A stretch of 41,115 nt of DNA from Candidatus Daviesbacteria bacterium RIFCSPHIGHO2_01_FULL_40_11. GTDB taxonomy: Bacteria > Patescibacteriota > Microgenomatia > Daviesbacterales > UBA10151. The translations under genes were made by a program, and so were the position numbers. Positions within the stretch are counted from its first letter, which is position 1. Each line of letters starts with the position of its first letter. Location: the NCBI GenBank assembly GCA_001776635.1, contig MFCP01000040.1, positions 12,552 to 53,666 on the forward strand. The letters are read 5' to 3'. The notes beneath the pieces were generated by a model. That model was not told where the DNA came from and ran no database searches. It saw only the letters and a program-made list of their open reading frames with translations. Below, one piece after another: positions 1-41,115 of the stretch.

Positions 1-1
1 G

Positions 2-322
2 TATGCCTTAGTGGGAATCGTTAGCGCTTTAAAAGAAGAACCCAATTTAAAATTTCACTTTTTTGCAGGGTTACTGGCAATTATAGCCTCTGCTGTTTTG
101 AATATCTCCAGAGAAGATTGGATGATAGTTATTTTCCTGATTGGGTTTGTAATTTCAGTTGAACTAACTAATACAGCCATCGAAGCGGTAGTTGATGCAT
201 TTACAGACAAAGAACACCCCGGGGCAAAACTGGCCAAAGATATCTCGGCCGGGGCAGTTTTGATGGCCGCCCTAACTTCCGCAGTTGTAGGGATCATAAT
301 ATTTTTACCATACCTCAGATAA
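2..322 (+). CDS. dgkA: Diacylglycerol kinase / undecaprenol kinase family (5'-truncated by window start)
   Basis: Frame open from base 2 (YALVGIVSALKEEPNLKFH...VELTNTAIEAVVD...), DagK motif; no start in window. Confidence 0.85.
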   Translation, partial: YALVGIVSALKEEPNLKFHFFAGLLAIIASAVLNISREDWMIVIFLIGFVISVELTNTAIEAVVDAFTDKEHPGAKLAKDISAGAVLMAALTSAVVGIIIFLPYLR

Positions 323-843
323 TGGACAATGTAAGCTTATTCTTCCTTATATTTAATTTAAATGGGCGTTTTCCAGTTTTAGACAACCTCATGGTTTTTG
401 GGGCCACATCCCTATTTTATCTTACAGCCTTTTTAGTTTTATTCTTAGGTCTTAAAGGCAGCACAAAGGACAAAAAAGCTTGTCTATTAATACTTTTGGG
501 GCTACCTATTGCTATTTTACTCATCAAGTTTATACATCTTTTTTTCTATGAAAGCCGCCCCTTTGTAACTTTTAATCTCTCTCCGATAGTAGCTGCAGAA
601 GCAGACGCATCATTTCCATCCAGACATGCAGTTGTCTCCTCCGTTTTAGCCTTTGCTTTCGCTTATTTTAAATCAAAATGGGCCTTGCTTTTAATCCCTA
701 TAGCGGCTTGTATAGGATTTTCCAGGATTTATGTTGGTGTACACTATCCCCTGGATATAGTCGGAGGATTTGCAGTTGGAGCAATTTCTTTAATTTTTGC
801 ATTAAGAATTAAAGAATATTTAAGGATTTATCTTTTGAGATAA
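322..843 (+). CDS. PAP2-family membrane phosphatase
   Basis: ORF with ESRPF, ASFPSRHA and SRIYVGVHYPLDIVGG motifs of PAP2; start overlaps dgkA stop (TAATG). Confidence 0.88.
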   Translation: MDNVSLFFLIFNLNGRFPVLDNLMVFGATSLFYLTAFLVLFLGLKGSTKDKKACLLILLGLPIAILLIKFIHLFFYESRPFVTFNLSPIVAAEADASFPSRHAVVSSVLAFAFAYFKSKWALLLIPIAACIGFSRIYVGVHYPLDIVGGFAVGAISLIFALRIKEYLRIYLLR

Positions 844-2106
844 CCTTTGCAGTGCCAAGATATAAGCCGCTGTCCTAAGATCCACTTTTCTATCTTGATA
901 AATTTTCCAAATTTCCTCAAATGAGTGTTCCATTTTATTTTTCAAATCTTTATTTACCTTTTCTAAACTCCACCTCTCGCCCTTGACATTTTGTAACCAT
1001 TCAAAATATGACACGATCACTCCGCCGCCATTGCATAAAACATCCGGCACCACTAAAATTCCTTTTTTGTTTAAGATCTCATCCGCTTCCGCGCTGACCG
1101 GGCCATTAGCCATCTCAAAAATTATTTTGGCTTTTATTTTACTGGCATTTTTGTTAGTTACCACATTTTCCAAAGCAGCAGGAATCAGAATATCTACAGG
1201 CAGCTCCAGAAGCTGCTCGTTTGAAACGATACCACCTTTCTTTTTCTCTGCCAGATCACAAACAGAACCGATGCAATAACAGCCGGCCAAGAATCCTTTT
1301 TCTTCTCTACATTTTTTCACCAGTTCAATATTGAATCCAACCCCGCTATTCTCAAAAATTCCACCGCGAGAGTCAGAAACTGCTACCACTTTGAATCCAT
1401 TTTGATAAAGTATCTTCGCCAGATGTGACCCCACATTACCAAACCCTTGTATTGCCACAGTTAGCGGTTTCTTAAGACTTAAGCTTTTTATCAATTGCTC
1501 TAAAATAAAGAACCCTCCCAACCCTGTTGCTTCCTCCCGTCCCAAAGATCCCCCATTTCCCACCGATTTCCCAGTCACTACTGCCTTCAATTCATTTTTA
1601 TTGTATTTAATTTTGAATTTTGAACTTTGAATTTTGAATTCTTCTGCCATCCAATCCATAATTTTGGAATTGGTATTAACATCCGGTGCCGGCACGTCGA
1701 TTTCTGGTCCAATGTTCGGCGAAAGCATTTGGGTAAAACTTCTGGTCAATCTTTCCAGCTCTTTTTCGGAAAGCTTCTTAGGATCAATTACTATACCGCC
1801 TTTGCTGCCGCCAAAAGGATTATCTACTATGGCATTTTTTATCATCATCCAAAAGGCAAGAGACTTAACTTCATCCATATCAACATTAGGATGAAATCGC
1901 AAACCTCCTTTGTAAGGACCTAACAAATTATTATGTTGGACCCTGTAACCTTCCATCAGCTCCACGTTACCCGAATCGCGCTTTAATGGGAAACTCACTT
2001 CGATAGTCCGCTCAGGAGTTGAAAGAGATGTTAGAAACCAATCAGGAATTTTTTCATATTTTGCCGCCTGTTTTAAGCGTTTCAGTGCTGATTCAAAAAT
2101 ATTCAT
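820..2106 (-). CDS. gdhA: Glu/Leu/Phe/Val-type glutamate dehydrogenase
   Basis: GPYKGGLRFHP, NPFGGSKGGI, GSLGREEATG, GFGNVGSHLA motifs. Confidence 0.92.
   Translation of the reverse strand: MNIFESALKRLKQAAKYEKIPDWFLTSLSTPERTIEVSFPLKRDSGNVELMEGYRVQHNNLLGPYKGGLRFHPNVDMDEVKSLAFWMMIKNAIVDNPFGGSKGGIVIDPKKLSEKELERLTRSFTQMLSPNIGPEIDVPAPDVNTNSKIMDWMAEEFKIQSSKFKIKYNKNELKAVVTGKSVGNGGSLGREEATGLGGFFILEQLIKSLSLKKPLTVAIQGFGNVGSHLAKILYQNGFKVVAVSDSRGGIFENSGVGFNIELVKKCREEKGFLAGCYCIGSVCDLAEKKKGGIVSNEQLLELPVDILIPAALENVVTNKNASKIKAKIIFEMANGPVSAEADEILNKKGILVVPDVLCNGGGVIVSYFEWLQNVKGERWSLEKVNKDLKNKMEHSFEEIWKIYQDRKVDLRTAAYILALQRLSQKINP
1611..1638. repeat. Heptamer tandem repeat inside gdhA (TTTTGAA TTTTGAA CTTTGAA TTTTGAA)
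   Basis: Four consecutive 7-bp units read directly. Confidence 0.75.
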
Positions 2107-2109
2107 AAG

Positions 2110-3372
2110 TTACTTCAAAATACTCTCAAACTTACTAGAATCTTTAAAAGGACCAATGACTTGAAGATTATATTTTTTTCTTACGAACAGTTGCCTTGCC
2201 AAATTTTGTAAATCTTCCTTGGTTATTTTATCTATTTTTTGTAAGATTTCTTCAAACGTTTCTACCTTTCTATCCAAGACAAAATTGGTGCCAAAATATT
2301 CTGCCAAAAAATTTGTGGATTCGGACTGCAGGGCAATCCTTCCCCTGATCATTTCTTTGGCTTTTTTAAGTTCCTCATCTGTAACTTTTTCGGAAGTCAA
2401 AATCTGAAGTTCTGCTAAAATTACTTCTAAACCCTCATATACTTTTTCCAGTTTCAACCCTCCATAAACAGTAAATGCTCCCGTGTCTTTATAGGTTCCA
2501 TGATTGGCGCCTACATGATAAGCCAAGCCCCTACGCTCCCGAACCTGGATAAATAATCTTGAGGACATTCCCTCACCCAAAAGAATAGACAGCACTTTGG
2601 CAACGTAACGCTTGCTATCATACCGGTCAAACCCTTCCATCCCTAAAACAAGGTTCGCTTGATCGGTAGCTTTGTAAAAAACATTAACTTTAGGTTTTTC
2701 TTGCCCCATTTTCTTAAAAGGTTTAAAAGCATACTTACGTCTTTCCGGAAGATTCAAAAAATAATCTCTGGCAAGTTTTTCAATATCTTTAGGCAATTTT
2801 CCTACAAAAACCAATGCCATGTTGTTGGGCGAATAGAGTGAATCCATGTAAGAAACCATTTCTTCATGGGTAACTGATGCAACTGTTTTCTCGTCACCCC
2901 CAATATCCCAACCAAGAGGCTGGTCGCCGAATTGTAACCTTTCATATAATACCCAAACGAATCTGGCCGGATTATCCTTATACATTCTCAGTTCTTCTAC
3001 GATCACTCCTTTTTCTCTTTCAATTTCTTCTCTAGAAAGCAGGGATTCTTTAACCATCGAGGACAGGATGTCGGCGGATAATTCTACGTGTTTAGCAGCT
3101 GATTTAATCCAATAATATGTTACTTCCTTATCTGTGGCAGCATTATTGACAGCTCCGATTCCGTCAACTAAAGTGGCTATTTGCTCGGCACTGGGATATT
3201 TTCTGGACCCTTTAAAAAACATATGTTCCAGAAAATGCGACATACCGTTAATCTTTTTTGTTTCATAACGGGATCCGGCACCTACGGCAACCAAGGTCGT
3301 CACCGAATCAAGATGTGGCATATCTACCGTAATTAATGTTAAACCATTTTTTAAAGTAGTAATTTTATGCAT
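2110..3372 (-). CDS. M16-family zinc peptidase
   Basis: HFLEHMFFKG (HxxEH) motif and downstream M16 architecture. Confidence 0.92.
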   Translation of the reverse strand: MHKITTLKNGLTLITVDMPHLDSVTTLVAVGAGSRYETKKINGMSHFLEHMFFKGSRKYPSAEQIATLVDGIGAVNNAATDKEVTYYWIKSAAKHVELSADILSSMVKESLLSREEIEREKGVIVEELRMYKDNPARFVWVLYERLQFGDQPLGWDIGGDEKTVASVTHEEMVSYMDSLYSPNNMALVFVGKLPKDIEKLARDYFLNLPERRKYAFKPFKKMGQEKPKVNVFYKATDQANLVLGMEGFDRYDSKRYVAKVLSILLGEGMSSRLFIQVRERRGLAYHVGANHGTYKDTGAFTVYGGLKLEKVYEGLEVILAELQILTSEKVTDEELKKAKEMIRGRIALQSESTNFLAEYFGTNFVLDRKVETFEEILQKIDKITKEDLQNLARQLFVRKKYNLQVIGPFKDSSKFESILK

Positions 3373-4027
3373 GGATGCGTCTTAACATTTCCTCCACTGT
3401 CTGTTCAATGGTTAAATTGGAATTATCAATTACGATGGCGTCTTCCGGGATCCTTAGCGGTGAAACTTCGCGCGTCTCGTCTTGTTTGTCCCGCTCTTCC
3501 ATGGCCGCCAAAACATCCTCATATTTTACAGCAGGGTCTTTTTCAACCAGCTGCTTAAATCGCCTTCCGGCTCTTTTCTCTACTGAAGCAGTTAGATAAA
3601 ATTTGTGTTTTGCCTGCGGAAAAATCTCCGAACCAATATCCCGGCCTGTCATCACCGTACTTTTGGATTCCACTAATTCATATTGGATTTTTTTAGTTGC
3701 CTCACGGACTTCTTTGATGGCAGAAACCATCGGTACTATTTTCGTTACCTCCGGATCATGCAATAGATTGGTTAAATCCTCATCGTTTGCGTAAAACCTT
3801 TGCGCGCTGTCTTCCGATTTAATCTCGATCTGAAGGTTTTTATATATATCAACTACTTTTTCCAGATCATCAAGTGTAATGTTATTTTTTAGGATAAAAA
3901 AACAACCGGCCCGGTAAATGGAACCGGAATCAATATATTGGTAGCCCAACTTTTGGGCCAATAAAAAACCGACACTATTTTTGCCGGAAGATGTCGGCCC
4001 GTCAATAGTTATAACTTGCGTTTCCAC
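3365..4027 (-). CDS. cmk: Cytidylate kinase
   Basis: ITIDGPTSSGKNSVGFLLA N-terminus, YIDSGSIYRA, TGRDIGSEIFP. Confidence 0.92.
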   Translation of the reverse strand: METQVITIDGPTSSGKNSVGFLLAQKLGYQYIDSGSIYRAGCFFILKNNITLDDLEKVVDIYKNLQIEIKSEDSAQRFYANDEDLTNLLHDPEVTKIVPMVSAIKEVREATKKIQYELVESKSTVMTGRDIGSEIFPQAKHKFYLTASVEKRAGRRFKQLVEKDPAVKYEDVLAAMEERDKQDETREVSPLRIPEDAIVIDNSNLTIEQTVEEMLRRIHA

Positions 4028-4072
4028 TAAGGAGATAGTTTACCATAATTTAGCTCAAAACTGGAATAGAAA

Positions 4073-4459
4073 TTACTGAGATTGTGGAGGGACTGACTGT
4101 ATAAATTCAGCTATAGATACATAAGAAGCACTCGCTGGATCCAAGGCACTCAAATGAAGCCTAAGATTGCGCACGACAGTTTCTTGATCTCCGACTAAGA
4201 CATGCCCCTCACTAACACCAAACAAAAACTCATCTTTACCATTTGCCCTATAAGGTATTTGAGATTCAACTTGAAGTAATTTCACCCCTGAGATTCTTGC
4301 TGCTGTTAGATCTAATTCTAAAGGATAGCTTGCTCCGTCTGGATAAACAGCTTGGTTACCCTCAGTTGTAGATACAACTGCCATTAAAGGGGTAGGAAAA
4401 ATATTAAACAGAGGATTCACATAACCTATTAACCTCATTTCTGCTTCTTGCGAACTCAT
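4073..4459 (-). CDS. Hypothetical protein (128 aa)
   Basis: ORF filling the cmk-cysS gap; no family recognised. Confidence 0.55.
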   Translation of the reverse strand: MSSQEAEMRLIGYVNPLFNIFPTPLMAVVSTTEGNQAVYPDGASYPLELDLTAARISGVKLLQVESQIPYRANGKDEFLFGVSEGHVLVGDQETVVRNLRLHLSALDPASASYVSIAEFIQSVPPQSQ

Positions 4460-4490
4460 AGGGTGAATATAACATACTGAAAAAAACTTT

Positions 4491-5888
4491 TCAACTATGG
4501 GATGACGTGGCTTTTATTCTTGGGCCTTCCGGAGTATCTTCTATTCCATAACCCAGCTTTTTGATTTTCTTACGCAGTTCATCTGATTTCTTAAAATCTC
4601 CTGATTTTCTGGCTTGCTCCCGCTGATTTACTAACTTTTGCACCTCAGCCGGCACCTCTATCTTTTTTCCTAAATACTCCTCCAGTTTTAGTCCCAAAAC
4701 TTTATCCATTTCTAAAATTGATTTGGCTTTGGCAGAAGATGGATAGTCGGACTTAACCATATCCCAAAGTACTGCCAGGGCTTGGGGGGTATTTAGATCA
4801 TTATTTAAAGCTTCCATAAAATCCTGCTCATATTGTGCGCAGCCAATTTTGAGTTCATCCCAATCCCTGATAATCTCTCTTAAATTATCTAAAGCATTTT
4901 GGGCTGCTTCCAACGACTTCCAGGTAAAATTTAGCTTATCTCGCCAGTGGGCAGTTAAAAATAAATACCGAAGAGCCAGTGGATCAAAACCTTTCTTCAC
5001 AATTTCATCAATCTTGTAAAAATTCTTTTTAGACTTGGACATTTTTTCCCCATCAACTATCAGGAAATTATGGTGGACCCAGTATTTAACAAATGGTTTT
5101 CCCGACGCTCCTTCGCTTTGAGCAATTTCATTAGGGTGGTGTACCGGAATATGATCAATTCCCCCTGTGTGAATATCAAAAGAATCTCCTAAATATTCCA
5201 TACTCATGGCGGAACATTCAATGTGCCAACCGGGAAACCCTTCTCCCCAAGGAGAAGGCCATCTCATTGTATGATCCTTAAAATGGCCGACTGTAAAAAA
5301 CCAAAGAGCAAAATCTTGCGGATTTTTCTTTTGTTTATCTACAAAGACATCTTCTCTGGCACCTATTTCTTTCTCTTCTAACTTCTGTCCGGATAACTTT
5401 GAATAATCGGCAAACTTACTAATATCAAAGTAGATGGCATGAGTTGTTTGATAAATAAACCCATTTTTTTCTAATCTGTGGATCAATTTAATTTGTTCTT
5501 TAATATGTTCCGTAGCTTTGGCTACGATATTCGGCCTTTTGGTATTGACTGTTTCAACTGACTTCCAGAAATAATCTTCAAAAAATTTAGCAGCTTCCCA
5601 GACAGATTTCCCCGACTCCCTCGCACCCTTTTCCATTTTATCCTCACCCGCATCTTCGTCGGAAACTAAGTGTCCAACATCGGTAATATTCATGACATGC
5701 TTTACCTCGTACCCGTTAATTTCCAAAATCCGTCTTAAAATATCATCTCCAACATATTTCCTGAGATGGCCGATATGTGTATAGTCATAAACCGTCGGAC
5801 CACAAGAGTATATTCCCACTTTTGGTGGATTAATTGGTTCAAAGTTTTCTATTCTTCGAGTTAAGGTGTTGTAAAGTTTTAGCATCAT
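4491..5888 (-). CDS. cysS: Cysteinyl-tRNA synthetase
   Basis: [38 protein letters not shown]. Confidence 0.96.
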
Positions 5889-6289
5889 CCTCCCACTCCT
5901 CTTTTGAATTCTACCTTTCCGGCATACGCAACTACCGGATTAACTGGTTGTTTTTTCTTTTCTTCTTTTTTTATTTCAATAACCTGTTTTTCCTGCTGCT
6001 GTACTTGAATTCTTTGCATTTCTTTTTGTTTATTTTGCTGCCTGACCATTTTTTGCGCTTGGTCTGTTTGCTGATAAAAAGCTATTTTTCTTCTGGCCTC
6101 GGCTATTTTCTTTTGATCATCGGCTTGCTTTTGCTGAATCTGTTGAGGAGTAAGTTGTGTGCCGGTTGCTGACTGGGCACCCTGTTCCAAGGCTTGTCCC
6201 AAAGAGTCTTTAACCTCTTCCGTAACCTCTTTTACGACTTCAGCTGTTTCCTCTGCAACTTGTTTTATCCCACTTCCTAAATCAGCCAT
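5885..6289 (-). CDS. Q/K/E-rich coiled-coil hypothetical protein
   Basis: 134 aa low-complexity helical ORF, overlaps cysS start by 4 nt. Confidence 0.6.
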   Translation of the reverse strand: MADLGSGIKQVAEETAEVVKEVTEEVKDSLGQALEQGAQSATGTQLTPQQIQQKQADDQKKIAEARRKIAFYQQTDQAQKMVRQQNKQKEMQRIQVQQQEKQVIEIKKEEKKKQPVNPVVAYAGKVEFKRGVGG

Positions 6290-6306
6290 GGATACATTCT
6301 AGCATA

Positions 6307-6903
6307 TTAATATTCCTTTCTACCCTCCAGCGCCCTAGATAAAGTTGTCTCGTCTGCATATTCCAAATCCGATCCGACCGGCAAACCTCTGGCTATTCTG
6401 GTTATTTTAACTCCTAAAGGAGTAATTAACCTTTGGATATACATGGCAGTGGCCTCTCCTTCCATGGTCGGATTTGTAGCCAGGATGATCTCTTTAACTT
6501 TGTTACCTCTCAGCCTGGGCAAAAGTTCTCTTATATGAATCTCCGACGGTCCAATATTTTCCAAAGGTGATATAACTCCATGTAAAACATGGTAAAGTCC
6601 CTTAAAGTTTGCTTTCTCTAAAGCCAAAACATCCAACGGATTTTCTACCACTGCAATAACTTCTTTGTCACGACCGGGATCGGAACAAATTTGGCATGGA
6701 TCTTCTTCGCCAATGTTAAAGCAAATTGAACAAATCTTTGTTTTCTCCTTCATCCCCAAAGCAGCCTCAGCCAAAGCCTTGGCTTCCTCTATGGGAGCAT
6801 GTAGAAGATAGTAAGTTAGCCTCTGGGCAGTCTTTGGCCCAATACCGGGCAGTCTTTCGAAAGCCTCTATTAAACTTCGTACACTCTTGGGAACTTGCAC
6901 CAT
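6307..6903 (-). CDS. recR: Recombination protein RecR
   Basis: LIEAFERLPGIGPKTAQRL, CxxC zinc finger, TOPRIM VVENPLDVLALEK. Confidence 0.95.
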   Translation of the reverse strand: MVQVPKSVRSLIEAFERLPGIGPKTAQRLTYYLLHAPIEEAKALAEAALGMKEKTKICSICFNIGEEDPCQICSDPGRDKEVIAVVENPLDVLALEKANFKGLYHVLHGVISPLENIGPSEIHIRELLPRLRGNKVKEIILATNPTMEGEATAMYIQRLITPLGVKITRIARGLPVGSDLEYADETTLSRALEGRKEY

Positions 6904-6945
6904 GATGAAGCAAATCTTAGCACTTTTTTTAATATTCTTCGAGTG

Positions 6946-7434
6946 TTAAAAGTCACAATTAGGAGACATCTTAGATCTGATAAACCCAATACCTGCAGCT
7001 AATCTTCCAACTAGGGAGTTCTCAAACCTACTTCTCTTGTCTTCTGCCTGAATCTGTCTCACTTGACCCTCTAAACGATCAACTATCGCAGGATCTATTC
7101 TTGGGTCATATAAATAAAGCGTATATTGATCTCCATATTTTACCCCTCTTGGCGTAACATCAACTTCATTTCCTCCCCTATGCATTCTATAATTGAAACT
7201 GGTATCTCGCCTAACCAGAAATACAGGCATTGAATTATTTGGTAATCCTGGCAAAGGATCTGGACGACTACACATAAACGATCCCTCTTGTGGATGATAA
7301 TTTGATGGTTTGTGTATAGAAAGCACTCCCTCTCGAAGATCTGCTATATCCGTAAGAGCCATAGCTACTTCTCTTTCATTAGTTCCTTTAATCTCAATAG
7401 TTAGTATTCTTGTTTCAGGATTATTATTATTCAT
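6946..7434 (-). CDS. Hypothetical protein (162 aa)
   Basis: ORF between recR and ybaB; no recognisable family. Confidence 0.5.
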   Translation of the reverse strand: MNNNNPETRILTIEIKGTNEREVAMALTDIADLREGVLSIHKPSNYHPQEGSFMCSRPDPLPGLPNNSMPVFLVRRDTSFNYRMHRGGNEVDVTPRGVKYGDQYTLYLYDPRIDPAIVDRLEGQVRQIQAEDKRSRFENSLVGRLAAGIGFIRSKMSPNCDF

Positions 7435-7435
7435 T

Positions 7436-7714
7436 TTACATCCCTGGGATTCCCATCCCGCCCATTAAGCCTTTCATTTCATCTGCTGCCACTTTTTGAG
7501 ATTGCTTTAAGGCTTCATTGATCGCTTCTGTAATTTTTCCAAAATCCGCCTCTCCGGAAATTGACTGGACTTTTTGATCCGCAGTCATTACCACAGTTAC
7601 ACCTTTGTGTTCAATAGTAATCCTAATTCCAGACAGCCTTTTCTGCACCTCCATGGCCTGATCTCTCATCTTCTTAAGATCCCCTAATTGTTTTAAATTG
7701 TCCATGAAACCCAT
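7436..7714 (-). CDS. ybaB: YbaB/EbfC nucleoid-associated protein
   Basis: Short ORF with YbaB-like arrangement, near recR. Confidence 0.85.
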   Translation of the reverse strand: MGFMDNLKQLGDLKKMRDQAMEVQKRLSGIRITIEHKGVTVVMTADQKVQSISGEADFGKITEAINEALKQSQKVAADEMKGLMGGMGIPGM

Positions 7715-7717
7715 AGG

Positions 7718-8557
7718 CTATTTCGTACTCCTTTTGGCTGATTCTATCACATTTTCAAGAAGTGATACAATTGTTAAAGGCCCAATCCCACCGATTGTGG
7801 GACAATATAATTTGGCAATTTTGCTAATTTCCTCCTCATTAATATCTCCATAAATTTTTTTCTTTCCCTCCACTATCTCTCTGCCAACACCTACTCCAAT
7901 TACATACGCTCCTTTTTTAACATTTGATGCATTCACAATATTTTTAACACCTGTTGCAGAGATCACTACATCTCCACGTTTGATTATGGTATTAGGATTT
8001 TCTGTTTGGCGGTTAATACTAAAGACTTCAAATCCATGATTTTCCAAAGTTTGAGTAATTGGCCCGCCTGCTGTTTTACCCCTTCCCAAAACCACAATTT
8101 TTTTATTTTCTAGAAACTCTTCCGTCTTCGAAAATCCTTCAAGGTAAGCGAAAGCTGTCAGCATCTCCCAGGTAGCCAAAGCTGTTGCTTTTCCGTACGG
8201 CGACTCCTCGCTAAACCCATCAACATCTTTTTTGGGGTCAATCTTAGAGACTAAATTGTCAAAATCCCAACCCTTATATATCGGGTATTGGATAATCATC
8301 CCGTGGACACTTTTGTCTTCATTCAACCTCTCAATAGTACGCACACACTCGTTAAATTGGTTTTCGGAGAATTCAAGAAATATAATCTTAACTCCGATTT
8401 GCTTAGCCCTTTTTATCTTAAAATCTACATAAATCCGGGAGGCCGGGTCTTCTCCCGCCAAAATTATGGCAAATGTTGGTTTAACTTTTAACTGTTTTAC
8501 CTTTTCTTTGAGTTTTTTTGCAATAGCATCAGCAACTACTTTACCTGATACCTTCAT
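7718..8557 (-). CDS. folD: Methylenetetrahydrofolate dehydrogenase/cyclohydrolase
   Basis: Y-V-K-type motif YVDFKIKRAKQIG, GIIQYPIYKG, DVDGF, VVLGRGKTAGGPI, PTIGGIGPLTI. Confidence 0.93.
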   Translation of the reverse strand: MKVSGKVVADAIAKKLKEKVKQLKVKPTFAIILAGEDPASRIYVDFKIKRAKQIGVKIIFLEFSENQFNECVRTIERLNEDKSVHGMIIQYPIYKGWDFDNLVSKIDPKKDVDGFSEESPYGKATALATWEMLTAFAYLEGFSKTEEFLENKKIVVLGRGKTAGGPITQTLENHGFEVFSINRQTENPNTIIKRGDVVISATGVKNIVNASNVKKGAYVIGVGVGREIVEGKKKIYGDINEEEISKIAKLYCPTIGGIGPLTIVSLLENVIESAKRSTK

Positions 8558-8558
8558 A

Positions 8559-8650
8559 AATGATTATCCTTCGAGCGAAGCGAGAAGTTACCTAAAGAAA
8601 TGTTATAGTCTTTAAGGTAGGTTCTCACTACGTTCGAACAATAATGATTC
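8559..8650. repeat. Large imperfect inverted repeat filling the glyA-folD spacer
   Basis: TTCGAGCGAAGCGAGAA (8570-8586) vs TTCTCACTACGTTCGAA (8622-8638), inner TACCTAAAGA/TCTTTAAGGTA. Confidence 0.8.
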
Positions 8651-9955
8651 TCAATCATTTATCCCCGGTACCGGAAATTTTCCGGCAAAGTTTTCTACTT
8701 CTTTTCTAATCCTCTTCAGATTTTTGTTTTTGTGTAATTTAATTTTGATTTCCTTTAAGAAATCCTTTCTTTTTTCTTGTTTCCTTGGCAAATCAAGTCC
8801 CCTGATTTCTTCCAATACTCTCTTAATCCAATCAGCAATCTTAACCATATCCTCCTCCTTCATTCCTCTTGAAGTTAGAGCCGGTGTCCCCAGGCGAATG
8901 CCTGACGGGTAAAAAGGCGAAGCAGGTTCTCCCGGGATTGTATTTTTATTAACTGTAATACCGGCCTCCTCCAAAGCATATTGGGCTTGATAACCCATGC
9001 CGTATCCGTATTTAGTTAAACTGAAAAGTATCAGGTGAGTTTCCGAAACAGTCCCTAACTCTTTGGCCAAAACTGCTGCATTTTTAGCCACCTGTATAGC
9101 GTATTTTTTAAATGAAGGCTTTAATGCCTCCTCCAAACTTACTGCAATAGCTGCGGTTTGGTGGTTGTGTGGCCCACCCTGAATGCCAGGAATTATCGCC
9201 CTTTCAATTTTTGACTTTATCTCCGAATCTCTCTTCAACCCTCTTTCGGTTACTAAAATTATCGCTCCTCTCGGACCTCTCAACGTTTTATGCGTTGTTG
9301 TCATAATGATATCAACATCAGGCACGGGTGATTCGTGTACACCGCCAATAATTAAACCGGTGATATGGGAAATGTCTGCTACCAAGCTCGCTCCAACCAT
9401 ATCGGCAATTTTTCTAAACTTTTTGTAATCCAACTTAAAAGGATATGCCGTTGTTCCAACCCAAATTAGTTTTGGTTTATGAATTTTGGCTAACGTTTCC
9501 AACTCCCCAAAGTTAATTTTCCAATCATCACCAACTGTATAATTAACAGCCTTATAAAAAATACTGGAAAAGTTTAAATTAGCGCCGTGGGTTAAATGTC
9601 CGCCGGAAGAGAGTGCCAGTCCCATCACCACATCGCCCGGTTCACAAACTGCCATGGTAATAGCCAGATTGGCCGGAGAACCGGAATAAGGTTGCACTAG
9701 GGCAACCGGCACTCTAAATAATTTCTTGGCTAAATCGCAAGCGTAATTTTCAATCTTATCTATAATCTCATTCCCACCATAATATCTTCTGCCGGGAAAA
9801 CCTTCCGAGTATTTGTTGGTTAAAATAGAACCCAAAGCTTTTAAAACATCTTTGGAAACATAATTTTCCGAGGGGATCATCTCCAAACCATACTTTTGAC
9901 GATGGGCTTCTTCGGAAATTAATTTAAAAACCCTTGATGCCATGAAGGAATTCAT
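8651..9955 (-). CDS. glyA: Serine hydroxymethyltransferase
   Basis: MIPSENYVS, YGGNEIIDKIE, TTHKTLRGPRGAIIL (PLP lysine). Confidence 0.96.
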   Translation of the reverse strand: MNSFMASRVFKLISEEAHRQKYGLEMIPSENYVSKDVLKALGSILTNKYSEGFPGRRYYGGNEIIDKIENYACDLAKKLFRVPVALVQPYSGSPANLAITMAVCEPGDVVMGLALSSGGHLTHGANLNFSSIFYKAVNYTVGDDWKINFGELETLAKIHKPKLIWVGTTAYPFKLDYKKFRKIADMVGASLVADISHITGLIIGGVHESPVPDVDIIMTTTHKTLRGPRGAIILVTERGLKRDSEIKSKIERAIIPGIQGGPHNHQTAAIAVSLEEALKPSFKKYAIQVAKNAAVLAKELGTVSETHLILFSLTKYGYGMGYQAQYALEEAGITVNKNTIPGEPASPFYPSGIRLGTPALTSRGMKEEDMVKIADWIKRVLEEIRGLDLPRKQEKRKDFLKEIKIKLHKNKNLKRIRKEVENFAGKFPVPGIND

Positions 9956-10031
9956 TGTTAATCAGGAGTAGTTAATTGTCAAGAGGAAATTATGTTTTGA
10001 TTAAATCTTTCATTCCTGCTACTATAACTTC

Positions 10032-10871
10032 ATGGAAGTAGAAGAAGTATCACCTAAATTAACAGAAACCTTTCAAGAAGGTTATATGCAAGTTGTTGAC
10101 AGATCCCCAGAAAATCCTAAATCAGAAATACCGGTGATTCTATCTCCGGGTTGGAGTGAAAATCCTAAAGTGTTTAAGGATGCTATTCAGGTGTTTTTAA
10201 ATTCCGGACGCCGAGTGATAGCCTTTAACTTTCCCGGGATCAGAAATAGCACCCGGGAAACTAGTTATCCTAATCTTGAAGTAGGTAAAGCTGAGACCAT
10301 ATTAGAATTAATGCGAACCAAAGGTATTAAAAAAGCCGATGTAGTTTGCCATTCGGAAGGATCGATCGGACCAATCATTGCAGCCTCACTTGAACCGGAC
10401 AAATTCAGAAATCTGATCCTGGTAGGACCGGCAGGTTTTATAGGAAAAGATAGCTTCCCTAAACTAGCAGGAAGGTTTTCTGTAAAGACACTAACCGATC
10501 CACATAGACTTTTAGGAGGCGACAAACCAATGAGACCTTTTTTCCGTTATTTGAAAGAAGGTATCAAATTCGCTTTTCGCCACCCTATCCAAGGCCTAGA
10601 AGAAGCTATGGCTATTTCTCAAGTCCAATTGGAAGACACACTGCAGGAATTACACAACAACGGCGTCGGTATTGCCATTGTCAGTGGTGTTAATGACCCG
10701 GTATTCCCCATGAAAAGATTGCAAAAAATCGTTAAAAGAAACATGATTGATGGATTTGTCTCAGTTGCCGGAGGCCATGATGAAATTCATCTTCAGCCCA
10801 AATACGCCAGAGCTGCGGAACAGTTAATAACAAATTTGGAGAATAAGCAGAAAAATAATCCTACTAGTTAA
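10032..10871 (+). CDS. Alpha/beta hydrolase
   Basis: VVCHSEGSIG nucleophile elbow, GGHDEIHL C-terminal His region. Confidence 0.82.
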   Translation: MEVEEVSPKLTETFQEGYMQVVDRSPENPKSEIPVILSPGWSENPKVFKDAIQVFLNSGRRVIAFNFPGIRNSTRETSYPNLEVGKAETILELMRTKGIKKADVVCHSEGSIGPIIAASLEPDKFRNLILVGPAGFIGKDSFPKLAGRFSVKTLTDPHRLLGGDKPMRPFFRYLKEGIKFAFRHPIQGLEEAMAISQVQLEDTLQELHNNGVGIAIVSGVNDPVFPMKRLQKIVKRNMIDGFVSVAGGHDEIHLQPKYARAAEQLITNLENKQKNNPTS

Positions 10872-12471
10872 CAGAGTCGGAATTGAAGATTTCGGCAGCT
10901 GCCCTGATAATTTCATCATCGGAAGCAACTTCAATATTGGCAATATCTTCTTTTCTTTCCGGGCGATTTCCTAACACTGTAGATATTTTGATATTTCTTC
11001 CTAGAATATCGGAGAGGATTGATTCTAAAAGAACTTTATTTTTAGGAGCTTCCAATATTCGCTGATGGAAAGAATATGGAACCTTCATGATTACAGTCGT
11101 TTCGTTGCATTCTACAACATTGATAGACCGAAGGAGTGCTTCCAAGGAAAAATTAAAAGGCCGAATAGTTTCCAATACAAAAGTCCATTTCTCTTTGATT
11201 TTTAAGATATCGTTGTTGGACGATGGATCATGGATGGTAGAAGGTAGATCTTCCACTACTATCTTCGATTTTCCATCATCTACCGTCTCTACCTTGTCAT
11301 TCTGAACGATTAGTGAAGGATCTTCCGAGCTTGGAAGACCTGTCTCGAGCGGAGTCGAGAGATTCCTCGTTTCACTTGGAATGACGGGGGTAGGACTGCA
11401 TATTTCCACAATCGCCAGTTCCAGCGGGAGTGAAGGAATGGGCGCAAATTTTAATTTTTCTATAGCTTTTTGTAGAATATCCAATAATCTTACTAACTCC
11501 TGATTAGACAAACGATCCGACAACGCCATAACTTCTTCGTATTTATCTTCCGTAAATTGAGGTTTTACTAATTCTTCTCCCAATCCATTTTTAATAAATA
11601 CCAAACTTCTTAAGATATCCATTAAAGATAACATTAACTCGCGCGTATCAACCCCATTCCCCATCTGTTTTGAAATATTCAATAAACTCTTGCTGGTATT
11701 TCTCTCGGAAAGACTTTCTAAAAGATCCCGGAGATCGTCAAATTGTGTTGATCTTAAATTTTCTTCCAAAGATTTGGCTGTAATTTTTTCTTCTTTAATA
11801 CTTACTTGATCCAAGAGCTTAACCCCGTCTCGAAAACTGCCTTCAGCTCTTTTTATCAAGATCTTCAGCGCTTCCGGTTCGATATCAATCTTTTCCTTTT
11901 TGATAATTTTTGAAAGCTCCTCCGAAATCTCATCCGGTCTCGCTAACTTAAAATCTAATCTTTGAACTCTTGACAAAATGGTCTGCGGAATCTTCCCAAT
12001 TTCGGTCGTTGCCAAAATGAATAAAGCATGTTTCGGAGGCTCTTCCAACGTCTTAAGTAATGCATTAAAAGCCTCCATAGTTAACATATGAACTTCATCA
12101 ATTATGTAGACCTTTTTCCTGGCACTAGTTGGAGAAAGCTTAATTTTATCCCGCAGCGATCTAATGTCCTCTATGCCTCGGTGTGATGCGGCATCGATTT
12201 CGATAAGGTCTAGATTTGATCCATCTGTGATCGATAAACAATTATTACACTTATTGCAAGGTGCATTATCCAAAATCTCGCAATTAACCATCTTTGCCAG
12301 AATCCGAGCCGTTGATGTTTTACCCGTTCCCCGGGGACCAACGAAAAGATAGGCATGTGATAGTCTGTTTTCCTGGAAAGATGAAAGAAGTGTTTTTTTT
12401 ACAGCCTCTTGACCTACAAGCTCCAAAAGGGTTTGCGGACGATACTTTAAATAAAAGGCTTTGTTTTCCAT
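10864..12471 (-). CDS. dnaX: DNA polymerase III subunit gamma/tau
   Basis: KYRPQTLLELVGQE, GPRGTGKTSTARILAK, Cys-rich Zn module, DEVHML. Confidence 0.95.
   Translation of the reverse strand: MENKAFYLKYRPQTLLELVGQEAVKKTLLSSFQENRLSHAYLFVGPRGTGKTSTARILAKMVNCEILDNAPCNKCNNCLSITDGSNLDLIEIDAASHRGIEDIRSLRDKIKLSPTSARKKVYIIDEVHMLTMEAFNALLKTLEEPPKHALFILATTEIGKIPQTILSRVQRLDFKLARPDEISEELSKIIKKEKIDIEPEALKILIKRAEGSFRDGVKLLDQVSIKEEKITAKSLEENLRSTQFDDLRDLLESLSERNTSKSLLNISKQMGNGVDTRELMLSLMDILRSLVFIKNGLGEELVKPQFTEDKYEEVMALSDRLSNQELVRLLDILQKAIEKLKFAPIPSLPLELAIVEICSPTPVIPSETRNLSTPLETGLPSSEDPSLIVQNDKVETVDDGKSKIVVEDLPSTIHDPSSNNDILKIKEKWTFVLETIRPFNFSLEALLRSINVVECNETTVIMKVPYSFHQRILEAPKNKVLLESILSDILGRNIKISTVLGNRPERKEDIANIEVASDDEIIRAAAEIFNSDSVN
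11223..11250. repeat. Period-7 degenerate tandem repeat inside dnaX
   Basis: ATGGATC ATGGATG GTAGAAG GTAGATC. Confidence 0.5.
11296..11385. repeat. Palindromic repeat element embedded in dnaX coding sequence
   Basis: GTCATTC...GAATGAC termini around TCTCGAgcggagTCGAGAGA; translates in frame as PVIPSETRNLSTPLE... Confidence 0.75.
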
Positions 12472-12884
12472 TAGTTATGATTAAACCCCAAAAGGTGATT
12501 CAAACCATGCTCTACCAAATTCCTAATCTCTTCATCAACTGAAATCCCATCAAGTGAGGCATCCTCTACGGCTTGCGGGTATGAAATAACAATATCACCG
12601 AGCCGAAGCCATTTATCGGGAGAGGCCACAAAACCGACTTTGGGAATATGTCGCAAGCTGACAGGATTTGGATCTTCTAAAGCAAAGGATAAAATATTCG
12701 TGGTAGAATCTAAACCACGATACTTTCGATTAAGCTCATGCATTTTTCTATCGCCCACAATATTGATCCCCAGTTCGATGCGCCCGGAAATGCGAAGCTT
12801 CTTAAGCATTTCCGAAACTGTAGCCCTTATGCTGGCTTTATTGATATTATATCTTGGATCAGAACTTACAATAATATTAACCAT
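12471..12884 (-). CDS. ybeY: Endoribonuclease YbeY (start taken at MVNIIV)
   Basis: EHGLNHLLGFNH C-terminal metal-binding motif; STTNILSF. Confidence 0.85.
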   Translation of the reverse strand: MVNIIVSSDPRYNINKASIRATVSEMLKKLRISGRIELGINIVGDRKMHELNRKYRGLDSTTNILSFALEDPNPVSLRHIPKVGFVASPDKWLRLGDIVISYPQAVEDASLDGISVDEEIRNLVEHGLNHLLGFNHN

Positions 12885-12885
12885 G

Positions 12886-13329
12886 CTATTTAGATAACTT
12901 CTCTTTAACCATCGCAGATACCATTCCACCGTCTGCTCTTCCTTTTACCTCACTCATCACCACCCCCATCACTTTCCCCATATCAGCAATTGTTGTAGCC
13001 CCCAATTCATTTATAGTATCTAGAACTATTTTAGTCAATTCCTCATTTGAAAGCTTCGATGGTAAATACCCTTCCAGAATCTTCAGTTCGGCTTCCTCTT
13101 TCAGGGCTGCTTCTTCTCTGTCACCTGATCTAAATGCGGCAGTTGCTTCCTTTCTTTTTTTTGCTTCGCGTTGGAGAACTAAAATTACATCCTGGTCAGA
13201 AACTTTAGCACCCTTTTGAATCTGGGCATTGTGAATTTCTGATAACAAGAGTCGCAAGGTGGAAACTTTTATCTCATCACGAGCCAACTGAGCATTTTTC
13301 AAATCAGTTTGAATTTGATCCAGTAACAT
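12886..13329 (-). CDS. yqeY: GatB/YqeY domain protein
   Basis: MLLDQIQTDLKNAQLARDEIKVSTLRLLLSEIHNAQIQKG, typical YqeY. Confidence 0.92.
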   Translation of the reverse strand: MLLDQIQTDLKNAQLARDEIKVSTLRLLLSEIHNAQIQKGAKVSDQDVILVLQREAKKRKEATAAFRSGDREEAALKEEAELKILEGYLPSKLSNEELTKIVLDTINELGATTIADMGKVMGVVMSEVKGRADGGMVSAMVKEKLSK

Positions 13330-13337
13330 AAAAGGGG

Positions 13338-13535
13338 TTATCTGCCGTATCTTTTTGCCCGCATGATTTTTCTGCGCTTTTCCGCTAAATATTCTTGACG
13401 GATTTCAGATGGTTTCCTATAAACAGATCTTTCCCTAATTTCTTGAACTATTCCCTCTGCTACAGCTTTTTTTTGAAATTTTCTAATGACTGAATCCGTA
13501 CTATCGCCCGGACCGGCTTTAACTACAATAGACAT
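13338..13535 (-). CDS. rpsU: Ribosomal protein bS21 (start taken at MSIVVKAG)
   Basis: DSVIRKFQKKAVAEGIVQEIRERSVYRKPSEIR. Confidence 0.88.
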   Translation of the reverse strand: MSIVVKAGPGDSTDSVIRKFQKKAVAEGIVQEIRERSVYRKPSEIRQEYLAEKRRKIMRAKRYGR

Positions 13536-13566
13536 AAGTTTTAAAAAAACACCTCCTTTTTGTTTA

Positions 13567-13902
13567 TCAAACCATCTTTTTCCATTGTCCACCTAAAAGA
13601 TGGAAATGTAAATGGGGCACATGTTGAGCCTTTCCTCCATTTACCACCACCCTGTATGAATCATTTTCCAAATTATTTTCCGTAACTAATTTATTAACAG
13701 CTTCATAAATTTCAGAAAGCAAACTGTCGTGAGAGCGATTTAAATCTTTAATTCCCCCGATATGTTCTTTTGGAACAATCAAAATATGAATATCTGCGGA
13801 TGGATTAATATCTGCAAAAGCAACCAAGTTCTCAGACTCAAGCTCAAAGTCTTTTGGTATCTCACCGTTAATAATTTTACAGAAGATACAATTATCCATC
13901 AC
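13567..13902 (-). CDS. HIT family hydrolase
   Basis: CIFCKIINGEIP and HVPHLHFHLLGG (HxHxH). Confidence 0.94.
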   Translation of the reverse strand: MMDNCIFCKIINGEIPKDFELESENLVAFADINPSADIHILIVPKEHIGGIKDLNRSHDSLLSEIYEAVNKLVTENNLENDSYRVVVNGGKAQHVPHLHFHLLGGQWKKMV

Positions 13903-15014
13903 CCACCAATCATCTTTTTCAGTAGATCCAAAGTTCTGGTCTGTCGCAAAGCGTGTCTTAGATGTAACCTTGGTTCTTGTGCCTCAAATTGCTGTTTAAC
14001 TTTATTATCCTGGATCTTATCAATTTCTGCTTTTAATTCCTCATCAGAAATTGTCACATTTTCCGCTCTGGCAACTTCTGCCAGTCCTAATTCCATTCTG
14101 ACATTTTTCTCAGCTTGCACTCTCCATTCGTTTTTGAGTTGCTCTAAAGTTTTCCCCTGGCTTTTTAAATAATCCTCAAGCAAGAGTCCCATATCTGCAA
14201 CTCTCCTCTGGAGAGAAACCAGCATCCTGTTTAGCTCATCAGCAATTAATATTTCGGGTAGCTCTACTGTCGTAATTTTCTCCACCTCTTGTAAAATGGC
14301 CTCTTCAAAATCCAATTCATTATTGTAAGAAACATTGGCCTCCAAATCTTTGCGGATTTTATTCTTAAGATCTGCCAGGCTTATAGCACCCATAGCTTTG
14401 GCAAATTCTTCGTTCGGCCCTTCTGCTTGTCCGTTAGTTGGAGCTTGTGTCTGTTGTCCGCCCTGAAAACTAATTGATCCCGATTGAGTCGGGGTTGATC
14501 CGGTTTGTCCCCCGCTAGATTGCTGTTGTCCACTATTTACCGGCTGTATCCCCGGCCTTGATTTCCATCTTTTGAAAAGATCGTCTAAAACTTTCTGTAC
14601 TTCTTCCTCGATGACTGGCTTTGGGGTAGGCCGGCTGACTTTAATAGTTTTATAATTACCGACACTAACCGCCGGTCTATTAGTAATAGTTGCTTTAAAC
14701 TGAAGTTGTTGACCCTTAACAAAAGAAATAAGATCGTACTTTGGATAATCAATGGGGATAATATCTGTACCCTTCAGTGCTTCAATCAGAAAATTGGGCA
14801 TGGCGACTTTTAAAACCTCATCCTGAAGTTTAATTCCTAAGTTTTGTTCAACCATCGCAAGCGGCGCTTGCCCTTTTCTAAAGCCTGAAAGTTCCACATC
14901 GGAAGCTTCTCTCTGCAAAGTCTGATCCCAAGTTGCCTGTAAATCTGTCCAAGGGACAGTAATTGTTACTTCGACTATTGATTTAGGTTGTTTAAGTATA
15001 TTTTTGGTTACCAT
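13899..15014 (-). CDS. tig: Trigger factor-like chaperone lacking PPIase domain (start taken at MVTKN)
   Basis: N-terminal ribosome-binding domain (GFRKGQAPLAMVEQ) and C-terminal domain (EEFAKAMG...DLKNKIRKDLEAN...) joined by a Q/G/S-rich linker. Confidence 0.88.
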   Translation of the reverse strand: MVTKNILKQPKSIVEVTITVPWTDLQATWDQTLQREASDVELSGFRKGQAPLAMVEQNLGIKLQDEVLKVAMPNFLIEALKGTDIIPIDYPKYDLISFVKGQQLQFKATITNRPAVSVGNYKTIKVSRPTPKPVIEEEVQKVLDDLFKRWKSRPGIQPVNSGQQQSSGGQTGSTPTQSGSISFQGGQQTQAPTNGQAEGPNEEFAKAMGAISLADLKNKIRKDLEANVSYNNELDFEEAILQEVEKITTVELPEILIADELNRMLVSLQRRVADMGLLLEDYLKSQGKTLEQLKNEWRVQAEKNVRMELGLAEVARAENVTISDEELKAEIDKIQDNKVKQQFEAQEPRLHLRHALRQTRTLDLLKKMIGG

Positions 15015-15049
15015 CGTGCAACGTAATTTAACAGAAAATCGGATTAAAA

Positions 15050-16285
15050 TCAATGAGAAAACCGTATAATTTTAAGGAATTCTTCAAAAGAAACAAATTT
15101 GGTCTCCTTTTCTGATCTTTTTTTAATTTCAAGTTTATCACCCGTTTTCTTAGAGATAACCACCCGATATGGAATTCCAATTAAATCACTATCTGCAAAT
15201 TTAGCTCCGGCAGATACTCCCGCTCTATCATCAAACAATACTTCCACTCCCTCTGCTTGAAGTAATTTGTAAATCTTCCCAGCATTATTCAAAACTTCCT
15301 TATTTTCCAGATCAAAACCCACTAGATGAACTTGAAATGGCGCTACGCTCTCCGGCCAAATGATTCCCTTATCATCATGATAAATTTCTACAATTGCTCC
15401 CATTGTTCTGGAAATTCCCAATCCATAACAGCCGGCGGAAACGATTCTCCTCTCTCCATCTTTATCTGTAAAACTTAGATCAAAAACTTCTGCATAGGCA
15501 CGTTTAAGCGGAAAGATATTTCCCACTTCAATTGCCTTTTCCTCTTTTAAATCCCCTCCGCACTCAGGACATTTTTTATTTTCTACAATCTCTTTATTAA
15601 TTGCAGCACTACATTTTTGACAGACAAAAATTATATCCTCACCGAAAGGAGTCAGAACTTGGAATTCTTCCGAAAGATCGGAAAAGGTCCCACCCGAGGC
15701 TTTAGTCACTAGCGCCGGTATTCCTAAATCTTTAAAAATTTTTACGTAAGCATCTCTTGCCTGTTTGTAATATTCGTTTCTTTCTTCATCAGTGGTATGG
15801 AATGCATAAAGATCTTTCATAATAAACTCTCTAGTGCGCAACAAACCTGCTTTAGCCCGCGGCTCATCACGGAACTTAGTCTGGATTTGGTACAAATAAA
15901 GCGGCAGGTCTTTGTATGACTTGATATGTTCGGCAAGCAAAGGATAGATAATTTCTTCATGCGTCGGCCCTAGCACCAAATCTTTATTTCCTGCGCCCTT
16001 TAACTTAAACAAAGTGTCAAAACTTTTAAACCTGCCAGTTTTCTTCCAATTTTCGCCAGGATGTAGAACCGGCATGAGCATCTCCTGCCCACCGATTTTA
16101 TTCATTTCAACTCTCACAATATTGGAAATTTTTTCGATGACTTGCCAACCTAAAGGCAAATAGGTGTAGACCCCTGCTATTTCCTGATGGATAAACCCAG
16201 CACGAACAAGAAGCTGATGGTTTAACGACTGCGCTCCGCTTGGAACTTGTTTTAATGTCTTAGGAAAAAGCTTTGAATAAAGCAT
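15050..16285 (-). CDS. proS: Prolyl-tRNA synthetase, short form
   Basis: VYTYLPLGWQV, LGPTHEE, RTREFIMKDLYAFH, class II motif 3 region; 411 aa. Confidence 0.93.
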   Translation of the reverse strand: MLYSKLFPKTLKQVPSGAQSLNHQLLVRAGFIHQEIAGVYTYLPLGWQVIEKISNIVRVEMNKIGGQEMLMPVLHPGENWKKTGRFKSFDTLFKLKGAGNKDLVLGPTHEEIIYPLLAEHIKSYKDLPLYLYQIQTKFRDEPRAKAGLLRTREFIMKDLYAFHTTDEERNEYYKQARDAYVKIFKDLGIPALVTKASGGTFSDLSEEFQVLTPFGEDIIFVCQKCSAAINKEIVENKKCPECGGDLKEEKAIEVGNIFPLKRAYAEVFDLSFTDKDGERRIVSAGCYGLGISRTMGAIVEIYHDDKGIIWPESVAPFQVHLVGFDLENKEVLNNAGKIYKLLQAEGVEVLFDDRAGVSAGAKFADSDLIGIPYRVVISKKTGDKLEIKKRSEKETKFVSFEEFLKIIRFSH

Positions 16286-16638
16286 TACTTAACCCCTCTT
16301 CCTAATGGTACATCCTTTAAAGTAGTCAGCGCAATCCAGTTGCTCGAGTCTTCGGTTCCGTCATCCGGTCCTAGTGTTAAAACCTCTGAAGTAAAAGGAC
16401 CAATTTGTTTTGGAGGAAAGTTTACTACACAAACAACTTGTTTCCCTAATAATTCTTCTTTTGTTTGGTTTTTGATAAACTGTCCGCTGGATCTTTTAAT
16501 GCCAATTTCCTGGCCGAAATCTATAGTTAATTTATATGCGGGCTTACGGGCTTCCGGAAAATCTTCGACCTTAATAACTCTTCCCACTCTAATATCAACC
16601 TTATCAAAATCTTTATAACTTATTTGTGGTTTCATCAT
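16285..16638 (-). CDS. CsaA-like tRNA-binding OB-fold protein
   Basis: DFDKVDIRVGRVIKVEDFPEARKPAYKLTIDFG ... VNFPPKQIG. Confidence 0.9.
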   Translation of the reverse strand: MMKPQISYKDFDKVDIRVGRVIKVEDFPEARKPAYKLTIDFGQEIGIKRSSGQFIKNQTKEELLGKQVVCVVNFPPKQIGPFTSEVLTLGPDDGTEDSSNWIALTTLKDVPLGRGVK

Positions 16639-16709
16639 TAAAAAATTATATCATCCTTTTCATTTTTCCCACGGCCGGAGGAGAATTTGAATAAAAAGTT
16701 AATTTTAGT

Positions 16710-17807
16710 TTAAGGTAGTAGCTTCCGGATATCCGAAAATGTAATAAGAAGAACCAGAGCGAGCAGAATTATAAAACCAACCTGGTGTACCATCCTTTCA
16801 ACATCTTCCCTAACCTTTTTTCTGGTTACCGCCTCAATGACCAAAAATAGTAACCTTCCCCCATCCAAAGCAGGTACTGGCAAAACATTAAATATAGCGA
16901 GCGTTAAAGAGATAACTCCCACAAACCAAACATAAGGCAGAACCGCTGCCCAGCCCGAAGATAAAATATCATTTGTCACCACAGCCAATCCTACCGGTCC
17001 TGCCACGGATTTTGAAATTTGTCCAAAATTTCCATAAAAAAGTTCACGCAAAATACCACCTAACCCGGCAAAAGTGACTCTTGTTATATCCCAAGAATAG
17101 CTGATGCCGGAAAATGTTTTTTCGGTAAAACTTGTGTATTCCCTGAAAGGAATCGGACTGAATATTACTCCTATTAATACATCACCGCTTGCCGTCTTTT
17201 TGGGGGTTACCTCAACCTGTCTAGAACTATTTCCATCACTATCAGTAAGGGTCAAGATCAAGGGTTTTTCGTCTTTAGACCTGATAAGATTCCTTGCTTG
17301 TTCAATGTCCTTAGGTTCTTGATTATCAACAGCAACTAATTTATCTCCTACCTTTATCCCTGCTTTTTGTGCCGGGAAGTCGTTTTCTACCTTCGCAATA
17401 TATACTGCCGGCGAAAGCATGGGATAAATGATTTTAAAATTTTGCGAAATTATGACGGCGTAGAAAAGCACCCAAGCCAGAATCAAATTCATAGTCACTC
17501 CTGCCACCACAACTATGATTCTCTGGCTTACCGGCTTGGTCCTAAAATCCCTGTTTTGTTTTTCTTTGTTCACAGTCACTGTATCCACTTCATCTTCTCC
17601 CATAAGTTTGACAAATCCCCCAAAGGGTAACCAATTTATGGAATAGATCGTCTCTCCAATTTTTTTACCCCAAATTCTCGGAGGGATACCAAACCCAAAC
17701 TCCTCTACCTTAATGCCGAATCTTTTGGCCATGATAAAGTGTCCAAATTCATGGATCAGGACTAAGAGTAATAGTGTAGCGATGAAAATAAGGATAGATA
17801 CAACCAT
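16710..17807 (-). CDS. rseP: RseP-type site-2 membrane metalloprotease (M50) with PDZ
   Basis: LIHEFGHFIMAKRFGIKVEEFGFG (HExxH), NVLPVPALDGG. Confidence 0.94.
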   Translation of the reverse strand: MVVSILIFIATLLLLVLIHEFGHFIMAKRFGIKVEEFGFGIPPRIWGKKIGETIYSINWLPFGGFVKLMGEDEVDTVTVNKEKQNRDFRTKPVSQRIIVVVAGVTMNLILAWVLFYAVIISQNFKIIYPMLSPAVYIAKVENDFPAQKAGIKVGDKLVAVDNQEPKDIEQARNLIRSKDEKPLILTLTDSDGNSSRQVEVTPKKTASGDVLIGVIFSPIPFREYTSFTEKTFSGISYSWDITRVTFAGLGGILRELFYGNFGQISKSVAGPVGLAVVTNDILSSGWAAVLPYVWFVGVISLTLAIFNVLPVPALDGGRLLFLVIEAVTRKKVREDVERMVHQVGFIILLALVLLITFSDIRKLLP

Positions 17808-17811
17808 ACTA

Positions 17812-17912
17812 ATTAATTTTCAATTTACAATTTTTCAGTTTTCAATGAATTTTCATTGTCACAATGATCAATTGTAAACTCACTGAAAATTGAGAACTGA
17901 CAACTGAGAACT
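17812..17912. repeat. Period-7 repeats in inverted arrangement between frr and rseP
   Basis: TTTTCAA/TTTACAA units on left, ACTGAAA ATTGAGA ACTGACA ACTGAGA ACT on right. Confidence 0.7.
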
Positions 17913-18465
17913 AAATTTGTGTCAGCTCTTCTTCCTTAAGCTTACCTAACTGCTCAACCTCTGCAACTTTTTTATCTACCAGCTCCTGCAAAATTTTTTC
18001 TCTCCTGAAGAATTCATCTTCTCCAAACTGACCTTCTTCTTGAGCTTTCTTCCATACATTTCTAAAATCATGTCTAATCTGTCTGATGGAAACATTGGTC
18101 TCTTCCTTTTTTTGATGTAAAAGTTTGATAAATTCTTCCCTTCTTTCCGCACTGAGTGGCGGGATCGGCAAGCGGATTAGGTTACCTTCATTTGAAGGAT
18201 TTAAACCTAAGTTTGATTCCTGGATAGACTTGATTACTTTATCCAAAATAGATACATCCCAAACTTGGACCGTTAAAAGGGTCGGCTGCGGAGCGGAAAT
18301 ATTTCCCACTTCTGAAAGTCTCATTTTAGAACCATATGCTTCAACCGAAATATTTTCTATTAAAGCCGGATTGGCCCTGCCTGCCCTGATCCCTGCAATC
18401 TCCACCTTAAAATGATGCATTGCTGCCTCTATTTTTTGATTAGGTTCAGTTAAGACTGGATCCAT
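17911..18465 (-). CDS. frr: Ribosome recycling factor (start taken at MDPVLTEP)
   Basis: IRAGRANPALIENI, IRLPIPPLSAERREEFIK. Confidence 0.94.
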   Translation of the reverse strand: MDPVLTEPNQKIEAAMHHFKVEIAGIRAGRANPALIENISVEAYGSKMRLSEVGNISAPQPTLLTVQVWDVSILDKVIKSIQESNLGLNPSNEGNLIRLPIPPLSAERREEFIKLLHQKKEETNVSIRQIRHDFRNVWKKAQEEGQFGEDEFFRREKILQELVDKKVAEVEQLGKLKEEELTQI

Positions 18466-18481
18466 AATTCTTGTAATAGAT

Positions 18482-18497
18482 AGCGAAGTCACGAGCT
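18482..18497. repeat. E0: collapsed copy of E-family arms (AGCGAAGTCACGAGCT)
   Basis: Left arm AGCGAAGTC directly joined to right arm ACGAGCT in tsf-frr spacer. Confidence 0.5.
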
Positions 18498-18499
18498 AG

Positions 18500-18949
18500 C
18501 TACTCTCCCAAAGCTATCCTTTCAAATCTTCCTACTTGTATATTTTCTCCTACTTTTCCAATCACCGTTTTTATCAACTCTTCTACAGTCAAAGAATTAT
18601 CCCTAATATACTCCTGGGACAAAAGTTCTTCAACGCTTGATGGGTTCATTGAGGCAATTTGTAAAGCCAATTCATGAGCTAAATTCTTAAAATCTTCTGT
18701 CCTTGCTACAAAATCTGTTTCACAAAGTACCTCTACCAAAACCCCAACTCTCCCACCATGAGAATAAACTTCCACCATTCCTGCTTTAACTTCCCTTTCA
18801 GCCTTAGAAGAAGCTTTATCAAGACCTTTTTTCTTAAGCCACTGTTTGGCTTTTGCCAAATCCCCATCAGACTCTTTCAAAGCCTCCCGGCAACCAGCAA
18901 TACCAGCCCCAGTTTCTTCTCTTAGTTTTTTAATAAATTCTATATCCAT
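18500..18949 (-). CDS. tsf: Elongation factor Ts, short form (start taken at MDIEFIKK)
   Basis: IKKLREETGAGIAGCREALKESDGDLAKAKQWLKKKGL, CETDFVARTEDF. Confidence 0.94.
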   Translation of the reverse strand: MDIEFIKKLREETGAGIAGCREALKESDGDLAKAKQWLKKKGLDKASSKAEREVKAGMVEVYSHGGRVGVLVEVLCETDFVARTEDFKNLAHELALQIASMNPSSVEELLSQEYIRDNSLTVEELIKTVIGKVGENIQVGRFERIALGE

Positions 18950-18967
18950 AAAAACTCCTAGTAGGAC

Positions 18968-19104
18968 GGCGAAGTCTGAGACAACAAGGTAATCGGTACA
19001 GTTGAGCGCACCACTTACTCCATGACCCAAACCTTACTCGGCGCGAAACAAACCGATAGCGAGCGATGTGGTCGCGCGAGCGGTACTTTGTGTCCAGACG
19101 AGCC
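18968..19104. repeat. E1: ~137-bp structured repeat element, tsf-rpsB spacer
   Basis: GGCGAAGTC...GACGAGCC arms, shared core with E3, complementary outer stem. Confidence 0.8.
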
Positions 19105-19111
19105 AGACTCT

Positions 19112-19954
19112 TTATTCTACCACCCTCTCCGATTCCTTAACCGCTTTCTTTTCTACCATCTCCTCAGCCTCTGCCACTTCCTCCTTTAATTCCTCCTGTA
19201 TCTCCTCATCTGTCTGTTTTGCTGCTTCTTTTTCCTCTTTTTTCAAAAGCTTCTCAGCTACTTTCCCTGCTTCCTTTTTACCCTCAGCATAGGCCAAAGC
19301 TACAGCTCCCACTAATATTTTAATAGATTTTATAGCATCATCATTACCAGGGATAGGATAATCAATTTCAGTTGGGTCAGAATTTGAATCTGCAATTGCC
19401 ACTACTTTTACGTTTAATCTCTGAGCTTCCCTAATGGCAATATTATCTGACACTGCGTCTACTACAAAAATTGCATCAGGAAGCTTATCAAGATTCATCG
19501 CTCCGGCAAAATCTTTTTGAAGCTTACTCATTTTTCTCTCTAAAAGTAATTGTTCTTTTTTGGTATATTTGGAAAGTTGCCCTTTTTCTTTCTGCTCTAA
19601 ATATTCTTTGAGTCTTTTAATATTTTTCTGAATTTGCTCAAAATTGGTTAAAAAACCTCCCATCCAACGCTCTACCAAAAATGGCGCTTGTAGTTCCTTC
19701 GCCAACTCCTCTATGATAGGTTTTGCTTGTTTTTTTGTTCCGACAAACAGTAATACTTTACCCTCTTTGCCTAGATTGTAAACAAACTCGCAGGCTTCTT
19801 TTAAGTATTGTTCGGATTGGGTTAAGTCAATAACATGGACACCCTCCCTGGCACCATAAATATATGGGCGCATTCTCGGGTGGCCACGTCTAACCTGGTG
19901 TCCAAAATGGACTCCGGCTTCCAGTAATTCTTGTAAACTAGGTAATTTGTACAT
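19112..19954 (-). CDS. rpsB: Ribosomal protein uS2
   Basis: LLEAGVHFGHQVRRGHPRMRPYIYG, RWMGGFLTNF, IADSNSDPTEIDYPIPGNDDA. Confidence 0.97.
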   Translation of the reverse strand: MYKLPSLQELLEAGVHFGHQVRRGHPRMRPYIYGAREGVHVIDLTQSEQYLKEACEFVYNLGKEGKVLLFVGTKKQAKPIIEELAKELQAPFLVERWMGGFLTNFEQIQKNIKRLKEYLEQKEKGQLSKYTKKEQLLLERKMSKLQKDFAGAMNLDKLPDAIFVVDAVSDNIAIREAQRLNVKVVAIADSNSDPTEIDYPIPGNDDAIKSIKILVGAVALAYAEGKKEAGKVAEKLLKKEEKEAAKQTDEEIQEELKEEVAEAEEMVEKKAVKESERVVE

Positions 19955-20007
19955 AGTCTCTTAATCCTCCTCATAGTCAGTGGTTTCTCAGAGACTTAAA
20001 CTATGAG
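19955..20007 (-). promoter_or_regulatory. Candidate rpsB leader RNA with two interleaved complementarities
   Basis: CTCATAGT/ACTATGAG (20000-20007 with 19970-19977) and AGTCTCT/AGAGACT (19990-19996 with 19955-19961), adjoining SD and ATG. Confidence 0.55.
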
Positions 20008-20021
20008 TGTGTAATAGCGGT

Positions 20022-20050
20022 ATTCTATCAGGATCAAACTAATTAAGCAA
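20022..20050 (-). promoter_or_regulatory. Candidate sigma70-like promoter for rpsB
   Basis: Minus strand TTGCTT - 17 bp - TAGAAT. Confidence 0.5.
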
Positions 20051-20090
20051 GACTAATATTTTGACAAATATGATACAATTTATAACCGTT

Positions 20091-20312
20091 ATGGAAAAAA
20101 TAGAAGTCAGGGTTGGTAGAGAATATCCAAACGGTAACATACCGGGGATATCAAAAGTAGGCGGTCAAATACTCTGTCGGCCAATAATGGAATCTGTAGA
20201 TCCCAGAGTACAGTATTCCAAGTTAATAGGAGGAGAGCTTAAACCAGCAGAATTTGATCCTACAACCGGACAAGAAACAGTATTTGAACATCCACAACAT
20301 CCGCACTTTTAA
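20091..20312 (+). CDS. Hypothetical small protein (start taken at MEKIEVRV; upstream TTG at 20061 looks like a -35 box)
   Basis: Short ORF preceded by TTGACA (20061) and TATAAC. Confidence 0.4.
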   Translation: MEKIEVRVGREYPNGNIPGISKVGGQILCRPIMESVDPRVQYSKLIGGELKPAEFDPTTGQETVFEHPQHPHF

Positions 20313-20323
20313 AAATTCTTAAA

Positions 20324-20818
20324 TTATCTTTCCAACTCCAAAAATCTATACTTAAACCCATCTGATTCCTGCTCCTGTGACTGCCAGACTTTTCTTTTAA
20401 ATTCCGAATAATCGGGGAAAAATGTGTCGCCTTCTATCTCCGTATCAATCACTGTGAGATACAGCTTATCTGCTAAAGGCAAAGCCTGCTTGTAAATCTC
20501 TCCTCCACCAATTATAAAAACTTCTTTATCGCCCGCTTTGCCCACCACCTCTCTTAGAGCTTCTTCCAGCGAATGTACAACTATTATACTCTCTGATGCA
20601 TAGTTTGATTCCCGGGTGATCACAATATTTGTTCGACCAGACAAAACTTTTCCAATAGACTCATGGGTTTTTCTACCCATAATAATAGGATGCCCCATGG
20701 TAATTTCCCTAAACCTTTTTAGCTCTTCGGGGATATGCCATGGCATTCCACCCTTTTTCCCAATCACTCTTTTACTTCCTGCTACAGCTACTATGATGCT
20801 AATTCTTGGTTTTTTCAT
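20324..20818 (-). CDS. folA: Dihydrofolate reductase (start taken at MKKPRISI)
   Basis: VIGKKGGMPWHIPEELKRFREITMGHPIIMGRKTHESIG. Confidence 0.93.
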   Translation of the reverse strand: MKKPRISIIVAVAGSKRVIGKKGGMPWHIPEELKRFREITMGHPIIMGRKTHESIGKVLSGRTNIVITRESNYASESIIVVHSLEEALREVVGKAGDKEVFIIGGGEIYKQALPLADKLYLTVIDTEIEGDTFFPDYSEFKRKVWQSQEQESDGFKYRFLELER

Positions 20819-21752
20819 AATATCCACCTGCCACAGTGAGCTCTGCTTTAATAACGGGAAGAGGATCATAGTTTTCCAAAGTCACAAGAATCGGCTTAAA
20901 ATCATCAATCTTTTTAATGCCAGGATCTAATTTAACAGTTGGAAAAGGCCTTGGTTTTCTTTTAATTTGTTCTTTAACTTGGGCGAGGTGATTTTCATAG
21001 ATATGGACATCACCGAAGGTGTGAATAAATTCTCCAGGCTTAAAACCTGTAATTTTAGCCAAAATCATCGTTAATAAAGCGTAGCTTGCGATATTAAAAG
21101 GCACACCCAAGAAAACATCACAACTCCGGTGGTAAAGCTGCAAAGAAAGCTTACCGCCTCTCTGGTTGATCTGGAACATATTATGACAGATCGGAAAATA
21201 AGAGGTATCCTCCTTTGTAGCCATGGTATAAAGATATTCCGGATTCCAGGAATTGACAATCAAATTTTTGGCATCCGGGTCTTCCTTTAATTCCTGGACT
21301 ATCCATTTTAGCTGGTCAATAGTTCTACCTGTCCTGGTGGGCCAGCGCCTCCACATCTCTCCGTAGATCCTGGGTAGATTTCCCCATTTTTTAGCAAACT
21401 TATCATCGGTTCTAATTTTTTCAATAAATTCTTCTTTTGTTAGTGAATCGTTGTTTTTAAGTTTGGAAATTTTATAGGGGTAATCATCCCAAATGTGGAC
21501 ATTGCGGTCGACTAAATATTTTATATTTGATTGTCCTGAAAAAAACCAATAAAGTTCCTCTAAAACCCCCTTCCAATACACTTTTTTTGTGGTGAGTAAT
21601 GGAAAGCCTTGCGAGAGATCAAAACGGATCTGGCGACCGAAAACACTGTAAAGTGCTACATCAGTACCTCGGTCAATCTTCTTGACTCCGTTTTTTAGGA
21701 TATCTTTTAATAAATCTAAATACTGATATTCCTGATGCCTTGGTCTAGCCAT
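20799..21752 (-). CDS. thyA: Thymidylate synthase
   Basis: PICHNMFQINQRGGKLSLQLYHRSCDVFLGVPFNIASYALL. Confidence 0.96.
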   Translation of the reverse strand: MARPRHQEYQYLDLLKDILKNGVKKIDRGTDVALYSVFGRQIRFDLSQGFPLLTTKKVYWKGVLEELYWFFSGQSNIKYLVDRNVHIWDDYPYKISKLKNNDSLTKEEFIEKIRTDDKFAKKWGNLPRIYGEMWRRWPTRTGRTIDQLKWIVQELKEDPDAKNLIVNSWNPEYLYTMATKEDTSYFPICHNMFQINQRGGKLSLQLYHRSCDVFLGVPFNIASYALLTMILAKITGFKPGEFIHTFGDVHIYENHLAQVKEQIKRKPRPFPTVKLDPGIKKIDDFKPILVTLENYDPLPVIKAELTVAGGYYEKTKN

Positions 21753-21774
21753 AATTTTCTCTTATGATAACAGC

Positions 21775-21914
21775 AGCGAAGTCACAAGTAAACAAAAAAT
21801 GTTGAGGATTTTGTGCTAATTGACTAAATGACTCGAGCCCATTGGTAGACACAAAATTCTCACAAGCGAGCAACGATACTAGCGTGCGAGCGATTTTTTG
21901 TACTGTGACGAGCT
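21775..21914. repeat. E2: ~140-bp structured repeat element, thyA-dcd-like spacer
   Basis: AGCGAAGTCACAAGTAAACAAAAAA ... TTTTTTGTACTGTGACGAGCT; internal TGAGGATTTTGTG/CACAAAATTCTCA stem. Confidence 0.8.
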
Positions 21915-21916
21915 CG

Positions 21917-22486
21917 CTATACTTGTCTCTCTGTTTTTTTCGGACTCACTCTTCCACCTTGATGTTGACCCCTGTAAGAAATAGTTTTGCCTTTTATCTT
22001 ATGAAAAATAATATTACAAATCCTGGCCCCCAGTTGTAACTTTACAGGAAAGGGGCTTAAATTAGTCAATCCCATGGTCAGTTTACCACTGTATCCCGGG
22101 TCTGTTTTTGAATTAAGAAGCAGCAGTCCTGCTCTAAAAAGAGAGGTTCTGGTGTGAACTATCGGCATTAAATCTAAGGGGGTATTGACCGACTCTACTG
22201 TTTGAACCAGGTAATATTGTCCCGGCTTTATCACAATTTTCTTCTGCAGTCTACTCCCATCCACATATTCTGCCACCAGTGTTGTTTCCACCCCTTTCCT
22301 TTTGCCCAATTTAATATCACCATCTGCTTCAATAAAAGCCCCACCTCCCACTATTTTGCGAACAGCACCCAACCGAAGATCAATTCCCGCTCCTTCCGGG
22401 TTTTTAAGATCTCTCTGTCCTAAATTCTTGATTAAGGAATGCTTCTTAATTCTTTTATGAATTTCATCAAGTCCAAGCACACTCAT
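21917..22486 (-). CDS. dCTP deaminase/dUTPase family protein
   Basis: GAGIDLRLG, HTRTSLFRAGLLLLNSKTDPGYSGKLTMGLTN, YRGQHQGGRVS. Confidence 0.85.
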   Translation of the reverse strand: MSVLGLDEIHKRIKKHSLIKNLGQRDLKNPEGAGIDLRLGAVRKIVGGGAFIEADGDIKLGKRKGVETTLVAEYVDGSRLQKKIVIKPGQYYLVQTVESVNTPLDLMPIVHTRTSLFRAGLLLLNSKTDPGYSGKLTMGLTNLSPFPVKLQLGARICNIIFHKIKGKTISYRGQHQGGRVSPKKTERQV

Positions 22487-22500
22487 AGTTTGTATGGAGT

Positions 22501-22638
22501 GGCGAAGTCACAAGTAATCAAAAAATGTAGTGCAGTTGAGCGTACTACTAACTTTATGCTCCAGACCACACTCGGCGCGAAACAAACTTCAAGCGAGTGA
22601 CGTGGTCGCGTGAGCGGTTTTTTGTACTGTGACGAGCC
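22501..22638. repeat. E3: ~138-bp structured repeat element, spacer between the two dcd-like genes
   Basis: GGCGAAGTCACAAGTAATCAAAAAA ... TTTTTTGTACTGTGACGAGCC; core shared with E1. Confidence 0.82.
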
Positions 22639-22640
22639 AC

Positions 22641-23294
22641 TCATTTCCTTCCAGACTTTTTGCCATGACGAGCCCGTTTACCCATTAAATTCGAAACCTG
22701 CGGTAGGTTACTGCCTCCGTATCTATTATTTGGACTTTTATGGTACGGACGCTTCACCGGAGCAGCCAGCTTCTCAAAAGAAAATGCACAAATCGGGCTA
22801 CCCTCATAAATCACTAACTTTTTGCCTTTCAAAAAGGTGCCAAATTCCAAAACCGGATGGCCATCCCAACCCGGATCAAACCTGGCTGCTGTTGAGTGAA
22901 CCACTACACCTAACCTAGCCAAAGAACTTTTTCCATGCAAATACCCCACAATATTATCGGGCAAAGTTAACCTTTCATAAGTCGTGGCAATCACAAAGTC
23001 ATGTTCGGTCAAGATAAATGGTTGTCCCGGTTTTAACTCCACCAACCTCATCATAGATTCCATATCTTCTTTGCTGGCATACCTGGTATCAATGGTGTTT
23101 AACCCCTCATCAGTAAAAACCCGCAGTTTATTCCCCAGATGAAAATCAATTGTCACCTCATCTACTGCCTCTTCCCAATTTTTTGGCAAAGGATCTATTT
23201 TTATAATCCCCTTTTTAATATGTTCTTTAATTGCCCAATCCGGCAAGGTTCCGAGAATATCTTCCACTTCCTTTTTATTCCTTCTTTTTGGCAT
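22641..23294 (-). CDS. dcd: dCTP deaminase-like protein
   Basis: LHGKSSLARLGVVVHSTAARFDPGWDGHPVLEFG. Confidence 0.85.
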   Translation of the reverse strand: MPKRRNKKEVEDILGTLPDWAIKEHIKKGIIKIDPLPKNWEEAVDEVTIDFHLGNKLRVFTDEGLNTIDTRYASKEDMESMMRLVELKPGQPFILTEHDFVIATTYERLTLPDNIVGYLHGKSSLARLGVVVHSTAARFDPGWDGHPVLEFGTFLKGKKLVIYEGSPICAFSFEKLAAPVKRPYHKSPNNRYGGSNLPQVSNLMGKRARHGKKSGRK

Positions 23295-23344
23295 AGATCA
23301 GATCCTAATCAAACAGCCCACTTTTTTCAAGTAGGAAAAAATTC

Positions 23345-23383
23345 TTGACATTATCTTGACATTATTAAGACAAAATGTAAATA
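23345..23383 (+). promoter_or_regulatory. Candidate promoter with tandem TTGACATTAT direct repeat
   Basis: TTGACATTATC TTGACATTATT (11-bp period), then TAAATA 16 bp downstream of the second TTGACA. Confidence 0.35.
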
Positions 23384-23396
23384 TCTACACTTAATT

Positions 23397-23675
23397 ATGA
23401 ACAACTCTCCTGAAATCCGGAAAGCTTGCTGTTTACCCGATCCAAAACTAACATCTAACGACGGTCTGACTCGTGTACCATTTGTAGAATACGATCCCAA
23501 CAGCGAAGACATCCCTTGCAATGGTCTATACAAACCTGATGCGGAAGATATAGACGTAAGATCAGTTATAAAAGTTATCTCTGTGCCTGTCCCTGCTGAT
23601 CGATGTGCAAAGCAAATAGCTGCCGGACTTTGCCCAAGAGGTTCTGGACTAAAGCCAGAAGAAATAAAAGCTTAA
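23397..23675 (+). CDS. Hypothetical small protein (92 aa)
   Basis: ORF downstream of candidate promoter; stop codon shares TTAA with convergent lysA stop. Confidence 0.45.
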   Translation: MNNSPEIRKACCLPDPKLTSNDGLTRVPFVEYDPNSEDIPCNGLYKPDAEDIDVRSVIKVISVPVPADRCAKQIAAGLCPRGSGLKPEEIKA

Positions 23676-24928
23676 AGCCCTAAGAAATCCAAAGTGGCAA
23701 AATAATCATTCACTGTTTCCGCTCTCCTGATTTGTTTTACCTTTCCATTTGGTAGTAACAACAGCTCTGCTGAACGCAGTTTCCCATTGTAATTAAAACC
23801 CATTGCAAAACCATGTGCTCCTGTATCGTGAATCACTAAAATATCCCCAATATCTATTTTTGGCAGTTTCCGGTCAATAGCAAATTTATCATTATTTTCA
23901 CAAAGCGACCCGGTCACATCATAAATATGGGTTTTAGATTTACTCTCTTTACCTAAAACGGTTATGTGATGGTATGCGCCGTAGAGAGCCGGTCTCATCA
24001 GATTAGCCATACAAGCATCTACTCCAATATATTCTTTATAAATATGCTTTTCATGAATAACTTTCGTCACCAAGTAGCCATGCGGCCCGGTGATTGCCCG
24101 ACCACATTCCATTACCAGTCGTATGGGGGCTAAACCATTTTTCTCAATTTTCTGCTCGTATAATTTCTGGATCTTTTTTGAAATATATTCTAAATCAGGA
24201 GCTTTTTGTTCCGGTTTATACGGAATCCCTACACCACCACCCAGATTGATGAATTCAAATTTAATACCAAGCTTTCTAGAAATCTCTACCACCAGATCAA
24301 ATAACATTTCTGCCGTTTCCACCAATGCGTCGTTATCCAATTCATTTGAGACCACCATGGTATGCAAACCGAATCTTTTAACTCCCTTCTCACCCATAAT
24401 TTTGTAAGCTTCAAAAAGTTGATTTTTAGTCAACCCATACTTCGCCTCCTCAGGCTTGCCAATAATTACATTTCCTTTGTGCTTCCGGAGTGACCCTGGG
24501 TTGTATCTAAAACAAATAATTTCCGGGATTCCGGCTGCTTCTTCTAAAAAAGGAATGTGGGTAATATCATCCAAATTAATAATTGCCCCAAGTTCCTTAG
24601 CTTTTTTAAACTCCGCTGCCGGAGTGTCATTAGAAGTAAACATTATGTTTTCTCCCTTAATCCCAACTTTTTCCGCCAAAATCAGCTCTGGTAGAGAGCT
24701 ACAATCAGTTCCCATTCCAACTTCAGCTAAAATCTTTAAAATATAAGGGTTGGGATTAGCTTTGACTGCAAAATAATTCTTAAAACCTGGAGCCCAAGAG
24801 AATGATCTGTAGAGTCTCCTGGCAGTATCTCTAATCCCTTTCTCGTTATAAATATGGAAAGGGGTCGGATACTCCTTAATAATCTCTTTTGTCTTATTTT
24901 TTGTAAATGGTAATTTCTTACTAGTCAT
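23672..24928 (-). CDS. lysA: Diaminopimelate decarboxylase (PLP fold III)
   Basis: YFAVKANPNPYILKILAEVGMGTDCSS, INLGGGVGIPY, ECGRAITGPHG, DTGAHGFAMGFNYN. Confidence 0.88.
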   Translation of the reverse strand: MTSKKLPFTKNKTKEIIKEYPTPFHIYNEKGIRDTARRLYRSFSWAPGFKNYFAVKANPNPYILKILAEVGMGTDCSSLPELILAEKVGIKGENIMFTSNDTPAAEFKKAKELGAIINLDDITHIPFLEEAAGIPEIICFRYNPGSLRKHKGNVIIGKPEEAKYGLTKNQLFEAYKIMGEKGVKRFGLHTMVVSNELDNDALVETAEMLFDLVVEISRKLGIKFEFINLGGGVGIPYKPEQKAPDLEYISKKIQKLYEQKIEKNGLAPIRLVMECGRAITGPHGYLVTKVIHEKHIYKEYIGVDACMANLMRPALYGAYHHITVLGKESKSKTHIYDVTGSLCENNDKFAIDRKLPKIDIGDILVIHDTGAHGFAMGFNYNGKLRSAELLLLPNGKVKQIRRAETVNDYFATLDFLGL

Positions 24929-26121
24929 AATTTCAAATTATTCTGAATACTTTTAACAGCCCTTTCAATATCTTCTTTGTGCCCAAAAGCACTAAGCCTA
25001 AAGTAACCTTCCCCCGCCCGACCAAAACCAGACCCGGGGGTTCCCACCACATACGCCTCTTCCAATAATTTATCAAAGAAGTCCCATGAAGACACCTCCC
25101 TGGGGGTTTTCAGCCAGATGTATGGCGCATTCTCTCCACCGAAAACTTTTAAGCCCAACTTCCCTAGCCCCTTTTTGATGATTTTGGCATTATTCATATA
25201 ATAATTAATTAACTTATTACACTCTTTCCGTCCTTTTGCGGATAAAACTGCCAAACCTCCTTCTTGGACGATATTGGAGGCGCCGTTAAACATGGTTGCC
25301 TGGCGCCTATTCCACAGGCTGTTTACTTTACCTCGTTCTGTCCCTTCAACAATTAACTCTATCGGCACCACGGTCCAACCCAAGCGCACTCCCGTAAATC
25401 CTGCCCACTTGGAGAAACTATTTATTTCAATAGCGCACCCTTTTGCTCCCTTAATTTCATAAATGCTTTTGGGTAATGACTTATCCGAAATATACTCGGA
25501 GTATGCGGCATCAAAAACGATCACTGCTTTATTTTTCAGGGCATATTCAACAAAAACTCGCAACTTTCTTTTCGTGGCCACCGCGCCTGTGGGATTATTA
25601 GGGCTACAGATAAAAATCAAATCAACTTTGCCTTTTGGAGGGTTAGGTATAAATCCCTCATCTTCACTACATTCCATATATACAACTTTTTTTCCCGAGA
25701 TAACATTGCTATCTAGATACACGGGATACACAGGATCAGCCACTGCCACAATACTCTCAGTACCAAAAATGGAAGAAATATTTGCAGAATCTGACTTTGC
25801 ACCATCGCTTACAAAAATTTCCTGTGTATCAAGAAAGATACCCCTCTTTTTATAAAATGTAACCAATTCCTTCCGTAATCTGATATCACCCTGTTCGTCC
25901 CCATAGCCTGTGTAGGTTTTGGTATCTGCAAGTTTTTTTACTCCCTTTATCAAGCCTTCAATAACTGTAGCTGTGAGCGCTTCAGTAGTATTACCTATAC
26001 CAAGCCTCAAAATTTGCACACCGGGATTTTCTTCCATAAAAGCTTTTGTCCGCTTGGCTATCTCTGAAAAGAGGTATGACGATTGGAGCTTATCGTAATT
26101 TGCATTAATAGTCGCCATCAA
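24925..26121 (-). CDS. dapL: LL-diaminopimelate aminotransferase
   Basis: NANYDKLQSSYLFSEIAKRTKAF, GYGDEQGDIRLRKEL, IFVSDGAKSDSANI, DPVYPVYLDSNV, SFSKWAGFTGVRLGW. Confidence 0.93.
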   Translation of the reverse strand: MMATINANYDKLQSSYLFSEIAKRTKAFMEENPGVQILRLGIGNTTEALTATVIEGLIKGVKKLADTKTYTGYGDEQGDIRLRKELVTFYKKRGIFLDTQEIFVSDGAKSDSANISSIFGTESIVAVADPVYPVYLDSNVISGKKVVYMECSEDEGFIPNPPKGKVDLIFICSPNNPTGAVATKRKLRVFVEYALKNKAVIVFDAAYSEYISDKSLPKSIYEIKGAKGCAIEINSFSKWAGFTGVRLGWTVVPIELIVEGTERGKVNSLWNRRQATMFNGASNIVQEGGLAVLSAKGRKECNKLINYYMNNAKIIKKGLGKLGLKVFGGENAPYIWLKTPREVSSWDFFDKLLEEAYVVGTPGSGFGRAGEGYFRLSAFGHKEDIERAVKSIQNNLKL

Positions 26122-27191
26122 ATATAACCTTTCTTTTTTAATAACTCTGCTGTTAAAATTGCTCCTCCGGCAGCCCCTCGAATAGTGTTGTGCGAAAGCC
26201 CTACAAAGCTAAAATCAAGTACAGAATTCTGCCGGAGTCTGCCAACGCTAATTCCCATACCGCGGCTTACACTCCGATCTAGTCTGGTCTGCGGTCTATC
26301 CTCTTCGCTCATAATGGTGATAAAGGGATGAGGACTAGAGGGAAGATTTAATCCCGCCAGGGGATTGAATTTCTTCCACTCGGCAATAATTTTTTCCGTT
26401 GTGAGTTTTTTCCCAAATGCAACAGAAACTGCTGCCATATGACCGTCTTCAACCGGCACTCTGATACATGTGGCGCTGATGCTTGGTTTTACTGCCGGGA
26501 CAATCGCTCCACCTTTTACCGTACCCCAAATTTTCAGCGGTTCTTTCTCGCTTTTTTCTTCTTCCCCGCCGATAAAGGGAATTACATTTTCCTGCATTTC
26601 GGGCCAAGTGTTCAACGTCTTCCCGGCTCCGGAAACCGCTTGCAAAGTTGTGACAATCACTTTTTTAGGTTGGAATTTTAGAAGCGGAGTCAAAAGCGGC
26701 ACATAAGATTGGATGCTACAATTCGGTTTCACCACAACGAATCCATTTTTCCAACTGTGATTTTTCTGTTGCGCTCTAATAAGTTTTAGATGGTCAGGAT
26801 TAATCTCCGGCATGATCATTGGTACATCCGGAGTCCAACGATGGGCTGAATTATTGGAAACAACCGGGATGCCACGGCTGGCAAATGTATTTTCAACAGA
26901 GGCAATTTTCTCTTTTTCCATATCCAAACAAGAAAAAACAAAGGCTACTTCTTTTGCAATTTGATCCATATCATCCTCTACCTTAAAAACTAAAAGGTCT
27001 GCAATAGTTTGTGGAATCGGGTCTTTCATAACCCAGCGGTCGCCTACAGCTTCTTTGTATTTTTTACCGGCTGATCTGGGGGAAGCAGCAAGGCAAACAA
27101 CTTCAAACCAGGGGTGGTTATTTAAAAGGGTAATAAATCGTTGCCCAACCATACCGGTGGCGCCTAAAATACCGACCGGAATCTTTTTCAT
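26118..27191 (-). CDS. asd: Aspartate-semialdehyde dehydrogenase, archaeal/fungal-like type
   Basis: GILGATGMVGQRFITLL, VVKPNCSIQSYVPLLTPL, DGHMAAVSV. Confidence 0.9.
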   Translation of the reverse strand: MKKIPVGILGATGMVGQRFITLLNNHPWFEVVCLAASPRSAGKKYKEAVGDRWVMKDPIPQTIADLLVFKVEDDMDQIAKEVAFVFSCLDMEKEKIASVENTFASRGIPVVSNNSAHRWTPDVPMIMPEINPDHLKLIRAQQKNHSWKNGFVVVKPNCSIQSYVPLLTPLLKFQPKKVIVTTLQAVSGAGKTLNTWPEMQENVIPFIGGEEEKSEKEPLKIWGTVKGGAIVPAVKPSISATCIRVPVEDGHMAAVSVAFGKKLTTEKIIAEWKKFNPLAGLNLPSSPHPFITIMSEEDRPQTRLDRSVSRGMGISVGRLRQNSVLDFSFVGLSHNTIRGAAGGAILTAELLKKKGYI

Positions 27192-28072
27192 ATCAGTCTG
27201 TGCGCAGTGAGTACTTCTTTTAATTTCTCTTTATTTTTCTCTTCCATACTAACTAAAGGCAACCTGAAAACTTCTTGTATCATACCCATTAAGACCAGCG
27301 CTGTTTTAACCGGCTGCGGGTTTGTTTCAATAAAATTAATATTCATTAAATCAAGCCATTCGAAGTGTAATCTTCTAGCTTTTTTGAAGTCACCTTCTAA
27401 CGCAGCTTTAGTAAGCACTGACATTTCTTTTGGTATTTCATTGGAAACCACCGAAATTACTCCATCCCCGCCCAGCGCCATCACCGGAAAAGTAATTCCG
27501 TCATCTCCGGAAAGTACGGAGAAACTCTTTGGTGCACCTTTAATAATATCCATTATTTGGCTGATTTGACCTGATGCCTCTTTTACCCCTATTACCTGCG
27601 GCACTTCTCTTGCTACTCTTAAAGTGGTCTCTGCAGTCACATTTGATCCAGTTCTTCCGGGAACGTTATATAAAATTATGGGCAAATCAACTGCTTCGGC
27701 AATTGCTTTAAAATGGGCTACCAAACCCTTGGGAGTTGGCTTATTGTAGTAAGGGGTAACATGAAGCAGTGCATCTGCACCTGCTTCTTTAGCAATCTGG
27801 GATAATTTTACAGCCTTTATCGTATCATTACTACCGGCTCCGGCAATAACCAGCACTCTTTTTTTAACCTGTTTCACCACAGTTTTTATTACTAACCCCT
27901 TTTCTTCGTCACTTAAGGTAGCTGCTTCACCTGTTGAACCACAAGGTACAATAGCGTTTATCTTACTTTTAATCTGAAACTCCACCAGCTTTTTTAAAGC
28001 CTCAAAATCTACCTCGCCTGTTGGGAGGAACGGTGTCACTATGGCTGTAATTGCTCCGCTAAATTTTTTCAT
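27188..28072 (-). CDS. dapA: 4-hydroxy-tetrahydrodipicolinate synthase
   Basis: AIVPCGSTGEAATLSDEEK, VTPYYNKPTPKGL, ILYNVPGRTG, VIGVKEASG. Confidence 0.96.
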   Translation of the reverse strand: MKKFSGAITAIVTPFLPTGEVDFEALKKLVEFQIKSKINAIVPCGSTGEAATLSDEEKGLVIKTVVKQVKKRVLVIAGAGSNDTIKAVKLSQIAKEAGADALLHVTPYYNKPTPKGLVAHFKAIAEAVDLPIILYNVPGRTGSNVTAETTLRVAREVPQVIGVKEASGQISQIMDIIKGAPKSFSVLSGDDGITFPVMALGGDGVISVVSNEIPKEMSVLTKAALEGDFKKARRLHFEWLDLMNINFIETNPQPVKTALVLMGMIQEVFRLPLVSMEEKNKEKLKEVLTAHRLI

Positions 28073-28797
28073 GCTTTAAATACCTCATCAAAACTGTAAA
28101 AACCCTTTTTCCCTTTAATAAATTCTGCTGCCACCAAAGCCCCTTCTGCAAATCCCCGCCTGCCATGAGCACTGTGAGAGAGCTTTATCTCGTCTGACAT
28201 GCTGTCAAAGATGACTTCGTGGTAACCGGGATTCCGTCCTGCTCGAAGTGAAGCAAAGTGCAGTTCATCTTTACTGATTTGCCTGTCTAGCCTGTCGGTT
28301 TCAAGTTTTTTCTTTTTTGGGAAATTTTCCATGATAACGCTGGCTAATTTCTTAGCTGTACCACTGGGGCTATCTTTTTTGCCTCTATGGTGAATTTCTA
28401 GTCCGGCTACGTCATAGTTACCAAACTTACCAAAAAGCGAGCTGGCAAAACCAACAATCTTAAAGAAAATATTTGCCCCAATGGAAAAGTTTTGGGCATA
28501 AATTAATCCGGTTTTGGACTTTTTCACCACTGCTTTGACTTCCGGAAGAAAATCATACCAACCTGTGGTACCCACCACCATATTTTTACCCATGCCGGCC
28601 ACTTCTTTTATGGTGCTTACCACCACTTCCGGAGAGGTAAAATCAATTACCACATCAGCTTTTCCAATGCCATCTTTATCCAATTTTTCCGATGGATCTT
28701 TATAACTTATTGAAACAATCTGATGAGTATCTGACTCATTGATCAAATCCTCAATCTCATGTCCCATATTGCCGTAACCTATCAGTGCAATTTTCAT
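28069..28797 (-). CDS. dapB: 4-hydroxy-tetrahydrodipicolinate reductase
   Basis: MKIALIGYGNMG, VVGTTGWY, EIHHRGKKDSPSGTAKKLA. Confidence 0.95.
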   Translation of the reverse strand: MKIALIGYGNMGHEIEDLINESDTHQIVSISYKDPSEKLDKDGIGKADVVIDFTSPEVVVSTIKEVAGMGKNMVVGTTGWYDFLPEVKAVVKKSKTGLIYAQNFSIGANIFFKIVGFASSLFGKFGNYDVAGLEIHHRGKKDSPSGTAKKLASVIMENFPKKKKLETDRLDRQISKDELHFASLRAGRNPGYHEVIFDSMSDEIKLSHSAHGRRGFAEGALVAAEFIKGKKGFYSFDEVFKA

Positions 28798-28884
28798 TTT
28801 CGAGCATCCGCGAGAAAATAGTCCTACGGTTTATTCGGAAGCGATTGTACCACTATTTAGCAATTCGAGGAACTTTTGGGAGTT

Positions 28885-29469
28885 CTATCTAGCCATTTTA
28901 GTTTGAGGTAAGCGATGAGTTGAAAGAAAATCTGATCGCATTTTCTCCATCATTGGCGAAAGAACAAAATCTAAATGGTTTTCTCCTATCCCTTTTTGTT
29001 CGGATAAAGTCTGTGCACGGTAACCTATTGCCTCAGTACCAGCAAAACCCATCTCTTCTGCTTCAAAGATCAATCCATAAAGCGTTACTACTATTTCCCC
29101 TATTCTTACCCCTACTTTATATTCACCGTTTTTTACTTTAGCTGGAATATCTAATAAAGAAGCGTTACTAGAAATAGAAGCTACAGCATAAAAATCCTTC
29201 ATTACTCTTGAATCGTGTTTAAATCTAGCAGCTTCAGTAAGACTAAATCCTGCATCATCTCCTTTTGATTCTCCCCTATGAGCAATAGCCACTGCCTCAG
29301 CTAAATGTGCAAGATCACTTCTTCTCAGCTCTCCTGTGAAAACCTCCATGCTTTCTACTCCAGGCGTTATAACTGGCATTGGTCTGGATTCACGCGTATC
29401 ACGATTTAAAGTCGAAAGATTAGTTGCTAATGTTTGAACCAGTTCTGCAGCTGTTTCAATTTCTTTCAT
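28885..29469 (-). CDS. Hypothetical protein (194 aa)
   Basis: ORF between dapB and lysC; no family recognised. Confidence 0.5.
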   Translation of the reverse strand: MKEIETAAELVQTLATNLSTLNRDTRESRPMPVITPGVESMEVFTGELRRSDLAHLAEAVAIAHRGESKGDDAGFSLTEAARFKHDSRVMKDFYAVASISSNASLLDIPAKVKNGEYKVGVRIGEIVVTLYGLIFEAEEMGFAGTEAIGYRAQTLSEQKGIGENHLDFVLSPMMEKMRSDFLSTHRLPQTKMAR

Positions 29470-29509
29470 GAATTAAACATTCTATGACAGAAATACTAAA
29501 AAGTCAAAA

Positions 29510-30850
29510 TTAAGATTGCTTTAGTAGTAGCCGATCATGAAGAGCTTTAACTGCCTGCTCTATCTTTTCCGATTCCACCACAATACTGATATTAATATCT
29601 GTTGCACCTAAAGAAACCATTCTGGTTAGTATCTTCTCCTTGTCCAAAATATCAAAAATTTTCTTGATCGTACGGGTCGATGTTGTTATCCCCTCACCAA
29701 TCAAGGATACCATACCCAAACCTTGAACAACTGAAGCATTTGCAAATTCATTAATCCCCTTAATGGCATTTTCAAGGTTTTCATTATCATCTAGAGTTAC
29801 AGAAACACTGACCTCAGATACACTAACTAAATCCACTGAGATAGCATTTTTTGCAAAAACTTTAAAGATTCGCGCCAGGAACCCTTTCTGAAGCAGCATT
29901 TCAGTTGCATAGATATTAACTAAAAAAGTTTTTCTTTTAAAAGAAACGGCCTTGATGTAACTTATACTGCTGCTTTTTTCTTCAATTAAAGTGCCACTAT
30001 TTTTAGGATTAAAGGTATTTAGGACTTTAACAGGGATTCCTGCCTTGATAGCCGGACGTATGGTCCGAGGGTGCAAAACTCTCGCTCCAAATGCGGCAAG
30101 TTCGGAGGCTTCCTTAAAAGAAACAGTTTGTAAAGCTCTGGCATTTTCTACGAGTCTTGGATCGGCAGTAAATATTCCATCAACATCTGTCCAAATTTGA
30201 ATTTCTGAAGCTTTTAGACAAAACCCGATAATAGAAGCTGTATAATCAGATCCCCCTCTGCCCAATGTTGTTACTCGACCACCTTTGGTTGAGCCAATAA
30301 ACCCCGTCACAACAGGTACTACTCCCATTTTTATAATGGGAGGTAAAATCCTTTTGATGTTTCTTTTGGAAGGTTGCAGAAGAAAATCTGCCGATCCAAA
30401 ATTGTTATTGGTAGTGATTAAATCTGTTGCGATAACCTGAGCAGCCTCAATCCCTTTGCTACGAAGAGCATGAGTAATAATATGCGATGACATAATCTCT
30501 CCATATGAAACCAGCTCATCAAGAGATTCTTTTGTGAGATTGTCCCTAAAAGTTAATTTTGCTAGATCTTCAAGTTGGCTATCAATAAACTGCATAATTT
30601 CTTGTTGCAACTTTTTGTTGCTCCATAATTTCCCCACCAGATTCTTGTGCAGATTTTTAATCACCCGTATTGTTTTGCCGACCTTACTTTTGGATAAAAC
30701 AGGAAGAGATAATAATAAATCCGTAACCCCGCTTAAGGCAGACACCACCACTACCGGTTGCCTTCCCAGTTCCGTACCCACAATGTTACAAAGAGTCAAA
30801 ACTCTTTCTTTGCTGCTGACCGATGTCCCCCCGAACTTTGCAACAATCAT
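29510..30850 (-). CDS. lysC: Aspartate kinase
   Basis: MIVAKFGGTSVSS, TLGRGGSDYTASIIG, VDGIFTADPRLV, C-terminal ACT region. Confidence 0.96.
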   Translation of the reverse strand: MIVAKFGGTSVSSKERVLTLCNIVGTELGRQPVVVVSALSGVTDLLLSLPVLSKSKVGKTIRVIKNLHKNLVGKLWSNKKLQQEIMQFIDSQLEDLAKLTFRDNLTKESLDELVSYGEIMSSHIITHALRSKGIEAAQVIATDLITTNNNFGSADFLLQPSKRNIKRILPPIIKMGVVPVVTGFIGSTKGGRVTTLGRGGSDYTASIIGFCLKASEIQIWTDVDGIFTADPRLVENARALQTVSFKEASELAAFGARVLHPRTIRPAIKAGIPVKVLNTFNPKNSGTLIEEKSSSISYIKAVSFKRKTFLVNIYATEMLLQKGFLARIFKVFAKNAISVDLVSVSEVSVSVTLDDNENLENAIKGINEFANASVVQGLGMVSLIGEGITTSTRTIKKIFDILDKEKILTRMVSLGATDINISIVVESEKIEQAVKALHDRLLLKQS

Positions 30851-30933
30851 AAAATTGTCAGGATTATATCAAAACCAACCATTGCATTGCTATTTTTCTT
30901 CTGATAGAATCCTTAAATCCCGCCCAAATAATT

Positions 30934-32242
30934 ATGAATTCTCTAGAAAACAGGCCTGTAAATGTTGGGTTGATTGGAATGGGAAATATTGGAACAGGTG
31001 TAGTACGCTGGTTCCAAAATGGCGGCGGAGACAAATTTAATCTTCACTTAAGACGCGTAGCTGTAGCTAATCTTGCTAAGCCTCGGGGACGGGGAGATGA
31101 ATTTTCTCATTTCGCTCATCATCTTACAGATAATCCGGTAGATATTCTAAGAGATCCCTCTATAGATATCATCGTTGAACTTATGGGCGGTGTAGATATT
31201 CCAAGGATGATTGCGCTGGATGCAATAGACAGCCGGAAAAGCGTTGTTAACGCGAACAAGCTTTATTGGCACGCCATATGAAAGAAATCTTTGATGCTGC
31301 CCGCTCAAGACAAGTAAGCCTGGGTTTTGAAGCATCTGTTGCTGGAGGTATACAAGTTATCAATACTTTTAACAGACTTCGTGGCGAAAGAGTAAATAGG
31401 TTAATGGGCATTATAGACGGAACCACAAATTACATGCTTACAAGAATGACAGAAGAGGGAATAGACTTTAGTTCAGCTCTCGGGGGTGCACAAGAGGCTG
31501 GCTTTGCTGAAGCAAATCATATTCTTGACACGGGAGGATTTGATGCTCAAAGTAAATTAGCAGTACTTACATCACTTGCGTTTAATACGCAAATAGATGT
31601 GGCTAAGATTCCCTGCAGAGGCATCACTGAAATAACCCCTATAGATATGGACTTCGCTAAAGAGAATGGTTACGTAATCAAACTTTTGGCAATAGCTAAC
31701 AAAGAAAATGATACTGTAGCACTCCAAGTTACTCCTGCTTTACTTCAGAGAGAGCATCCCCTCGCCTCCGTAAGAAATGAATTCAATATGATTTACATTG
31801 AAGGAGAGTGGGCTGGACCACAAACATTTTATGGTAAAGGTGCGGGCGAAAGGCCAACCGCCAGTGCAGTGATTACTGATATATTAGATGTGGCGGAACA
31901 CATCCAACATGGCACAACTAATAGATTGCCTCGCTTAGACTCAAAAGTGTGAACTACGCCGATCCCGGCAATCTTCAACAAAGTGGGTATATTAGGGCAA
32001 ACCTGCTTCATAAACCCGGAAGCGGGGCAGAGATACTCCGCATCATTGCTGACCATAACTTAAATGTAGAAGATTCCATACAAAGGAAAAAGTTCGGCGA
32101 AAAAATATACGGAAGCATGTACATTCCAGATATTATTACCTTCGCCCCAGCCGCGCAAAACAATATAAAACAGGCAATGGAAGATATTACAAATTCTGAT
32201 AGAATTTGGGGGGAGCCTTTCTTTTTACCTTTTGTGGATTAA
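30934..32242 (+). pseudogene. hom: Homoserine dehydrogenase split into three frames
   Basis: 30934-31281 (NAD-binding), 31266-31952 (catalytic) and 31949-32242 (ACT-like) are consecutive pieces of one Hom in three frames. Confidence 0.85.
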
Positions 32243-32249
32243 TTAGAAG

Positions 32250-32741
32250 TTATTTAATCTCTTCCAACTTATCTAAATATAGGCCTAAATAGTTAAAATC
32301 ATCCTGGATATATTTCCATTCTACATTGTCAGGGATATTTTTCGGATATGCCACATATAGCTCGTCTAAAAGTTTTTGATGATTAAGAAATTGTTGTTTG
32401 ATTCCGGGAACCTTATCAGTCAGGTTATTGGTAACTACTAAATCTGCGATTTCGCCTGCCAAGCTAGAATACCTCAGAGAAGAGCGTAACACATAAGTAT
32501 AATTTTTATTCTTAACCACATTTTGAAGCTCTTCCAGGCGAGAGTCCAAAAGGCGACTCATAAAATCAACCCTATCCTGGGGGGTAGATTTAAGCTTCAG
32601 GAAAGCTTTTTCCTGTAATCTTTTCAAAGCAAAAAAAGGAGGCATATCCGGATTTGCCTTCAGTGAAAGAAGAAGTGACAGGGCAAGAAATGACAATATG
32701 ATTATTAGCCCTAACTGGATTCTAAATCTTGTCATATACAA
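32250..32741 (-). CDS. DUF5667-like membrane-anchored protein
   Basis: N-terminal TM segment then FFALKRLQEKAFLKLKSTPQDRVDFMSRLLDSRLEELQ. Confidence 0.6.
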   Translation of the reverse strand: MYMTRFRIQLGLIIILSFLALSLLLSLKANPDMPPFFALKRLQEKAFLKLKSTPQDRVDFMSRLLDSRLEELQNVVKNKNYTYVLRSSLRYSSLAGEIADLVVTNNLTDKVPGIKQQFLNHQKLLDELYVAYPKNIPDNVEWKYIQDDFNYLGLYLDKLEEIK

Positions 32742-33378
32742 TACGCATTATTTCTTGGTGGATGTCGTCCCGTGATCTCATTTTCCCATCTTTCATGCAG
32801 TCGACAACATACCAGTTAGCTTCTTTTTTTGCAAGTGACAAATAAATCTGATTTGCTTCCTCTAAGTGCTTTATATTCCCCTCATGAAGATCAGGCAGCC
32901 TACCTGCAACATTCTTTTGTCCAATCTTGGGGTCAACTGCTAAAAGTATAGTTAAATCTTCTTTTAGTATACCATTAGTTCGATATTCTAACTCATTTAG
33001 CCACTTAAAAAATTCTTCCCTTTTTTCTTCAGGCAGCTTCGCCCCCATATGGGCTTTATTGGCAGAAACATACCTGTTGACTAAAACCCACCTCCCCTCC
33101 TCTAACCATTTTTCAATTACTGACTTTGCTAAAAGCCTATCCCCTGCAAACGGTAGAGCCATTAAATATGGATTCACCTCATGTATGGAGCCAAACTCAC
33201 CTTCCAAGTATCTTGTGACTAACTCTGCATAAATATTATCTTCATATCTTGGAAAACTAATTACTGCATGGGGAATTTTCTGCTCTTCCAGCCTTTTTGC
33301 AAGAAGATTGATCTGGGTCGTCTTCCCCGACCCGTCAATCCCTTCTATAACAATTAATAACCCTTGTTTTTTATCCAT
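32722..33378 (-). CDS. tmk: Thymidylate kinase
   Basis: LLIVIEGIDGSGKTTQINLLAKRL, NRYVSANKAHMGAKL. Confidence 0.95.
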   Translation of the reverse strand: MDKKQGLLIVIEGIDGSGKTTQINLLAKRLEEQKIPHAVISFPRYEDNIYAELVTRYLEGEFGSIHEVNPYLMALPFAGDRLLAKSVIEKWLEEGRWVLVNRYVSANKAHMGAKLPEEKREEFFKWLNELEYRTNGILKEDLTILLAVDPKIGQKNVAGRLPDLHEGNIKHLEEANQIYLSLAKKEANWYVVDCMKDGKMRSRDDIHQEIMRIVYDKI

Positions 33379-33474
33379 AAATATGTTAGTGTATATTTAT
33401 CACGATGAGAGGACTACCAAAGGGTTTTATCCCGCGGGAATGCCTCTCTTTTTTATTGCGAAGCAAGAACTTGT

Positions 33475-33966
33475 TCATATCTTTTTAACCTTATCTTTAA
33501 ACAAATTCACAGAAACTATATACTTCGCAAATTTCCTTAATAAGGAAGAATATTTATTGTTAGGAACAATGATTTTAGCAAGTTTATGCGTGCGATCCAA
33601 GTATTCAGCCAAACAGTAAAAATCACCATCTCCTGAAATAATTATTGCCTTATCGTAATTTGTAAACTCGATCATGGAATGTAACACTAATTCTGCATCC
33701 ACATTACCTTTAGTTTCACCTAAACCCTTCTTTTTCCCTTTTACTGTAGGTTTAAAAATCATTTTGTAGCCTGCTTGTCCCAAAGATCCATAAAGGAACC
33801 TGTATTTTGGAATATAGCCAATAAACAAAAAGGCGATTTTTACCTGATACTTTGCGGCCAGATACTTTCTAAATCTTGCAAAATCCAGTTCCCATCCACT
33901 ATCTTTAACTCCTAAGTTAAGATTTTGGCTGTCAATAAAAGCATAAACTCTTTCCTGCTTCCTCAT
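33475..33966 (-). CDS. NYN/LabA-like (DUF88) PIN-fold nuclease
   Basis: YAFIDSQNLNLG, DAELVLHSMIEFTNYDKAIIISGDGDFYCLAEYL. Confidence 0.88.
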   Translation of the reverse strand: MRKQERVYAFIDSQNLNLGVKDSGWELDFARFRKYLAAKYQVKIAFLFIGYIPKYRFLYGSLGQAGYKMIFKPTVKGKKKGLGETKGNVDAELVLHSMIEFTNYDKAIIISGDGDFYCLAEYLDRTHKLAKIIVPNNKYSSLLRKFAKYIVSVNLFKDKVKKI

Positions 33967-34003
33967 ACTAAAACCACTTTAAATCAAATGGAAAAATATT
34001 CAA

Positions 34004-34030
34004 GAGGCAATTAGTTTACATAATTGCCTC
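34004..34030. terminator. Perfect 10-bp hairpin, candidate terminator
   Basis: GAGGCAATTA-GTTTACA-TAATTGCCTC. Confidence 0.5.
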
Positions 34031-34062
34031 AAGAGGGAAATATCATTTATGCACGAGAGAAA

Positions 34063-34397
34063 CTATTGATCAATTGATGGTTTATTTACAACGTGTCCTG
34101 TGTACATAAGACTATCCAGTGCTGAAGAAAAGTAGAGACTCCTTAAATTGTTTTCTTTCGTAGAATCTCCTTGAACAATATCTGCTATAATTCCTGCAAA
34201 TTCGGGGCTTAATCCTTCTCTCCATCGTTTGTATCCAACTTCAATAGAACTACCTCTGTGCCTCCCAGGAATTCTTGCATGGTACGTAATGCTGCTTCTT
34301 TATCTCCAGATTGGAATTGCTCCACTACTTCTATAACCGGCCCAAGAACTGCACTTTTTCGGGCTAAACTAGTTTCTCTTTCCATATTACAGGGCAT
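34063..34397 (-). pseudogene. Hypothetical protein with apparent frameshift
   Basis: 34209-34397 ORF followed by a second minus-strand frame (SSIEVGYKRWREGLSPEFAGIIADIVQGDSTKENNLRSLYFSSALDSLMYTGHVVNKPSIDQ*) open to 34063. Confidence 0.45.
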
Positions 34398-34426
34398 TTT
34401 AAAAGAACTATCTAGTATTTGTCAAA

Positions 34427-36043
34427 TCAGGTAAGTTTTATTTCTGAGGCAGCTTTAATGAATCCTACAAACAGCGGATGGGGGGATAATGGTCTGGATT
34501 TTAGTTCCGGATGAAACTGAGTCCCCACAAAAAACGGATGATCTTTTAGTTCAATTATCTCCACCAATCTTCCGTCAGGCGAAGTCCCGGAAATAATCAG
34601 CCCTTTTTTCATAAATTGTTCCAAAAATTCATTATTAAATTCAAATCTGTGTCTGTGTCTTTCGGCAATCTCCGATTTTCCATACAAACTACGCACTAGT
34701 GTTCCCTCTTTCAATTTGCAATCCCAAGCCCCCAACCGCATAGTGGCCCCATATTCCCGGTTTAACATCTTTTTCTCCTGATCCGGCATGATATGAATAA
34801 CCGGATATTTAGTCTCCGGATCTATTTCCGTGGTATGCGCTCCGGGAAGTTCCAAAACATCCCTGGCATATTCCACTACCGCAAGTTGCATTCCATAACA
34901 GAGTCCAAAATAGGGAATTTTATTAACTCTTGCATATTTAATTGCCTCGATTTTCCCTTCAATATCCCTTGATCCGAAACCTCCGGGAACAATAATACCT
35001 TGGAATTTCCGCAATGTCTCAACATTATCCAAAACCTTTCCGGAATCAAGCCAGGTTATCTCCGGTTTTAACCCCTCACTCCAGACCGCATGCTTCACCG
35101 CTTCAATCACGGAAATATAGGAATCTGCCAGCGTAAAAGCGCCTGTTGAAAAATACTTTCCCACTATTGCAATCTTGACTTCTTTTCGGGCAACATCAAT
35201 CTTGTTGACAAACTCGCTCCATTCCTTCAGATCCTTTTTCTTTCTTTCTAAACCCAATTTATCAAGCAGCCTACTGGTTAAGTTTTGTTTATCAAACCCA
35301 ATCGGGACTTTATAGATGCTGTCCACATCTGGAGCCGAAATTATATCTTCCGGTTCTAGTCCAGTGGAAATAGATAATTTTTTAATTCTTTGTAGGTCCA
35401 AGGGTTTTTCACTTCTTGCCAAAAGTATGTCCGGCTGAATACCGACGGCATTTAAATCCCTAACAGACATCTGAGCCGGCTTAGACTTCATCTCCCCAAT
35501 GGAGGCAGGAATTGGCAGATATGTGATATGAGCATGGAGAACATCCTCGGGATTTTTTAGCTTCATCAACCTGTTTGCTTCTAAAAATAGGATATTTTGA
35601 TATTCACCCGTAGTTCCTCCAATTTCTATTACCACTAAATCCGCGTTGTTTGCTCTTCCCGCTTCTTTAATTCTTTTGATAATTTCTTCTGTCACATAAG
35701 TCACCACATCCACACATTCCCCGTCATATTCCAAATTTCTCTCCCGCTGAATTACCGACAGATAAATTGATCCTTGAGTAGCAATACTTTTTTCACTTAA
35801 TGATTCATTTAAAAATCGCTCGTAATGACCCAAGTCTTGATCAGTTTCCGTACCATCATCCAACACAAATACCTCACCGTGTTCAATCGGATTCATGGTC
35901 CCGGCATCAACATTCAAATATGGATCCATCTTGATAGGGGTAACTTTGTAACCAGCGGATTTTAAAAGGAGGGCAATCGAAGAGGTAGCAATACCTTTAC
36001 CTAAACCACTTATAACACCACCTGTAACAAAAATATACTTCAT
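34427..36043 (-). CDS. pyrG: CTP synthase
   Basis: MKYIFVTGGVISGLGKGI, class I glutamine amidotransferase GLCYGMQ. Confidence 0.97.
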   Translation of the reverse strand: MKYIFVTGGVISGLGKGIATSSIALLLKSAGYKVTPIKMDPYLNVDAGTMNPIEHGEVFVLDDGTETDQDLGHYERFLNESLSEKSIATQGSIYLSVIQRERNLEYDGECVDVVTYVTEEIIKRIKEAGRANNADLVVIEIGGTTGEYQNILFLEANRLMKLKNPEDVLHAHITYLPIPASIGEMKSKPAQMSVRDLNAVGIQPDILLARSEKPLDLQRIKKLSISTGLEPEDIISAPDVDSIYKVPIGFDKQNLTSRLLDKLGLERKKKDLKEWSEFVNKIDVARKEVKIAIVGKYFSTGAFTLADSYISVIEAVKHAVWSEGLKPEITWLDSGKVLDNVETLRKFQGIIVPGGFGSRDIEGKIEAIKYARVNKIPYFGLCYGMQLAVVEYARDVLELPGAHTTEIDPETKYPVIHIMPDQEKKMLNREYGATMRLGAWDCKLKEGTLVRSLYGKSEIAERHRHRFEFNNEFLEQFMKKGLIISGTSPDGRLVEIIELKDHPFFVGTQFHPELKSRPLSPHPLFVGFIKAASEIKLT

Positions 36044-36117
36044 ATGTTTCGGGGGTTCCGTCTAAATATGAGGTATTTTTGAGGCCCTCAATATAATACT
36101 AAAGTAAGTCTTAAATT

Positions 36118-38100
36118 TCAAGCAGCAATTTTCTTATCCTCTCCTTTGGGTTTGGTCCAGGAAGCGAACTTACAAACCGGCCAGTTTTTGCAGCCGTAAA
36201 AAGTTTTACCCCTTTTGGTATGCCTAACTATAATTTCTCCACCATCATCCGGACATTTGACATTAATTTTTTCTTCTAAGCTCTCCGTATGTTTGCAATC
36301 AGGAAACCCTGAGCAGGCCAAAAATTTTCCAAATTTGCCTATTCTGATAATTAATTCCTTCCCGCACTGCGGACACTTTTTCCCGGCCAACTGCACTTCC
36401 ATCTTGACTTTTTTAGCCACCTTTTCGGTTTCTTCTAACTTTTTTTCAAAGGGTTCATAAAACGAACTAATTGTCGGTCTCCATTCCCTTTCTCCCCTCG
36501 CTATCTCATCCAGTTCGTCTTCCATTCTGGCTGTAAAAGAATAATCGATAATGTCTGAAAAATATTTCACCAGAAATTCAATCACAGCTATTCCTAAAGC
36601 GGTTGGAATGAATTTCCGATTTTCCTTTTCCACATAGAATCTTTCTTGGATTGTGGAAAGTATGGGAGCATAAGTTGAGGGTCTACCAATCCCTAACTCT
36701 TCCAGTTTTTTAATTAAAGAAGCTTCATTATATCTGGGAGGAGGTTCTGTAAAATGCTGACCCGGTAAAAGTTGGACCAGATTCAGAGGTTGTGTCTTAA
36801 GAAGTTTAGGTAAAGCTTGTTTCTTTTCATCTCCCTCTTCTTCCACCTCTTTTCCATATAGCTTTAACCAACCATCAAACTTAACCACGCTTCCGGTTGC
36901 ACGGAGAAGGTAACTGTCGGCTGTTACATCAATCGTAGTTTGATCCATCACCGCCTCATTCATCTGGCAAGCCACAAACCTCTTCCAAATCAAATCATAA
37001 AGCCGGACATGATCCTTATTCAAACCTGAAACCTGTCTGACGACTGACGACTGACGACTGACATCTGTTACTCTGATCGCCTCATGCGCCTCTTGGACAT
37101 TTTTGGATTTAGATTTAAAAATTCTGGCTACAGTTGGCAAATAAGCTTTGCCTATGAAACTTTCAATATAGCTTCTCACTGCCCCGATGGCTTGGACAGA
37201 CAAATTAACAGAATCCGTTCTCATGTAAGTAATAAGACCATGTTCATACAGTGCCTGGGCTAACATCATGGTTTTCTTGGCAGACATCCCCAGCTTATTA
37301 GCTGCTGCCTGCTGCAAGGTTGAAGTTGTAAAAGGAGGGTAAGGGAAACGACGGACTTCTTTTTTTGTAACTTTGGAAACTCGATACTCCGATTTTTCCA
37401 GGTTTTTAACATGCCCATCCGCCTCTTCTTTATTTTTAATCTCCAGTTTTTTCCCATCTTTTTCTATTAAAGTTGCAAGAAAGGAATCCGAGCCGGCAGG
37501 ACCCGCGGGAGATAACTCTACCTCTATAATCCAATATTCTTCTGTCTTAAAAGCAGCAATCTCTTTTTCCCGCTCAACTATCAAACGCAAGGCAACCGAC
37601 TGCACCCTCCCGGCAGACAACCCCCTTTTGACTTTTTCCCAAAGCAAGGGAGACAGTTTATACCCTACTAATCTATCCAACACTCTTCTGGCCTGCTGAG
37701 CATCTACCAGCTTGAGATTGATATCCCGAGGAACCTCAAAAGCCTTCTTTATTGCTTCTTCTGTAATTTCATGAAAAACTACCCTATGAATATTGGAGTC
37801 TTTATCTCCCAATATCTGCGCTATATGCCAGGCTATCGCCTCACCTTCACGGTCCGGATCTGTAGCCAGCCAAAGAGTATCCGCTTCCCCTGCCACTTTC
37901 TTTAGTTCATTAACTCTTTTCTTTTTATCACGGGGAATAATATATTTGGGCTCAAAATTTTTGCTCACATCCACCCCAAAATCACTTTTAGGCAAGTCTC
38001 TCACATGTCCCATTGAAGCCTCAATTTGATATTTATCACCCAGAAACTTTTGCAGCGTCCGGGCTTTAGTAGGTGATTCCACAATTACTAAATTATTCAT
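36118..38100 (-). CDS. topA: DNA topoisomerase I
   Basis: LVIVESPTKARTLQKFLG, DPDREGEAIAWHI, LITYMRTDSVNLS, C-terminal zinc fingers. Confidence 0.97.
   Translation of the reverse strand: MNNLVIVESPTKARTLQKFLGDKYQIEASMGHVRDLPKSDFGVDVSKNFEPKYIIPRDKKKRVNELKKVAGEADTLWLATDPDREGEAIAWHIAQILGDKDSNIHRVVFHEITEEAIKKAFEVPRDINLKLVDAQQARRVLDRLVGYKLSPLLWEKVKRGLSAGRVQSVALRLIVEREKEIAAFKTEEYWIIEVELSPAGPAGSDSFLATLIEKDGKKLEIKNKEEADGHVKNLEKSEYRVSKVTKKEVRRFPYPPFTTSTLQQAAANKLGMSAKKTMMLAQALYEHGLITYMRTDSVNLSVQAIGAVRSYIESFIGKAYLPTVARIFKSKSKNVQEAHEAIRVTDVSRQSSVVRQVSGLNKDHVRLYDLIWKRFVACQMNEAVMDQTTIDVTADSYLLRATGSVVKFDGWLKLYGKEVEEEGDEKKQALPKLLKTQPLNLVQLLPGQHFTEPPPRYNEASLIKKLEELGIGRPSTYAPILSTIQERFYVEKENRKFIPTALGIAVIEFLVKYFSDIIDYSFTARMEDELDEIARGEREWRPTISSFYEPFEKKLEETEKVAKKVKMEVQLAGKKCPQCGKELIIRIGKFGKFLACSGFPDCKHTESLEEKINVKCPDDGGEIIVRHTKRGKTFYGCKNWPVCKFASWTKPKGEDKKIAA
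37037..37062. repeat. Heptamer tandem repeat inside topA (CTGACGA x3.7)
   Basis: CTGACGA CTGACGA CTGACGA CTGAC. Confidence 0.9.
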
Positions 38101-38173
38101 ATCTTACTTAATTAACTCTCGGATATTGTACAGAAGATGTCAAGATACGATCATGATAACTGATTGTATCAAG

Positions 38174-38440
38174 TTATTCTTCAAAATCACTATCACTCAC
38201 TTGCGGGTTCACAGAATCCAATTCTTTTTGTAAATCAGTACTGCTGTCATATTTAATTTCTTTTGGAGGGTTATAGGAAGGAGTTAATGGAGCAGGCGAA
38301 GATTGTTGTACTCCGGCTTGAAGTCCAATCTGCTTAGGGATCGGACTGATAAGCGAATCATTTCTCCTGATGACAAAAAACACTACTATTACTCCTAAAA
38401 TTGTCAACAGAATTATTAAAAATATTTTCCCTTTACTCAT
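38174..38440 (-). CDS. Small membrane-anchored hypothetical protein
   Basis: N-terminal TM segment, Pro-rich region; overlaps upstream ORF by 8 nt. Confidence 0.55.
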   Translation of the reverse strand: MSKGKIFLIILLTILGVIVVFFVIRRNDSLISPIPKQIGLQAGVQQSSPAPLTPSYNPPKEIKYDSSTDLQKELDSVNPQVSDSDFEE

Positions 38441-38813
38441 CCAGAGCCTTTCTCACCTCACCCTTAGCTTTGAGGATTTTATTTTTTAAAACTTCTAAAC
38501 TGCTTCGAAGCTGCGCTTTTGAGGAATATTTTTGGGCCCGCTGGTATGCTAGTGCTTCGGCGGCATAAGTAATCTGGTAATCAGCGCTTTTAATCTGTGT
38601 ATCCACCCCTCCAAAAGCCACCCTGGTTTCCGTGATCCCCTTTCTTCTCCTCAGTTCCTCCATAATTGCCGCCAGTTTAGTTACATCTTCCTCAAACCTG
38701 TCACAAACTTTTTGATTAATTTGGTATAAAGAATCTGTTGATGGAGTTACTGCAAAAACGCTAACCGGTAGAAAAACTGCCAACATCCCGAGGAGGAAAA
38801 TTATTTTCTTCAT
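38433..38813 (-). CDS. Secreted/periplasmic-type coiled-coil hypothetical protein
   Basis: MKKIIFLLGMLAVFLPVSVFA signal peptide, helical remainder. Confidence 0.6.
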   Translation of the reverse strand: MKKIIFLLGMLAVFLPVSVFAVTPSTDSLYQINQKVCDRFEEDVTKLAAIMEELRRRKGITETRVAFGGVDTQIKSADYQITYAAEALAYQRAQKYSSKAQLRSSLEVLKNKILKAKGEVRKALDE

Positions 38814-38843
38814 CTCTCTAGCATAACATTTTTAGAGGATAAA

Positions 38844-39419
38844 TTATGCCGGTCCGCCAGCTCCCGCTTCTCTTCTTTCCCTTAATCCTCTGATATATGC
38901 AGGTACCCCTCCCAGCACACCTATCGCACCGAGGATAATCATCGGTACACCAGCAGCCACCGAAACTATATTTCCTAGTCGGGACAATATAAGTGGAGTT
39001 TGCTGTTTCAGCTTTGTTGCATAGCTATTTCTCTCGCTCTTTAGTGTCATTATAGCCATGTCCTGAGCCGCTTCTTCACTGTTTAATCCTGCACTAATTT
39101 GGCTTAAGGCGCTAATCCTCCGTTTTAAGTCTTCAACATCAACAAGATTAAGGTCTCGATTCCATTCTGCACCTGTCACCTCCTTTATCTGAGCACCCAC
39201 ATTGAATCTTCGCACAGCAGCATTCACTGCTTCATCTGACAATGGTCCCTTTGCCTGATCTACTTGCCTATTAATCTGTTGTTCATAATCCACTATACCT
39301 GTAACCCCTGTATAAGTTGCTCCTGTTCCCACTAGAAGAACCAAACCGGCTGTTGTAACCATGTTTCGAGGCCGACCTATCCAATGCAGAAAGGGCTTAA
39401 TTTTTGCTTCAGCGCTCAT
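38844..39419 (-). CDS. Hypothetical protein with two predicted TM segments
   Basis: TM near N-terminus (TTAGLVLLVGTGATYTG) and C-terminus (GNIVSVAAGVPMIILGAIGVLGG). Confidence 0.55.
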   Translation of the reverse strand: MSAEAKIKPFLHWIGRPRNMVTTAGLVLLVGTGATYTGVTGIVDYEQQINRQVDQAKGPLSDEAVNAAVRRFNVGAQIKEVTGAEWNRDLNLVDVEDLKRRISALSQISAGLNSEEAAQDMAIMTLKSERNSYATKLKQQTPLILSRLGNIVSVAAGVPMIILGAIGVLGGVPAYIRGLRERREAGAGGPA

Positions 39420-39448
39420 TTGATAATCTTATAGCACAGATATTTAAG

Positions 39449-41080
39449 TTATGCAACCGATAGTAGATCTACTCCTGCCTTAAATGCTTGTCCTTTTGTA
39501 AGTTGGTTTTGCAAAATTAATTTGGAAAGTTTGGCTTCCAGGGTGTCTTGCATTAAGCGGCGCATCGGTCGGGCTCCCAGCACCGGGTCAAATCCCCTTT
39601 TGGCAAATTCTGCCACCAGGGCAGGATCAAATTCCACCAAAAAACCTTTTTCCTTCATCTGTTTTTGCAAAGAAGTTAGTTTAATCTTCACAATCTTTTG
39701 CAGATCCTCCGGTGATAACGGCTTAAATAGCACTACATCATCAAATCTATTAATAAGTTCCGGCTTAAAAATCTTCAAGAGTTCCTCGTTGATCCCTTTT
39801 TCTATCTGTTCCAAGGTCCGACCCTGCTTTAAACCTTCAGCAATAATTAGCGATCCGGCATTTGAAGTAGCAATAATAATAGTATTGGTAAAATCTATTG
39901 TCCTTCCATCCGCATCAGTTAACCTCCCGTCCTCCAAAACTTGCAAAAACAAAGTTAAAATCTTCGGGTCTGCTTTTTCAAACTCATCCAAAAGCAGTAA
40001 AGCGTAAGGGCGCTGCCTGACAGCTTCTGTTAATTGCCCTTCTTGTCCCGACCCACCGATTAACCGGCTCACCGATTCACTGCTCTGGTACTCAGACATA
40101 TCAAATCTGATAAAAGCACCTTCTGTTTTGAAATATACCTCTGACAATGTCTTAGCGAGTTCTGTTTTACCGACTCCAGTAGGACCCACAAATAGGAAAG
40201 ACCCAATCGGCCTGGCTTCTTCACGAAGGCCGGTGGCGCTGCGCCTTAGAGCATCGGCCACAGTTTTGACTGCTTGTTCCTGGTCTATCAACCTTTGATG
40301 TATTTCATCCTCCAAATTGAGCAGTTTATTCTTATCGGTGTTGTCAACTTCCATCAGAGGAACCTTAACTCTGGCAGAAATCACTCTCCTAATTACCTCC
40401 TTCGTCACCCATCCGTTTAAGGGTTGTGTTAAAGCTTCCTTTAAAACGCTTATGGCACTGTCAGGCAAAACGCGGTCGTGAATCAGTTTTTGAGAAAGCG
40501 CCACTGCAGTCTTGATGGCGACAAAAGTCATCTTAACCTTACTCTTCCTCTCGGCTTCTATGGCCCGATCTTCTAAAATCTTTAGAGTATCATCTTCGGT
40601 GGCTGGAGACAGTTCAACTTTACGGAATAATCTGGCAAAAGAACTGTTTTTTTCTAAAATCCGGCTGTAATTTTCCGCTTCAGTGGTACCGATAAACTGG
40701 AAACTATCCGACTCTAAATAGGGCTGCATTAGGGAATATAGATTCAAACTGGTTCCTACCTCTCCCATCCCTAGCTCATGAATCTCTTCTATGACAATAA
40801 TGATATTTTGGGCAAGCCCCACTTCCTCAAAGATCGCCTTCACCCGTTCTGCCAAGTCCCCCTGGGTTTTGATCCCTGATAAAAGCTTTGTTAAATCCAA
40901 TAAAACTATTCTTTTAGTAGCCAAGGCTTCCGGCGCATCTCCGGTCACTATTTGTTTGGCCAAATATCGCAAAGTGGCTGTTTTCCCGGAACCCGGAGGC
41001 CCTACTAAAATGACACTCCTACCGCCCTCTTGGGATAAAATGTTTATGATTTCCTTCAAAACCCCATTGTCTCTGACCAA
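39449..41080 (-). CDS. ClpB/ClpC-like double AAA+ ATPase, probably 5'-incomplete
   Basis: GPPGSGKTA and GPTGVGKTELAKTL Walker A motifs, VIEEIHEL (first Walker B), LLLLDEFEKA (second), C-terminal D2-small domain. Confidence 0.85.
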   Translation of the reverse strand: MVRDNGVLKEIINILSQEGGRSVILVGPPGSGKTATLRYLAKQIVTGDAPEALATKRIVLLDLTKLLSGIKTQGDLAERVKAIFEEVGLAQNIIIVIEEIHELGMGEVGTSLNLYSLMQPYLESDSFQFIGTTEAENYSRILEKNSSFARLFRKVELSPATEDDTLKILEDRAIEAERKSKVKMTFVAIKTAVALSQKLIHDRVLPDSAISVLKEALTQPLNGWVTKEVIRRVISARVKVPLMEVDNTDKNKLLNLEDEIHQRLIDQEQAVKTVADALRRSATGLREEARPIGSFLFVGPTGVGKTELAKTLSEVYFKTEGAFIRFDMSEYQSSESVSRLIGGSGQEGQLTEAVRQRPYALLLLDEFEKADPKILTLFLQVLEDGRLTDADGRTIDFTNTIIIATSNAGSLIIAEGLKQGRTLEQIEKGINEELLKIFKPELINRFDDVVLFKPLSPEDLQKIVKIKLTSLQKQMKEKGFLVEFDPALVAEFAKRGFDPVLGARPMRRLMQDTLEAKLSKLILQNQLTKGQAFKAGVDLLSVA

Positions 41081-41115
41081 ATCGGCGGTAGGAGTGTCAT
41101 TTTAGTAGGGCCTCC
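40995..41115. repeat. 32-bp perfect inverted repeat ending exactly at the window terminus
   Basis: 40995-41026 GGAGGCCCTACTAAAATGACACTCCTACCGCC is the exact reverse complement of 41084-41115. Confidence 0.95.

Follow-up and report, generated by a model that had tools for sequence, protein, structure and literature searches.

Pseudoknots at the ribosome binding site give translational control in the leaders of S15 (rpsO) and other ribosomal proteins. For ribosomal protein S2, the closest described element is the rpsB motif, composed of a P1 helix, variable P2 and P3 hairpins that may be absent, and a pseudoknot between J2-3 and the 3' extension of P1 (PMC2704228). Its published distribution covers Proteobacteria, Cyanobacteria and some Firmicutes, and the phylum of the DNA analysed here is not listed (Meyer et al. 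2009, PMC2704228). In E. coli, uS2 represses translation of rpsB-tsf, the ribosome binding site lies outside the operator, and the mechanism is described as unclear (PMC10931766). Effective repression by S2 requires S1 in E. coli (Aseev et al. 2008, as summarised in PMC10931766). A search of open-licence papers found no description of the element in Patescibacteria or CPR. Here, we describe an rpsB leader from this group that is best explained as a whole (probability roughly 0.86) as a compact rpsB-motif (S2 leader) pseudoknot lying over the Shine-Dalgarno (SD) sequence and AUG and serving S2 feedback.

The window (the whole stretch of DNA analysed, 41,115 nucleotides from a Candidatus Daviesbacteria genome) carries rpsB, tsf and frr downstream of this leader (Table 1). 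On the minus strand, the leader reads ATTACACA-CTCATAGT-TTA-AGTCTCT-GAGAAACCACTG-ACTATGAG-GAGGATTA-AGAGACT-ATG, without P2/P3 hairpins. A first-pass annotation, made from the letters alone, had reported two interleaved perfect complementarities in the order A-B-A'-B' (A/A', 8 bp; B/B', 7 bp), with A' running into the SD and B' directly before the ATG, and its coordinates hold in the window (SD, 19972-19965; ATG, 19954). A/A' can be extended to 9 pairs with one G-U, B/B' is fully complementary, and the four strands (20015-19955, minus strand) can coexist as an H-type pseudoknot. The elongation factor Ts encoded by the operon is short (149 aa), and its match to the 293-position family model spans only positions 6-141.

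Table 1. Features of the rpsB leader and its downstream genes (window coordinates)
Feature	Position	Strand	Evidence or remark
-35-like hexamer TTGCTT	20045..20050	-	TTGNNT at the same place in relatives
-10-like hexamer TAGAAT, 17-nt spacer	20022..20027	-	TANNNT in 39 anchored family leaders
5' edge ATTACACA, conserved CA just 5' of P1	20008..20015	-	fixed distance to -10
A, P1 5' strand CTCATAGT	20000..20007	-	covariation, helix 1
B, pseudoknot helix 5' strand AGTCTCT	19990..19996	-	covariation, helix 2
A', P1 3' strand ACTATGAG	19970..19977	-	covariation; last three bases open the SD
Loop 3 GAGGATTA, between P1' and B'	19962..19969	-	conserved G[AC]GG...A, 7-9 nt
Shine-Dalgarno GAGGAGGA, P1'/loop-3 junction	19965..19972	-	anti-SD duplex -11.5 kcal/mol
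B', pseudoknot helix 3' strand AGAGACT	19955..19961	-	covariation; abuts ATG (19954)
rpsB, ribosomal protein S2, regulated gene	19112..19954	-	TIGR01011, 277.7 bits
tsf, elongation factor Ts (short form), next operon gene	18500..18949	-	TIGR00116, 123.4 bits

Taken alone, the window sequence is only mildly unusual. Its nested fold is ordinary (z = -0.6; 57 of 200 shuffles as good), an unremarkable result because nested folding cannot show a knot; that fold also contains a possible pairing between B' and early codons, which was set aside, as the codons differ between relatives (judged by eye). The first unrestricted pseudoknot scan was false in several leaders, and a motif descriptor with shuffled controls was therefore used. 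For the window leader, the score of the pseudoknot-aware scan was reached in 2 of 60 shuffles, and none of 100 shuffles matched the descriptor. Rfam at the gathering threshold gave no match anywhere in the window.

The decisive support for the predicted pairings comes from covariation in relatives. Both helices were present in 41 leaders when rpsB loci from 44 family genomes were scanned; the remaining three had an insertion inside A' (L025), lacked B' and the gene start (L178) or lacked the element (L015), and a covariance model located the elements of L023 and L025 further upstream. Among the first 30 family leaders, the descriptor was found in 27 (0.66 expected from shuffles). Covariation was counted in 39 distinct leaders, taken both within the family and from other families in the phylum, on extracted segments (A2), because the MAFFT alignment (A1) puts B out of register between two leader types. 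Standard pairs filled 98.6% of pair cells; shuffles gave 65.5%, and slid registers, where the pairing signal was abolished, gave 48-56%. Pairing was a requirement of the scan by which the leaders were chosen; this inflates the 98.6% but cannot create the diversity of pair types. Double-sided compensatory changes occurred in 14 of 15 pairs (213 such cells vs 63), comprising 8/8 pairs of P1 (helix 1) and 6/7 of the pseudoknot helix (helix 2), in which the seventh is an invariant U-A; C7 and A8, the CA just 5' of P1, are invariant. The covariation that the first-pass annotation had proposed to look for is thus found in A/A' and B/B' alike. Chance complementarity, for which the 2-in-60 shuffle result would speak, is refuted by compensatory change in nearly every pair across the 39 distinct leaders, and we give it a negligible probability.

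Several leaders depart from the common layout. In G015 (source of L015), rpsB lies ~25 nt after an upstream dihydrofolate reductase-like gene, a natural loss of the element. An insertion parts the knot from rpsB in L005 and L026 (genomes G002 and G022), where a short reading frame of about 22-27 codons begins at B' or immediately behind it, as though a leader peptide now started from the original start codon. L013 has a hairpin-like insert between SD and B' that brings loop 3 to 33 nt and retains the pseudoknot helix; other families of the phylum seem often to have inserts of this kind (e.g., L033, L056 and L203).

The first-pass annotation had allowed either a pseudoknot or a mutually exclusive order for the two helices. 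The pseudoknot stands, and the exclusive order is unlikely because each helix is conserved and a single pseudoknot can accommodate the two. A two-state RNA, with the A and B pairings as alternative hairpins, draws on the similar energies of the nested A/A' and B/B' hairpins (-10.7 and -9.7 kcal/mol, respectively), but the lengths of L1 (0-5 nt or a hairpin) and L3 (mostly 7-9 nt) allow the two helices to coexist, these lengths are conserved throughout the phylum, and the published motif is a pseudoknot; we regard two alternative hairpins as quite improbable.

The promoter TTGCTT-17-TAGAAT that had been noted just upstream is present, with similar boxes in relatives, and was not among the output of a generic promoter scan. 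A TANNNT box occupies a fixed upstream place in 39/39 anchored family leaders, in almost all of them 6-7 nt ahead of the conserved ATTACACA or ATCAAACA. Most of these leaders show a TTG-type -35 box ~17 nt further up. Given this fixed distance, the predicted transcript start is the 5' edge of the element (about 20015). Transcription is predicted to start ~8 nt before P1, upstream of segment A as the switch put forward by the first-pass annotation implied, so that every transcript from this promoter would have the knot at its 5' end.

The element appears confined to rpsB. Covariance model R1 gave exactly one match per genome, just upstream of rpsB, in 31/33 family genomes; its training set included most of those leaders (G012, G013, G025 and G030 were outside it). 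The strict descriptor matched once in the 41-kb window, and in 560 kb from other loci it matched nothing but rpsB leaders. Within the phylum at large, the motif descriptor was found in 28 of 50 leaders of an earlier set (1.45 expected) and in 30 of 60 further leaders (2.6 expected); several of those it missed have a loop-3 hairpin insert, as in L013, and were left uncounted. A second covariance model, R2, was insensitive as a whole-genome search within the phylum (10/286), and prevalence was therefore taken from the fetched leaders. The S2 leader switch probably extends to the whole Patescibacteria group.

The placement of the SD varies between leaders. The 16S gene was not found in the source genome assembly (a 12-nt match there to the anti-SD pattern is not 16S), and for this reason the 16S 3' ends of sister genomes (CACCTCCTTTCT) were used. 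Two genomes match the SSU model in separated pieces or over an over-long span (G007:C2:134615-136914 and G014:C1:486132-488301), suggesting inserts in their 16S genes. In most leaders, B' has AAGGA or AGGA and B has UCCU, so that the pseudoknot helix is itself an anti-SD/SD pairing. The window leader and 14 relatives have a B' without AGGA, and their P1'/loop-3 junction always reads GRGGAGG, with an anti-SD duplex there of -10.7 to -12.4 kcal/mol; the corresponding energies in the other type are -2.9 to -13.2 at the junction and -5.1 to -7.8 at B'. Overlap of the SD with B' is not exclusive to the phylum, since three leaders from other phyla (L121, L128 and L131) show it. On a tree of RpsB, the two SD types need at least 7 changes, of which well-supported branches force only 2; repeated relocation of the SD is likely rather than proven, and transfer of leaders between lineages is the alternative. 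A broader reading, which we hold tentatively and at somewhat less than even odds, is that the SD moved repeatedly between the AAGGA of B' and the GRGGAGG of the junction, within the family and even within a genus, under a constant binding architecture, and that the S2 switch is an ancient scaffold with a movable ribosome-binding-site module.

The E. coli leader, aacaca-CACGTATC-(22)-TTGGGGT-cggtaatatgg-GATACGTG-gaggcata-ACCCCAA, has the same order as that of the window, with CACA, CACGTATC/GATACGTG, GAGGCATA and TTGGGGT/ACCCCAA as the matching parts. The strict descriptor matched E. coli and six other rpsB leaders of other phyla and nothing else in 560 kb. Trained on the window's phylum only, R2 gave 13 matches at E<=10 in 281 kb of loci from other phyla, all of them on the rpsB strand and immediately upstream of rpsB, with E. 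coli among them; each match is weak singly (that of E. coli has an E of about 5), their placement is not. Members in other phyla share the CA before P1 and the G[AC]GG..A loop 3. RF01815 (rpsB) and RF00127 (t44) did not match the window's element even at E<=10, where only chance matches appeared; as a control, RF00127 matched the E. coli leader at 83.5 bits.

The first-pass annotation had suggested an independent S2-responsive switch. An S2 switch that evolved separately in this lineage, resembling the proteobacterial one by convergence, would account for the failure of the Rfam models of known S2 leaders and for an SD inside the knot, unlike in E. coli. We consider it very improbable: order of parts, flanking CA, a 7-9-nt G[AC]GG loop with a final A, and the regulated gene are the same, a model trained within the phylum picks only rpsB leaders in other phyla, and intermediates from many phyla with common conserved loop positions are already largely seen. 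Independence is not supported, as topology, flanking CA, and the sequence and length of loop 3 are common to this leader, the rpsB motif and the E. coli operator. Given the shared order, loop 3, descriptor matches and R2 placement, the best reading of the element is that it belongs to the known rpsB motif as a divergent member and was not invented separately.

By analogy with the E. coli S2 operator, we infer that S2 is the ligand and that it represses translation. S2 in excess of ribosome uptake would bind and stabilise the knot, which would keep the 30S subunit from the SD and AUG and stop S2 synthesis; synthesis of EF-Ts and ribosome recycling factor would probably stop too, by way of coupling or decay of the mRNA. 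With S2 in short supply, the short B/B' helix would open and translation would start. A switch over the SD and start codon of rpsB, as first proposed, is strongly supported by the comparison, and the autogenous control by S2 leaders cited for other bacteria agrees with repression of rpsB-tsf by uS2 in E. coli (PMC10931766). The same knot could instead be a constitutive tuner that sets a low fixed rate of rpsB initiation, or a stabiliser of the mRNA 5' end, with no protein bound. Covariation shows that pairs matter, not that a ligand exists, and the predicted transcript has the element at its very 5' end. A general tuner would nevertheless not be expected to be strictly confined to rpsB in every genome, or to have a CA and G[AC]GG in common with the S2-responsive operator (PMC10931766), and we judge a protein-free role unlikely. 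Counting against S2 feedback through an rpsB-motif pseudoknot are the silence of the Rfam S2-leader models, the weakness of the E. coli match to R2 when taken singly, the placement of the E. coli ribosome binding site outside the operator, the need for S1 in E. coli and the loss of the element in G015. The source genome has only a shorter S1-like protein (a 379-aa frame, below the family cut-off), so S1 dependence may differ from that in E. coli.

The kind of switch is already known; what is new is an SD that is embedded in the knot and probably movable, together with the extension into this phylum. A feedback circuit with experimental grounding is carried into a large and mostly uncultured branch of bacteria, one overlooked by present RNA-family models. 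In E. coli it is a puzzle how S2 can block a ribosome binding site that its operator does not include; the puzzle would have a simple answer in this phylum, where the site is inside the knot, and the two natural designs, differing mainly in SD position, are ready-made test constructs.

Set beside known systems by description, the S15 (rpsO) leader offers a likeness of mechanism only, with another gene and another ligand protein. With the rpsB motif (RF01815), the window's element shares its position 5' of rpsB, P1, and a stretch of the P1 loop paired with the 3' extension; relatives L002, L007 and L014 have inserts at the P2 position, and L077 has one at the P2 or P3 position. The pseudoknot helix has 3-5 pairs in the motif and 7-8 here, where the SD is inside the knot, B' touches the start codon and the element falls below Rfam detection. 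The E. coli rpsB-tsf operator has the same CACA-P1, a G-A-G-G loop 3 of 8 nt, the pseudoknot helix and the rpsB-tsf operon. It differs in its large P2/P3 hairpins, which the window leader does without, and in an SD and AUG downstream of the knot (AUG ~22 nt after B'), whereas the SD of the window leader lies in P1'/loop 3.
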